From Verrucomicrobiota bacterium (GTDB lineage: Bacteria; Verrucomicrobiota; Verrucomicrobiia; Verrucomicrobiales; DEV007), in NCBI GenBank assembly GCA_030625775.1, contig DAOUQC010000031.1, positions 1 through 49,657 on the forward strand: a stretch of 49,657 nt of DNA, in the 5' to 3' direction. The position numbers were made by a program, and so were the translations under genes. The notes below the pieces were generated by a model that was not told the origin of the DNA, did no database searches, and saw only the letters and a list, made by a program, of their open reading frames with translations. Positions 1 to 49,657 of this stretch are shown one piece after another (position 1 is the first letter of the stretch; each line of letters opens with the position of its first letter).

Positions 1-1227
1 CCGAGTCGGGCATCGGTGATGACCGGACTACGCCCCGATACGATTCGGGTATACGATCTCGACGCCCACTTCCGTGACACCAAACCCAAAGCTGTGACAT
101 TGTCGGAATTGTTTCGCAACAATGACTACCACGTCGAACGAGTTGGCAAAATTTATCACTACAATGTGCCGGCGAGCATCGGCACCGACGGCCACGATGA
201 CCCGCAAAGCTGGGATCGCACCACCAATCCCAAAGGTCGGGACACAAAGGAAGAACACCTGATCACCAACCTCGAACCGCATCGGAAAATCAGTGCCGCT
301 CTCTGCTGGCTCGCAGCCGATGGCACCGATGAAGAACAAACCGATGGCATGGTGGCCACCGAGGCGATTAAAATCCTGGAAGCCAATCAAGACCACCCCT
401 TCTTTCTTGGAGTAGGGTTTTTCCGTCCTCACACACCCTACGTGGCACCTAAAAAATACTTCGACCTCTACCCGATGGAGCAAATCAAGTTCCCCTACGC
501 TCCTGAAAATGACCGCAGTGACATTCCTCCAGCAGCCTTTGCCCATAATTGTCCGCTTCCTAATTACAACCTGCCGATCGATAAGTGCCTGGAGGCGAAA
601 CGGGCTTACTACGCAACGGTGTCCTTTGTGGATGCTCAGATTGGCCGGCTTTTCAAAGCCCTCGACCGTCTGGGTTTATCGGAGAACACTGTGATCGTAG
701 TCTGGTCGGATCATGGTTATCACCTCGGCGAACATCAGGGTATTTGGCAGAAGCGTTGCCTCTTTGAAGAGTCGGCTGGCGCACCCCTGATCATTTATGC
801 ACCCCAGGAGAAGGGCAACGGCAAACCTTGCGGACGGGTCGTCGAATTTGTCGACATCTATCCCACCATTGCCGAGCTGTGTGGTTTGAATCCCCCTGCC
901 GACTTGGAAGGACAGAGTCTCAAACCTCTGCTGGAAGATCCTGATCGAAGCTGGAACGAAGTAGCCGTCACCCAAGTGCTTCGACCAGGTGAAAAGGGCA
1001 ACATGATCATGGGACGCAGCATTCGAACTGCTCGATGGCGTTACACTGAGTGGAACGGTGGTGACGCCGGCTCCGAACTATACGATCACAGCGGCGACCC
1101 GAAAGAGTTCACCAATCTGGTCGATTCGGATCAAGCCAAAGACGTGATCCCCGGTTTAAAAAAGTTGCTGGATGACCGGGCTCAAGCCGGACCACCCCAC
1201 TCCCCGGTGAATCCCAAGCGTTTGTAA
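1..1227 (+). CDS. Sulfatase, iduronate-2-sulfatase-like (5' truncated by window edge)
   Basis: Partial gene: the frame is open to base 1, and the first codons read PSRAS followed by VMTGLRPD. This is the C-terminal half of the sulfatase signature C/S-x-P-S-R, so the formylglycine-forming Cys or Ser lies just outside the window. The internal GTG/ATG at 16-21 is therefore not a start. About 408 residues are visible. Family hallmarks include GLRPDT-x-[14 protein letters not shown], and the metal-site segment [10 protein letters not shown] followed by IWQK, close to residue 235 of the visible part. Family members hydrolyse sulfate esters of glycans in the periplasm or outside the cell. An export signal would be in the missing N-terminus. 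The gene ends in TAATAA before a hairpin shared with the convergent neighbour. Substrate is unknown; the family assignment is secure. Confidence 0.93.
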
Positions 1228-1242
1228 TAACTGGAGGGGTAA

Positions 1243-1272
1243 GTTCCTTCTTGCCCACGATCAAGAAGGAAC
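1243..1272. terminator. Perfect inverted repeat between convergent genes
   Basis: An 11-bp perfect stem (GTTCCTTCTTG / CAAGAAGGAAC) with an 8-nt loop lies 15 bp after the sulfatase stop and 25 bp before the stop of the leftward hydrolase gene. There is no clear T-tract on either side, so it may be a bidirectional terminator or an mRNA 3'-end stabiliser. Confidence 0.55.
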
Positions 1273-1297
1273 GCTGCAGCAATGTTTGCCCTACAAC

Positions 1298-3013
1298 TCA
1301 GCGGACAAATTTCTGCAACCGCTTGCCACCGACCTCCGCAACATAAACCGAGCCATCACCGGCCACAGCAATCCCATGAGGCAAAATGAAATTCCCCGGC
1401 TCGGAACCTTTCTCCCCCCATTCTTCGAGAACCTTTCCATCAAGCTTCATTTTCATCACCTTGCTCGCCCGGCCATCAGCTACATAGAGGATATCATTGT
1501 CATCAATGAATAAGCCGTAGGGAGCAAACCCGCCGAACTGTCGTAAATACTTTCCCTTCTGATCGAAAACCTGGATGCGATCATTTTCCCGATCCCCCAC
1601 ATAAACCAAGCCCTTGGAATCAATCCGGATCGAGTGCGGCAAATCAAACTCACCCTCGCCGCTTCCTTTTTTTCCCCAGGCGAGCAGGAATTTCCCCGAG
1701 CGATCAAATTTCGCTACTCGCGAATTCCCATAACCATCGGCAATGAAAAAATCTCCATTTTCTGCAAATGCAATATCAGCAGGACGGTCAAAGTGAGAGG
1801 CATCTTCACCTGCAACGTCTCGCTCTCCAAAAGTTCGCAGCACCTTGCCCGAGGCATCCAGTTTCACCACCGTGTGATTTTTATTGTCAGTCGTCCAGAT
1901 ATTACCTTCCCCGTCAACACGCAAAAAGTGGGTCGAGTCATACAGACCGTCACCGAAAGAACGAAGGAACTTACCTTGCGCAGAAAAAACAAGGATCGGA
2001 TTTTTGCCGCGGTGAAATACCAACACATTCCCGTCCGCATCGATCTCAACCCCGGAAACCGCCCCCAGCTTCATTCCCTCCGGTAACTGCAGAAAACTCT
2101 CAACCACTTTTGGTGATGCCTTGGCTGGCTTCTTCAGATGCATATCAAAAAAACCAGTCACCAAAGACCGCAGATCCCCTTGCTTGGGCTGCAGGTGAAA
2201 ACTGTGGGGCGCACCCTCGATAATATGCATCTCCGATTCCACTCCGGATTTCTGCAAGGTCTGATGTAGAATTTTCGACTGCTTCACCGGAATCAGGTTA
2301 TCTTTTGTTCCATGTAGAATCAATGCAGGTGGATCGCCCTTCGAAACATAAGTCACCGGTGAGCCGACCCGGCACAATTCCATGTCCTCCGGACTCAACT
2401 GGTCGAGCAGTTTGCGAGCACGGGCAAGTTGCTCCAGATCGTGAACACCGTACATCGGAACAACCGCCTGAATCCTACAGGACTGCTCCGCATACAATCC
2501 ATCCGGATCCAAACCGTCGCCATCGCCCACAGCAGCAAGCATCGCCACCAAATGCCCCCCGGCCGAACCTCCTATGGCCCCGATACTTTCAGAATCGATC
2601 CCATATTCATCAGCGTGTTGCCGCAGAAAACGAACCGCCGTCATGCAATCCTGCAAGTTCCGCGGCCAGACTTGTTTGAGATTTTCAGTGAACAGTTTTT
2701 TCTTTTCTGCCAGCACATAGTTTGCACTGGCACAAACATAACCAGCACCCGCAAGCGTCATCCCAATATTTTTCTCCCGTGCGGCAGCTTTGTCCCCCCC
2801 TACCCATCCTCCACCATGAATTATCAGAACTGCTGGCCAACGCTTTCCCTCAGTCGGTCCGGCCGGCAGATAAAGATCGAGCGTTTCCTTACGCCCCTCA
2901 CCGAGATACGGCACATCCCTGACAATACGAACCTTCGATCCTCCCGCCTCTTCCGCCCTCAAGTGATTGAACACGGATGCAAATATAACTACCGACAGTG
3001 TAAATACTTTCAT
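1298..3013 (-). CDS. Exported alpha/beta-hydrolase (BD-FAE/esterase type) fused to NHL beta-propeller
   Basis: 571 residues from the ATG at 3011-3013. The frame stays open further upstream but would run into the tRNA; the chosen Met begins a classical signal peptide (MKVFTLSVVIFASVF, cleavage near residue 21). Residues 35-295 form an esterase/lipase-type alpha/beta-hydrolase: oxyanion motif HGGGW (66-70), nucleophile elbow GGSAGG with Ser150, probable acid Asp238 in GTKDNLIP, and His270 in GAPHSFHL. Residues about 315-571 hold roughly five NHL repeats (for example GVEIDADGNVLVF, HSIRIDSKGLVYVGD, HGIAVAGDGSVYVAE) of the peptidylglycine-lyase-like propeller type. Family knowledge: this hydrolase group deacylates carbohydrate esters or small peptides. 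The propeller probably binds a substrate or partner, which is inferred. Located outside the cytoplasm. Convergent with the sulfatase. Confidence 0.88.
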   Translation of the reverse strand: MKVFTLSVVIFASVFNHLRAEEAGGSKVRIVRDVPYLGEGRKETLDLYLPAGPTEGKRWPAVLIIHGGGWVGGDKAAAREKNIGMTLAGAGYVCASANYVLAEKKKLFTENLKQVWPRNLQDCMTAVRFLRQHADEYGIDSESIGAIGGSAGGHLVAMLAAVGDGDGLDPDGLYAEQSCRIQAVVPMYGVHDLEQLARARKLLDQLSPEDMELCRVGSPVTYVSKGDPPALILHGTKDNLIPVKQSKILHQTLQKSGVESEMHIIEGAPHSFHLQPKQGDLRSLVTGFFDMHLKKPAKASPKVVESFLQLPEGMKLGAVSGVEIDADGNVLVFHRGKNPILVFSAQGKFLRSFGDGLYDSTHFLRVDGEGNIWTTDNKNHTVVKLDASGKVLRTFGERDVAGEDASHFDRPADIAFAENGDFFIADGYGNSRVAKFDRSGKFLLAWGKKGSGEGEFDLPHSIRIDSKGLVYVGDRENDRIQVFDQKGKYLRQFGGFAPYGLFIDDNDILYVADGRASKVMKMKLDGKVLEEWGEKGSEPGNFILPHGIAVAGDGSVYVAEVGGKRLQKFVR

Positions 3014-3052
3014 AGAGCCGAGGGGTAGAAGGTAACGCCGAGACCGTGGGGC

Positions 3053-3128
3053 TGGTGGAGCATACCGGAATCGAACCGATGACCTCCTCAATGCCATTGA
3101 GGCGCTCTACCAACTGAGCTAATGCCCC
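3053..3128 (-). tRNA. tRNA-Ala (anticodon GGC)
   Basis: 76-nt cloverleaf read on the minus strand. Acceptor GGGGCAT pairs with ATGCTCC, discriminator A, and CCA is encoded. The D-arm carries AGCTCAGTTGGTAGAGC. The anticodon stem CCTCA/TGAGG encloses the loop ATGGCAT, giving anticodon GGC. The T-arm is ATCGG-TTCGATT-CCGGT. It lies 39 bp upstream of the hydrolase-NHL gene on the same strand, so the two could share a transcript. Confidence 0.97.
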
Positions 3129-3155
3129 CTCATTTGCCACCGCCTTTGCTTCTCA

Positions 3156-3184
3156 GATATATTAAATCTGGAACTGGCTGTCAC
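3156..3184 (-). promoter_or_regulatory. Candidate sigma70-type promoter for tRNA-Ala
   Basis: On the minus strand, GTGACA (3179-3184, 5/6 match to TTGACA) and TATATC (3156-3161) are separated by exactly 17 bp and sit about 28 bp upstream of the tRNA 5' end. Assigned by eye; verrucomicrobial promoter consensus is not well known. Confidence 0.4.
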
Positions 3185-3345
3185 CGTAAGGAACGCGCGC
3201 ATCCTATTCTTGAAAAGCCCTTTCATCAACCCCTTTTTCCTGCCCGCTCAAGAGTATTGCCTTTCCAGGTTGTCAGAAAGCTTGTAGTGAATTCCAATTT
3301 TAGTATCTTGCTATGGATCTCCATCCGCCTTCAGATCGGCCTGTT

Positions 3346-4848
3346 ATGCCTAATTTTCTCATTTGCTCTCGCTTGCCACAATTCCAGCTGCTGTTTTTTT
3401 GCTGTTTTTCCAGCTGCCTGCTGTCAGTTTCTCCCGCTCACAGCCAAAAAGCCCCATTGCACACCTTCACCAATATCCAGGGTGTTAAGTTCGAAGGGCG
3501 CATAAAAGCCGTCGCTGGTAAAAAAGCCACTCTGGAGCTGGCCAATGGGAGAGATTATACCACCTCCATTGCCAGCTTTTCCCCCGCAGACCAACAATAC
3601 ATCAACAGGTGGGGCAGCGGAAATCCCAGTGCCTCGATCCCCGCTCCGGTGAAGTCGGGAATCAAACTCGAAAAAATCAACCAACTGATCGGACACCACT
3701 TATTCAGCGATGGGAATCTGTGGGAAAATCCTGCCCCGCTGGTCGCCGGGCGCCTGCGATGGCCAAAGGAATCATACACCCCCTATTCAAGCAGTTACCG
3801 GGGCTACCCCCAGGGAGCCTACCGTTTTATAGGGGTGCGGCCTTACTCGGTAGTCCTCTATGGCAATGACGGGAAAGTCTCCAGCCTCTCGATTGTTTTT
3901 GCCAACAAAGGAGATTTTTTCAGTGCCGCTGGAAGTGGGGAAAAGCATTTTATCAAGGGCAAGGCAGTGACTAACGAAGCTTCCGGCCTGAAAAAAATCA
4001 TGAATCGTGATGCCAGGATAATTTCCGATTCCCTGACCAAATTATTAGGTCAAGCCAAACGCCAAAAATTCGGTGATGGTTCTACACGGCAGATGGTTTT
4101 CCGCTGGGACTGGAGTGGCCACTCATTTTTGTTATCCAATGTCGAGGGGGAATACGTCAGTCTATCCATCCAACCCGTCGCCTTTGCCGACCAGCACGGG
4201 AGGTCAAAACGCACTCCCGACTCAATCATTCGCAAACGAGCACAAGAGAACGTCGAAAAACGCAGCAACGGAGATGTGGTGATCAAAAACATTCCAATGG
4301 TCAATCAAGGGCCTAAATCATACTGCGTGCCTGCCACGGCAGAGCGCTGCATGCGTTATCTTGGTATTCCTGCCGACATGTATGTCCTGGCTATGGCCGG
4401 TCAAACCAAATTGGGTGTGGGCACCTCTCCCGCTATTCTGCTGGATGCGGTAGGGCGTGATATCAAACGCAAAGGCCGCTCATTCAAAATCTGGGACGGG
4501 AAGATTAAAATCCATGAACTCACCCGCTACATTGACAAGGGAATTCCAGTGATGTGGGGCCTTTTCAGTACCAGGGATTTTAACAGAATCGCCAATGCCC
4601 GCACCCTGGCCCGGAAAAACCCCGAAACGTGGGACGACTATAAAGCAAAAACCAGGCGAACTTCAGCTTCAACTAAATTGCCCATCGAGCGCAATACTTC
4701 TCACATCGTCATCATTACAGGCTACAATAAGGCATCCGGAGAAATCGCCTTCAGTGACAGTTGGGGTGAAAATTTCAAGGAGCGCTGGATCACGGTCTCC
4801 GAGGCCCAGCAAATTTCCCAGAATCGCTTCTACGTGGTCGATCTGTAG
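3346..4848 (+). CDS. Exported SHD1-domain protein with C39-like cysteine peptidase domain
   Basis: 500 residues from the ATG at 3346; an in-frame ATG at 3313 would add 11 hydrophilic residues. The Met at 3346 directly precedes a hydrophobic signal peptide ending near PAHSQ. Residues 35-90 (HTFTNIQGVKFEGRIKAV, LELANGRDYTTSI) match the SLA1-homology-domain-1 pattern common in Planctomycetes and Verrucomicrobia. The middle region (about 100-300) is unrecognised. The C-terminal domain (about 317-500) resembles papain-like peptidase_C39-like folds: Cys327 in QGPKSYCVPA, His453 in SHIVIITGY and Asp471 in FSDSWG. Likely an exported cysteine protease or bacteriocin-leader-peptidase relative; activity is not proven. 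Its neighbours are unrelated and transcribed the other way. Confidence 0.8.
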   Translation: MPNFLICSRLPQFQLLFFCCFSSCLLSVSPAHSQKAPLHTFTNIQGVKFEGRIKAVAGKKATLELANGRDYTTSIASFSPADQQYINRWGSGNPSASIPAPVKSGIKLEKINQLIGHHLFSDGNLWENPAPLVAGRLRWPKESYTPYSSSYRGYPQGAYRFIGVRPYSVVLYGNDGKVSSLSIVFANKGDFFSAAGSGEKHFIKGKAVTNEASGLKKIMNRDARIISDSLTKLLGQAKRQKFGDGSTRQMVFRWDWSGHSFLLSNVEGEYVSLSIQPVAFADQHGRSKRTPDSIIRKRAQENVEKRSNGDVVIKNIPMVNQGPKSYCVPATAERCMRYLGIPADMYVLAMAGQTKLGVGTSPAILLDAVGRDIKRKGRSFKIWDGKIKIHELTRYIDKGIPVMWGLFSTRDFNRIANARTLARKNPETWDDYKAKTRRTSASTKLPIERNTSHIVIITGYNKASGEIAFSDSWGENFKERWITVSEAQQISQNRFYVVDL

Positions 4849-4867
4849 GGAAGCAGCTCAGGCAGCC

Positions 4868-4912
4868 GCTTTTTGACGATTTAGGTTTGAAGCAGCGAAG
4901 CCTTCAAAAAGC
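4868..4912. terminator. Nested hairpin between convergent genes
   Basis: Outer arms GCTTTTTGA (4868-4876) and TCAAAAAGC (4904-4912) are perfectly complementary, and an inner TTTGAAG/CTTCAAA stem sits inside. The T5/A5 runs within the arms suit a bidirectional terminator between the SHD1-C39 gene and the M28 peptidase gene. Confidence 0.5.
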
Positions 4913-4967
4913 TACCCTGGAAACCTTCCACCTACGCCTACTACACCGCAACAGCCTTCTGTGTCCC

Positions 4968-5996
4968 TCACGGATTCGTCCAAGCTTCAATAATCCCCTC
5001 AATTCCTGCGACGGCCTGTTCCAATCGCTCGAAATCAATCTGTTCCACCTTATCACCGGCTTGGTGGTATTCACTGTAACGAAACGGGCCGGTGTCAGTA
5101 ATCATCACTCCACGATAACCGGTTTTCCAAAAAGCCCAATGATCGGAGCGGTCGGCGTGAACATCCCCGTCTCCTGCCACTTTGCTCTCAATCGGCAATT
5201 GGCTCTTGCTCCGAAACGCAGCCTTTGCTGAGTTCACCAATCCTGCTGACTTTTCATTGCCTACCAGAACCAGAAAATCGCCCACCGACGGAGCATCTTC
5301 CCGGGTTCCCGCTGGATGCTTCTGGCTATCCGCTTCCTCGGAAAAAAAGGCCAACGAATCCAAACTGAGCATTCCCACCACATTCACTCCTCTCGCCTTT
5401 AAAGCTTTTGCATAAACCAGACTTCCCATTTCATCTGTTCTTGACCACGGGCTCTCTTCATTGACAAATGCGACAAACTTCAAAGTCACCGCATTCTCCC
5501 TCCCTATGAAGGCATTGGCAAGACACAACAAAGCCGCCACACCCGAAGCGTTGTCATCAGCTCCCGGACTGCCGGGAACCGTGTCATAATGTGCCCCAAT
5601 CACCACCACCTCGTCATTCCCCCCGGCCCCCTGCACGGTCACCTCAAGATTCCACACCTCCTGATCACCTGCAGCATACGTCTGCCGCTGCACATGGTAA
5701 CCCATATTGCTCTCTTCCAACGACGATTCAATAAAATAAGCCGCTGCTCTCAAATTTTCGATTTTGCCTGTATGCCGCTCACCTATGTCATCAGCCAAGA
5801 TCCGGACGTAATGCTCCAGGTCCTCCCGATTGACCGCTTTCCTCATCATGCTGGTGAATTCCTGCTCACGGGCATCCGGCCCCACATCCCCCTCAGTCCT
5901 GAACCACTCGGTGTATAAAAAAGACGAAGCGGTGATCAATACTAATCCCGCCGGCAAGCCGACCAGACAAAAACGAATGATTTTACCAGGATCCAT
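4968..5996 (-). CDS. M28-family metallopeptidase, membrane-anchored
   Basis: 342 residues. An N-terminal hydrophobic segment (about 7-28, IIRFCLVGLPAGLVLITASSF) acts as a signal anchor, placing the domain outside the cytoplasmic membrane. Di-zinc ligands of the M28 (aminopeptidase Y/Q-like) family are visible: His136 in GAHYDTV, Asp147 in GADDNASG, the Glu pair 180-181 in VNEES, Asp213 in LSLDSLAF, and a C-terminal His in YSEYHQAGD. Predicted to remove N-terminal residues from peptides. Its start is 20 bp downstream of the NYN-protein stop, so the two probably form an operon. The ATG at 5994-5996 has no strong Shine-Dalgarno, as is common here. Confidence 0.92.
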   Translation of the reverse strand: MDPGKIIRFCLVGLPAGLVLITASSFLYTEWFRTEGDVGPDAREQEFTSMMRKAVNREDLEHYVRILADDIGERHTGKIENLRAAAYFIESSLEESNMGYHVQRQTYAAGDQEVWNLEVTVQGAGGNDEVVVIGAHYDTVPGSPGADDNASGVAALLCLANAFIGRENAVTLKFVAFVNEESPWSRTDEMGSLVYAKALKARGVNVVGMLSLDSLAFFSEEADSQKHPAGTREDAPSVGDFLVLVGNEKSAGLVNSAKAAFRSKSQLPIESKVAGDGDVHADRSDHWAFWKTGYRGVMITDTGPFRYSEYHQAGDKVEQIDFERLEQAVAGIEGIIEAWTNP

Positions 5997-6016
5997 AACT
6001 ATTTATCAAAGTATTC

Positions 6017-6478
6017 TCACCCCTTGCCCCCGTTTCGTCGATAACGATTCAACCAGTCATCCATGACCCCCTGGGAGTTTTCCAACAACTGGCGCAGCCC
6101 GTCGGCCGAAATCACCTCCGTTCCCATGGAATACACCGCATTCTGTTCAGCCATATCATTGGTCGCCACCGTGATTCGATAATGCTTTGCGTATTTGGCA
6201 CTCAATCTTTCGATGATATCATCGGCAGTATGAGATGCATCACTGTAAAAAACCTGGATTTCATGCTCATCCCGCAGCGGCTCAAGCTCTATACGCTCCC
6301 TTCGCCCGTCGAAAACAAGCACCACCCTTACTCCTGATACATCCTGATAATTGCCCAGCAAATGCTTGAGCCGATCATGGGCCAATCCCTTGCCCCTGAG
6401 ATGCAGGTCCTTCAACTCTGCCCAGGCGTGAATGACATTGTTGCCATCGACCAGAAGGTATGTTCTATCGGTTGCCAT
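6017..6478 (-). CDS. NYN-domain ribonuclease, YacP/Rae1-like
   Basis: 153 residues, close to the usual YacP length (about 170). The PIN-like NYN fold is shown by the N-terminal strand YLLVDGNNVIHAW with the metal-binding Asp, the second acidic strand VVLVFDGRRER, the segment SDASHTADDIIERL, and ITVATNDMAEQ. YacP/Rae1 proteins are endoribonucleases associated with ribosomes and mRNA decay in Firmicutes; the same role here is inference. It lies between the H1-like gene upstream (72-bp gap) and the M28 peptidase gene downstream, all leftward. Cytoplasmic, with no signal peptide. Confidence 0.85.
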   Translation of the reverse strand: MATDRTYLLVDGNNVIHAWAELKDLHLRGKGLAHDRLKHLLGNYQDVSGVRVVLVFDGRRERIELEPLRDEHEIQVFYSDASHTADDIIERLSAKYAKHYRITVATNDMAEQNAVYSMGTEVISADGLRQLLENSQGVMDDWLNRYRRNGGKG

Positions 6479-6549
6479 CGCTCTAACGATGGATGACCTG
6501 GCAACCCGGCTTCCGCACCTGAATCCATCAAGCAGTAACGGGGAAAAAA

Positions 6550-6870
6550 TTAACTGTCCGATTTGTCAGCGGAAGCTTTCTTGGCTGGTGCCTTCTTCTT
6601 AGCTACGGCTTTCTTGGCTGGTGCCTTTTTCTTAGCTGCGGCTTTCTTGGCGGGCGCCTTCTTCTTAGCTGCAACTTTCTTGGCGGGCGCCTTTTTTACA
6701 GCAGTTTTTTTCGCAGCCGCTTTCTTTTTGGTATCACCAGTAGCTGCAGAAGCTGCCTTTTTCCCTGAAGCCTTGGCCAAAAGCATCGCCGTCTGCTCAC
6801 GCTCCCTCTTACGCTTGAGGTAGTTCCGACGTCTCTTACGCTTGATCTCTTTGTTGTACTGCTTGCTCAT
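6550..6870 (-). CDS. Histone-H1-like Lys/Ala/Pro-rich basic protein
   Basis: 106 residues, extremely basic. Residues 1-30 form an Arg/Lys-rich head (MSKQYNKEIKRKRRRNYLKR), distinct from the tail. Residues about 45-103 are a (K)KKAPAKKAxA repeat with an 11-residue period, typical of H1/Hc1-type C-terminal tails in chlamydiae, verrucomicrobia and others. Such proteins bind and compact DNA or act as RNA/ribosome-associated chaperones; which applies here cannot be read from the sequence. The head is not a known H1 globular domain. The gene opens a leftward cluster with the NYN RNase and M28 peptidase. Confidence 0.8.
   Translation of the reverse strand: MSKQYNKEIKRKRRRNYLKRKREREQTAMLLAKASGKKAASAATGDTKKKAAAKKTAVKKAPAKKVAAKKKAPAKKAAAKKKAPAKKAVAKKKAPAKKASADKSDS
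6575..6706. repeat. Four tandem 33-bp units inside the H1-like gene
   Basis: Units begin at 6575, 6608, 6641 and 6674, each starting with GCTTTCTTGG (the last with ACTTTCTTGG). Units 1-3 differ at only a few positions. Each unit encodes one 11-residue Lys/Ala/Pro repeat, so copy number can change without breaking the frame. Confidence 0.9.
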
Positions 6871-7055
6871 GGCTGAAAGTTATGTAGTTGCCCGTTTTTA
6901 GAGCCCTGCTTATTTAGCCGCTGAATACTAATGGTGCAAGCAGAAAACAGCACCCGCTCTCCGGCCTCCCCTTCTCAGATTTGCAGCAACTTAAAAAAAA
7001 ACGAAACTATCGCAGATTTCAGGCGTTTCATTTTCACAAAGCATCTGCCCGCCAT

Positions 7056-9590
7056 ATGAAATTTCTGTCTCTCCTGCCATTCACTATTTACTGTTCTTTA
7101 CCCCTTATTCCGGCCATTATCTGCCTCCCGGCAAATAAATTGGCTGCTGAAGAAAAGCCACTTCAACTGACTCAACAGCAAAGTGATTTTTTTGAGAAAA
7201 AAATCCGCCCGCTGCTGGCCGAGCACTGTTACAAATGCCACTCAAGGGAATCGGACAAAGTTAAGGGCAGCCTCTTGCTAGACAGCCGTGAAGCAACCCT
7301 GCGAGGAGGGGATAATGGCCACGCCGTGGTTCCCGGCAATCTGAATGAAAGCCTGCTCTACGTCGCAGTGACTTACAAGGACAGCGATTTGGAAATGCCA
7401 CCCAAATACCCTTTATCAAGTTCGGAAGTGGCCGACATCGAAACCTGGATCAAAATGGGTGCCCCTGATCCGCGCACGGAAAACAAAACCGGCAAGGAGA
7501 AAAAACACAGCTATGTGAGCACCATCAATCCTGAAAAAGGAAGGGATTTCTGGGCCTACCAAAAGCCAGTCAAACGCGCCTTGCCCAAAATCAGCCAAGA
7601 TGATTGGCCACGAAAGGATATCGATCATTTCATCCTCGCTGGCCTGGACAGCAAAGGCATGAGTCCTACACCGGATGCCGATGCCGCCACCCTCCTCCGG
7701 CGCCTCTCCTTCGACCTGACCGGGCTCCCCCCTTCATCCGACTCCATCAAAGATTTCATCATAGCCTACGATGCCGATCCGAAAGCAGCTCTTGCTGCCA
7801 CGGCAGACAATCTGCTCGACAGTGAACAATTCGGTGAGCGTTGGGGCAGACACTGGATGGATGTTGCCCGCTACGCCGAATCATCGGGCAAGGAAACCAA
7901 TGCCCTTTATCCGCACGCCTGGCGCTACAGAAATTATGTAATCGATTCATTCAATACCGACAAACCCTACGACCGCTTTATTCAGGAACAAATCGCCGGA
8001 GATTTGATCGATGCCAAAAGTGATCAAAAAAAGACTGAGCTACAGATTGCCACTGGTTTTCTGGCAATAGGAAGCAAATCGCTCAGCTCGAACAGTGCCC
8101 GGGCCTTCCGTTTTGAAATGATCGATGAGCAAATCGACACCGCCACACGCGCAGTGCTGGCGACTTCCGTTTCATGCGCCCGGTGTCACGATCACAAGTT
8201 CGATCCCATTCCGATGAGTGACTACTACTCCATGGCAGGCATCTTCTTGAGCAGCGACACCCATTTCGGCACTGTTGCCAATGCTCAAAACCGCCATTCA
8301 TCCGATCTGATCGAGCTCCCTGTCAACAACACCCACCCGGCTGGCACCGTCTATTCACTCGGAGAACTCATCGACATGGAAGTCGAACTCAATAAGATGC
8401 GCGAACAGCGTGAAAGTGCCATTGAAACTCTGCGCACCAGCAAGCGCAGCGACAAGGCCAATGGCAATGCTCGACGCCAACTGCTCGTACTCGGCACCCG
8501 CATTGGCTTGCTTGAATCCAAACTCAATGCCGTCGATGAGGACGGCATGCCACGCGCGCTTGCCATGGGCACTACGGAAAGTGGCGAGCCCTTTGATGCC
8601 CAGATCCTTCTGCGCGGAGAAGAAGACAACGCCGCTGAAAGAGCTTCCCGAGGGTTTATCCGCGCCATCTACACCGGAGATGAAGAAAGCATCCCCACTG
8701 ACCAGAGTGGCCGGCTGCAACTCGCTCGCTGGATGACCTCACCGGAAAACCCGCTCACCGGACGGGTAATGAGCAATCGAATCTGGTACTGGCTGTTTGG
8801 ACAGGGAATCGTCCCGAGTCTGGATAATTTTGGCAGCACTGGTCAAATGCCCTCCCACCCGGACTTACTGGATCATTTGAGCATTCGTTTCGCCGAACTT
8901 GATTGGTCGGTAAAGAGTCTGGTTCGGGAAATTGTTCTCAGCCGAACCTACCGCATGAGCTCGGAATACAACGCCGAATACTTTTTGATAGACCCTGAAA
9001 ACCAATGGCTCTGGCGATCCAACAAACGCCGCCTCGATGCTGAATCCATAAGAGACTCCATACTCCAGGCCAGCGGTCAACTGAAGCTCGAACGCCCTCA
9101 CAGCTCGGATACCGCCAAAGCAGGCGAAGGTTTTGTCGGCCGGACCTTCACTTCCGACATGCTGAATTCAGACCAAGCGGTGAGGTCGGTCTACCTGCCG
9201 GTTGTCAGGGATCTCCTTCCCGACTCACTGCAACTGTTTGATTTTGCCGATCCAAGCCTGGTCAAAGGCAAACGCGACATAACCACCGTTCCCTCGCAGG
9301 CTCTCTATCTGATGAATAACGACTTTGTTATGGCACAAGCCGAAGCCATGGCCCGGCATTTGCTCGATGATCTCAAGCTCAAAGGGTCTGCGCTTGGCAC
9401 CGCAGCTTTCCATTCCTGTTATTCCCGCCCACCCACAGCCGAAGAAGCCCGGAAAACGAGTGTTTACTTTCAACGTTTCGTAAAAACCGCACAAGAAGAA
9501 AACATCAAACTCGAGCAAGCGCGACGCATGGCTCTCAGTTCATTTTGCCAGGCACTTTTTTCATCTGCAGAATTTCGCTATGTGAATTAA
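7056..9590 (+). CDS. PSCyt1-DUF1549-DUF1553 protein (planctomycete-type cytochrome c)
   Basis: 844 residues from the ATG at 7056. A TTG at 6981 would add 25 residues ahead of the signal peptide and is not needed. The signal peptide covers residues 1 to about 31. PSCyt1 domain: CYKCH at 58-62 is a covalent c-haem motif in the context FEKKIRPLLAEHCYKCHS. DUF1549 (PSCyt2) follows from about residue 185 with LRRLSFDLTGLPPS, and ERWGRHWMDVARYA. A second CxxCH lies at 374-378 (SCARCHDHKFDP). DUF1553 (PSD1) fills the C-terminal third (LTGRVMSNRIWYWLFGQG, SRTYRMSS). Periplasmic, and probably an oxidoreductase or electron-transfer protein; the substrate is unknown. First gene of a rightward cluster with the 101-aa protein, DUF1501 and esterase genes. 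Confidence 0.92.
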   Translation: MKFLSLLPFTIYCSLPLIPAIICLPANKLAAEEKPLQLTQQQSDFFEKKIRPLLAEHCYKCHSRESDKVKGSLLLDSREATLRGGDNGHAVVPGNLNESLLYVAVTYKDSDLEMPPKYPLSSSEVADIETWIKMGAPDPRTENKTGKEKKHSYVSTINPEKGRDFWAYQKPVKRALPKISQDDWPRKDIDHFILAGLDSKGMSPTPDADAATLLRRLSFDLTGLPPSSDSIKDFIIAYDADPKAALAATADNLLDSEQFGERWGRHWMDVARYAESSGKETNALYPHAWRYRNYVIDSFNTDKPYDRFIQEQIAGDLIDAKSDQKKTELQIATGFLAIGSKSLSSNSARAFRFEMIDEQIDTATRAVLATSVSCARCHDHKFDPIPMSDYYSMAGIFLSSDTHFGTVANAQNRHSSDLIELPVNNTHPAGTVYSLGELIDMEVELNKMREQRESAIETLRTSKRSDKANGNARRQLLVLGTRIGLLESKLNAVDEDGMPRALAMGTTESGEPFDAQILLRGEEDNAAERASRGFIRAIYTGDEESIPTDQSGRLQLARWMTSPENPLTGRVMSNRIWYWLFGQGIVPSLDNFGSTGQMPSHPDLLDHLSIRFAELDWSVKSLVREIVLSRTYRMSSEYNAEYFLIDPENQWLWRSNKRRLDAESIRDSILQASGQLKLERPHSSDTAKAGEGFVGRTFTSDMLNSDQAVRSVYLPVVRDLLPDSLQLFDFADPSLVKGKRDITTVPSQALYLMNNDFVMAQAEAMARHLLDDLKLKGSALGTAAFHSCYSRPPTAEEARKTSVYFQRFVKTAQEENIKLEQARRMALSSFCQALFSSAEFRYVN

Positions 9591-9704
9591 AAAAATCCAA
9601 GCACCATGAATAATTTGTATAAGCCCCCCGTCTATCTTTTCAACCAGGCCACGCAAATATAACTCGCACAGCCAGAATTAAACTAACCTTAAACCTATCC
9701 CGAT

Positions 9705-10010
9705 ATGAGCTCAATAGTAAAAACATTCCTTGCCCTCACAGGCTGCGCCAGCCTCATCACCGGTGGAATAATCGTTAAAAAGCATCCAGAAGCCCTTGGT
9801 CTCCCACAACCCACTCACCACACCTCCATATCCCCGGTCATCATCTTTCAAGACGGAACGATCCGCTTTCTCGGACGTATCCCCCCCGCTTCGATTGCGA
9901 CCAAAATTCGAGCTGCTGCTAAAAACCAGGATACCGAATTGCTAAACTCACAACTGGTCAAATACCGTTTCTACCCCATCCCTGAAAACCTCAACACCGT
10001 CACAAATTAA
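9705..10010 (+). CDS. Small exported or membrane-anchored protein, unrecognised
   Basis: 101 residues; not recognised. Residues 5-25 (VKTFLALTGCASLITGGIIV) are hydrophobic, either a signal peptide/anchor or, with the GCAS segment, possibly a lipoprotein-like start without a clean lipobox. The remainder is short and soluble and includes VIIFQDGTIRFLGRI and KYRFYPIPEN. It sits between the PSCyt1-DUF1549-DUF1553 gene (114 bp before) and the DUF1501 gene (27 bp after) on the same strand, so it is likely co-transcribed with and exported alongside them. It could be an accessory subunit, though the sequence alone does not show this. Confidence 0.6.
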   Translation: MSSIVKTFLALTGCASLITGGIIVKKHPEALGLPQPTHHTSISPVIIFQDGTIRFLGRIPPASIATKIRAAAKNQDTELLNSQLVKYRFYPIPENLNTVTN

Positions 10011-10037
10011 AACCTGCCCCTGCTTCCGTCACCAAAG

Positions 10038-11450
10038 ATGAAACGCCCTAACTACCCAATCAAGCAATCCTGCTCGCCTCTATCCCGGCGCCTTGCACTG
10101 AAATCCATATCCTCGGGCTTTGGTTACATGGCTTTTTCAGCTCTCAGCACCATCGCTGCAGAGAAAGAAAACCCGCTGGCTCCAAAAAAATCACATTTCA
10201 AAGCCAGTGCCAAACGAGTGATTTTTTTGAGTATGCGCGGTGCACCATCCCATCTGGACACCTTTGATTACAAACCCCAGCTCAGCAAAGACTCCGGCAA
10301 AGCCACCAGTAAAAACGGGGGGCTGGCCAAACTTCTGGGTTCTCCCTGGGAATTCAAACAGCACGGAGAAAGTGGCTTGAGAATTTCCGAACTCTTTCCC
10401 CGGGTTGCCCAACATGCCGATGAGCTATGCATCATCAACAGCATGCACACCGACATCCCCAATCACCCCCAGGCAACCGTGCAGATGCACACCGGAAATT
10501 TTCAATTTGTCCGCCCCTCTCTCGGTGCCTGGACACTCTATGGACTGGGAACAGAAAACGCCAACCTGCCCGGCTTCATCACCCTCAGCCCACCCTCTAC
10601 TGCTGGTGGAGCACAAAACTATGGCAGCTCTTTCCTTCCCGCAATTTATCAAGGCACCCCGGTTGGAGGCAAAGAGAGAAGAGCCCGCTTTGCTGCCTCG
10701 CAGCAAGAAGCTATTTCAAATATAAAAAACTCCAAACTCGATAAAAAACTGCAACGTGTTCAACTCGATTACATCAAATCGCTCAACATTGAAAAGCTGA
10801 AACGTGACCAACATCACCCGGAAGTTGAAGGCATCATCGAATCTTTTGAACTCGCCTTCCGCATGCAGGATGAAGTTCCCAAAGTTCTGGATTTAAACAG
10901 TGAGCCCGAATCCATGCGCAAGCTGTATGGACTCGACAATCAGGCCACCTCTCAATTTGGCAAGCAGTGCCTGACGGCTCGTCGTATGGCCGAGGCAGGT
11001 GTACGATTCATAGAAATCACCCATGGCAATTGGGATCAACACCGCAACCTCAAACAAGCCCTGACCAATAATTGCAATGCCACCGACGGCCCGATCGCCG
11101 CATTGCTGACCGACCTGAAACAACGGGACATGTTGAAAGACACCCTCGTTATCTGGGGCGGTGAGTTTGGTCGCACCCCCCATGCTCAAAATGGTGACGG
11201 CCGCGATCATAACAACAAAGGTTACTCCATGTGGATGGCCGGCGGAGGAGTGAAAGGGGGCATGAATTACGGCATGACCGACGACTACGGTTACCAGGCT
11301 ATCGATGACAAAATGCACATCCACGACTGGCATGCCACCATCCTTCACTTACTCGGCCTGGATCATGAACGGCTCACTTACAACTATGCCGGTCGCGATT
11401 TCCGCCTCACTAATGTCAGCGGCAATGTCGCCAAAAGCATCGTTGCTTGA
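10038..11450 (+). CDS. DUF1501 exported protein (first copy)
   Basis: 470 residues. The N-terminus has a twin-arginine-like signal (SRRLALKSIS followed by a hydrophobic stretch to about residue 40). The body is typical DUF1501, of the sulfatase/phosphatase superfamily fold: GAPSHLDTFDYKP, a central GVRFIEITHGNWDQH, VIWGGEFGRTPHAQNGDGRDH, and the terminal LTYNYAGRDFRLT. The partner of DUF1549/DUF1553 proteins in many PVC genomes; biochemical role is unknown. Follows the 101-aa gene by 27 bp. The second DUF1501 gene in this window (13661-15115) is clearly paralogous, sharing the GGEFGRTP, WxAGGGxKGG and GRDFRLTxVxG blocks. Confidence 0.92.
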   Translation: MKRPNYPIKQSCSPLSRRLALKSISSGFGYMAFSALSTIAAEKENPLAPKKSHFKASAKRVIFLSMRGAPSHLDTFDYKPQLSKDSGKATSKNGGLAKLLGSPWEFKQHGESGLRISELFPRVAQHADELCIINSMHTDIPNHPQATVQMHTGNFQFVRPSLGAWTLYGLGTENANLPGFITLSPPSTAGGAQNYGSSFLPAIYQGTPVGGKERRARFAASQQEAISNIKNSKLDKKLQRVQLDYIKSLNIEKLKRDQHHPEVEGIIESFELAFRMQDEVPKVLDLNSEPESMRKLYGLDNQATSQFGKQCLTARRMAEAGVRFIEITHGNWDQHRNLKQALTNNCNATDGPIAALLTDLKQRDMLKDTLVIWGGEFGRTPHAQNGDGRDHNNKGYSMWMAGGGVKGGMNYGMTDDYGYQAIDDKMHIHDWHATILHLLGLDHERLTYNYAGRDFRLTNVSGNVAKSIVA

Positions 11451-11536
11451 GATCAGGCACTGGACAGGGACACCAGAATGCCCATAGTTCATACATGCGT
11501 ATGGGCTATGACGCTCTATCAATACCCTCTCCAACC

Positions 11537-13654
11537 ATGAAAACTGTTTTCTCTCTGCTCGCCCTGTGTCTGATTCAATCAGCTCATGCTCAGGATGTTT
11601 CATCTTTCAACATAAACGCTGGAATCGAGCCCGGCCCCGGTGACCAGATGATCGCCGACTATTTCAAATTGGAAACCCAGCGCCTTACCAACCGTGCGCT
11701 GAACAATATCAAAACCAAGGAAGACTGGGTACAGGCCCGCGACACCTACCGCCGCCAGCTTTATGAGATGCTCGGCCTGCAACCCCTTCCCGCCCGTTCG
11801 CCGCTCGATGCCAAGATCACAGGCAAACTGGATCACGAAAAATTCACTGTCGAAAATATCGTTTTTGAATCCCGTCCGGGACTCTATGTCACTGCAAATC
11901 TCTACCTGCCTAAAAATGCCAAGGAAAAAGCTCCGGCCATCCTTTATGTCTGCGGTCATGGAAAAGAAAAAAAAGATGGCGTCAGCTACGGCAACAAAAC
12001 CCACTATCAACACCATGGTGAATGGTTCGCCAGCAACGGTTACGTCTGTCTGACCATCGACACTCTTCAACTCGGTGAGATTGAAGGCATTCATCACGGC
12101 ACCTACAAACACAACCGCTGGTGGTGGAACTCCCGTGGGTACACCCCCGCCGGCGTCGAAGCCTGGAACAGCATTCGCGCCATTGATTACCTGCAATCCC
12201 GACCAGAAGTAGATGGCACACGTATAGGCATCACTGGTCGCTCGGGAGGAGGAGCTTACTCGTGGTACGCCGCTGCGCTAGACGAGCGCATCAAAGTAGC
12301 CGTGCCCGTTGCCGGTATCACCACCTTGAAAAACCATGTCATCGATGGTGCGGTGGAAGGGCATTGCGACTGCATGTTTCAGGTGAATACCTACCGCTGG
12401 GATTACCCCATGCTCGCCGCCTTGGTCGCACCACGCCCTTTACTGATCACCAATACTGATAATGACCGCATCTTCCCCCTCGACGGAGTGGTCGATGTTT
12501 ACAACAAAACCCGACGTATTTATAAATTACTCGGAGCCGAAGATCAAATTGGCCTCGCTATTTATCAAGGGGGGCATTTGGACACCCAACCCCTGCGGGT
12601 GAATGCCTTCCAGTGGTTCGAACGTTTCTTGAAAGGCAAAAGTATCTCCGATGAAATTGCCGATACCACTGCTCCCAAGCTCTTCAAAATCGAGCAGTTG
12701 AAAGTTCTCGACAAAACCCCTGCTGACGAACGCAATACCGACATCGATGAATACTTCACCAACGAAGCAATAAATCGCAAAGCTCCAACTACCAAGGATG
12801 ACTGGCTCTCCAACCGCGACCTGTGGATGCGGCGCCTGAAAGGACGATCCTTCCGCGCTTGGCCCACCAATCCCGGCCCCACCAATCTGATCCCGGCCGC
12901 CAGCATCACCCGTGATGGCATCACTCTCTCCTCTTGGGATTTTGTCAGTCAGGAGAATATCCAATTGCGCCTCTATATTCTGCAACGGGAAGGCCTGGAA
13001 AGCAAAGACCTCGACCTCACCGTGCTCAATGTTTTGGATGAAAAAAGTTGGCAGGAATTTCTCTCCACGATTGGCGCATCTTTCTCCGAAGCTTTCCCCA
13101 ACATTGATATGCCAGGGCTCAATCAGAGCACCTACCTGAAGGAGCGAAAAATGTACCTCTCGGAAAAATGGGCCATGGCCTATATCTGTCCTCGCGGCAT
13201 TGGCCCCACAGCTTTCAACAAAAACGAACGCGAACGCACTCACATTCGCCGCCGTTTCATGTTGCTCGGCCAAACCCAGGACGGCATGCGAACCTGGGAC
13301 ATCAGGCGCTCCATCCAAGCCCTGCGAAATATCGATGGTATGAAAAATATTCCTCTCTGGTTGCAATCCTCCGATGCTATGGCTGGCAATACGCTTTACG
13401 CCTCTCTTTTTGAGCCTGACATCACCCGGCTTGATCTGCATGACCTGCCCACTTCCCATCGTGATGGCCCCACCTACCTCAACGTGCTGCGCTTTATGAA
13501 TACTCCCCAGGCTCTGGCGATGGCCACTGAACAGTCAAAAGTCCGCCTCTATCAAAAAAACGATAAAGGCTGGAAATACGTTCAGGATGTTGCCAAAAAC
13601 CTTAAGTGGGATGATGACAAATTCCAGATTCGAGTCGCCGAGAAGGAGGAATAA
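11537..13654 (+). CDS. Exported large alpha/beta-hydrolase (acetylxylan-esterase-like)
   Basis: 705 residues from the ATG at 11537, which begins a clean signal peptide (MKTVFSLLALCLIQSAHA, then Q). The ATG/GTG codons further upstream lack a signal. The alpha/beta-hydrolase domain occupies about 90-375: the oxyanion segment YVCGHG, nucleophile Ser236 in TGRSGGGAYSW, acid Asp308/310 in TDNDRIFPLDG, and His347 in YQGGHLD. A long C-terminal region (about 400-705) starts with a second KTKEDW-like helix (KAPTTKDDWLSNRDLWMRRL echoes residues 55-80) and is otherwise unrecognised. Probably a polysaccharide-ester or peptide hydrolase in the periplasm. Last gene of the rightward cluster; its stop is 6 bp from the stop of the convergent DUF1501 gene. 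Confidence 0.85.
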   Translation: MKTVFSLLALCLIQSAHAQDVSSFNINAGIEPGPGDQMIADYFKLETQRLTNRALNNIKTKEDWVQARDTYRRQLYEMLGLQPLPARSPLDAKITGKLDHEKFTVENIVFESRPGLYVTANLYLPKNAKEKAPAILYVCGHGKEKKDGVSYGNKTHYQHHGEWFASNGYVCLTIDTLQLGEIEGIHHGTYKHNRWWWNSRGYTPAGVEAWNSIRAIDYLQSRPEVDGTRIGITGRSGGGAYSWYAAALDERIKVAVPVAGITTLKNHVIDGAVEGHCDCMFQVNTYRWDYPMLAALVAPRPLLITNTDNDRIFPLDGVVDVYNKTRRIYKLLGAEDQIGLAIYQGGHLDTQPLRVNAFQWFERFLKGKSISDEIADTTAPKLFKIEQLKVLDKTPADERNTDIDEYFTNEAINRKAPTTKDDWLSNRDLWMRRLKGRSFRAWPTNPGPTNLIPAASITRDGITLSSWDFVSQENIQLRLYILQREGLESKDLDLTVLNVLDEKSWQEFLSTIGASFSEAFPNIDMPGLNQSTYLKERKMYLSEKWAMAYICPRGIGPTAFNKNERERTHIRRRFMLLGQTQDGMRTWDIRRSIQALRNIDGMKNIPLWLQSSDAMAGNTLYASLFEPDITRLDLHDLPTSHRDGPTYLNVLRFMNTPQALAMATEQSKVRLYQKNDKGWKYVQDVAKNLKWDDDKFQIRVAEKEE

Positions 13655-13660
13655 TCATTC

Positions 13661-15115
13661 TCAAGCCAGCAACTTCTCCACCACTTTACCGTGTACATCG
13701 GTCAGGCGGAAATCGCGGCCCTGGAATCGATAAGTCAGCTCTTCGTGATCGAAGCCAAAGAGATGTAATATAGTCGCGTGCAGGTCGTGAACGTGAACCG
13801 GATCTTCTTCCACCCCCCAACCGATCTCGTCGGTCGTTCCGATCGTCTGCCCACCCTTGATCCCTCCCCCGGCCATCCACAAGCTGAACGAATAAGGGTG
13901 GTGATCACGGCCGGTAACGGTTTTGAATCCGCTGCGGTTTTCGCCCAAGGGAGTGCGGCCAAATTCTCCTCCCCAGACGACCAGGGTTTCGTCGAGCAGT
14001 CCTCGCTCCTTGAGATCTTTCAACAAAGCGGCAACCGGTTGATCTGAAATTTTGGTATTGGTCGCCAGACCGGAGTTGAGGTTGCTGTGTTGATCCCAGG
14101 TGGAAAGAAACAGGGTCACAAATCTCACCCCACGCTCAACCATGCGTCGGGCAAGCAGGCAGTTTCTTGAAAAAGATCCCTGGAATCCTTTTTTATCACT
14201 CGCATCCGCCTCGCTGCGATTGAGCCCATATGCATCGATTGTCGATTTGGATTCACCGGAAAGATCAAGCAGTTCAGGAGCCGCTGACTGCATGCGATAG
14301 GCGAGTTCGTAATTTTTAATACGACTGGCGATCTCCGGATGCCCGGTGCGCGATAACCGCTGCTGATTCAGTTCGTTCACCGCATCGATACTGCGGCGCT
14401 GCATTTCCGGAGTGATGCCTGCCGGATTTTCAAGATTGAGTACCGGACTGCCCTGATTGCGAAACAAAGCCCCCGCATAATTTGACGGCAAAAACCCACT
14501 CGACCAAGAGGCAACTCCCCCCGGCAAACCACGTCCTAGAGTCGTAAGAACCACATATCCCGGAAGATCGCGCGATGGACTGCCTAGCCCGTAATTCAGC
14601 CATGAACCCAGTGTAGGCCATCCGCGTAGTGGCGAACCGGACAGCATCAACAATTGTCCGGGCAAGTGATTGAACTGATTGCAATGCATCGAACGCACCA
14701 GGGCTATGTCATCCACACAGGTGCTGAGATGCGGCAGGAGATCGGAAAGTTCCATGCCGCATTGCCCGTGTTTTTTGAAAGTCCTTGGACTGCCCATGAT
14801 CCGCGCACTCTCTTTCTGAATAAAAGCGAACTTCACTTTCTCCAACATCGAGTCCGGCATCGGCTGGCCATCGAGTTCATTCAGTTTCGGTTTTGGATCA
14901 AAGAGGTCCATCTGACTGGGACCGCCTTCCATGAAGAAGTAAATGCAGTTCTTTGCTTTCGGCGCAAAATGCGACAAGGGACCGGACACCCCACCGGCAG
15001 CAAGCAGTCCGTCATCCCGCATCAAGGAAGCAAGTGCGACTGCCCCAAGCCCGCTCGCACCACTGGTAAAAAAGTCGCGGCGGCTGACGGGGATGTTTCC
15101 AGTGTTCGAGTTCAT
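13661..15115 (-). CDS. DUF1501 exported protein (second copy), Tat substrate
   Basis: 484 residues from the ATG at 15113-15115. A TTG at 15125-15127 overlaps the upstream stop and is less likely. The Tat motif SRRDFFTSGASGLGAVALASL is near the N-terminus. DUF1501 blocks: EGGPSQMDLFDPKP, GVRFVTLFLSTWDQH, VVWGGEFGRTPLGEN, GRDHHPYSFSLWMAGGG, and LTYRFQGRDFRLTDVHG. The gene starts 8 bp after the stop of the DUF1549/DUF1553 gene, so they form a two-gene operon. Tail-to-tail with the esterase gene. Exported, fold of the alkaline phosphatase/sulfatase superfamily; specific reaction unknown. Confidence 0.93.
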   Translation of the reverse strand: MNSNTGNIPVSRRDFFTSGASGLGAVALASLMRDDGLLAAGGVSGPLSHFAPKAKNCIYFFMEGGPSQMDLFDPKPKLNELDGQPMPDSMLEKVKFAFIQKESARIMGSPRTFKKHGQCGMELSDLLPHLSTCVDDIALVRSMHCNQFNHLPGQLLMLSGSPLRGWPTLGSWLNYGLGSPSRDLPGYVVLTTLGRGLPGGVASWSSGFLPSNYAGALFRNQGSPVLNLENPAGITPEMQRRSIDAVNELNQQRLSRTGHPEIASRIKNYELAYRMQSAAPELLDLSGESKSTIDAYGLNRSEADASDKKGFQGSFSRNCLLARRMVERGVRFVTLFLSTWDQHSNLNSGLATNTKISDQPVAALLKDLKERGLLDETLVVWGGEFGRTPLGENRSGFKTVTGRDHHPYSFSLWMAGGGIKGGQTIGTTDEIGWGVEEDPVHVHDLHATILHLFGFDHEELTYRFQGRDFRLTDVHGKVVEKLLA

Positions 15116-15123
15116 TCCGTGTA

Positions 15124-17829
15124 TCAATTGCGGGTTACAAATTCATCCAGGTTCATCACGATGCGCACCGCGGCTATCATCGAGGCTTCGGGACTGGTCG
15201 CCTTCTTGGACAAATCCGCGTGAGCCGACAGCAGCGTCTGGATTTCTGCTGACAGGGGTTCGCGATTCAGACAGCTCTCATACATTTCGCGAATCGCCGC
15301 TTCCGTGTGATTCCCATGTTTTGCGTGCAAATCACGTCCCAGTGTCTCGGCACATTCGTAAAACACCGGATCATTCAACAAGGTCAGCGCCTGCATCGGC
15401 GTATTGGTGCGATCCCGGCGGCTGCAGGAAACACTGGTATCAGGTGCATCAAACGCCGACAGCATCGGGTAGATCACCGTGCGTTTCAGAATGATATACA
15501 TCCCCCGCCTGTAAAGATCAGCGCCCTTGCTGACCGGCCACTTCACACTGCGCCCCACTTCCGAAACGAAGGCCGGCAAAGGTGGGCGAATACCGGGGCC
15601 TCCGATTTTCCGTGTCAGCAATCCACTCGAAGCGAGATGGATATCGCGTACCGTTTCCGCACTGGCCCGAAAACTGTTTTGCCGCCAGAGCAATAAATTG
15701 CCTGTCGCATAATCTGCCAGATCCGGGCGTACATCCGAAGACTGACGGTAAGTCGAAGAATGGACAATCAAACGAATCATCGCCTTGCTGCTCCATCCCA
15801 GACGCCGGTATTCAGTGGCCAGCCAGTCAAGTAGCTGCGGATGAGTCGGCGGAGATCCCTCGGTGCCAAAATCATCTGGTGTTGCCACCAGGCCCTGCCC
15901 AAAAAGATGCAGCCAGATCTGATTGGCTGCCACCCGAGCAGTGAGCGGATTGGATTCATCGAACAGCCACCGCGCAAGATCGAGGCGGTTTGCTTGCTGA
16001 TCGCCATCTTCCCTCTGCAGCGAATGCAAAACACCCGGCGTGCCAGGCAAAGCCCGCTCTCCGTGCTGGGTATAGTCACCCCTGACATGAATAAAAGTCT
16101 CACGCCTGTCCTTTTTCCTTTCAGCAAAAGTGCGCGCCTTGGTGGCAATTTTTCCGGCAGGTTTTTTAAGATGTTTCTCTAAATTCAAACGGAAACGATT
16201 CCATTCCGGATCAAGGGAACGATAAAAATCAGCGATCACCTTCAGCTGATCCGAAGAACGACCTTCAAGTGAAACGGCCAAGGCCTCTCTGACTACCTCA
16301 CTAAGCACCGAAGGATCGGCAGCATCCGAATCGGAAGTCATCGAAAGGCGAAAGTGCCGCATGGTTTTACCCTTACCAAGTTTATTACGCAGGGTGAATT
16401 TCAAACGACTGCCTGCAACCAATTTTACTGGTTCTGCAAGATCGAACACCGCAGCATGAGGCTGTTTCGTCTGTGACGCCACATGCCAACCGTCGGTTGA
16501 TTTGGTGTCGATCGCCTTCTCGATCTTTTGATCTTTTTCTGCAAAATCCGCTCTTACCGATTTTAATTTTAGAGTCCGCGCTTTGCCTCCCTTTACTTCC
16601 TCCTGCACCACAAAACTCGACAATACAAAAGACCCGTCTTTCGCCCGACCGACAGGTTTACCGAGTTTGCGTCCGCGACCAGCTTCCCCAAACACCTGCA
16701 AACGAAATCCAGTGATCCTTTGATCATCTGCCACGGCTGTTTCGATAAAATAAGTCACCGTATCCGGGTCCTTGCCCGTCACCACAATCGACCCGTCTTT
16801 CTGAACCTCCATTTTGTCATTGGCTCCCGACTTGGTTTTATCTGGGTGCAGCGTTTCCCATTTTGCTTTTGGCAAGACCACACTTTTTTCCCAGGCTGCC
16901 TGATTCGCCAGCAAACCTTCTGTCTTGTATTTGGTCAGTGGTCGCTCAAGTTGCTCCGCTTTTGCCTCCCATGCCTGTTGAGCTGTTTTATAGTTCTCAA
17001 GCGCCCCCGGTAGCGGCGCACTGATATGCTTCTCATCGGCGTTATTAAAAAAGGCATACAGCTGATAAAATTCGGCCTGGGTAATCGGATCGTGTTTGTG
17101 ATCATGGCACTCGGCGCAGGCAACCGTCAAACCCAGCCAAACGGTCCCCGTTGCGCTGACACGATCGACAACTTCCTTGGTTCGATAGAGTTCCTTGTCC
17201 ACTCCCGCTTCGGTGTTGAGCATCGTATTACGGTGAAAACCGGTCGCAATTTTTTGTGGAAGCGTTGGTTTCGGCAAAAGATCACCCGCCAACTGCTCGA
17301 CAGAAAACTGATCGAAAGGCTGATCACGATTGATCGCCGCAATCACCCAGTCACGATAAACCCAGGCCCAGGGGCGAAGCGTATCTCCGAGATAACCATC
17401 GCTGTCCGCATAGCGCGCCATGTCCAACCAGTGTCGGCCCCAGCGTTCGCCGAAATGCGGCGAATCGAGTAGTTGACCGACTTTTTCACTGTAGGCTTTG
17501 TCCTCATCTTTTTGCCAGGCCGCTTCAAAAGCCGCGATCTCTTTTGGACTCGGCGGCAGGCCAGTCAGATCAAGATGAAGACGCCGCAGCAAAGTTCTCG
17601 GATCCGCCTGTGCAGAAGGCGTCAAATTTTCCGCCTGCAAACGCGCCAATACAAAAGCATCTATCGGGTTTCCCGCAGGGTTCCCTGATTTTATCTTCGG
17701 AAGCTCAAAACGAACGACAGGCTGAAACGCCCAATGTTTTTCATCTTCAACCGCACAAAGCGAGAGAAAACAAAAAGCAGTCGTGCAGAAGATGCTCGCA
17801 GGAAATAAAAGTCGGGGGGACATTTTCAT
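15124..17829 (-). CDS. DUF1549-DUF1553 exported protein without PSCyt1 haem domain
   Basis: 901 residues from the ATG at 17827-17829, which opens a signal peptide (MSPRLLFPASIFCTTAFCFLSLCA). Upstream codons of the frame lack signal character. DUF1549 begins almost at once (NPIDAFVLARLQ, LRRLHLDLTGLPPSPKEI, ERWGRHWLDMARYAD). CAECHDHKHDP matches the CxxCH seen in the first copy. The middle (about 330-520) has an inserted region with glycine-rich strands. DUF1553 lies at the C-terminus (LTARVAANQIWLHLFGQGL, RTNTPMQALTLLNDPVF). Unlike the paralogue at 7056-9590 there is no N-terminal CYKCH domain. Operon with the DUF1501 gene that follows. Confidence 0.92.
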   Translation of the reverse strand: MKMSPRLLFPASIFCTTAFCFLSLCAVEDEKHWAFQPVVRFELPKIKSGNPAGNPIDAFVLARLQAENLTPSAQADPRTLLRRLHLDLTGLPPSPKEIAAFEAAWQKDEDKAYSEKVGQLLDSPHFGERWGRHWLDMARYADSDGYLGDTLRPWAWVYRDWVIAAINRDQPFDQFSVEQLAGDLLPKPTLPQKIATGFHRNTMLNTEAGVDKELYRTKEVVDRVSATGTVWLGLTVACAECHDHKHDPITQAEFYQLYAFFNNADEKHISAPLPGALENYKTAQQAWEAKAEQLERPLTKYKTEGLLANQAAWEKSVVLPKAKWETLHPDKTKSGANDKMEVQKDGSIVVTGKDPDTVTYFIETAVADDQRITGFRLQVFGEAGRGRKLGKPVGRAKDGSFVLSSFVVQEEVKGGKARTLKLKSVRADFAEKDQKIEKAIDTKSTDGWHVASQTKQPHAAVFDLAEPVKLVAGSRLKFTLRNKLGKGKTMRHFRLSMTSDSDAADPSVLSEVVREALAVSLEGRSSDQLKVIADFYRSLDPEWNRFRLNLEKHLKKPAGKIATKARTFAERKKDRRETFIHVRGDYTQHGERALPGTPGVLHSLQREDGDQQANRLDLARWLFDESNPLTARVAANQIWLHLFGQGLVATPDDFGTEGSPPTHPQLLDWLATEYRRLGWSSKAMIRLIVHSSTYRQSSDVRPDLADYATGNLLLWRQNSFRASAETVRDIHLASSGLLTRKIGGPGIRPPLPAFVSEVGRSVKWPVSKGADLYRRGMYIILKRTVIYPMLSAFDAPDTSVSCSRRDRTNTPMQALTLLNDPVFYECAETLGRDLHAKHGNHTEAAIREMYESCLNREPLSAEIQTLLSAHADLSKKATSPEASMIAAVRIVMNLDEFVTRN

Positions 17830-17896
17830 CCGCAGTGTAAGAGAGGGAGCACCTTTTTCAAGCCATCCCTCTAAAAGAAAGCAGAGCAATGAAACC

Positions 17897-19135
17897 CTAC
17901 GTTGAAAACTTCTGGATCAAGCCAATTAGCCGCGTGTTTTTTGTTTGCCGCGCCAGCACAAGCGCACTCCCTCCAGACGGACGATCCGGATCGGCACCCT
18001 TTTCCAATAGCAACTGGATCAAAGGCAAGTCGACCTTGGGCGGCTGGCTTCGCTCATACTCCCAAGAGTCATGATAGCCTAGGGCAATGAGCAGCGGAGT
18101 CACGCCATGACTGTCGATTTTATTCACTCCTGTACCAGCTTCAATCAATAAAATGGCCACCTCATTGTGATGGCGGCGAAGGCTTGCAATCAACGGACTC
18201 TGATCACCTCTCTCACAGCCATCTGAATTCCTCCCCGCAAACTCCACGTCAGCATCATGTTCAATCAACACCCGCACCGAATCCACCGCCCCCCGATGCG
18301 CAGCGTTGCACAAAGGTGATTCGGTTTCATCCGGCAAACCATTCACGAGTGCACCATTTTGCAACAACTCCAATACCAGACGATGGTGGTTTTTAACCGC
18401 CGCCTGACTAAGAGCTCCGATGTGATACAACTCATCGATTGCATCAGCATCCGATCCGGAATCCAATAATAACTTCAAAACCTCCGGACTCTCATCCCGC
18501 GCCTGACAGACAAAATTAACCGCTGTCTCATTGTGCTTACTCCGCAAATTGGAATCGGCTCCCGCTTCCAATAAACACCGGGCGATTTCCAAATGCCCAC
18601 CAAAGGCACAATTCATCAAGGGCGTCCTGCCTGCGGTATCGCCATGATTCACATTGGCTCCATGCTCTAATAAAAAACAAACGATGCTCAGCGCAGAGGG
18701 GCTATACACCCCGGACGCCGCCCGCCCCAGTGGCGATTGCCCGTCATCCGTGGTTTTATCGACATCACATCCGGCTTCCACCAAATGACGAATGATTTCG
18801 AAATGCCCTCCGCAAGATGCCCAGTACAAAGCCGTTCCCCCCAATGACGAAGTCGCATCCACGTCCGCTCCATTTTCCAGCAACAATCCTACCATGTCCT
18901 GATGCCCCCGAAACGCCGCACCCGCAAGAGCGCTTTGACCTGGGCCATCCGCTTGATTCACATCCGTCCCATGCTCAAGCAATAGCTCAACCATCTCCTT
19001 GTCCCCCTTAATCGCCGCTTCGCAAATAGGCAGCTTGCCCGACTCATCGAGTTGACATGGATCTACTCCAGCTTCCAAACACCGCTGGGCAGCCTCGAGC
19101 TCTGAATTTCCAATAGCTGTTAACAAGGCTTCCAT
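17897..19135 (-). CDS. Ankyrin-repeat protein, cytoplasmic
   Basis: 412 residues made almost entirely of about 11 ankyrin repeats of 33-36 residues (for example EMVELLLEHGTDVNQADGPG, HLEIARCLLEAGADSN, LPLIQLLLEKGADPD). No signal peptide or membrane segment, so probably cytosolic. No catalytic domain is attached. Repeats near residues 130-145, 290-310 and 345-370 carry short insertions. The sequence gives no partner; ankyrin arrays bind proteins. It stands alone between the DUF1549 gene (same strand, 67-bp gap) and the divergent STAS gene. Confidence 0.93.
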   Translation of the reverse strand: MEALLTAIGNSELEAAQRCLEAGVDPCQLDESGKLPICEAAIKGDKEMVELLLEHGTDVNQADGPGQSALAGAAFRGHQDMVGLLLENGADVDATSSLGGTALYWASCGGHFEIIRHLVEAGCDVDKTTDDGQSPLGRAASGVYSPSALSIVCFLLEHGANVNHGDTAGRTPLMNCAFGGHLEIARCLLEAGADSNLRSKHNETAVNFVCQARDESPEVLKLLLDSGSDADAIDELYHIGALSQAAVKNHHRLVLELLQNGALVNGLPDETESPLCNAAHRGAVDSVRVLIEHDADVEFAGRNSDGCERGDQSPLIASLRRHHNEVAILLIEAGTGVNKIDSHGVTPLLIALGYHDSWEYERSQPPKVDLPLIQLLLEKGADPDRPSGGSALVLARQTKNTRLIGLIQKFST

Positions 19136-19381
19136 GATCTCCAGTGCTCCTTGTTAAATACGTTTCACTATCTTTCAGGATTTGATCCGAATCGCCGACA
19201 TCAGTCAATTCCCTTATCAGGGGTGGGAAGGCCATGTCACTTAAGCATAAACCACTTCTTTTTTTAGTATTGCAATAAAAACTTAAGTTTAGTATAATTT
19301 TCACAGTTACAAAGTTTTCTATAAAACTGCGCTTATTTTTCCTCTGTGCTTCCTGCTTCTGAATTTTCCACCCGCCAAACC

Positions 19382-19738
19382 ATGTTCCAGTTCCAAACCG
19401 GCCCCAGTGCTTTCCAGATCGTCGTTGATGATTCGCGTTTTGATGCTTCGAACGCCCATCAGTTCCGATACGAATTTGATTCCATCTGTCCTGAAAACAT
19501 CCAATCCGTCGACATCGATTTCACCCGGGTTGAGCTCATCGACAGCTCGGGAATTGGTGCCTTGCTCAACATCCGCAAGCGCATTCATCTTCCCATTCCA
19601 GTTGCCCTTAGAAATTCCTGCCCCTCGGTGCTGAGCATTTTGCAGACCATGCGCCTGCACCGCGTCTTCCATCTCGATGACGGCCTACCCGCCCCACTCA
19701 AAGACACACACTTCGATCTTGATCAACTCCCCGGCTGA
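19382..19738 (+). CDS. STAS-domain protein (anti-sigma-factor-antagonist-like)
   Basis: 118 residues from the ATG at 19382; a GTG at 19346 would add 12 residues. A single STAS domain: strand VDIDFTRVELIDSSGIGALLNIRKRI contains the conserved DSSGIGAL with the Ser normally phosphorylated by an anti-sigma kinase. The last part (residues 95-118) is variable. No kinase, phosphatase or sigma gene lies nearby, so the partner is elsewhere in the genome. Cytoplasmic. Confidence 0.85.
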   Translation: MFQFQTGPSAFQIVVDDSRFDASNAHQFRYEFDSICPENIQSVDIDFTRVELIDSSGIGALLNIRKRIHLPIPVALRNSCPSVLSILQTMRLHRVFHLDDGLPAPLKDTHFDLDQLPG

Positions 19739-19775
19739 ACAAATCTTTCAGCTTCACCGGCTTCTTCTTTCCTAC

Positions 19776-19811
19776 AGCCTAAAGCGCTATAGCCTTCAGC
19801 CTTCAGCCTTT
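19776..19811. repeat. Degenerate heptamer array (AGCCTTC-type)
   Basis: Units AGCCTAA (19776), AGCGCTAT (19783, 8 nt), AGCCTTC (19791), AGCCTTC (19798) and AGCCTTT (19805) follow one another in the spacer between the convergent STAS and dehydrogenase genes. Confidence 0.8.
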
Positions 19812-19813
19812 TT

Positions 19814-20839
19814 CTAAACTTCGATTACCGCTTTTCGCAAAGCCGGGTCTTCGACCACCTTCCGAAACTCCCTCGGCACATCACTCAAATTCATTCGATG
19901 CGTGATCCACGGTGAGGTATCGACCTCTCCTGACTCCATCATCGCAATCACTCGGCGAAAATCTGATGCAGTCGCATTTCGACTGGAGAGCAGGGAAATT
20001 TCGCGGCGATGGAAATTGGGATCATCAAAACTCACTTCTCCCAAACAAAGTCCCACAAATACAATTCGTCCACCATGAGCAATGCGATCAAAATTTGCCA
20101 TCATCGAGTTTGGATTCCCTGTGGCGTCAAAAATCACCGTTGGCAGATTTCCTCCTCCAAGATCCCGCATCGCAGTCTCAATATCCATTCCCTCTTTCAC
20201 TTGCAAAATCTTCTCCACCCCGAGTGCCTCCCGGCAAAAAGCCAGTCGTCCGGCATTCACATCCATCACCGCCACATCCACTCCCGCCGCTTGTAAAAAC
20301 TGCAATACACTCATGCCAATGGGCCCCGCTCCCACAACCACCGCGTATTCACCACTTTCCATTTTTGCGCGATCAACTGCATGTGCCCCGACACACAACA
20401 TCTCCACCAAGGCCAACTGATCCGCCTTCAGCTTCGACGACACATGCACCTTATTGATTGGAACCTTGATCAACGACCTCATCCCTCCATCACAATGTAC
20501 GCCGAGGCATTGCAATTCTTCACAGCAATTTGTCTTCCCTCTTTGTGAGGCCTGGCTTCCCGGATTATTCAAATACGGCTCCACACAACACAAATCCCCC
20601 ACCTTAATAAAATCGTTACCGCTGCACGACAGCACCTCCGCCCCCAGCTCATGCCCAAGAACCCGAGGATACTCAAAAAACGGCTGCCTACCATAATAAG
20701 CGTGAATATCAGTTCCGCAAACACCTATACGACGCACTCGAATCAAAACCTCACCTTCACCGGCTACAGGAATCGGGGCACTTGATTCGACAAACAGTTC
20801 CGGCTCTTGAAGAACGATTTGAGATTGGTTTTCAGGCAT
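19814..20839 (-). CDS. Zinc-type medium-chain dehydrogenase, structural-zinc site lost
   Basis: 341 residues, a full-length medium-chain dehydrogenase/reductase. Catalytic-zinc residues are present: Cys41 in GVCGTDIH, His63-Glu64 in GHELG, and a Glu in LVEMLCVGAHAV. The Rossmann glycine motif GAGPIGMSVLQFLQA follows. The sequence around the structural zinc site aligns by eye with L-gulonate/threonine-type dehydrogenases (VEP-Y-L, then NCC, then LGVHxDGG), but the C-x2-C-x2-C is replaced by Asn92, Ser95 and Ser98; only Cys106 remains. Probably oxidises a sugar acid, polyol or amino alcohol with NAD(P); the substrate cannot be read. Solitary gene, convergent with STAS. Confidence 0.88.
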   Translation of the reverse strand: MPENQSQIVLQEPELFVESSAPIPVAGEGEVLIRVRRIGVCGTDIHAYYGRQPFFEYPRVLGHELGAEVLSCSGNDFIKVGDLCCVEPYLNNPGSQASQRGKTNCCEELQCLGVHCDGGMRSLIKVPINKVHVSSKLKADQLALVEMLCVGAHAVDRAKMESGEYAVVVGAGPIGMSVLQFLQAAGVDVAVMDVNAGRLAFCREALGVEKILQVKEGMDIETAMRDLGGGNLPTVIFDATGNPNSMMANFDRIAHGGRIVFVGLCLGEVSFDDPNFHRREISLLSSRNATASDFRRVIAMMESGEVDTSPWITHRMNLSDVPREFRKVVEDPALRKAVIEV

Positions 20840-20910
20840 GACAGTGTTTCAACATAACCCAGACCAGATCCAAACACCGAACAATTTTGTGATTTAGATT
20901 CGTCATCGAT

Positions 20911-20988
20911 AGCGATTGCGATTGCGAACATGAGGGCGCCGACTACACTTGCTCCTTCCTGACTGCAAATTTCTAATTCCTAATTCAC
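20911..20988. repeat. Short-repeat spacer: GCGATT hexamers and AATTNCT heptamers
   Basis: Between the divergent dehydrogenase and EamA genes are GCGATT-type hexamers at about 20912-20926 and three heptamers AATTTCT, AATTCCT, AATTCAC at 20968-20988, ending 4 bp before the EamA start. No clear promoter could be separated from the repeats. Confidence 0.7.
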
Positions 20989-20992
20989 CCTT

Positions 20993-21889
20993 GTGCCTTG
21001 GTATCTGCTCATCCCCTTGATTTCTGCTGTGCTCTATTCCTTGAGCACCCTATTTCTCAAGCGGGGCATGAAAGAAGGCGCCCCCGCTCTTTATAGCTTT
21101 CATATTTCAAACCTAACCATCGGCATTTGTTTTCTCCCTCTCATCTTATTTGAAAAACAAAGCATCCCCTGGGACCAAATCCACCAACCTTTGTTGGCGG
21201 GAGTAGCATTTTTTATCGGTGCCTGGTTCACCTTCATGGCCATTCATCGAGGTGACATTTCTTTAGTCACCCCCTTGATGGGCTCTAAAGTAATTTTTGT
21301 CGCCTTGTTTGCGCTCATCCTCGCGGCCCAACCCCCATCCCCCGCTCTGATCTTCGCCTCGGTATTGTCCGCAGTCGGCATTGCTGTCATGGGAGCAAAA
21401 GATTTCACTCAAAGTTCGCACACTGCTTTCACGATCACCTTGGCCTTGATCAGTGCCGCTGTTTTTGCCCTCTGCGATATCCTGATGCGAAAATGGGCAC
21501 CCGGTTTTGGCCCCATGGCATTCCTTACCGTATCGACGACAGGACTGGCCTTGGTCTCCCTGCTTGCCCTCATTTCGATGAGGCTGAAAAACCGCACTCC
21601 CTTCCCCGGCCCGACCCCCCGCAAATGGGTGATCGGGAGCAGCTTGTTAGTAGGCGTCCAGGCAATCGGCATGGGCTACATCATTGCAACCAACGACGAC
21701 ACAACCGGTATCAATGTAGTCTATGGATCACGTGGCCTGTGGGCCATTGTTCTGATTGCCGTCGTAGGCCCTTTATTGGGAAATCACGAACGCCACCTGG
21801 CTAAAAATGTTTTCCGCTACCGCCTGATCGGCACCCTCCTGCTAACGGCAGCCATGGTCATCGCCGTGGTGGTAGGTAAGCCGGGGTAA
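20993..21889 (+). CDS. EamA/DMT-superfamily transporter
   Basis: 298 residues starting with GTG (V/M-P-W-Y-L-L). About ten hydrophobic helices in two EamA halves (1-140 and 145-298). Conserved features are YSLSTLFLKRGM in helix 1, AIHRGDISLVTPLMGSKVIFVALFA in the first half, and GINVVYGSRGLWAIVLIAVVGPLLG in the second. DMT exporters move small metabolites across the inner membrane; the substrate is unknown. The stop is 17 bp from that of the convergent transposase gene. Confidence 0.87.
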   Translation: MPWYLLIPLISAVLYSLSTLFLKRGMKEGAPALYSFHISNLTIGICFLPLILFEKQSIPWDQIHQPLLAGVAFFIGAWFTFMAIHRGDISLVTPLMGSKVIFVALFALILAAQPPSPALIFASVLSAVGIAVMGAKDFTQSSHTAFTITLALISAAVFALCDILMRKWAPGFGPMAFLTVSTTGLALVSLLALISMRLKNRTPFPGPTPRKWVIGSSLLVGVQAIGMGYIIATNDDTTGINVVYGSRGLWAIVLIAVVGPLLGNHERHLAKNVFRYRLIGTLLLTAAMVIAVVVGKPG

Positions 21890-21906
21890 ATTCTAAATTA
21901 AGACTT

Positions 21907-22953
21907 TTACGGGTTTAGGCCAATGGCTCTTAGCCGCAAATCTCGCAAACTCCGCAAGTCCCCCCATTCCGCTCCACGCATTTTGCGAGCACCGCTCTTC
22001 CTCCGCTCACCAAAGTATGCCATCTTCTGCTCAAAAAACTCATCCACATAACGCTGCCCACCCAACACCGTCCCGTCGGTGAAATATCTTACTCGACACC
22101 GCAGAGCTGCTGTCAGAGGCAACTTCCCACCGGACTCCCACACTTGATCAATTTTTTCCTGGTTGAACCCACCCTTCCAACGATCGGTGCCATCGACGGT
22201 CTCACCACCTAAACGCTCCTCTCCCATTCCAAACAGCAGGCAACGGTATTCCCCCACCACCGTCCTCCACGCCACCCTCTGTTTCCCCATCACTGCAAAA
22301 GTCAAAGCCTGCCTTGCGCCCTTCACTCCCGCTACTGCAGCCGAATAACTGCACCAGCGGTAATCCGCCGGATCCTTCACCAGTCCCGCACGGATTGGAT
22401 TCAAATCGATGTACGCCGCCACCGTTCTTACCGCATCACCGCTTTCCAGCAGCACACTTTTGAAACGTCCCTCCCACAAAGCTCCACGACGTTGATTGGC
22501 ATTGTTATACGCCATTGTCATCTTCATTTTTAATTCCTTCATGAACTTCGACAGATCAAACACTCGGTCTTTCACCCTCTCCACAATTTCACTGATCCCT
22601 TCTGAATGCCCATTCTCCCTATACATTTTCACCTCTCCCAGAAGCTGATGCGTGCTCCACTCACTACGCAACACCCCCAGACGTTTGATATAATCCTCAT
22701 CCGTCCAGCCCTTCATTGCAGCCTCTTTATCCGGCACCTCCAGTAAAAGGTGAAAATGATTCCCCATAAAACACCATGCCAAAGCTCGCAAACCACTGAA
22801 TTTCAACTGCTTGAGAAGAATAATACGAAAAACCTCCTTATCCTCATCCCCAAACAACAGTTCCCTCCCCGCCACCCGGCTCACCACATGGTAATAATTC
22901 GTCTCCCCCTCTGGCCCCAACAGAAATTCACGCGTCTTCCTCATAATAATCAC
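21907..22953 (-). mobile_element. REP-associated tyrosine transposase (RAYT), Y1/HUH type
   Basis: 348 residues; ATGs at 22951-22953 and 22942-22944 are both possible starts. The Y1 transposase core is in residues 15-200: YYHVVSRVAGRELLF, the HUH motif in CFMGNHFHLLLEV (His66, His68), a helix with the probable catalytic Tyr (MAYNNANQRRGALWEGRFKS), and AYIDLNPIRAGLV. The C-terminal part (about 205-348) is a family-variable extension. RAYTs are single-copy domesticated relatives of IS200/IS605 that process REP hairpins. A GGGG-TCTGT-CCCC hairpin lies 42 bp upstream. The frame is intact. Confidence 0.92.
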
Positions 22954-22994
22954 CTTACACTCCCCAATCCAAAGAGCAATAACAATATCTACTT

Positions 22995-23036
22995 GGGGTC
23001 TGTCCCCTTTTACTCCCTTTTACTCCCTTTTACTTT
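22995..23036. repeat. REP-like hairpin and CCCTTTTACT tandem repeat upstream of RAYT
   Basis: GGGG (22995-22998), TCTGT and CCCC (23004-23007) make a 4-bp G/C stem. Three tandem copies of CCCTTTTACT start at 23005, 23015 and 23025. The hairpin motif resembles GGGACAGACCC-type sequences often found next to RAYT genes. No second copy was seen elsewhere in the window. Confidence 0.65.
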
Positions 23037-23127
23037 TTACCTCTCTTTTCCAAAAGGATTGGCAGGAGCATCGTTAACATAAACGAGCGTGAAAATTGTA
23101 AGTTGAATGTGATTCACCGGACAACCG

Positions 23128-23150
23128 GGCCGGTCGTCCCTCTACCGGCC
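23128..23150. terminator. GC-rich hairpin overlapping the stop of the PQQ-propeller gene
   Basis: GGCCGGT (23128-23134) pairs with ACCGGCC (23144-23150) around a 9-nt loop. It overlaps the TAG stop of the leftward propeller gene. No T-tract follows, so its role as a terminator is uncertain. Confidence 0.4.
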
Positions 23151-24416
23151 TAAAGCAAAACTTCCGCCTTCCGTAGTGCTGCGAACGAAAATTCTGCCAC
23201 CCGACACGGCCGGTGTGCTCCAGCATTTCCCCTCCACTGCCTTGGCTCGCCCCAGCTCCTTGTATGCCGAGGAATTTGCATCCACCAAGACCAGTTCACC
23301 GGCATCCGAAAGTGCCAGAACATTTCCTTCCTTGGTCAAAACCACATTACCCGGTCCAAAACCTTCTTGCGACCACTTCATTTCTCCCGTGCGAATATCC
23401 ACACAAGCCAGAGGCCCTTTGCCATATTGTTTGAAACTGAACATGCCGTAAAGATTACCGTCCTTCACCACCGGGGTGCTCCAGTGATTCACGTTCTTTC
23501 CCTTGGTGCGCCAGATTTCCCTGGCTGACAGCTTTGCTCCATCTTTGGAAATTTTCACTGCACCGGCTCCCACTCCGTAACCCGCCGAGCAATAAACGAT
23601 GTCTTCCCAAATCACCGGTGATGCGGCAGTCGAAACATTAAATGGAAAAGCGTAACGCCATAACACATCACCCTTTTCCGGAGTCACCGCCACCAGTCCC
23701 GTCTGGGTGAAAAAAACCACCTGTTTCACGCCCTGCACCTTGCCTACGATCGGAGTCGCGTGAGTGATCTGATCGTCTTCAACTTTCCAGATCACTTTCC
23801 CGTCAGCTTTGTTCAGTGCCAGCAAGGCTTGCCCCTTGCCGCCACCGGCCACGTAAATTTGATCCCCATCAATCACCGGGGATGCGGCATTCTCCCATTT
23901 GATATTCTGCGCCCCGTTCTCCTTCACCAGATCACGCGTCCAGACCTTGGAACCATCCTCCAGGTTCAGGCAATGCACTGCCAGGAAAGCATCGAATGCA
24001 TAGACCTTGTCACCATCAATGGCAGGAGTCGAGCGCGAGCCATCACCTCCTTTATTCGTTTTTGTTCCGGCTCCTCCCCCACCGTCCAATTTGCCACCCT
24101 CTCCCAAATTCACTGCCCATAACTTTTTTCCGCTTGTTTCATCAAAAGCCACGCAGGTTTCGATGCTCTTTTTTCCAACTTTCTCCGTCACCAGAGTCAC
24201 TGCCTTGCCTCCACCAATCGCAAACGAACTGAAGCCGTTGGCTGTCTCAGCTTTCCACACGCTTTTCGGACCTCCCGCAGCAAAAGCTTTCGCCGAAATG
24301 GATTCGGCCGAACTGCCATCTCCTTTCGGGCCGCGATAGCCAGGCCAGTCACCAGCGTAGACCGATTGAAACGAAAATGCAGAAACAACAGTAAAGAACA
24401 ACAGTGATTTGGTCAT
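23142..24416 (-). CDS. Exported PQQ-type beta-propeller protein (BamB/quinoprotein-like)
   Basis: 424 residues with a signal peptide (MTKSLLFFTVVSAFSFQSVYA, then G). DWPGYRGPKGDGSS directly after it is the typical start of verrucomicrobial and planctomycetal PQQ-like propellers. Repeated blades of the PQQ type follow (FDETSGKKLWAVNL, VYAFDAFLAVHCLNLEDGSKVWTRDL, LALNKADGKVIWKVED, VTPEKGDVLWRYAF, CVDIRTGEMKWS). No dehydrogenase active-site motif was seen, so it is more likely a binding or scaffold propeller than a PQQ alcohol dehydrogenase. Solitary; periplasmic. Confidence 0.88.
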   Translation of the reverse strand: MTKSLLFFTVVSAFSFQSVYAGDWPGYRGPKGDGSSAESISAKAFAAGGPKSVWKAETANGFSSFAIGGGKAVTLVTEKVGKKSIETCVAFDETSGKKLWAVNLGEGGKLDGGGGAGTKTNKGGDGSRSTPAIDGDKVYAFDAFLAVHCLNLEDGSKVWTRDLVKENGAQNIKWENAASPVIDGDQIYVAGGGKGQALLALNKADGKVIWKVEDDQITHATPIVGKVQGVKQVVFFTQTGLVAVTPEKGDVLWRYAFPFNVSTAASPVIWEDIVYCSAGYGVGAGAVKISKDGAKLSAREIWRTKGKNVNHWSTPVVKDGNLYGMFSFKQYGKGPLACVDIRTGEMKWSQEGFGPGNVVLTKEGNVLALSDAGELVLVDANSSAYKELGRAKAVEGKCWSTPAVSGGRIFVRSTTEGGSFALGR

Positions 24417-24529
24417 GATAATAGAGGGTAGAGGGGATATGGATTCTCTTACGCGAGCAAACCCTAAGCGGCGGGATCACGGGGTCAATCTATGAATTCG
24501 AAACTTTCTCGTCAAATCCGCGAATGACT

Positions 24530-25855
24530 TCACAAAAATTCACCAAACACCTCGGCAGTAGATTCGGTCATCTCATCCAATCCGCGATGCTCCATTACAA
24601 ATCGCTGTCCCTTTTTCCCCATGGCCTGACGCTCATCCGGCGAATTCAACAAGTCGACCAACGCCGTTGCCAGAACGCCCTGGTCCCCTGGAGATACCAG
24701 ACGCCCTGCACCACTTTCCCGTATCACTCCGGCAAAACCACCGCCTTCCGGTTCGACAACAGGAATCCCGCAGGTCATGGCTTCCAGCACGTACAAACCC
24801 TTGGGTTCAATGGCCACCGCCGGAACGGAAAAAACATCGATACCGGGAAAAAATGCCTGTTTACCCTCTTTATCAGGAGAGATCACCACCTCGCTTACAT
24901 CCACCAAGCCCGCTTTTACCAGCTTCGCCTGTTGCACTTCGAGGAACTCCCGGTCTTTCTCCATCAACCAGCCGCCCACCTTCAAACGCACCTTTTCCAT
25001 TCCCGGTTTTTCTTTCAGCTCGATAAAGGCATCCACTAAAAGGTCGAGCCCTTTCTCAGGACAGAGGCGGGCAAAAAAACCGATGGTGAGAGCTGATTCG
25101 GAGGCGTTCTGACTGCGTTGTTCATCACAGCCGGCAGCCATTCCCTGCAAAGCTTCAGTGTCGATTCCAAGTTTTGTCAGATGGAATTTTTCTGCCGGTA
25201 TATCCAACAAATCTCCCATCACTTTCGCGTAAGGCTCATTGAAAACCAGAAAACCATCGACCTTACCAGCCAGGCCTTGCATCTCAGTGATCACCTTCTT
25301 TTTGTAAGGAGCGATCAAGTCATTCAAAAATACATCATCCCCCTGGAGATTGACCAACACAGGAATCTCCAATTCTCTTTTGATTGAGGGCACAACACCT
25401 CCGATCAACAGATTGGAAAGCACGATCAGATCCGGCTTCGCTTCCTCCTTCAACCACTTCATCAAACGAGCGACTTCCTTGCGTTGATAACCTGATTCCC
25501 CCCGTGCCATCGACAAAGCAAGGCTGCCCAGCTCCTTGCCATCCACTTTCACCGCACGTGCGGACAGACGAGAGATGAGTGCTGGATTATCCAACCAACG
25601 ATCGAGAAAGCCCGGCAGATGACGAAACAAGGGGATTTTCTGCTGCAGGAATACATTTATACCGCCAAAAAACACCCGATCCACGCTGACATCTTCTTCG
25701 TCGGTGCGAATGGGCGTATAGAGCGGCAGTAGCTGGATGTTCACTCCGCGTTTCAGCAATCCACGGGTCACCGCATTGTCATGCATGCAACTGCCGCAAT
25801 ACATACCTGCAGCTCCAGCCGTCAAATAAATCACTCTGGCTTCGTTCAGACGCAT
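24530..25855 (-). CDS. Glycosyltransferase family 4 protein
   Basis: 441 residues with a GT-B fold. The N-terminal donor-side domain starts YLTAGAAGMYCGSCMHDNAV, where a CGSC motif sits in the glycine-rich loop. The C-terminal domain has GFFARLCPEKGLDLLVDAF, then SVPAVAIEPKGLYVLEAMTCGIPVVEPEGGG, which contains the GT4 E-x7-E element (Glu of IEPKGLYVLEAM). Transfers a sugar from a nucleotide-sugar with retention of configuration; donor and acceptor are unknown. Cytoplasmic, with no membrane segments. No wall or polysaccharide operon surrounds it. Confidence 0.88.
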   Translation of the reverse strand: MRLNEARVIYLTAGAAGMYCGSCMHDNAVTRGLLKRGVNIQLLPLYTPIRTDEEDVSVDRVFFGGINVFLQQKIPLFRHLPGFLDRWLDNPALISRLSARAVKVDGKELGSLALSMARGESGYQRKEVARLMKWLKEEAKPDLIVLSNLLIGGVVPSIKRELEIPVLVNLQGDDVFLNDLIAPYKKKVITEMQGLAGKVDGFLVFNEPYAKVMGDLLDIPAEKFHLTKLGIDTEALQGMAAGCDEQRSQNASESALTIGFFARLCPEKGLDLLVDAFIELKEKPGMEKVRLKVGGWLMEKDREFLEVQQAKLVKAGLVDVSEVVISPDKEGKQAFFPGIDVFSVPAVAIEPKGLYVLEAMTCGIPVVEPEGGGFAGVIRESGAGRLVSPGDQGVLATALVDLLNSPDERQAMGKKGQRFVMEHRGLDEMTESTAEVFGEFL

Positions 25856-25954
25856 CTTTTACATTTAGGATTAATCAATTATCATGTAGCCCTTTATGAC
25901 ACTCGGTAGCCATAGGTGTTACTGACAATAATAGCCTATCTCTCCAAGCCTACA

Positions 25955-26926
25955 ATGATTGCGAATAAATTCATCTTCTTCTGCGTTTTGAGCGCTGGGC
26001 TTTGTTTATCGACAAGCTCTTCATCCGCGCGAACTTTCACTAATCAGGCAGGGAAAAAAATCGAGGCGCGAATCGTCAGCGTCAAAGGGGATAACGTGAC
26101 GATCAAAATGGCGAATGGCAAGGTTTTCACCCTTGGCATCGCAACTCTCTCAAAAACTGATCAGGAATTTATACATTCGAAGGACAGCTCCCCTTCTCCT
26201 GATACCCCCACCTTCGGCAAACCCGACGAGCGAATCAAAGCAGGAGCAACCGTAAAGCTGGATTTTCCCGATCTGAGCCCTGACCGTAAAGATCAACCCG
26301 CCGCTCTCAATATGCGTGTTCCAGACAAATATGATCCTAACAAACCCGTTCCTCTCATCGTCTGGTTGGGTGGAGGCGATGGAGGTAATTCTGCCGGTTC
26401 CTGTTCATCTCTGGTGGATCAGAAAAAATTCCTCATGGTTGGACTGCCCTACCCAAAAGGTGCCAATAATCCTGGTCAGGCCAATATGGTCGGTGAATTT
26501 GAGGATATCTGGGCCTACCACCAAACCATGCTCGATGAAATCACCAAACTGGTTCCCAATATTGATCCCAAACTGCGTATCATAGCAGGATTCAGCAACG
26601 GAGGTCATGCCATTGACGGTATGATGGCTGAAAAAGAATTCCGTGATTTTTTCAAAGTCTACGTTCTCATCGATGGAGGAAAAGATGAAGGCCGTTATTC
26701 AGGAATGGCTGGAAATTTTGCTTATGTTGCCTGGGGAACCGAAGGCAATAACAACTCCGCCAGCGCCCAGAGTGTGGCCAAGTCTGCCAAGCGCGGAAAA
26801 ATGACGGTGGAGTCTCATGGCATGGAGGGTGTGGGACATGCCTTTCCCGCTGAAGAAAAGGCGCTGGTTAAAAAGTGGATTACTGAAACGGTCATCCCCG
26901 GATTATCGCCCCAATCAGCTGAGTGA
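25955..26926 (+). CDS. Exported SHD1-alpha/beta-hydrolase fusion
   Basis: 323 residues from the ATG at 25955, which starts the signal peptide (MIANKFIFFCVLSAGLCLST, ending near residue 25). The upstream ATG at 25916 would put 13 unneeded residues first. Residues 26-75 are an SLA1-homology domain 1 (RTFTNQAGKKIEARI, VTIKMANGKVFTLGIATLS). Residues about 95-320 form an alpha/beta-hydrolase resembling PHB-depolymerase/feruloyl-esterase types: oxyanion segment IVWLGGGDGGNS, Ser214 in GFSNGG, and His295 in GVGHAF; the acid is probably in VLIDGGKDEGR. Outside the cytoplasm. The SHD1 arrangement echoes the C39-like protein at 3346-4848. Confidence 0.88.
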   Translation: MIANKFIFFCVLSAGLCLSTSSSSARTFTNQAGKKIEARIVSVKGDNVTIKMANGKVFTLGIATLSKTDQEFIHSKDSSPSPDTPTFGKPDERIKAGATVKLDFPDLSPDRKDQPAALNMRVPDKYDPNKPVPLIVWLGGGDGGNSAGSCSSLVDQKKFLMVGLPYPKGANNPGQANMVGEFEDIWAYHQTMLDEITKLVPNIDPKLRIIAGFSNGGHAIDGMMAEKEFRDFFKVYVLIDGGKDEGRYSGMAGNFAYVAWGTEGNNNSASAQSVAKSAKRGKMTVESHGMEGVGHAFPAEEKALVKKWITETVIPGLSPQSAE

Positions 26927-26939
26927 ACTTTTCCCTACC

Positions 26940-27869
26940 CTACCTGAGAAAATAGATCAGCACCGTCACCACCAGTCCAGCCAGCAGAGTCGAATAAAAA
27001 ACCGCTGCTGCCGCGAATCGACTATCAGCTTTGAATTCATGAGCCAGCAGCGCTGTGTTCACCGCGACCGGGGACGCCGCGCCAACGATCAATACGGCTG
27101 AAATTACCGCATCAAAACCGAATAATTTAGCGAGCAAAAACGCTGCCGCTGGTCCCCCAAGCAAACGAATGCCCAAAGCCCATGCCAGGCGGCTTTCGAT
27201 TCGCGGCGGACGAGTTTTCGACAACTGCACTCCCAAAGTGATCAAAGCAAAGGCCACCAGACTACTGGCAAGATAAGTAAGTGGCTTCCAAATGAAGGTG
27301 ACTTCTTCCAGCGGGTTCCCCATCGACCTCATTAGTAGCGCAATCACAATCGCATAAATCGAAGGCTGGCGCAGCATCGGCAGAAAGCGTTTCCAGCGAT
27401 TTTTCTGAACCACCTGATCACCCTGCGCACTCGCCAGGAAAATTCCGATGGAAAAAGTGGAAATATTCATCGTCATCAGCACAAACACCTGGATCACCGG
27501 CCCTGTTTCGGGAAAAGCCAGTGCCATCAGAGGAATGCCCCAATTGCCCGAATTGTAAAACATGGTGGACAACTGCAAGCCCATCCTCTGCTGGGCCGTT
27601 TCCCGGCGCAAGGCTGAAACCAGACTGCTCATCAAAAACATCACCGCCAAAATGCAAAGAGTGAAGATCACCACTTTCCCTCCCATGGCCTGTGGCAACT
27701 GCGAAGAGGACACCCGGACAAAAATGAAAGACGGCACAAAAAGGTAGATGTTCAGTTTGACCAGAGTATCGAGTTGCAGATCAAATTTTCGATCCATCCC
27801 CCATCCCACACCCACCAATAGAATGATCGGCAGGCACACGTCCCTGAATATTTCCACAAATGTCAGCAT
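26940..27869 (-). CDS. AEC-family transporter (auxin-efflux-carrier type)
   Basis: 309 residues, about ten transmembrane helices in two five-helix halves. Typical features are an N-terminal LPIILLVGVGWGMDRKF and the second-half signature LLGGPAAAFLLAKLFG with GAASPVAVNTALLAHEF. Exports or moves organic anions such as malonate or malate; the substrate is unknown. Its stop is 13 bp from that of the convergent SHD1-hydrolase gene. Confidence 0.87.
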   Translation of the reverse strand: MLTFVEIFRDVCLPIILLVGVGWGMDRKFDLQLDTLVKLNIYLFVPSFIFVRVSSSQLPQAMGGKVVIFTLCILAVMFLMSSLVSALRRETAQQRMGLQLSTMFYNSGNWGIPLMALAFPETGPVIQVFVLMTMNISTFSIGIFLASAQGDQVVQKNRWKRFLPMLRQPSIYAIVIALLMRSMGNPLEEVTFIWKPLTYLASSLVAFALITLGVQLSKTRPPRIESRLAWALGIRLLGGPAAAFLLAKLFGFDAVISAVLIVGAASPVAVNTALLAHEFKADSRFAAAAVFYSTLLAGLVVTVLIYFLR

Positions 27870-28114
27870 TGAGCGATCACCTTAGCGTCCTGGGACCCCG
27901 GGAAAAGCGGCTATAGGCAAATTTTGATAAAAATTTCGTGCAGGGCTTGCATTTTCGATTCTAACGTGGAGAATTGTGTTTCGAGCGTAGTTTTTCTGTC
28001 GCATTCAATAGAAGTCAAATCGTCATGCGGATATAAGTATTCGCTGATGATTGAAAACCCGATAAGCGGGCAAATCATTGGAGTTGCGGAGTAACAAGCA
28101 CGAAATTTACAGAT

Positions 28115-28573
28115 ATGAACACAAAAATGTATGTGGGGAATCTCCCCTATGAAACCACTGAAGATGATATTCGCACACTGTTTTCCGCGCATGGTCAGGT
28201 GAACGACATCGCTGTCGTCATGGATCGCGAAACCGGTCGACCACGCGGATTTGCTTTTGTCACAATGAACGACAAGGATGGCATGGAAGCCGCAATTCGC
28301 GAGCTGGATGGCCATGACTTCAAGGGACGGCAACTGAAAATCAATGAAGCACGCCCTCGTGAAAATCGCAGTGGCGGAGGAGGAGGAGGCGGCGGCGGCG
28401 GCGGCTATCGCGGTAACAGTGGTGGCGGCGGCGGTGACTACGGCGGTGGTGGCGGTGGTGGTGGTGACTACGGCGGCGGTGGCGGTGGCGGTGGCGGCGG
28501 TGGTGGCTACGGTAAACGCAAAAGTGGCGGAGGAAGTCGCAAAGGCGGCAGACGGAAGGAAGAAGGCTGGTAG
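28115..28573 (+). CDS. RRM RNA-binding protein with Gly-rich tail
   Basis: 152 residues. Residues 4-80 are a single RNA-recognition motif with RNP2 MYVGNL and RNP1 RGFAFVTM, both intact. Residues 88-138 are almost only Gly with Tyr, Asp, Ser and Arg ([11 protein letters not shown] type), followed by a short basic end ([18 protein letters not shown]). Such bacterial RRM proteins bind single-stranded RNA and are often cold-induced. A TATAAG at 28032-28037 could be its -10 box, giving a leader of about 70 nt. Followed by a strong terminator, so expressed as a single-gene unit. The DEAD-box helicase with a similar tail is 1.5 kb away. Confidence 0.92.
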
Positions 28574-28607
28574 TACAAGCTGAAACCCTGATTTAATTTC
28601 AACATGA

Positions 28608-28638
28608 GCGGAACCTGAATCAGGTTCCGCTTTTTTTT
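28608..28638 (+). terminator. Strong Rho-independent terminator
   Basis: GCGGAACCTGA (28608-28618) and TCAGGTTCCGC (28620-28630) are perfectly complementary and followed directly by eight T residues (28631-28638). It ends the RRM gene transcript and lies 32 bp before the next rightward gene, which must have its own promoter or depend on read-through. Confidence 0.95.
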
Positions 28639-28670
28639 GCCAACAACATTTTAACCCATTACGAAAAGGC

Positions 28671-29426
28671 ATGAGTCCCAAACCACAATTTCAGGAACTC
28701 GATTATCGTAAAACCTCACTCGGCGAGCTTATCCTCAGACGCCGCACCGTACTTTCCCTGGATAATCTAGAAGTCCACGAGATCATCCTTGGTGACAGCT
28801 TTCTCATGTCCAGCCTCTTCACTGCGGTTGAGGTAGCCCTCTCCGATCTTGGCCTCGCTGCACTGGAAAACTCTAAGCACAGCGACTCTGAATGGGATGT
28901 TGTCGTTGGAGGACTGGGCTTGGGTTACACGGCACGCGCCGCACTCAAAAACCCCAAAGTCCGCTCACTCGCTGTCGTCGAAACTCTTGAGGCCGTCATC
29001 GACTGGCACCAGCAGGCATTGGTTCCTCTTGGCCCGGAACTGACCGGCGATTCTCGATGTCATTTTGTCCACGGCGATTTTTTTGCTCTAGCCCTCGACA
29101 CGAGTGACTCCGCCAGCTTTGATCCGGAAAAACCCGGACAAAAGCTTCATGCGGTGCTGCTCGATATCGATCACTCGCCGAGCAAACTGCTGGACGAGCA
29201 AAATGGCAAATTCTATCAAACTGAAGGGTTACGCTGCCTGGCGGATAAACTTCATCCCGGAGGCATCTTCGCCCTGTGGTCAGACGACCCACCCGATGAT
29301 GATTTTATGAAGTCGCTCGAAGAGGTTTTCGTCTCCTGTGAGTCTCACATCGTCACTTTTGACAATCCGATTCGCGGCGGCGAGTCATCGAGTACGGTCT
29401 ACATCGCACGGCGTTCGCCTACATAA
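28671..29426 (+). CDS. Spermidine-synthase-like SAM-fold protein (copy A)
   Basis: 251 residues, class I methyltransferase fold of the polyamine-aminopropyltransferase superfamily. The glycine-rich nucleotide loop is VVVGGLGLGYTARAAL (residues 80-85 GGLGLG). The acidic strand end is VVETLEAVIDWHQQ, and LDIDHSPSKLL is the motif-IV region; GGIFALWSDDPPDDDF closes the domain. The Asp-Tyr pair typical of true spermidine synthases was not seen, so the substrate is open. Its 3' end overlaps by 28 bp the 3' end of a clearly related gene on the other strand. Cytoplasmic. Confidence 0.82.
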   Translation: MSPKPQFQELDYRKTSLGELILRRRTVLSLDNLEVHEIILGDSFLMSSLFTAVEVALSDLGLAALENSKHSDSEWDVVVGGLGLGYTARAALKNPKVRSLAVVETLEAVIDWHQQALVPLGPELTGDSRCHFVHGDFFALALDTSDSASFDPEKPGQKLHAVLLDIDHSPSKLLDEQNGKFYQTEGLRCLADKLHPGGIFALWSDDPPDDDFMKSLEEVFVSCESHIVTFDNPIRGGESSSTVYIARRSPT

Positions 29427-30079
29427 ATCCGGTTGGCTGCCCGTTTGGCACGCTCGTGAGTTTTGGCCTCGATCTCTTCAGCGTCAAAACCCGCCTTGCG
29501 CAACTGACGAAAAAAACCCGGCTCCGGATCTGCCGACCAGAATGCAGCGTGCCCTCGCTCTTTTAGTGAATCGTAAACCATCGCCAAGCCATTCTCATCG
29601 TAGAGCCTCGCATTGTCAGACTGCACAAATGCTGCCGGGCCATTATCGACATCCAGCAAAATCGCATCGTAATAGGATGCTCCACTTTGCATGATGCAGT
29701 CATAGACATCTCCGGCAAAAATGCTCACCCGTTGATCATCGAGCAAGGCCCCGTTTAAATCGCCCAGGTGTTCACGGTTCCAGTCAATCACTTCAGGTAT
29801 CAACTCGGCCACACAAACTTTCGCAGATTTTCCCACCAGTTCCAATACTCGCTTGAGACTAAATCCCAATCCCAGTCCACCCACCAAAACTCTCGGTGAC
29901 CGAGACTTGTCGCAACACCGGCAAGCGGCATCCGCCAGCATTGCTTCGGACAAGGTCCAACCGGAACTCATTAACTGAGAACCATTCAGCTTCAGGGAAT
30001 ACTGTCCATCGTGTTCGTGCAGAGAAAAACGGGCGCCATCCGGTGTCCGTGTCTCCGCCAAATTACGTGTCGGTTTCAT
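29399..30079 (-). CDS. Spermidine-synthase-like SAM-fold protein (copy B)
   Basis: 226 residues, a paralogue of the gene that converges on it. Matching blocks: VLVGGLGLGFSLKRVLEL (67-72 GGLGLG), VAELIPEVIDWNREHLGDL, DAILLDVDNGPAAFV, YDENGLAMVYDSLKERG and AAFWSADPEPGFFRQL. The first 50 residues differ from copy A and carry DGARFSLHEHDGQYSLKLNG. SAM- or decarboxySAM-dependent transferase by fold; substrate unknown. The stop (cta at 29399-29401) lies inside the last codons of copy A. Its start is 6 bp downstream of the stop of the DEAD-box helicase gene on the same strand, so it may be transcribed with the helicase. Confidence 0.82.
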   Translation of the reverse strand: MKPTRNLAETRTPDGARFSLHEHDGQYSLKLNGSQLMSSGWTLSEAMLADAACRCCDKSRSPRVLVGGLGLGFSLKRVLELVGKSAKVCVAELIPEVIDWNREHLGDLNGALLDDQRVSIFAGDVYDCIMQSGASYYDAILLDVDNGPAAFVQSDNARLYDENGLAMVYDSLKERGHAAFWSADPEPGFFRQLRKAGFDAEEIEAKTHERAKRAANRIYVGERRAM

Positions 30080-30085
30080 CTAAGG

Positions 30086-31432
30086 TCAGGCAGCACTGCG
30101 ATTACCCGACGATCGACGACGGGAAGAATTACGGCGTCTCCCAGAAGAAGATCGACCACCACCGCCACCACCACTGCTTCGGCGGCTCGAATATCCACCA
30201 TCTCCGGAACGTCGTCCTCCGCCCCCACGTCCATTTCTCTTCTTTTCCGCCGCCGCGTTGACATCAGCCTCGTTCATCTGGAAACCCTCGATATCCTCAA
30301 CCGGAATGGAACGTTTCAAAAGTCGTTCGATATCCCGCAAAAGTCCACGCTCGTCGGCGCTGACCAATGAATGGGCCGCCCCCTCTTCTCCTGCTCGTCC
30401 GGTACGTCCGATGCGATGCACGTAATCTTCAGGGACATTCGGCAGGTCAAAGTTTACAACATGCGGCAGGCGATTGATATCAATCCCACGCGAGGCCACA
30501 TCCGTAGCCACCAGCACTCGGACCCTCCCTGATTTGAAATCTGCCAGAGCTTTGGTTCGTGCTCCCTGACTCTTGTTGCCATGAATCGCCGTTGCGGAAA
30601 TACCGTCACTGTCCAGCTGTTTTGCCAGGCGATTGGAACCGTGTTTGGTGCGATTAAAAACCAACACCTGATTCCATTCCCGGTCGCGAATGAGATGGGC
30701 CAGCAAAAAACGTTTTTCGACTTTTGCCACCGGATGCACCACCTGCTCCACTTTCTCGGCAGCCGTATTGCGACGAGCCACCTCGACAAAAACCGGGTCA
30801 TGCAAAATGCCTTCGGACAGTTTCTTGATCTCGTCCGAGTAAGTCGCAGAAAAAAGCAAATTCTGACGACGACCCGGCAGAAGCTTCAATATCTTACGAA
30901 TGTCGTGAATGAATCCCATGTCCAACATGCGGTCCGCTTCATCCAGCACCAGGATTTCGATTTGGGAAAGATCAACCGTGCCCTGCCCTGCATGATCGAG
31001 CAAACGGCCGGGCGTGGCGATGAGAATATCGACCCCACGACGCAAACGGCTGATCTGTGGATTAATCCCCACCCCACCAAAAATGACGGTAGAACTGAGT
31101 TCCAGTCCTTTGCCATAATTGACCACGCTTTCACCGATCTGCGCCGCCAATTCGCGAGTAGGCGTGATGATCAGAGCCCGCGGCAAATGGCGGCGGCGCT
31201 TTCCATTGCGATTAGAATCAGAGGGAGCCGGACGTTGTTCGGCCAGCAGTTGAAGCAAGGGCAAGGTAAAAGCCGCCGTCTTTCCAGTGCCGGTCTGTGC
31301 TCCCCCCAACAGATCACGGCCATCGAGAATAGGTGGAATAGCCTTTGCCTGAATCTGGCTGGGTTCTGTGTAGCCTTTTGCAGCTACTGCTTCGAGTAAT
31401 TCGGCACGCAGGCCGAGTTGATTAAATGACAT
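30086..31432 (-). CDS. DEAD-box RNA helicase, RhlE-like, with basic Gly/Ser tail
   Basis: 448 residues. Motifs in order: Q motif FNQLGL and GYTEPSQIQ, motif I AQTGTGKT (45-52), PTRELA (91-96), GG, TPGRLLD, DEAD (164-167), SAT (195-197), [13 protein letters not shown] and [10 protein letters not shown]. The helicase core ends near residue 375. From about 390 on, the tail is unstructured Arg/Gly/Ser ([22 protein letters not shown] type), suited to RNA binding. Unwinds RNA duplexes in ribosome assembly or mRNA turnover by family knowledge. The gene for SAM-fold copy B starts 6 bp downstream of its stop. Confidence 0.95.
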
Positions 31433-31852
31433 TTGTTTTAGATATAATTTTCAATATGATCGGGCGATGACTGACCAACAGTTTACTTGGTTTGTAATTA
31501 CTCAGTTCACACGATTAGCAAATAGCAAAAGCGGAGCAGCAACACGTCCCAAGCAATAATACGCCCGGTAAATTTACGAGATGACATTGAAGAGCCGTCA
31601 TCCCTTCCCTCGGTAAAAGTTGGCGCGCCGATAACCGGTTGGCACCCTGGCTTCAGCTGAAACGCCAAAGCTTGACCCGCCCAAAGGACACCCGAATCCC
31701 TCTGATGTCAATTGGAGAATGATCCCTCTTTTTTACAAACCCTCTTCTCTACTTTTTCTTCATTCGTATCCATTCGTGGTTCTCCTTCCTCATATTTTCG
31801 TTTGCGTCCAGCCCTGCCCGTTCTAGTTTGCGGCGTTAATCAATCACACACC
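31433..31852. other. 420-bp intergenic region, divergent promoters and ACGAATGG-type repeat
   Basis: Lies between the divergent helicase and aminotransferase genes, so it must hold both promoters; none stands out clearly. A weak stem GATGAC/GTCATC is at 31580-31602. A repeat containing CATTCGTATCCATTCGTGG sits at 31761-31779. An in-frame extension of the aminotransferase ORF covers 31712-31852 but reads as low-quality Ser/Phe/Leu sequence. No small gene is supported. Confidence 0.6.
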
Positions 31853-32932
31853 ATGTCCGACCATATCCGACTCTACATTCCCGGCCCGATCGAAGTTTCA
31901 CCGAGTAGCTTTGAAGCCATGTCTACACCGATGATTGGGCATCGTGGCAAAGAGTTCCAGGAGCTTTACGGCGGTATGCAGGAGCGCCTGCAAACGCTTT
32001 TCGAAACCAAACAACCGGTCTTTCTCAGCACCTCTTCAGCCTGGGGAATCATGGAAGGCTCGCTGCGCAACCTGGTCGCTAAAAAGGTGCTGTGCTGTGG
32101 CAATGGGGCCTTCTCGGACAAGTGGGTCGATGTCGCTCAACGTTGTGGCAAGCAGGCCGAAGGGCTGATGTTCGAATGGGGACAGCCCGTCGATCCTGAG
32201 GCAGTCAGAGAGAAACTCAACTCCGGCGAGTTCGATGCCGTGACTTTGGTCCACAATGAAACTTCCACCGGCGTCACCAGCCCCTTGGCCGAGATCGCTG
32301 CCGTGGTGCGTGAATTCGAAGACGTGATGTTGATCGTCGACACCGTTTCATCGTTCTCCGCAGTGCCGACACCGGTCGACGCACTCGGCATTGATGTCAT
32401 GCTCACCGGCAGCCAGAAAGCCCTGGCCCTGCCTCCCGGCCTGGCTCTGTTCACTGTGTCGGATGCCGCTTTTGCTCGCGCCGAGACTTTGAATGATCGT
32501 GGTTATTACTTTGATTTTCTCGAATTCAAAAAGAACCAGGAGAAAAACATGACCCCCAGCACTCCGTGTATTCACACCATCAACGGACTGAGTGCCAAGC
32601 TGGATGACATCTTTAACGAAGGACTTGGAAATCGTTATGCCCGCCACGAGCGGCTCAACGGTCTGGTCGCCGACTGGGTCACCAACAACGGCTTTGAGTT
32701 TTTTGCGCCGGAAGGTTTCCGTTCCAAGAGTCTGACTTGTATCAAAAACAACCGTGAGATCGACGTGCCGCGTTTCAGCCAATTGATACGCAAAAATCAT
32801 TCCATCGCCATCAATGGCGGTTACGGAAAGATCAAAGGTCTCACCTTCCGGGTTTCGAACATGGGTAACGAAACCGATGAAACCATGGGGGAAGTGCTGG
32901 CGGCGATGGATGATTCGCTTGCCAAGCTTTGA
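31853..32932 (+). CDS. Class V aminotransferase (alanine/serine-glyoxylate type)
   Basis: 359 residues from the ATG at 31853, where family homology begins (IRLYIPGPIEVSPS). The frame extends 47 codons upstream but those residues are not family-like. PLP fold-type I features: GHRGKEFQELY, STSSAWGIMEGSLRNLV, Asp163 in LIVDTVSSFSAVP, and the Schiff-base Lys189 in TGSQKALALPPGLAL. A small-molecule aminotransferase acting on alanine, serine or a related donor with a 2-oxo acid. First of three rightward genes with gaps of 27 and 1 bp, so co-expression with the epimerase and DUF1611 genes is expected. Cytoplasmic. Confidence 0.92.
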   Translation: MSDHIRLYIPGPIEVSPSSFEAMSTPMIGHRGKEFQELYGGMQERLQTLFETKQPVFLSTSSAWGIMEGSLRNLVAKKVLCCGNGAFSDKWVDVAQRCGKQAEGLMFEWGQPVDPEAVREKLNSGEFDAVTLVHNETSTGVTSPLAEIAAVVREFEDVMLIVDTVSSFSAVPTPVDALGIDVMLTGSQKALALPPGLALFTVSDAAFARAETLNDRGYYFDFLEFKKNQEKNMTPSTPCIHTINGLSAKLDDIFNEGLGNRYARHERLNGLVADWVTNNGFEFFAPEGFRSKSLTCIKNNREIDVPRFSQLIRKNHSIAINGGYGKIKGLTFRVSNMGNETDETMGEVLAAMDDSLAKL

Positions 32933-32959
32933 TTATTCTGAACATTGCAGGCACCCGCT

Positions 32960-34015
32960 ATGGAAATCAGCTTCCGCACCCTTCGTCTCAACAAGCTCTA
33001 CCCGCTCAGGATCAGCCGCGGCACATCCACCGGTTCAGACAATCTCTACGTCGGACTCACCAAGGACGGCATCACTGGCTGGGGGGAAATGTCACCCGGC
33101 ATCAGTGAAAAAGCATCAACCCCTCAAATCGGTGAGGATGCTTTGAAAGAATTCTGGAATCCTGCCTTTGGTGATCTCTCCATCCAGGAAGTCTGGGACA
33201 AAGCTCGTCAGGCTGGTGTGCCTGCCTGCGCACTGGCTGCTCTCGATGTTGCCCGATGGGATTGGTATGGGAAAAAATGCGGACAGCCTCTTCACCAGGT
33301 TTTTGGCCTGTCGAAAAAAATGGCGTCTACTTCCGTTACGATCGGCATCAACCCTCCGGAAGTCGTCAAAGAACGCGTGCCTGAAATACTGGAACGCACA
33401 GGCAGTAAGTTTCTAAAAATCAAACTGGGATCTCCCGAGGGATGTGAAGCTGATCAAGCGATGTTTGCCGCGATCAAAGAAGTCGTCGGCGATCGCAATG
33501 ACCTCGCGCTGCGAGTCGACGCCAACGGTGGCTGGTCCCCGGACGAAGCCGTAGATATGATGAAATGGCTGGCTGAGCGTGGAGTGGAATATGTCGAGCA
33601 ACCCTTGAAAGAAGGTGAAGAAAAACATCTGCCAAGACTTTTTAAAAACCGCCCTCTGCCGATTTATGTCGATGAGTCCTGCCGTTTTTCGGAAAACATT
33701 CCCCACTGGGTTGATTCGGTTGACGGAGTGAACTTGAAACTGATGAAGTGCGGCGGACTGACCGAAGCACTGCGCATCGTCGCCACCGCCCGTGCCCACA
33801 AGGTGAAGGTCATGATCGGTTGCATGAGTGAATCCACCCTGTCCATTTCCGCAGGCGCATCAATCGGTGCTCTGTTTGACGCCATTGACCTCGATTCCCA
33901 GCTAAACATCACTAACGACCCCTGCCGTGGAGCAACGCTGATCGACGGCGGCGTATTACCCAACGACTTGCCCGGACACGGAGCAGTCTTCATCGACCAG
34001 GAGGAGGAGAACTGA
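32960..34015 (+). CDS. Enolase-superfamily epimerase, dipeptide-epimerase/DgcA-like
   Basis: 351 residues from the ATG at 32960; a TTG at 32945 adds only five residues. Muconate-lactonising-type enolase superfamily. Catalytic and metal residues are in place: Lys153-x-Lys155 in LKIKLG, Asp187 in RVDANGGW, Glu213 in VEQPL, Asp238 in YVDES, and Lys263 in LKLMKCGG; the capping loop GCMSEST is also present. Known members epimerise Ala-Glu dipeptides or, as DgcA, racemise N-acetyl-D-glutamate. The pairing with a DUF1611 (DgcN-type) gene 1 bp downstream favours the second reading, as inference. Second gene of the operon. Cytoplasmic. Confidence 0.87.
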   Translation: MEISFRTLRLNKLYPLRISRGTSTGSDNLYVGLTKDGITGWGEMSPGISEKASTPQIGEDALKEFWNPAFGDLSIQEVWDKARQAGVPACALAALDVARWDWYGKKCGQPLHQVFGLSKKMASTSVTIGINPPEVVKERVPEILERTGSKFLKIKLGSPEGCEADQAMFAAIKEVVGDRNDLALRVDANGGWSPDEAVDMMKWLAERGVEYVEQPLKEGEEKHLPRLFKNRPLPIYVDESCRFSENIPHWVDSVDGVNLKLMKCGGLTEALRIVATARAHKVKVMIGCMSESTLSISAGASIGALFDAIDLDSQLNITNDPCRGATLIDGGVLPNDLPGHGAVFIDQEEEN

Positions 34016-34019
34016 AATG
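34001..34019 (+). promoter_or_regulatory. Strong Shine-Dalgarno for the DUF1611 gene
   Basis: AGGAGGAG lies inside the last codons of the epimerase gene, about 9 nt before the ATG at 34017. It is the clearest SD in the window, where most genes have weak ones. It supports tight translational coupling of the two proteins. Confidence 0.75.
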
Positions 34020-35054
34020 CTGAAACCCGAACAAAGCTTAGCCATTTTCATGGAAGAAAACCTCGGCGAATCCGAAGGTAAAATGGGTTACGGCGTGATG
34101 CGCTATTCTCCCAATGAAGTCACCTGTGTGATCGATTCCCGGCATGCTGGAAAACAAGTCAACGATGTGGTCGACATGCCGCACAACTGTCCGGTTGTCG
34201 CCAATGTGGAAGAAGCCCATAAACTCGGTGCCGATGTTTTGATCCTCGGCATCGCGCCCACCGGAGGACGTTTGCCTGACCCGTGGCTGGCTGAACTTGA
34301 AACAGCTCTCACTCTTGGCATGTCGCTCGCCAACGGCTTGCACGATGACTTGAATGCCCGCTTTGGACATTTGCTCAAGGAGGATCAGTGGATCTGGGAC
34401 ATTCGCCACCCGGGAGAAGATCCACCCATTACCAGTGCCGATGCCACACGTCTCGACAACAAACGTGTGTTGTTAATTGGAACAGACATGGCCATTGGCA
34501 AAATGACCGCTGGCCTTGAAATCTATCGCTGGGTGCGTAATCACGGACAGCAGTCCACCGCCTTTCTAGCTACCGGCCAGATTGGGATCACCATCACTGG
34601 TCGAGGCATTCCCCTGGACGGCATCAAAATTGATCACGCTGTCAATGCGGTGTCCACTCTGGTCACCAGTGCAGCCGAAGATGACATCGTTTTCATCGAA
34701 GGCCAGGGTTCTCTCTTACACGCCCGCAGTTCGGCAACCCTCGCCCTGATGCGTGGCAGCTGTCCGACCCACTTCATTCTCTGCCACCGGGCAGGGATGG
34801 AAAATCTCGATCAAATGCCGGAAGTCAAAGTCCCGGATCTCAAAGAGTTTATCAAACTCAACGAAGACCTCGCATCTGCCTGCGGCACCTACCCCCGACC
34901 AAAGACCATCGGCATCGCTCTGAAAACCGCCCATCTGAGCGACGAGGAAGCCAAAGCAGCCATCGCCGATCTCGAAGAACAGACCGGACTCCCTGTCACT
35001 GACGTGGTCCGCTACGGCGCAGAGAAGCTAGGCCGATTGTTGATATCGGAGTAA
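34017..35054 (+). CDS. DUF1611 protein, DgcN-like
   Basis: 345 residues. The N-terminal DUF1611_N-like part runs to about residue 145 (VMRYSPNEVTCVIDSRHAGKQ, ILGIAPTGGRLP), then a P-loop-like GTDMAIGKMTA at about 160 followed by STAFLATGQIGITITGRGIPLDG and VFIEGQGSLLHARSSA. DUF1611 includes DgcN, described as a D-glutamate N-acetyltransferase acting with DgcA in marine bacteria and haloarchaea. Whether this copy has that substrate is inference. The start is 1 bp after the epimerase stop with a strong SD. No acetyltransferase GNAT motif is present. Cytoplasmic. Confidence 0.85.
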   Translation: MLKPEQSLAIFMEENLGESEGKMGYGVMRYSPNEVTCVIDSRHAGKQVNDVVDMPHNCPVVANVEEAHKLGADVLILGIAPTGGRLPDPWLAELETALTLGMSLANGLHDDLNARFGHLLKEDQWIWDIRHPGEDPPITSADATRLDNKRVLLIGTDMAIGKMTAGLEIYRWVRNHGQQSTAFLATGQIGITITGRGIPLDGIKIDHAVNAVSTLVTSAAEDDIVFIEGQGSLLHARSSATLALMRGSCPTHFILCHRAGMENLDQMPEVKVPDLKEFIKLNEDLASACGTYPRPKTIGIALKTAHLSDEEAKAAIADLEEQTGLPVTDVVRYGAEKLGRLLISE

Positions 35055-35099
35055 AACAGGCCTCTCACTGAGGCACTAAGACACGGAAAGGACCTTGGT

Positions 35100-35495
35100 A
35101 TGCCCAGGAGACAGACAAAAACAAAAGGCGGGACGCATCAAGCTTTGATCAACTGCTCGTTCGAAAGTCGAGTTGTGAGTTGGCTGATGCAGGATGGCTG
35201 GCAGGTATTCACGCCAGTATTAGATTATGGGCATCAAACCGACATCCTGATCTCAGATGGCCCGAACTATCATCGCATCCAAATCAAAACCGTTGATGCC
35301 AAATCAGAAAATCAAATCGTAGAAAACAGATGGATAGGCAGCAATGTGGATTGCGTAGTGTATTTCGCCCGGAACTCTAACTGGGGCTTTGTGCTTCCTG
35401 CATTTACCCAGAAAAAAAGGAAACTAAATACCAAAGGCCATATCAAATTCAAGCAAACAAAAAACGAGTTCCTGAAGGCGTTTCATAAAATATGA
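35100..35495 (+). CDS. PD-(D/E)XK-like endonuclease-fold ORF
   Basis: 131 residues. A helix with conserved Ser-Phe-Glu (INCSFESRVVSWLMQDGW) is followed by YGHQTDILISDGPNYHRIQIKTV, in which the Asp of TDIL and the Q-x-K of IQIKT fit motif D-x(n)-(E/Q)xK of PD-(D/E)XK nucleases such as group I intron endonuclease-like and restriction-type proteins. It then has DCVVYFARNSNWGFVLP and a basic end. No methyltransferase is beside it. The GAGG/AAAGGA spacing before the ATG is weak. Flanked by inverted repeats and on the same strand as the DUF1611 gene (45 bp). Probably a small transferable nuclease ORF; function unproven. Confidence 0.7.
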   Translation: MPRRQTKTKGGTHQALINCSFESRVVSWLMQDGWQVFTPVLDYGHQTDILISDGPNYHRIQIKTVDAKSENQIVENRWIGSNVDCVVYFARNSNWGFVLPAFTQKKRKLNTKGHIKFKQTKNEFLKAFHKI

Positions 35496-35510
35496 TGCGC
35501 CAATACCTCA

Positions 35511-35531
35511 AATAAGATTCAAGATCTTATT
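35511..35531 (+). terminator. Hairpin after the nuclease ORF
   Basis: AATAAGAT (35511-35518) pairs with ATCTTATT (35524-35531) around a 5-nt loop, 16 bp after the ORF stop. AT-rich stem with no T-tract; weak terminator or element structure. Confidence 0.4.
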
Positions 35532-35583
35532 GATTAACTCCTCTGTGTATCTCCGTGAGAAATATTTCTTCTGGAGGTAACGC

Positions 35584-36294
35584 CTACTCCGGAATCTGCA
35601 AATGCAGCTTTTTCAACTTCGGAAACAGAATCGCTCTGATATACCCATCATCCGGGTGCAAGCGGGCGTAATTCTGATGATATTCTTCTGCTGGATAAAA
35701 TTTCTCCAAAGGAACAATCTGGGTGACCACGGCACTCGGATACATTTCAGCTTCATTCAGCTTTTTCTTGGAAGCTTCAGCGGCTGCTTTTTCTTCATCA
35801 TTCTGATAAAAAATAGCCGAACGATACTGGCGACCACTGTCAGGCCCCTGGCGATTCATCGTGGTGGGATCGTGCAATTTCCAGAAAGTCTCAAGCACCT
35901 CGTCATAACTAACCTTGTCCTGATCAAAGGTGACTTTCACCACTTCTGCATGGTCGGTTTTACCGGTGCAAACCGCCTCATAGTTCGCGTCACCAGCCGT
36001 TCCTCCTGCATAACCCGACACCACGGCGGTCACGCCGTCCATCTGTTGCAATACCTCTTCGACACACCAGAAACAACCCGCTCCTAGAATCGCATAACCC
36101 GGATTTTTGGGAAGCTTGCTTTCATCGGGAATCGTCAGTTTGCCATTTGTTTCCAAATGGACGGCTACTTTTTCTTCTTTCTCGACCGGAGTCGATCCCT
36201 TCGGGTTACAGGCAACCGCCAATACCAGAATCCCTAACAAGCCCGATGCTGCAACACCAGCTTTTGACCAAGCTATTTTCGTAATTTTATTCAT
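35584..36294 (-). CDS. msrA: Peptide methionine-(S)-sulfoxide reductase MsrA, exported lipoprotein
   Basis: 236 residues from the ATG at 36292-36294; codons upstream add 15 residues with no signal. Residues 8-29 form a hydrophobic signal ending LAVAC, a probable lipobox with Cys29. The MsrA domain (about 65-220) has GAGCFWCVEE (Cys74 is the catalytic Cys, Cys77 beside it), GYAGGTAGDANYEAVCTGKTDHAEVV, and LHDPTTMNRQGPDSGRQYRSAIFY, all canonical. Reduces methionine S-sulfoxide in proteins, here outside the cytoplasm, unlike the usual cytosolic form. Solitary gene. Confidence 0.95.
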   Translation of the reverse strand: MNKITKIAWSKAGVAASGLLGILVLAVACNPKGSTPVEKEEKVAVHLETNGKLTIPDESKLPKNPGYAILGAGCFWCVEEVLQQMDGVTAVVSGYAGGTAGDANYEAVCTGKTDHAEVVKVTFDQDKVSYDEVLETFWKLHDPTTMNRQGPDSGRQYRSAIFYQNDEEKAAAEASKKKLNEAEMYPSAVVTQIVPLEKFYPAEEYHQNYARLHPDDGYIRAILFPKLKKLHLQIPE

Positions 36295-36414
36295 AATTAT
36301 TATATCACTTTCCAATACCTCGCTTTTCAAACAAGGCAAAATTTCAAACTTTCGCAGCTAACTACCCGGAGCTCGAAGCACCGCCCGTTTCGAAGTACTG
36401 CCCGCTCATCTCCA

Positions 36415-36882
36415 TCAGCTTAGTTTCCTGGCATAGCGTCGAAGTTCAAATTCAGGATAAGAAACCATCACTTCCTGCAAATCAAACAGCTCTTCAAAAG
36501 CAGGAAAACAGGCATCTCCCTGATATTCTTCGAATACATACGACAAATACAGCTCCTCACATTTAGGCAGCAACTTCTCATACAACATCGCTCCTCCAAG
36601 CAAAAACACATCCCCCTGCAAGTCCAAATCGTCCAGGGATTCGACCGAATTCACCAACTCGAACCCCTCCGGCGCATCCGCCCACTGCCTGGAAACCACA
36701 ATATTCCGGCGACCGGGCAATGGCCGCCCAATTGATTCACAAGTCTTGCGGCCCATCACCACAGGATGACCCATCGTCAATTTTTTGAACCAGCGAAAAT
36801 CTTCCGGCAAATGCCAGGGAAGCTTACCCTCCTTCCCAATCACCCGATTGGAAGCCATCGCTGCTATTGCTTTCAGTTTCAT
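36415..36882 (-). CDS. folA: Dihydrofolate reductase
   Basis: 155 residues from the ATG at 36880-36882, with a GTG directly before it. DHFR hallmarks: ASNRVIGKEGKLPWHLPEDFRWFK with the active-site acid Asp28, VVMGRKTCESIGRPLPGRRNIVVSR for NADPH binding, and FLLGGAMLYEKLLP. Regenerates tetrahydrofolate. The gene follows thyA by about 21 bp on the same strand, the classical thyA-folA pairing in which DHFR restores the folate oxidised by thymidylate synthase. Cytoplasmic. Confidence 0.97.
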   Translation of the reverse strand: MKLKAIAAMASNRVIGKEGKLPWHLPEDFRWFKKLTMGHPVVMGRKTCESIGRPLPGRRNIVVSRQWADAPEGFELVNSVESLDDLDLQGDVFLLGGAMLYEKLLPKCEELYLSYVFEEYQGDACFPAFEELFDLQEVMVSYPEFELRRYARKLS

Positions 36883-36903
36883 CACAAGGGATTAGACAAA
36901 AGC

Positions 36904-37707
36904 TCACACAGCAATTGGAGCCTTGATCCCTGGATGGGGATCGTAGCCAATCAATTCAAAATCGTCGTAAGTAAAACCATCCACTGTTTTCACCTCGGGA
37001 TTCAATTTCATCTGTGGCAAAGCCCGCAGCTCACGAGTCAACTGCAAGCGAGCCTGATCCAAATGGTTGGAATACAAATGCAGATCCCCGAAAGTATGCA
37101 CAAACTCACCCGGTTTCAGATCACAGGCCTGGGCCATCATCATCGTCAACAGCGCATAGGAAGCGACGTTGAACGGCACTCCGAGAAAAAGATCCGCACT
37201 GCGCTGATAAAGCTGGCAACTCAGTTCCCCTGCTTCCACATCCACATAAAACTGAAACAGGCAATGGCAGGGAGGCAGGGCCATACGAGGTACATCACTC
37301 GGGTTCCATGCGCAGACGATATGCCTACGGCTCTGCGGCCGCGTTTTGATTTGTTCCACCACCTGCGCAATCTGGTCGATGGGCGACTCCCCCGCCCCCG
37401 TCTGCCAGGCACGCCACTGTTTGCCGTAAACAGGACCAAGATTGCCTTTTTCATCCGCCCACTCGTCCCAGATAGTCACTCCATTCTCCTGCAAATACTT
37501 CACATTGGTATCACCCTTCAAAAACCACAGCAGTTCATGAATGATCGATCTCAAGTGCAATTTTTTAGTCGTTAAAACCGGGAAGCTGTCCCGGATACTG
37601 AAACGGGCCTGGGCACCAAACACCCCGATCGTGCCAACCCCGGTTCGGTCATCACGGGTTTTGCCCTCTTCCAATACCAGTTTTAATAAGCGGTGATACT
37701 CCTGCAT
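36904..37707 (-). CDS. thyA: Thymidylate synthase
   Basis: 267 residues from the ATG at 37705-37707; a second ATG four codons upstream is possible. Methylates dUMP to dTMP with methylenetetrahydrofolate. Catalytic Cys147 in ALPPCHC, the dUMP phosphate-binding GTRPQ-type segment as [35 protein letters not shown], and [13 protein letters not shown] are all canonical. The usual length for ThyA. Upstream of folA in the operon. Confidence 0.98.
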
Positions 37708-37754
37708 AACAACAAGCAAACTCTATAGATTATCATTACTCATTCTCAAATGCC

Positions 37755-37775
37755 AATTGCTAATTGCTAATTGCT
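37755..37775. repeat. AATTGCT heptamer array
   Basis: Three exact tandem copies of AATTGCT at 37755, 37762 and 37769, followed by AATTTT. Located in the 86-bp spacer upstream of thyA and downstream of the RF-like gene. Resembles the AATTNCT array at 20968-20988. Confidence 0.85.
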
Positions 37776-37793
37776 AATTTTAAATGCTGAATG

Positions 37794-38195
37794 TTATTCC
37801 TCCCGCACACTTTTTCTCCGCTGTTTTTTCTCGGAACGCTGCGTTTTTGTCGCCTGCAATCGTTTTTTCTGGGCTTTCGAACGCCTCCTCTTGCGGTAAC
37901 GCTCCCGGGCTCGCAAGCGTTGCTGCTCCAGTTTCCTCTGTCGATTGATTTTTTCAAGACGTTCGCAAAGCAGCAAGCGCGCCTGATAACGATTAAAGCT
38001 CTGCGATCGCCCAGCCTGACACTGCACTTCAATCCCCGATGCCTCGTGCTTCAAATACACCCGGGAAGCCGTTTTGTTGATTTTCTGCCCACCCGGACCC
38101 GCTCCCGCAATAAATTTTTCAGTCAAATCTTCTTCACCAACCCCCAATCGCCCCAGGCGAAGCATCAATTGTTTCTGTTTTTCAGCACTAATCAT
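37794..38195 (-). CDS. RF-1-domain GGQ protein, ArfB/C12orf65-like
   Basis: 133 residues. Residues 20-70 are the class I release factor domain 3 with GAGPGGQKINKTASRVYLKH (GGQ at 35-37) and RSQSFNRYQARLLL. From about residue 75 on, the sequence is a highly basic helix (KINRQRKLEQQRLRARERYRKRRRSKAQ), the usual tail that enters the mRNA channel of stalled ribosomes. The codon-recognition domain of RF1/RF2 is absent. Releases nascent peptides from stalled ribosomes, by family knowledge. Cytoplasmic. Confidence 0.88.
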   Translation of the reverse strand: MISAEKQKQLMLRLGRLGVGEEDLTEKFIAGAGPGGQKINKTASRVYLKHEASGIEVQCQAGRSQSFNRYQARLLLCERLEKINRQRKLEQQRLRARERYRKRRRSKAQKKRLQATKTQRSEKKQRRKSVREE

Positions 38196-38288
38196 GACAA
38201 GTAAACTTTTCAGTTTTCCTAAATAATAACAAACAAGAAAGGCCTCACCCTCATAACTAATCTAATCTTAGTTATTTAAAGAAAACAC

Positions 38289-38294
38289 TATAAT
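38289..38294 (+). promoter_or_regulatory. Candidate -10 box (TATAAT) upstream of the SH3-like gene
   Basis: A perfect TATAAT sits at 38289-38294 in an AT-rich spacer, 68 bp before the ATG at 38362. No good -35 was found at 16-18 bp spacing, so it is only a candidate. Confidence 0.3.
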
Positions 38295-38361
38295 TCCTAT
38301 AACACTTTTACTTTTCCTTTAGTTGGACTATCTCGTCTGCATAGGATAGAATTCCCCAACT

Positions 38362-39840
38362 TTGCTTTTTCGCAAGATTATGAAAGCTATCATGGCAGAA
38401 CGGCTCTCGCATCGCTCTCTTTTTTTCTATCTCCGCATTATTCTGGTATTTGCGGCGAGCGTGATTGTCTGGCTACCTTTGGCCAAAGCACAGCAAGTCG
38501 GGCTCCCCCGTGGTTCGGATGCTGACCACAAACGCCTGCTTCAAATCCGTGCCGAGGCCCAGCAAGCACAGCGCGATGCCCAGATCGCTGCACTGCGACG
38601 CACCGCAGCCCAAAGCACGGAAAAAAGCAACCGCGACATCGTCCTTGAACAAGCTCGCCTCGACAAGGAATTCAAACGTCGGGCCACCCTCGCAGTTCAG
38701 CAACAACAGGCTGCCGATGCTTACAGAAAAATCAAGCAATCGGAAATCGATTCCTGGAATGGAAAAGGCAAAAACAGGGTCACCCCCGGGGTGCCCGCAA
38801 ATTTCACTGCCAGCCTGCCGCCACTCGAAAAAGAATCCCGCAAAAAAAAGGGCCTCTTCGGTGGAGTCGCCTCCCTGCGCCCCGACTTTTTGAGCAGGAA
38901 AAAGAAAAAAGAAAAAAAAGCCACCATGCCTGTTATGCAGTTTGCTCCCCCTGAAAGTCTGACCCTTGACGGAGTCGTGCCACGCACCCCGGAGTCCATT
39001 GCAGAAACAAAGCCCGAGCCTGTCGAACAGCCTGTAAAAAGGGGGTTCAGAATCCCTTTGGTTAGCAATTTGACCGGAGGCAAAAAGAAAAATGAAAACC
39101 CCTATTCAGACGAAATCGGCTCAACGAGTGAAGCTGACTCAACCGAGCCGCAGCAAACGTGGCGAGATGCTTATCCGGAAGAAGGCGATGTAACTACAGA
39201 GAAAAAAGGGTTCTTCTCCCGCATCGGCAACAAAAACAAATCCGAAGATCCTGATGCCTACTACGGCCCCGGCGGCATAGGAAATACGGACGAAACAGAT
39301 GAAATGATCGATGAGCCCAAGTCTGGATTTCTTTCCAAGCTCTCTCTTAAAAAGAACAAACCATCCGATATTCAGGATGTGGGATCTGGCGCAGAGCCCG
39401 AGACTTCTAATTCCAGAACAGACATTTATGTAGTGGATTCCAGCAAAGCCCAGTTTTTCCCTTTTGGAAAATCAGGAAATCAAACCGATTCCCAGGGGCT
39501 TGGAGAAGGAACCCTCGTGCGTATGACCAAATCCGGTGACGACTGGTCATCCATTGAGTTATCCTCTGGTACCATGGGAGTGATCCGCAACAAACACCTG
39601 CGCCGAGCCAAGGCCAGTGAAGTCCCCGGCAATATGTTTGCCCACAAAGCCAAGACCCCCTACCCGACTACCGCCCGAATCAGCAAGCCTCGTTCGGCAA
39701 CAGGCAAAGGTTCGAAGCACCACTACAGCGAACCGGTCAACGTACCCCTCCCTGATTTGCCAGTAGGAGGCAGCGACTCCGGTGCTCTCATCGGAAATGG
39801 CCTGCTACCGCCCCTTGAACAAAATAGCACTATTCAGTAA
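38362..39840 (+). CDS. Exported basic-repeat protein with SH3-like domain
   Basis: 492 residues; ATGs at 38362, 38380 and 38392 are all possible starts. The hydrophobic signal segment is at 19-40, with cleavage near AKA-QQ (43/44). Residues 55-125 are an Ala/Gln/Arg-rich helix, probably a coiled coil. Four basic patches recur, separated by acidic or Pro-rich linkers: KKKGLFGG/RKKKKEKK (161-186), KRGFRIPLVSNLTGGKKK (226-243), KKGFFSRIGNKNK (281-293), KSGFLSKLSLKKNK (320-333). Residues about 380-415 (GEGTLVRMTKSGDDWSSIEL, GVIRNKHLRRA) look like a bacterial SH3 domain. No enzyme motif. Followed after 10 bp by an L,D-transpeptidase gene, so a wall-associated role is likely. Confidence 0.72.
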   Translation: MLFRKIMKAIMAERLSHRSLFFYLRIILVFAASVIVWLPLAKAQQVGLPRGSDADHKRLLQIRAEAQQAQRDAQIAALRRTAAQSTEKSNRDIVLEQARLDKEFKRRATLAVQQQQAADAYRKIKQSEIDSWNGKGKNRVTPGVPANFTASLPPLEKESRKKKGLFGGVASLRPDFLSRKKKKEKKATMPVMQFAPPESLTLDGVVPRTPESIAETKPEPVEQPVKRGFRIPLVSNLTGGKKKNENPYSDEIGSTSEADSTEPQQTWRDAYPEEGDVTTEKKGFFSRIGNKNKSEDPDAYYGPGGIGNTDETDEMIDEPKSGFLSKLSLKKNKPSDIQDVGSGAEPETSNSRTDIYVVDSSKAQFFPFGKSGNQTDSQGLGEGTLVRMTKSGDDWSSIELSSGTMGVIRNKHLRRAKASEVPGNMFAHKAKTPYPTTARISKPRSATGKGSKHHYSEPVNVPLPDLPVGGSDSGALIGNGLLPPLEQNSTIQ

Positions 39841-39850
39841 GGTATCCGGC

Positions 39851-40723
39851 ATGCGACTTGCCAGCTCCCCTTTCCGTGTGCGTCCTTATTCCCGGGGAGC
39901 GCTTTTGTTGATCACCACTCTGTTGGTCACCACTCTGTTGGTCAGCTTGAACTCGATATCATCTGCAGAGCAAAAAAAAGCCCTAGGTATTTTCAGCCGC
40001 AGCACAGCGAAAAAAGAAGCTCATCAGCTACCCACTAGCCTGCCTTCAAACGTCCGCCAATTGCTGGTCACCACCACCCCGGACTGGAACAGTCATCGAG
40101 GCCAACTCTGGGTTTTTCACAAACCACAGGCAACCTCAGACTGGCAAGCCGCCCTGTTTCCAAAACCCCTCCCCGTCTTACTCGGAAGCAAGGGATTGGC
40201 CTGGGGTCGAGGCAGCCTGCTCAACCCCAGGGGACAAGTCAAAAGAGAACGAGACGGCAGAGCCCCTGCCGGCTGCTTTTCGATTGGCAAACTATACGGT
40301 TACGCCCCCCAAGCCCCCACAGGAACAGCCCTGCCCTATCATCGAGTAGGGAAATGGGATGCCTGGCCGGATGATCCTGCCAATCCTTATTACAACCGTC
40401 ATGTAGTGATCGACCCGCGACGCGGTATCCCCCCCTGGTTCGATAAACAAAAAATGCGCCATGGGGATTTTGCCTACGAATGGTTGTTAGAGATCCGCCA
40501 CAATGCCGATCCTCCTGTGCCCGGGGCCGGCAGTGTCATTTTTTTCCATATCCGCCGCGGCCCCGACCGTGCTACCAGCGGTTGTACCACCATGGAAAAA
40601 TCAAAACTAGTGCAAATCATTCAATGGCTGCGCCCCCGGGGAAACCCCCGTTACATCCTCCTGCCCCAAAGTGAATACCAACGACTCCAACCCTATTGGA
40701 AACTGCCTACTCTGAACCAGTAG
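39851..40723 (+). CDS. L,D-transpeptidase (YkuD-fold), exported
   Basis: 290 residues from the ATG at 39851, preceded by AAGG. The 23 upstream codons overlap the previous gene and are not needed. A signal/anchor segment covers about 15-38 (GALLLITTLLVTTLLVSLNS). The YkuD catalytic pattern is present as H-x(8)-S-G-C-T: His233 in FFHIRR and Cys245 in SGCTTM. GRAPAGCFSIGKLYGY and HVVIDPRRG belong to the same domain. Cross-links or attaches to peptidoglycan peptides, or trims them. Forms a two-gene operon with the basic-repeat protein upstream. Confidence 0.88.
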   Translation: MRLASSPFRVRPYSRGALLLITTLLVTTLLVSLNSISSAEQKKALGIFSRSTAKKEAHQLPTSLPSNVRQLLVTTTPDWNSHRGQLWVFHKPQATSDWQAALFPKPLPVLLGSKGLAWGRGSLLNPRGQVKRERDGRAPAGCFSIGKLYGYAPQAPTGTALPYHRVGKWDAWPDDPANPYYNRHVVIDPRRGIPPWFDKQKMRHGDFAYEWLLEIRHNADPPVPGAGSVIFFHIRRGPDRATSGCTTMEKSKLVQIIQWLRPRGNPRYILLPQSEYQRLQPYWKLPTLNQ

Positions 40724-40855
40724 GATCAGCTCAACACATCATTTTCTGATAAAACTTGAACATTATCTAAGATTTCAGTATCTAATGATAAGTTACATTA
40801 ATTAACAAAATCCCATCTTGAATAACGCTATAGTATTGAACACCATACTTTTGCC

Positions 40856-41377
40856 ATGACGTCACATTCCGACAAGCCATCGAAACCCGCCCCCTACCAG
40901 GTGCCCCTTGATGGCCGGCCGGAACCCAATCAGTTCCGCGTATTGATCGCCGACGACCAGGCTGCCAACCGATTGATTCTTTCACGACTGCTCAATATGA
41001 CCGGCTACCTCACATTCGAGGCGAGTGACGGCCAACAAGCCTTGGATTGCATCACCAGCCGGGCGACCGATCTGGTGATCATGGATATTGAGATGCCGAA
41101 CATGAATGGCCTGGAAGCTATTCGCCAAATCCGCCATCTTCCTGACCCACGCCTCGCTTCATTGCCCATTCTCGCCGCAACCGGAAATCCCCAGGCAGAA
41201 ACGCAACGAGAACTGCTCGACGCAGGTGCCAGTGATTTTTTGACCAAACCTTTCGATACCCGGGTTTTACTGAAAACAATAGCCCGCCTGCTGTCGCCCT
41301 CACCCGGCCCCAGCCCTGCTTTCACAAGCGACAGCCTCCGCATCAAACAATCCCAATCGGTGAAAAATTCACCTTGA
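40856..41377 (+). CDS. Single-domain response regulator (REC)
   Basis: 173 residues. A CheY-like receiver in residues 27-147: acidic pair Asp33-Asp34 in LIADDQAANR, phospho-acceptor Asp77 in VIMDIEMPNMNGLEAI, Thr in ILAATGN, and Lys in DFLTKPFD. Both ends are Pro/Ser-rich and low-complexity (residues 1-25 and 148-173). No output domain and no histidine kinase nearby. Acts by protein contact in a phosphorelay. Confidence 0.92.
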   Translation: MTSHSDKPSKPAPYQVPLDGRPEPNQFRVLIADDQAANRLILSRLLNMTGYLTFEASDGQQALDCITSRATDLVIMDIEMPNMNGLEAIRQIRHLPDPRLASLPILAATGNPQAETQRELLDAGASDFLTKPFDTRVLLKTIARLLSPSPGPSPAFTSDSLRIKQSQSVKNSP

Positions 41378-41613
41378 GATTCAGCAAACGTTAAAAGACA
41401 TGGCTCTGCGTTAGCGCTTGCTCAGCTCCGTCTAATCTTGTTAGCGTTCTGTTGTAGGCTCTTGTAACGTCGGTGAAGGTCATTTCTTTGCACTAACGAC
41501 AGAGGACTTCCGATACGCTGCTGACGGAGCCCCTGCTTTTTAGATTAGTATAAAAAGTTTTTAATTAAATTCCATCTGTGGACCGACAGCGGATTGCTCT
41601 GCTGCGCCTTGGC
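41378..41613. other. Non-coding spacer with permuted inverted segments
   Basis: 236 bp. GCTCCGTC near 41426 and GACGGAGC near 41524 are complementary, as are CTAATCT and AGATTAG near 41433 and 41543, but in permuted order. GCGTTAGCGC and CACTAACG are also present. No ORF of merit. Confidence 0.45.
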
Positions 41614-41985
41614 TCATGAGTGATCCGGCTTGCGTTTATGAATACCCACAGGGTTGCCGTCAGGGTCTCGAACAAATGCCATGCGGCATACAGGAGTTTC
41701 GATCGGACCAAAGTTGAATTCTACGTTGGCGGCTTGAAGTTCAGATATGGCGCCGTCGAAGTCATCTACTTCAAGAGCGACGCTACATCCATCCATGCTT
41801 GGATTCATTCCTTCGGCAACACCAATGGCAAGCGTGCCTCCACCTATATCATATTCGACCCAGTGCCCGTTTTCCAATTTATGATCCATGGTTACGTTTA
41901 GCCCAAGGATGCCTTCGTAGAAGGCTCGCGAGCGATCCATGTCTGTTACTGGATAACAGGAAAATGCGATTTCGTTAATCTTCAT
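41614..41985 (-). CDS. VOC-family (glyoxalase/dioxygenase-fold) protein
   Basis: 123 residues from the ATG at 41983-41985, where the fold starts (MKINEIAFSCYPVTDMDRSRAFYEG). The frame extends 26 codons upstream without family features. Two beta-alpha-beta-beta-beta modules: N-terminal ILGLNVT, VEYDIGGGTLAIGV, and C-terminal SVALEVDDFDGAISEL, CRMAFVRDPDGNPVGIHKRK. The typical His/Glu metal ligands are only partly evident. Function unknown; family covers glyoxalase, bleomycin/fosfomycin resistance and dioxygenases. It lies alone in an AT-richer, repeat-rich stretch between two unrelated genes, suggesting recent arrival. Confidence 0.88.
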   Translation of the reverse strand: MKINEIAFSCYPVTDMDRSRAFYEGILGLNVTMDHKLENGHWVEYDIGGGTLAIGVAEGMNPSMDGCSVALEVDDFDGAISELQAANVEFNFGPIETPVCRMAFVRDPDGNPVGIHKRKPDHS

Positions 41986-42091
41986 GGGTATGTAGTTTTT
42001 TGATCCTAACTTATTATTTATATTACTCCGAAAAATATAGAACAATCTCTTTATAGCCGTCAATGGGGTAATGCAGTAGGATTTTCTTTAC

Positions 42092-42107
42092 TGCATGCAT
42101 GCATGCA
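42092..42107. repeat. TGCA-type 16-bp palindromic tetranucleotide repeat
   Basis: TGCATGCATGCATGCA, four TGCA units forming a perfect palindrome, lies upstream of the VOC gene in a 289-bp spacer (41986-42274) that otherwise shows no gene. Confidence 0.85.
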
Positions 42108-42274
42108 ATTAAAGAGACGTTGGAAGGTAGACTGCGGACGGTGATCAGGAAGCAGAGCATGGCGTATCACATGGAAGCGTCCGAGCAAAGGTCCTGAAAA
42201 ACGCAAATTCAAGCATTTTTAATACTCCTCGTTACCACAAAACTTCCCCTTCCCACCCCTCCTAACTGACGCAA

Positions 42275-43117
42275 TCAGGAAAGTTTTCCCACCATCCCGC
42301 GGCCAAGCAATTTCATCAGCTCCCATTTGCTCAAGCGATAGCGTTTGTCAAAAACCCGAAACTGATCGGCTTTCATTTTTTCCAGCAATTGCTGATAAAT
42401 GAGCCTCATCAATTCTGAACATTTCATCGATTCACGATCGGCTTCCGGCAAGGCGGCCTCAGCTTCAGCATAAAAATCTTCAGCTCGTGAGGCGATGAAT
42501 TCAGCCAGTGCAAAAAACCGCGCATCATATTTGCCCGCCAGCAAATCCTCCTCCCCGTATCCAAAGCGCTCCATGTCCTCACGCGGCAGATAAATCCGCC
42601 CCACTTCTGCATCTTCCGCAACATCACGCAATATATTTGTCAGTTGCAGAGCATACCCCAAAAGCTCTGCATAGTCCCGGGTCCGCTCACGTTCGTAACC
42701 AAAAATTTCGATACTCACCAAGCCGACCGCCCCGGCAGCATGGTAACAATAGGTTTTCAATTCATCAAAACTCTCATAACGCACCGGAGCATCCAGATCC
42801 ATTTCCATCCCGTCGATGATTTCCAGTAGCAGCTTTTCCGGCAAGTCATACCGCTTCTGCAAGTCTGCTAGTTCAAGCTCAAGCCCCGGTCTCAGTTCGG
42901 CTGCATCCCCCTTCACCAAAACCCGCCACGCGTCCAAACGACGACGACGTTCTTCCACCTCCAGATCTCCATCATCTACAATGTCATCCACCACCCGGCA
43001 AAAAGCATAAAACACCCGCATATCCGCGCGTTTTTCCTTAGGCAAAACCGAAAAAGCAAAAGCTAAATTGGAACCACTGGCCTTGACGATGGATTCACTG
43101 TCAGCTGGAGGGTGCAT
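42275..43117 (-). CDS. Squalene/phytoene synthase family protein
   Basis: 280 residues from the ATG at 43115-43117, which has a GAGG Shine-Dalgarno (43126-43129) at 8 nt; a TTG at 43150 would overlap lepB. Trans-isoprenyl head-to-head synthase: first Asp-rich motif CRVVDDIVDD (40-49), second motif LTNILRDVAED (160-169), and the helix with YCYHAAGAVGLVS. Condenses two farnesyl or geranylgeranyl diphosphates, giving presqualene/squalene for hopanoids or phytoene for carotenoids; which one is not resolved. The start is 15 bp after the lepB stop, so co-transcribed. Cytoplasmic or membrane-peripheral. Confidence 0.92.
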   Translation of the reverse strand: MHPPADSESIVKASGSNLAFAFSVLPKEKRADMRVFYAFCRVVDDIVDDGDLEVEERRRRLDAWRVLVKGDAAELRPGLELELADLQKRYDLPEKLLLEIIDGMEMDLDAPVRYESFDELKTYCYHAAGAVGLVSIEIFGYERERTRDYAELLGYALQLTNILRDVAEDAEVGRIYLPREDMERFGYGEEDLLAGKYDARFFALAEFIASRAEDFYAEAEAALPEADRESMKCSELMRLIYQQLLEKMKADQFRVFDKRYRLSKWELMKLLGRGMVGKLS

Positions 43118-43131
43118 TCTTAATTCCTCAT

Positions 43132-44280
43132 TCAATGGATTTTTCCCCAATGGTGACCAAAGGGAAGATAAACATAAAGAGCCCGACCTATAATATTATC
43201 CCGCGGAACCACCCCCCAGCCCCGGCTATCAAAGCTGTTTCCACTGTTGTCTCCCAGGGCCACATACTGCTCATCACCCAAATCAAAGGCAAGCTGGTAG
43301 CCCACGCCTGAAGTGTAACCCTTATACCCGTCTTTTTCAGACATCACGTTGCGAAAGCCATCCTCTTTGGCCAACTCTCCATTGATATACAAATTTGGCG
43401 GTTCCACCTTCAGTTTGTCTCCAGGAACACCCCCCAGCCGCTTGATGTAGTGCTGCGAACCTCCCTGTCTCTGACTTGGGGAAAAATTTCGCTCAATGCC
43501 ATTGATCCCCCGTGTCACAAAAACAAAAACTTCACCCCGCCTGGGTTTCATCCAGTGATAGGAAAACTTATCCACCAAAACCTGATCCCCCGTATCTACG
43601 TATCCTCTTGCGATGGGCTGCCCCTTCTTCACCACCTGGTTTCTACTAACCGCATTAGTGATAAGATCATCCACCTTATCCTTATTCCCAGACACGGTAT
43701 AAACCCGGCCACTGCGGCAGGGGATTTCCGTGCGGGTAAAAAACTTCAAGAACTTCACCTCCTTCATCTGCGACAACAGAATTGTGTCCTCTCCTTCAGA
43801 CACCAGATTCACATAACTGCGCCCGTAATAAATTTTCTCCCAAATCTGCCCCAGGCGTCCCGGCTCGGTATAGTCACTGCCCTCCACCGGATGAGCTTGG
43901 CGGTGAGGATGGGCAATGATGCCGTTTAAAGTAGGCTGCATCGAGCCGGTTGGAATTTTGAAAGGCTGGACAAAATAAGCCCTAATTCCCATCGCAATCA
44001 CCACTGCTACAAAAATCACTTCAAGATTTTCCTTCAGCATCGAACTTTTATAAGTCGGCACCGCTCGCTCACAAGCTTCGGTCAACTCAACCGCAGCTTT
44101 GTCCAGCGCATCTTTTGTCACATCAGGATCATCGAGCTTCTCCCGGAACTCCCCTTCCACCACCTCGATGTTTTTGCCTTGCTCGGCTTGGATCAGGTCG
44201 CGATTGTAACGAACAAATTTGCGCACCCCTTTCAGCAGCAACTTGCCTTCCTTAACATGCTTTGGCTTGAAAAAACTCAT
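43132..44280 (-). CDS. lepB: Signal peptidase I
   Basis: 382 residues. A long charged N-terminal region (1-85) precedes the transmembrane segment 85-104 (NLEVIFVAVVIAMGIRAYFV). The catalytic Ser113 lies in PTGSMQPTL and the general-base Lys279 in HYIKRLGGVPGDKL. VALGDNSGNSFDSRGWG is the conserved box E. About 120 residues between Ser113 and the QVLVDKF segment are an insertion compared with short LepB forms. Cleaves Sec/Tat signal peptides, of which this window encodes many. Upstream neighbour is lepA, 51 bp away, on the same strand. Confidence 0.96.
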   Translation of the reverse strand: MSFFKPKHVKEGKLLLKGVRKFVRYNRDLIQAEQGKNIEVVEGEFREKLDDPDVTKDALDKAAVELTEACERAVPTYKSSMLKENLEVIFVAVVIAMGIRAYFVQPFKIPTGSMQPTLNGIIAHPHRQAHPVEGSDYTEPGRLGQIWEKIYYGRSYVNLVSEGEDTILLSQMKEVKFLKFFTRTEIPCRSGRVYTVSGNKDKVDDLITNAVSRNQVVKKGQPIARGYVDTGDQVLVDKFSYHWMKPRRGEVFVFVTRGINGIERNFSPSQRQGGSQHYIKRLGGVPGDKLKVEPPNLYINGELAKEDGFRNVMSEKDGYKGYTSGVGYQLAFDLGDEQYVALGDNSGNSFDSRGWGVVPRDNIIGRALYVYLPFGHHWGKIH

Positions 44281-44331
44281 ACTACTCTGCTTGACTGCTC
44301 GTTCTTGTTTCTCGTTTAATCAATAGTAGCC

Positions 44332-46131
44332 TTAATCGCTTGTTTTCAAAACCTTGATAAAGGCCTCCTGGGGAATATTCACTTTACCGATCGCTTTCAT
44401 CTTCTTCTTGCCTGCCTTCTGTTTCTCCAGCAGTTTGCGTTTACGGGAAATATCCCCCCCATAACACTTGGCAGTCACATTCTTGCGCATTGCTGTGATT
44501 GTCTCCCGGGCAATGATATTCCCGCCAATTGTCGCCTGGATCGCCACGGTGAACATCTGACGGGGAATGACTTCTTTCAACTTTGCCGCCAGATGCCGTC
44601 CCCGGGCCTGGGCTTTATCACGATGCACAATCGACGAAAAAGCATCCACCGACTCACCACTGATCAGCATGTCCATTTTCACCAACTTCGCCGGCCGGTA
44701 CCCCGCGTGCTCATAATCCATCGATCCGTACCCACGGGTCAGACTTTTCAATTTATCATTAAAATCCACTAGGATTTCATTAAGAGGTAATAAACACGTT
44801 AGCATCACCCGCACCTCATCCAAAGTCTCCGTATTCTCCAACTCACCACGCCGCTCCAGAACCATCTTCATCATCTCGCCAATATACTGGTTCGGAACCA
44901 TGATGAACACCCTTACGATGGGTTCACGAATTTCTTCGATTACCTGCGCTTCCGGCAGAAAACTGGGATTATCCACTTCCAGTTCTTCCCCATTGGTTTT
45001 TGTGACCTGGTAAATCACCCCCGGGTAGGTGGATATCACATCCATGTCGTACTCACGGCGCAAACGCTCCTGAACGATCTCCATATGCAGCAAGCCAAGG
45101 AAACCACAGCGAAACCCAAAGCCCAAAGCCACCGAACTCTCTGCCTGATAAGTAAAAGCCGCGTCATTGATCTGCAACTTGCCCATCGCAATTTTGAGCT
45201 GCTCAAAATCATCCGTAGACACTGGATAAATACCACTGAACACCATCGGCTGCACCACTTGGAATCCTGGCAAAGGTTTCGGACACGGACGTTTGGATTC
45301 GGTAATGGTATCACCAATCTTGACTTCAGCCGAAGTTTTCATGTTGGCGATCACGTAACCCACATCGCCTGCTTTCAACACATCCTCTGCCGATTGCTTG
45401 GGAGTAAAAATTCCTACCTCCTTCACCTCGTAGTTCTTCCCGGTGCTCATCATTTTGATAGCGGTGCCGCGCTTCAGCTGACCGGAAACCACCCGCACAT
45501 AGGAAACCACTCCACGATAGGTATCAAAAATTGAGTCAAAAACCGTTGCCCGCAACAAATCGTCATCAGGCTGTTCCGGTGCAGGAATCCGCTCCACCAC
45601 AGCTTCGAGGATATCATCGATACCAATGCCCATCTTGGCACTGGCTTCGATCGCCTCTTCAGCAGGGATCGCAATGATGTCTTCCAGTTGTTTTTTAGCC
45701 ATCGGCAGATCCGCCCCCGGCAAATCAATCTTATTGATCACTGGTATCACTTTCAGATCCTGCAAGGTCGCCAAATGCATATTGGCCACCGTCTGCGCCT
45801 CCACGCCCTGTGCAGCATCGATCAGCAGCAAAGCTCCCTCACAAGCAGCCAGACTCCGCGATACTTCATAGGAAAAATCCACATGCCCCGGTGTATCCAG
45901 CAGATTCAGACGATATTCCTTACCGTCTTTGGATTCATAACGCATCGTCACCGGATGCGATTTGATCGTGATCCCCCGCTCCCGCTCAAGATCCATGGAA
46001 TCGAGCAGTTGATCCTGCTGCTCACGCTGCGAAATGGTAGAGGTGTGCTCCAGCAATCGATCCGACAAAGTCGTCTTGCCATGATCAATATGGGCGATGA
46101 TCGAGAAATTTCGAGTGAGCTCGATAGACAT
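44332..46131 (-). CDS. lepA: Elongation factor 4 (LepA)
   Basis: 599 residues, the standard LepA length. The GTPase domain has P-loop AHIDHGKTTL, G2/G3 with DTPGHVDF, and NKIDLPGAD. LepA-specific domains follow (GFRCGFLGLLHMEIVQERL, and the C-terminal KCYGGDISRKRKLLEKQKAGKKKM). Back-translocates or remodels ribosomes during translation. The lepA-lepB order is a conserved bacterial neighbourhood. Cytoplasmic. Confidence 0.98.
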   Translation of the reverse strand: MSIELTRNFSIIAHIDHGKTTLSDRLLEHTSTISQREQQDQLLDSMDLERERGITIKSHPVTMRYESKDGKEYRLNLLDTPGHVDFSYEVSRSLAACEGALLLIDAAQGVEAQTVANMHLATLQDLKVIPVINKIDLPGADLPMAKKQLEDIIAIPAEEAIEASAKMGIGIDDILEAVVERIPAPEQPDDDLLRATVFDSIFDTYRGVVSYVRVVSGQLKRGTAIKMMSTGKNYEVKEVGIFTPKQSAEDVLKAGDVGYVIANMKTSAEVKIGDTITESKRPCPKPLPGFQVVQPMVFSGIYPVSTDDFEQLKIAMGKLQINDAAFTYQAESSVALGFGFRCGFLGLLHMEIVQERLRREYDMDVISTYPGVIYQVTKTNGEELEVDNPSFLPEAQVIEEIREPIVRVFIMVPNQYIGEMMKMVLERRGELENTETLDEVRVMLTCLLPLNEILVDFNDKLKSLTRGYGSMDYEHAGYRPAKLVKMDMLISGESVDAFSSIVHRDKAQARGRHLAAKLKEVIPRQMFTVAIQATIGGNIIARETITAMRKNVTAKCYGGDISRKRKLLEKQKAGKKKMKAIGKVNIPQEAFIKVLKTSD

Positions 46132-46335
46132 CGTTTTGTTTCAGTTTATTCGGTAAAATGGGTCGACACCCCTCTGCCCGACCAACGCGCGCCACACTAG
46201 CCGCTCTCCCTAGTAAAGTAAAGGGCTCACCCCGCTCTGCCCAAGTAATTTTTGGAAACTTGACCAAGCAGCTGCCCTGCTAAATCTTCTAATTCTGATT
46301 GCACTCCCTATACTTAACTTTTAGAGTCCTCCTCA

Positions 46336-47439
46336 ATGAAAACCACTCCCCTCCATCTGTTTGTCCTGGCCCTCCTCTCCCTGGTTCCATCAGCTTTACA
46401 AGCCGAACCCGAACCGGCATCGCTTCAGCGAGTCGTTGCCGTCGAGAACGTCTGCGCCTGGCCCAATCTCACCCTGATGAAGGATGGTACAATCATCGCG
46501 ATTTTTCACAACCAGCCCAGCCACGGCCAGAAAGAAGCTGACATCGACTGCTGGTCCAGTCGCGACGGCTTGAAATGGGAAAAACTCAGCACTGTGACCC
46601 AGCACAAACCAAATACAAACCGTATGAACCATGCCGCTGGACTCGCAAAAAACGGTGATCTGGTCGTCCTTTGCTCAGGCTGGACAAATGTAAAACAAGC
46701 GGAACGTCCCAAACAATCCGCCTTCCGCGATGACATCCTTCGTCCCTGGGTGCTACGCTCAAGCGACGGTGGCCGCAGCTGGAAGCAAAGTGACAAGTTC
46801 CCTGCTGCAGAAACAGAGACGGGCTGGAGTGAATACACTCCCTTCGGTGACATCTGGACAGGCTCTGATGGAGCACTGCACACCTCCTGTTATCAGGCCC
46901 AATTCACTGACCCAAGCCAATCCACTAAAACCAAGGGCTGGCGTTCCTGGCATTTCCGCAGTGACGACGATGGCCTCACCTGGAATCCGGTTTCCATCAT
47001 TGGTCAGCGCCACAACGAAACGGATATCTTTCCTCTCGGGGGCAAAAGCTGGCTCGCCGCTGCGCGGATCGACAAGATGGAACTGATTCGAAGTGATGAC
47101 AACGGTCTCACCTGGCAAAAACCTAAGCCCGTCACAGAACGCAATGAGATCAATGGTCAGCTCAATCGCTTAAAAGACGGCAGGTTATTGATGAGCTACG
47201 GCGTCAGGATCGATGGACACCGGGGCGTCTGCGCCAAGCTCAGTAGCGATGACGGTAAAACCTGGAGCGAACCTCTGCGTCTGGCCCACACCGTTGACGG
47301 TGGCGATTGCGGTTATCCGTCGAGTGTGCAGTTGGCAAACGGCAAGATCGTGACTGCATGGTATTCGAAAGAAACACCGGATCACAAGGGATATCACATG
47401 GGCGTCACTGTTTGGGAAGCGCCACCTGCAGGGAAATAG
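46336..47439 (+). CDS. Exported sialidase/BNR-repeat glycosidase
   Basis: 367 residues with a signal peptide (MKTTPLHLFVLALLSLVPSALQA, then E). Six-bladed sialidase-type propeller with five Asp-box (S-x-D-x-G-x-x-W) motifs: SSRDGLKW, SSDGGRSW, SDDDGLTW, SDDNGLTW and SSDDGKTW. A conserved Arg triad was not located with confidence, so exo-sialidase activity is likely but not proven; related proteins act on other glycosides. Exported. Divergent from lepA and convergent with typA. Confidence 0.88.
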   Translation: MKTTPLHLFVLALLSLVPSALQAEPEPASLQRVVAVENVCAWPNLTLMKDGTIIAIFHNQPSHGQKEADIDCWSSRDGLKWEKLSTVTQHKPNTNRMNHAAGLAKNGDLVVLCSGWTNVKQAERPKQSAFRDDILRPWVLRSSDGGRSWKQSDKFPAAETETGWSEYTPFGDIWTGSDGALHTSCYQAQFTDPSQSTKTKGWRSWHFRSDDDGLTWNPVSIIGQRHNETDIFPLGGKSWLAAARIDKMELIRSDDNGLTWQKPKPVTERNEINGQLNRLKDGRLLMSYGVRIDGHRGVCAKLSSDDGKTWSEPLRLAHTVDGGDCGYPSSVQLANGKIVTAWYSKETPDHKGYHMGVTVWEAPPAGK

Positions 47440-47442
47440 ACA

Positions 47443-47462
47443 ATCGGGATTTCAATCCCGAT
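47443..47462. terminator. Bidirectional hairpin between sialidase and typA
   Basis: ATCGGGATT (47443-47451) and AATCCCGAT (47454-47462) form a 9-bp perfect stem. It lies directly after the sialidase stop and 11 bp before the typA stop. No T-tract. Confidence 0.6.
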
Positions 47463-47472
47463 CACTCCGCCA

Positions 47473-49314
47473 TTAAACCGCCGCTGCTTTTTTGCTGCTG
47501 CGTCCCATGCGTTTGCGCTCGTGATTGCAAAGGATTCGTTTTCTCATACGCAAGTTACTCGGCGTCGCTTCCACCAGCTCATCAGGTGCAATGTATTCAA
47601 TCGCCCGTTCCAGGGAAAACTTGAGAGCCGGAGACAACTGGATCCCTTTGCCATCGCCCTTGGAGCGATGATTGGTCAGGTGTTTTTCCTTGGTCGGATT
47701 GACCGGCAGATCGTCCGCACGCGGATTTTCTCCAACCACCTGCCCCTGATAAACCGTCTCACCTGCCTCGACAAACAGTTTGCCGCGATCCTCCAGTGCA
47801 TCGAGAGAATAGGGAGTAGCCACTCCAGTTTCCATCGCCACCAAAGTCCCGGTCATACGAGTTGGAATCTCACCGCAATGTGGCGCGTATTCATGGAACA
47901 AGTGGCTCATCACGCCATGACCACTAGTGATGTTCATCAAATCGGTCTCAAAACCAATCAATCCTCTAGTCGGAATAACGGCAATGATTTCCTTGCCGCC
48001 ACGCACGCTGTCCATGCTCTCCACCTGAGCTCGTCGCCCGGTCAGACTGCGCATCACGCCATTGACATTCTCTTCCGGCACCTCGACAAAAATCTTTTCA
48101 AAGGGCTCAAGCTTCTGCCCTGTCTCTTCATCATTTTTATAAATCACTGTCGGCCGAGACACCAGCACCTCATAATCCTCCCGTCGCATCTGTTCCACCA
48201 GCACCGCAATCTGCATCGCTCCACGGGCTTTCACATTAAACACACCCGCCCGGTCACTGTCAGAGACCTCCAATGACACATTAATTTTCGTTTCACGCAT
48301 CAAGCGGTCTCGAATCTGTCGTGTGGTCACATTCTTGCCATCCTGTCCCACAAAAGGCCCGTCATTGATCGAAAATTCCATCTGCACTGTCGGCGGATCA
48401 ATATCCACAAAAGGCAAGGCCTCAGCTTCTTCTTTGGCAGATAAAGTCTCGCCAATATCCACATCCTCAAAACCGGATATCCCTACAATATTGCCTGCTC
48501 CTCCTGAGTTCGATTCACTCACACCCAGCCCACTGTATTCAAATATTTTGGTGATCGTTGCCCGGTCACATTTCCCGGACCGGCGGTGAACAAATATCTT
48601 GTCCCCCTTTTTCACTTCGCCACTCAAGATACGACCCACTGCTACCCGGCCGACATAGTTGTCCCAGTCAATATTACTGACCAACATGCGGAAGTCTCCT
48701 TCTTCAACCTTGGGAGCCGGCACCTCATCAATAATCGTTTGCAGCAAAGGCAACACGCCTTCGCTCTTGTCCCCTTCCGGACTGTCCATGAAATAACCGT
48801 CTCGCGCACTGCCATACATGAATGCCGCTTCAAACTGTTCGTCACTCGCATCAAGATCGAGAAAGAGCTCCAGCACTTTTTCCTTCACTGCCAGCGGATC
48901 GGCATGATCTCGATCGATTTTATTAATCACCACCACCGGACACAAGCCCTCGGCCAGCGCTTTGCGCAGCACAAAACGAGTCTGCGCCTGCGGCCCCTCG
49001 TAGGCATCCACCACCAGTAAAACTCCATCCACCATCTTCATCACCCGCTCCACCTCTCCGCCGAAATCAGCGTGACCCGGAGTATCAACGATATTCAGCA
49101 CATGTTCCCCCCAGTGAACCGACGTGTTTTTGGACTTGATGGTGATCCCCTTTTCACGCTCCAGATCCATCGAATCCATCGCCCGCTCCTTCACGTTCTG
49201 GTTCGCATGGTAGGCACCGCCCGCCTTCAGCAATTCGTCCACCAGAGTGGTTTTGCCATGATCCACGTGAGCAATAATAGCTACGTTCCTGATATTTGCG
49301 CTTTGACTCTTCAT
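47473..49314 (-). CDS. typA: Translational GTPase TypA/BipA
   Basis: 613 residues from the ATG at 49312-49314, the Met just before IRNVAIIAHVDHGKTTL; upstream codons of the frame are not family-like. G motifs: AHVDHGKT, DTPGHADF, NKIDR. TypA-specific parts include SGHGVMSHLFHEYAPHCGEI and the C-terminal basic end. Ribosome-associated GTPase acting under stress or low temperature and in 50S assembly. AGGAGG directly abuts the ATG, an unusually short spacing. Its start faces a 300-bp spacer. Confidence 0.97.
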   Translation of the reverse strand: MKSQSANIRNVAIIAHVDHGKTTLVDELLKAGGAYHANQNVKERAMDSMDLEREKGITIKSKNTSVHWGEHVLNIVDTPGHADFGGEVERVMKMVDGVLLVVDAYEGPQAQTRFVLRKALAEGLCPVVVINKIDRDHADPLAVKEKVLELFLDLDASDEQFEAAFMYGSARDGYFMDSPEGDKSEGVLPLLQTIIDEVPAPKVEEGDFRMLVSNIDWDNYVGRVAVGRILSGEVKKGDKIFVHRRSGKCDRATITKIFEYSGLGVSESNSGGAGNIVGISGFEDVDIGETLSAKEEAEALPFVDIDPPTVQMEFSINDGPFVGQDGKNVTTRQIRDRLMRETKINVSLEVSDSDRAGVFNVKARGAMQIAVLVEQMRREDYEVLVSRPTVIYKNDEETGQKLEPFEKIFVEVPEENVNGVMRSLTGRRAQVESMDSVRGGKEIIAVIPTRGLIGFETDLMNITSGHGVMSHLFHEYAPHCGEIPTRMTGTLVAMETGVATPYSLDALEDRGKLFVEAGETVYQGQVVGENPRADDLPVNPTKEKHLTNHRSKGDGKGIQLSPALKFSLERAIEYIAPDELVEATPSNLRMRKRILCNHERKRMGRSSKKAAAV

Positions 49315-49416
49315 CCTCCTGAAACCCCTCCGGGTAATAAAATACTCACTCTCTGGCCCAATTGACCATGATTCCCTCTGACCCGGGAACATTCCGAGCG
49401 CAGACCCATGCCACAA

Positions 49417-49613
49417 AAACGGTAGAAAACAAGCAGATTATGCACAGTTCAATTGAAAGTGGTGAGCTGTTTGCTTGCTCCGTGGGGCAGATTTCCATAT
49501 CTGCGGGGGAAAATACAAACTACACAAGACAGATGCGAAAAGCCATCCTCTCGATATTAGTAGCCATCCGGCTCTGAACCTTTGCCAAATGCCCAGGTGG
49601 AGGGTGATGCCTC
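49417..49613. other. Spacer between typA and the next leftward gene
   Basis: 197 bp. A GCAGAT/ATCTGC stem is at 49487-49504. No promoter stands out. A plus-strand ORF crossing it (49362-49577) has no family features and was not accepted. Confidence 0.4.
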
Positions 49614-49657
49614 TCAACCCGCAATCATCTCTCCCAGCTCTTCTTCTGTAATCACCG
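49614..49657 (-). CDS. C-terminal end of a gene cut by the window edge
   Basis: On the minus strand the frame reads ...VITEEELGEMIAG then TGA (stop at 49614-49616). Only 13-14 codons are visible, so the product cannot be named. The acidic helix-like end and the sense direction (same as typA) support a real gene. Confidence 0.45.
   Translation of the reverse strand, partial: VITEEELGEMIAG

Follow-up and report, generated by a model that had tools for sequence, protein, structure and literature searches.

In a 49,657-nucleotide stretch of DNA from a Verrucomicrobiota bacterium (the window), an enolase-superfamily epimerase gene and a DUF1611 gene stand side by side, and there is strong evidence that the two form a translationally coupled two-gene module. 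The module is old, and its proteins, as judged from their sequences, make up a sister clade of DgcA and DgcN rather than belonging to those families. On balance we favor a reading in which the epimerase and the DUF1611 protein would invert a D-amino acid via an N-acyl intermediate, and the class V aminotransferase encoded in front of them would be a resident phosphoserine aminotransferase outside the route.

Table 1 Features of the aminotransferase–epimerase–DUF1611 region, in window coordinates.
Feature	Position	Strand	Remarks
Class V aminotransferase, 359 aa	31853-32932	+	Open frame; Pfam Aminotran_5
Aminotransferase–epimerase gap, 27 bp	32933-32959	+	
Enolase-superfamily epimerase (MR_MLE), 351 aa	32960-34015	+	First gene of the conserved pair
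Purine-rich ribosome-binding region GGAGGAGGAG and 1-bp junction	33998-34016	+	Couples epimerase and DUF1611 genes
DUF1611 protein, DgcN homolog, 345 aa	34017-35054	+	Second gene of the pair

Rereading the frames bore out the layout described in the first-pass annotation, that is, three genes with gaps of 27 bp and then 1 bp and an SD sequence before the last. All three frames are open and intact, and GGAGGAGGAG lies just before the ATG of the DUF1611 gene. The encoded proteins score above the Pfam gathering thresholds for Aminotran_5, MR_MLE_N, MR_MLE_C, DUF1611_N and DUF1611_C, with 209 and 83 bits for the two families that define DUF1611 (PF07755 and PF17396). The gene directly 3′ of DUF1611 (35100-35495) has the same orientation and encodes a small PD-(D/E)XK-like protein that falls below the Pfam cut-off. 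On the other side of the region, an RNA-binding-motif protein with a long glycine tail (28115-28573) is encoded near an RhlE-type RNA helicase with an Arg/Ser/Gly-rich tail (30086-31432). Two convergent, overlapping genes (28671-29426 and 29399-30079) encode proteins that read as spermidine-synthase-like, with a methyltransferase fold; neither has an NCBIfam match at E 1e-20.

Scanning species genomes with the DUF1611 alignment yielded the 80 nearest relatives, which mostly share 50–62% identity with the window protein outside its genus and come from Gammaproteobacteria, Alphaproteobacteria, Bacteroidota, Armatimonadota and Verrucomicrobiota. At 78 of these 80 loci an epimerase gene on the same strand stands immediately 5′ of the DUF1611 gene, with a median junction overlap of 8 bp. 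The neighboring epimerases are 44–68% identical to that of the window, rising to 84–90% within the genus. Two genomes (G163 and G132) have a close DUF1611 relative with no adjoining epimerase, which counts against the pair reading. With 99% support, the DUF1611 tree places the genus together with Gammaproteobacteria, Alphaproteobacteria and Bacteroidota and apart from the other Verrucomicrobiota bearing such genes, which fits lateral acquisition. The genus probably acquired the pair downstream of an aminotransferase gene that was already resident.

The pair resembles the dgcR-dgcN-dgcA system of marine Proteobacteria in that homologous proteins are encoded by adjacent, coupled genes and retain their catalytic residues. 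The DgcN model matches the DUF1611 protein with E 6e-64, and the DgcA model matches the epimerase with E 3e-53. Unlike that system, the window pair has no LysR gene beside it, its order is reversed, it falls in a separate clade with fixed substitutions, and its scores are less than half of the equivalog cut-offs: 216 bits versus 480 for DgcN (NF041892) and 181 bits versus 400 for DgcA (NF042940). Annotated operons in Pantoea, Klebsiella, Vibrio, Sphingobium and Pseudoalteromonas run dgcN then dgcA, whereas in the window the epimerase gene precedes the DUF1611 gene. Annotated DgcN proteins and the window type split with 100% SH-aLRT support in the DUF1611 tree, and DgcA and the window type each occupy one side of a fully supported branch in the epimerase tree; both trees were built quickly, have SH-aLRT as their sole support measure and include some long branches. 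Plain membership in the DgcN and DgcA families was rejected on scores, trees and gene order. The earlier assignment of the two proteins to the DgcN/DgcA type holds insofar as they are homologs that form a conserved pair, but scores and trees show that they are not equivalogs. An extra arginine present in some DgcA proteins (the column of window position 23) was considered and set aside, since it varies within the window clade and is not constant across the DgcA set.

Solved homologs (2OBN, 7XRJ and 3IJI) already fix the folds of both proteins. The nearest solved structure to the window DUF1611 protein is the cyanobacterial 2OBN, labeled a hypothetical protein, at 44% identity over 336 aligned residues; it is close to the window clade in the tree, yet outside the clade of the conserved pair. 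DgcN and the window DUF1611 type share invariant P-loop-like GTDxxxGKM and EGQGxLxH motifs, and DgcA and the window epimerase type share an invariant R20, the catalytic lysines and acids, and a DxD motif. These shared residues argue for the same chemistry as in DgcN/DgcA. Fixed differences from DgcN in the P-loop-like region include M158>C, A159>S and T164>Y.

Given this likeness, the pair could be a plain functional DgcN/DgcA that acetylates D-Glu and racemizes N-acetyl-D-Glu as in marine Proteobacteria, which we regard as a genuine possibility, although not the one we expect. Homology and pairing of both proteins speak for it, and R20, invariant in both groups, would suit the side chain of Glu. 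In addition, the pathway has been reported for halophilic archaea, to go by the title of a 2023 ISME J paper cited in PMC12363236, and haloarchaeal DUF1611 proteins lie outside the DgcN clade in our tree. Besides the low scores, the reversed gene order and the complete separation of the clades, however, the epimerase carries fixed differences from DgcA that include R185>I, G190>E and M262>D, and both types are found within one genome. Rhabdonatronobacter encodes a true DgcN (561 bits) together with a window-type protein (228 bits), as does Roseinatronobacter (557 and 225 bits). Coexistence with true DgcN in these two Rhodobacteraceae, together with scores far below the cut-offs, suggests that the reaction or the substrate may differ. 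We know of no activity for the window-type clade.

In two other Verrucomicrobiota an alanine racemase gene comes next after the DUF1611 gene, and the neighbors of a DUF1611 gene in Haladaptatus encode a D-aminoacylase, a serine hydrolase and two dipeptide epimerases; the alanine racemase, D-aminoacylase and dipeptide epimerases beside these relatives support a D-amino-acid theme. The first-pass annotation had proposed peptidoglycan as a possible origin of the D-amino acids; we found nothing that links the window genes to it specifically, although there are the alanine racemase genes of those two Verrucomicrobiota. In several Gammaproteobacteria, some of them sponge-associated, an ald-xsc-pta run (alanine dehydrogenase, sulfoacetaldehyde acetyltransferase and phosphate acetyltransferase; loci L018, L020, L025 and L026) lies 5′ of the pair on the same strand, which ties the pair there to taurine or sulfonate breakdown. 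The arrangement is partial at four further loci (L016, L028, L031 and L039). In Rhodobacteraceae the pair stands at the end of a conserved run of genes for an ABC transporter, a class III aminotransferase, a beta-keto acid cleavage enzyme (KCE), a GNAT protein and a histone-deacetylase-like protein (L050, L051, L052, L054, L069, L078 and L085). The partners in Gammaproteobacteria and Rhodobacteraceae do not name D-Glu. The most likely substrate class is an acidic D-amino acid such as D-Glu.

Under a bolder reading, the pair would constitute a parallel N-acyl-racemization route whose D-amino acid is not D-Glu, which gene transfer has carried among marine bacteria and which surveys may have been counting as dgcN. 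We consider this rather doubtful; should it apply, the sulfoacetaldehyde and alanine dehydrogenase genes linked to the pair in Gammaproteobacteria may give a hint of its substrate. A glyoxylate theme, raised by GhrA, malate synthase and isocitrate lyase genes near some relatives, was rejected, since these genes are mostly convergent or distant and were judged to be family-level synteny. DUF1611 genes also occur in other settings. A second DUF1611 gene of Maribacter (L190:1165-6672) lies in a run encoding a PALP enzyme, the DUF1611 protein, a 500-aa protein without a Pfam match, a creatininase and a dipeptide epimerase, which is possibly a biosynthetic cluster. DUF1611 genes of another branch, carried by Vibrio plasmids and by a relative of the window genome (L198, L218 and L012), are followed by a gene for a PLP protein of the alanine/ornithine racemase family.

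The catalytic residues of the epimerase (K153-x-K155, D187, E213, D238 and K260) are all present, as the first-pass annotation had stated; they are invariant across the family and conserved in the DgcA group as well. At the end of the barrel the window epimerase also has a DxD motif (D310-L-D312), the element that holds the ammonium group in dipeptide epimerases. We think it unlikely that the protein is an L-Ala-D/L-Glu-type dipeptide epimerase for cell-wall peptides, with the DUF1611 protein in an auxiliary role. The closest solved structures (3iji, 3jva and 1jpm) are dipeptide epimerases or labeled muconate cycloisomerase, and the genome holds no second epimerase of the same type. The fold family, the catalytic set and DxD are indeed common to the window protein, the 3iji/BT1313 type and the L-Ala-D/L-Glu epimerase 1jpm. 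However, DxD is equally invariant in annotated DgcA proteins and therefore cannot discriminate between the two functions; it was dropped as a discriminator. Unlike the 3iji/BT1313-type and 1jpm epimerases, moreover, the window epimerase falls in a separate clade, and its constant partner is DUF1611 rather than a peptidase such as the C40 peptidase beside the Bacteroides dipeptide epimerase.

The aminotransferase has a different distribution from the pair. Of 57 relatives, 52 have a homolog, most of these with 58–73% identity and those of family f2, which we read as Akkermansia-like in its kinship, with 38–40%; a DUF1611 match was found in 7 of the 57, and a close one in none but the three members of the genus. 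The aminotransferase gene adjoins the pair only in the genus of the window (three of three species, same strand, all genes intact). Outside it, the only adjacent aminotransferases are two opposite-strand genes with 28–32% identity. The single operon of three genes that had been proposed therefore describes a genus-level arrangement; in other lineages the epimerase and DUF1611 genes alone remain together. The first-pass annotation had named a lack of joint conservation in relatives as a refutation, and by this test of its own the link of the aminotransferase to the pair fails.

In the two sister species the aminotransferase–epimerase gap, with the stop codon included, measures 115 bp (L014:1183-1297) and 179 bp (L015:1551-1729) and contains the palindromic repeat GCCCAGGGCATCGCCCTGGG, while the epimerase–DUF1611 junction is still about 1 bp. 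The longer gap folds better than its shuffles (z -3.2). GCCCAGGGCATCGCCCTGGG is absent from the window, and an inverted pair of it lies elsewhere in the window genome (G000:C66:2977-3113). Scanning the region revealed no promoter-like site, nor was there a terminator-like site on the + strand of the aminotransferase–epimerase gap; read-through from the aminotransferase gene into the pair is possible.

Several observations suggest that the aminotransferase is most likely the order's phosphoserine (SerC-type) aminotransferase, a neighbor rather than a member of the pair: (i) The window genome encodes a SerA that scores over its cut-off. (ii) Canonical SerC (TIGR01364) was found over its cut-off in none of 38 relatives. 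(iii) Among the strong class V matches that were examined in the window genome, where SerA is present, the aminotransferase is the sole SerC-like candidate, and the others are cysteine-desulfurase-like. (iv) In the Akkermansia-like genomes the ortholog sits in an aminotransferase–DUF1015–SerA cluster, like other serine clusters. Unlike in such clusters, the gene has no conserved neighbor in the other relatives examined. A comparable association has been reported from Caldicellulosiruptor, where a class V aminotransferase and phosphoglycerate dehydrogenase share one putative transcription unit (PMC6391272). The window protein itself scores 32 bits against the TIGR01364 cut-off of 443.6, so it would be at most a functional analog of SerC.

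The first-pass annotation had the aminotransferase extend the D-amino-acid route, the three genes acting as one pathway in which it would shift the amino group from the L-amino acid that the pair produces. The genes are adjacent and on the same strand in all three genomes of the genus, and in Vibrio tritonius a true dgcNA operon is followed by a D-amino-acid transaminase gene; nevertheless, an aminotransferase that is nearly universal in the order, mostly without the pair, that adjoins it only in the genus across a gap widened by a repeat in the sister species, and that is the sole SerC-like candidate among the strong class V matches examined in its genome, makes this highly improbable, and on its distribution we rejected it as a pathway member. 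As a three-gene pathway the region is ordinary, because the aminotransferase most likely lies outside it.

N-acylation followed by racemization of the N-acyl compound remains the best-supported reading of the pair. By analogy with DgcN/DgcA, the DUF1611 protein would acetylate the α-amino group of a D-amino acid with acetyl-CoA as donor, the epimerase would racemize the N-acetyl compound by the usual two-lysine, metal-assisted proton transfer, and the L-amino acid would then be freed by a putative general deacylase whose gene lies elsewhere.

A recent marine survey (PMC12363236) describes D-amino acids as an important component of the marine organic matter that degrades slowly, employs dgcN as a marker for the use of acidic D-amino acids and counts it in Bacteroidetes and Gammaproteobacteria. 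Window-type DUF1611 proteins are common in these same two groups. As a variant of the known DgcN/DgcA pathway, the conserved sister clade is of modest interest. If this widespread clade does not use D-Glu, dgcN counts might be affected and the pair would represent a second pathway. The aminotransferase, for its part, offers this Verrucomicrobiota order a concrete candidate for its missing SerC.
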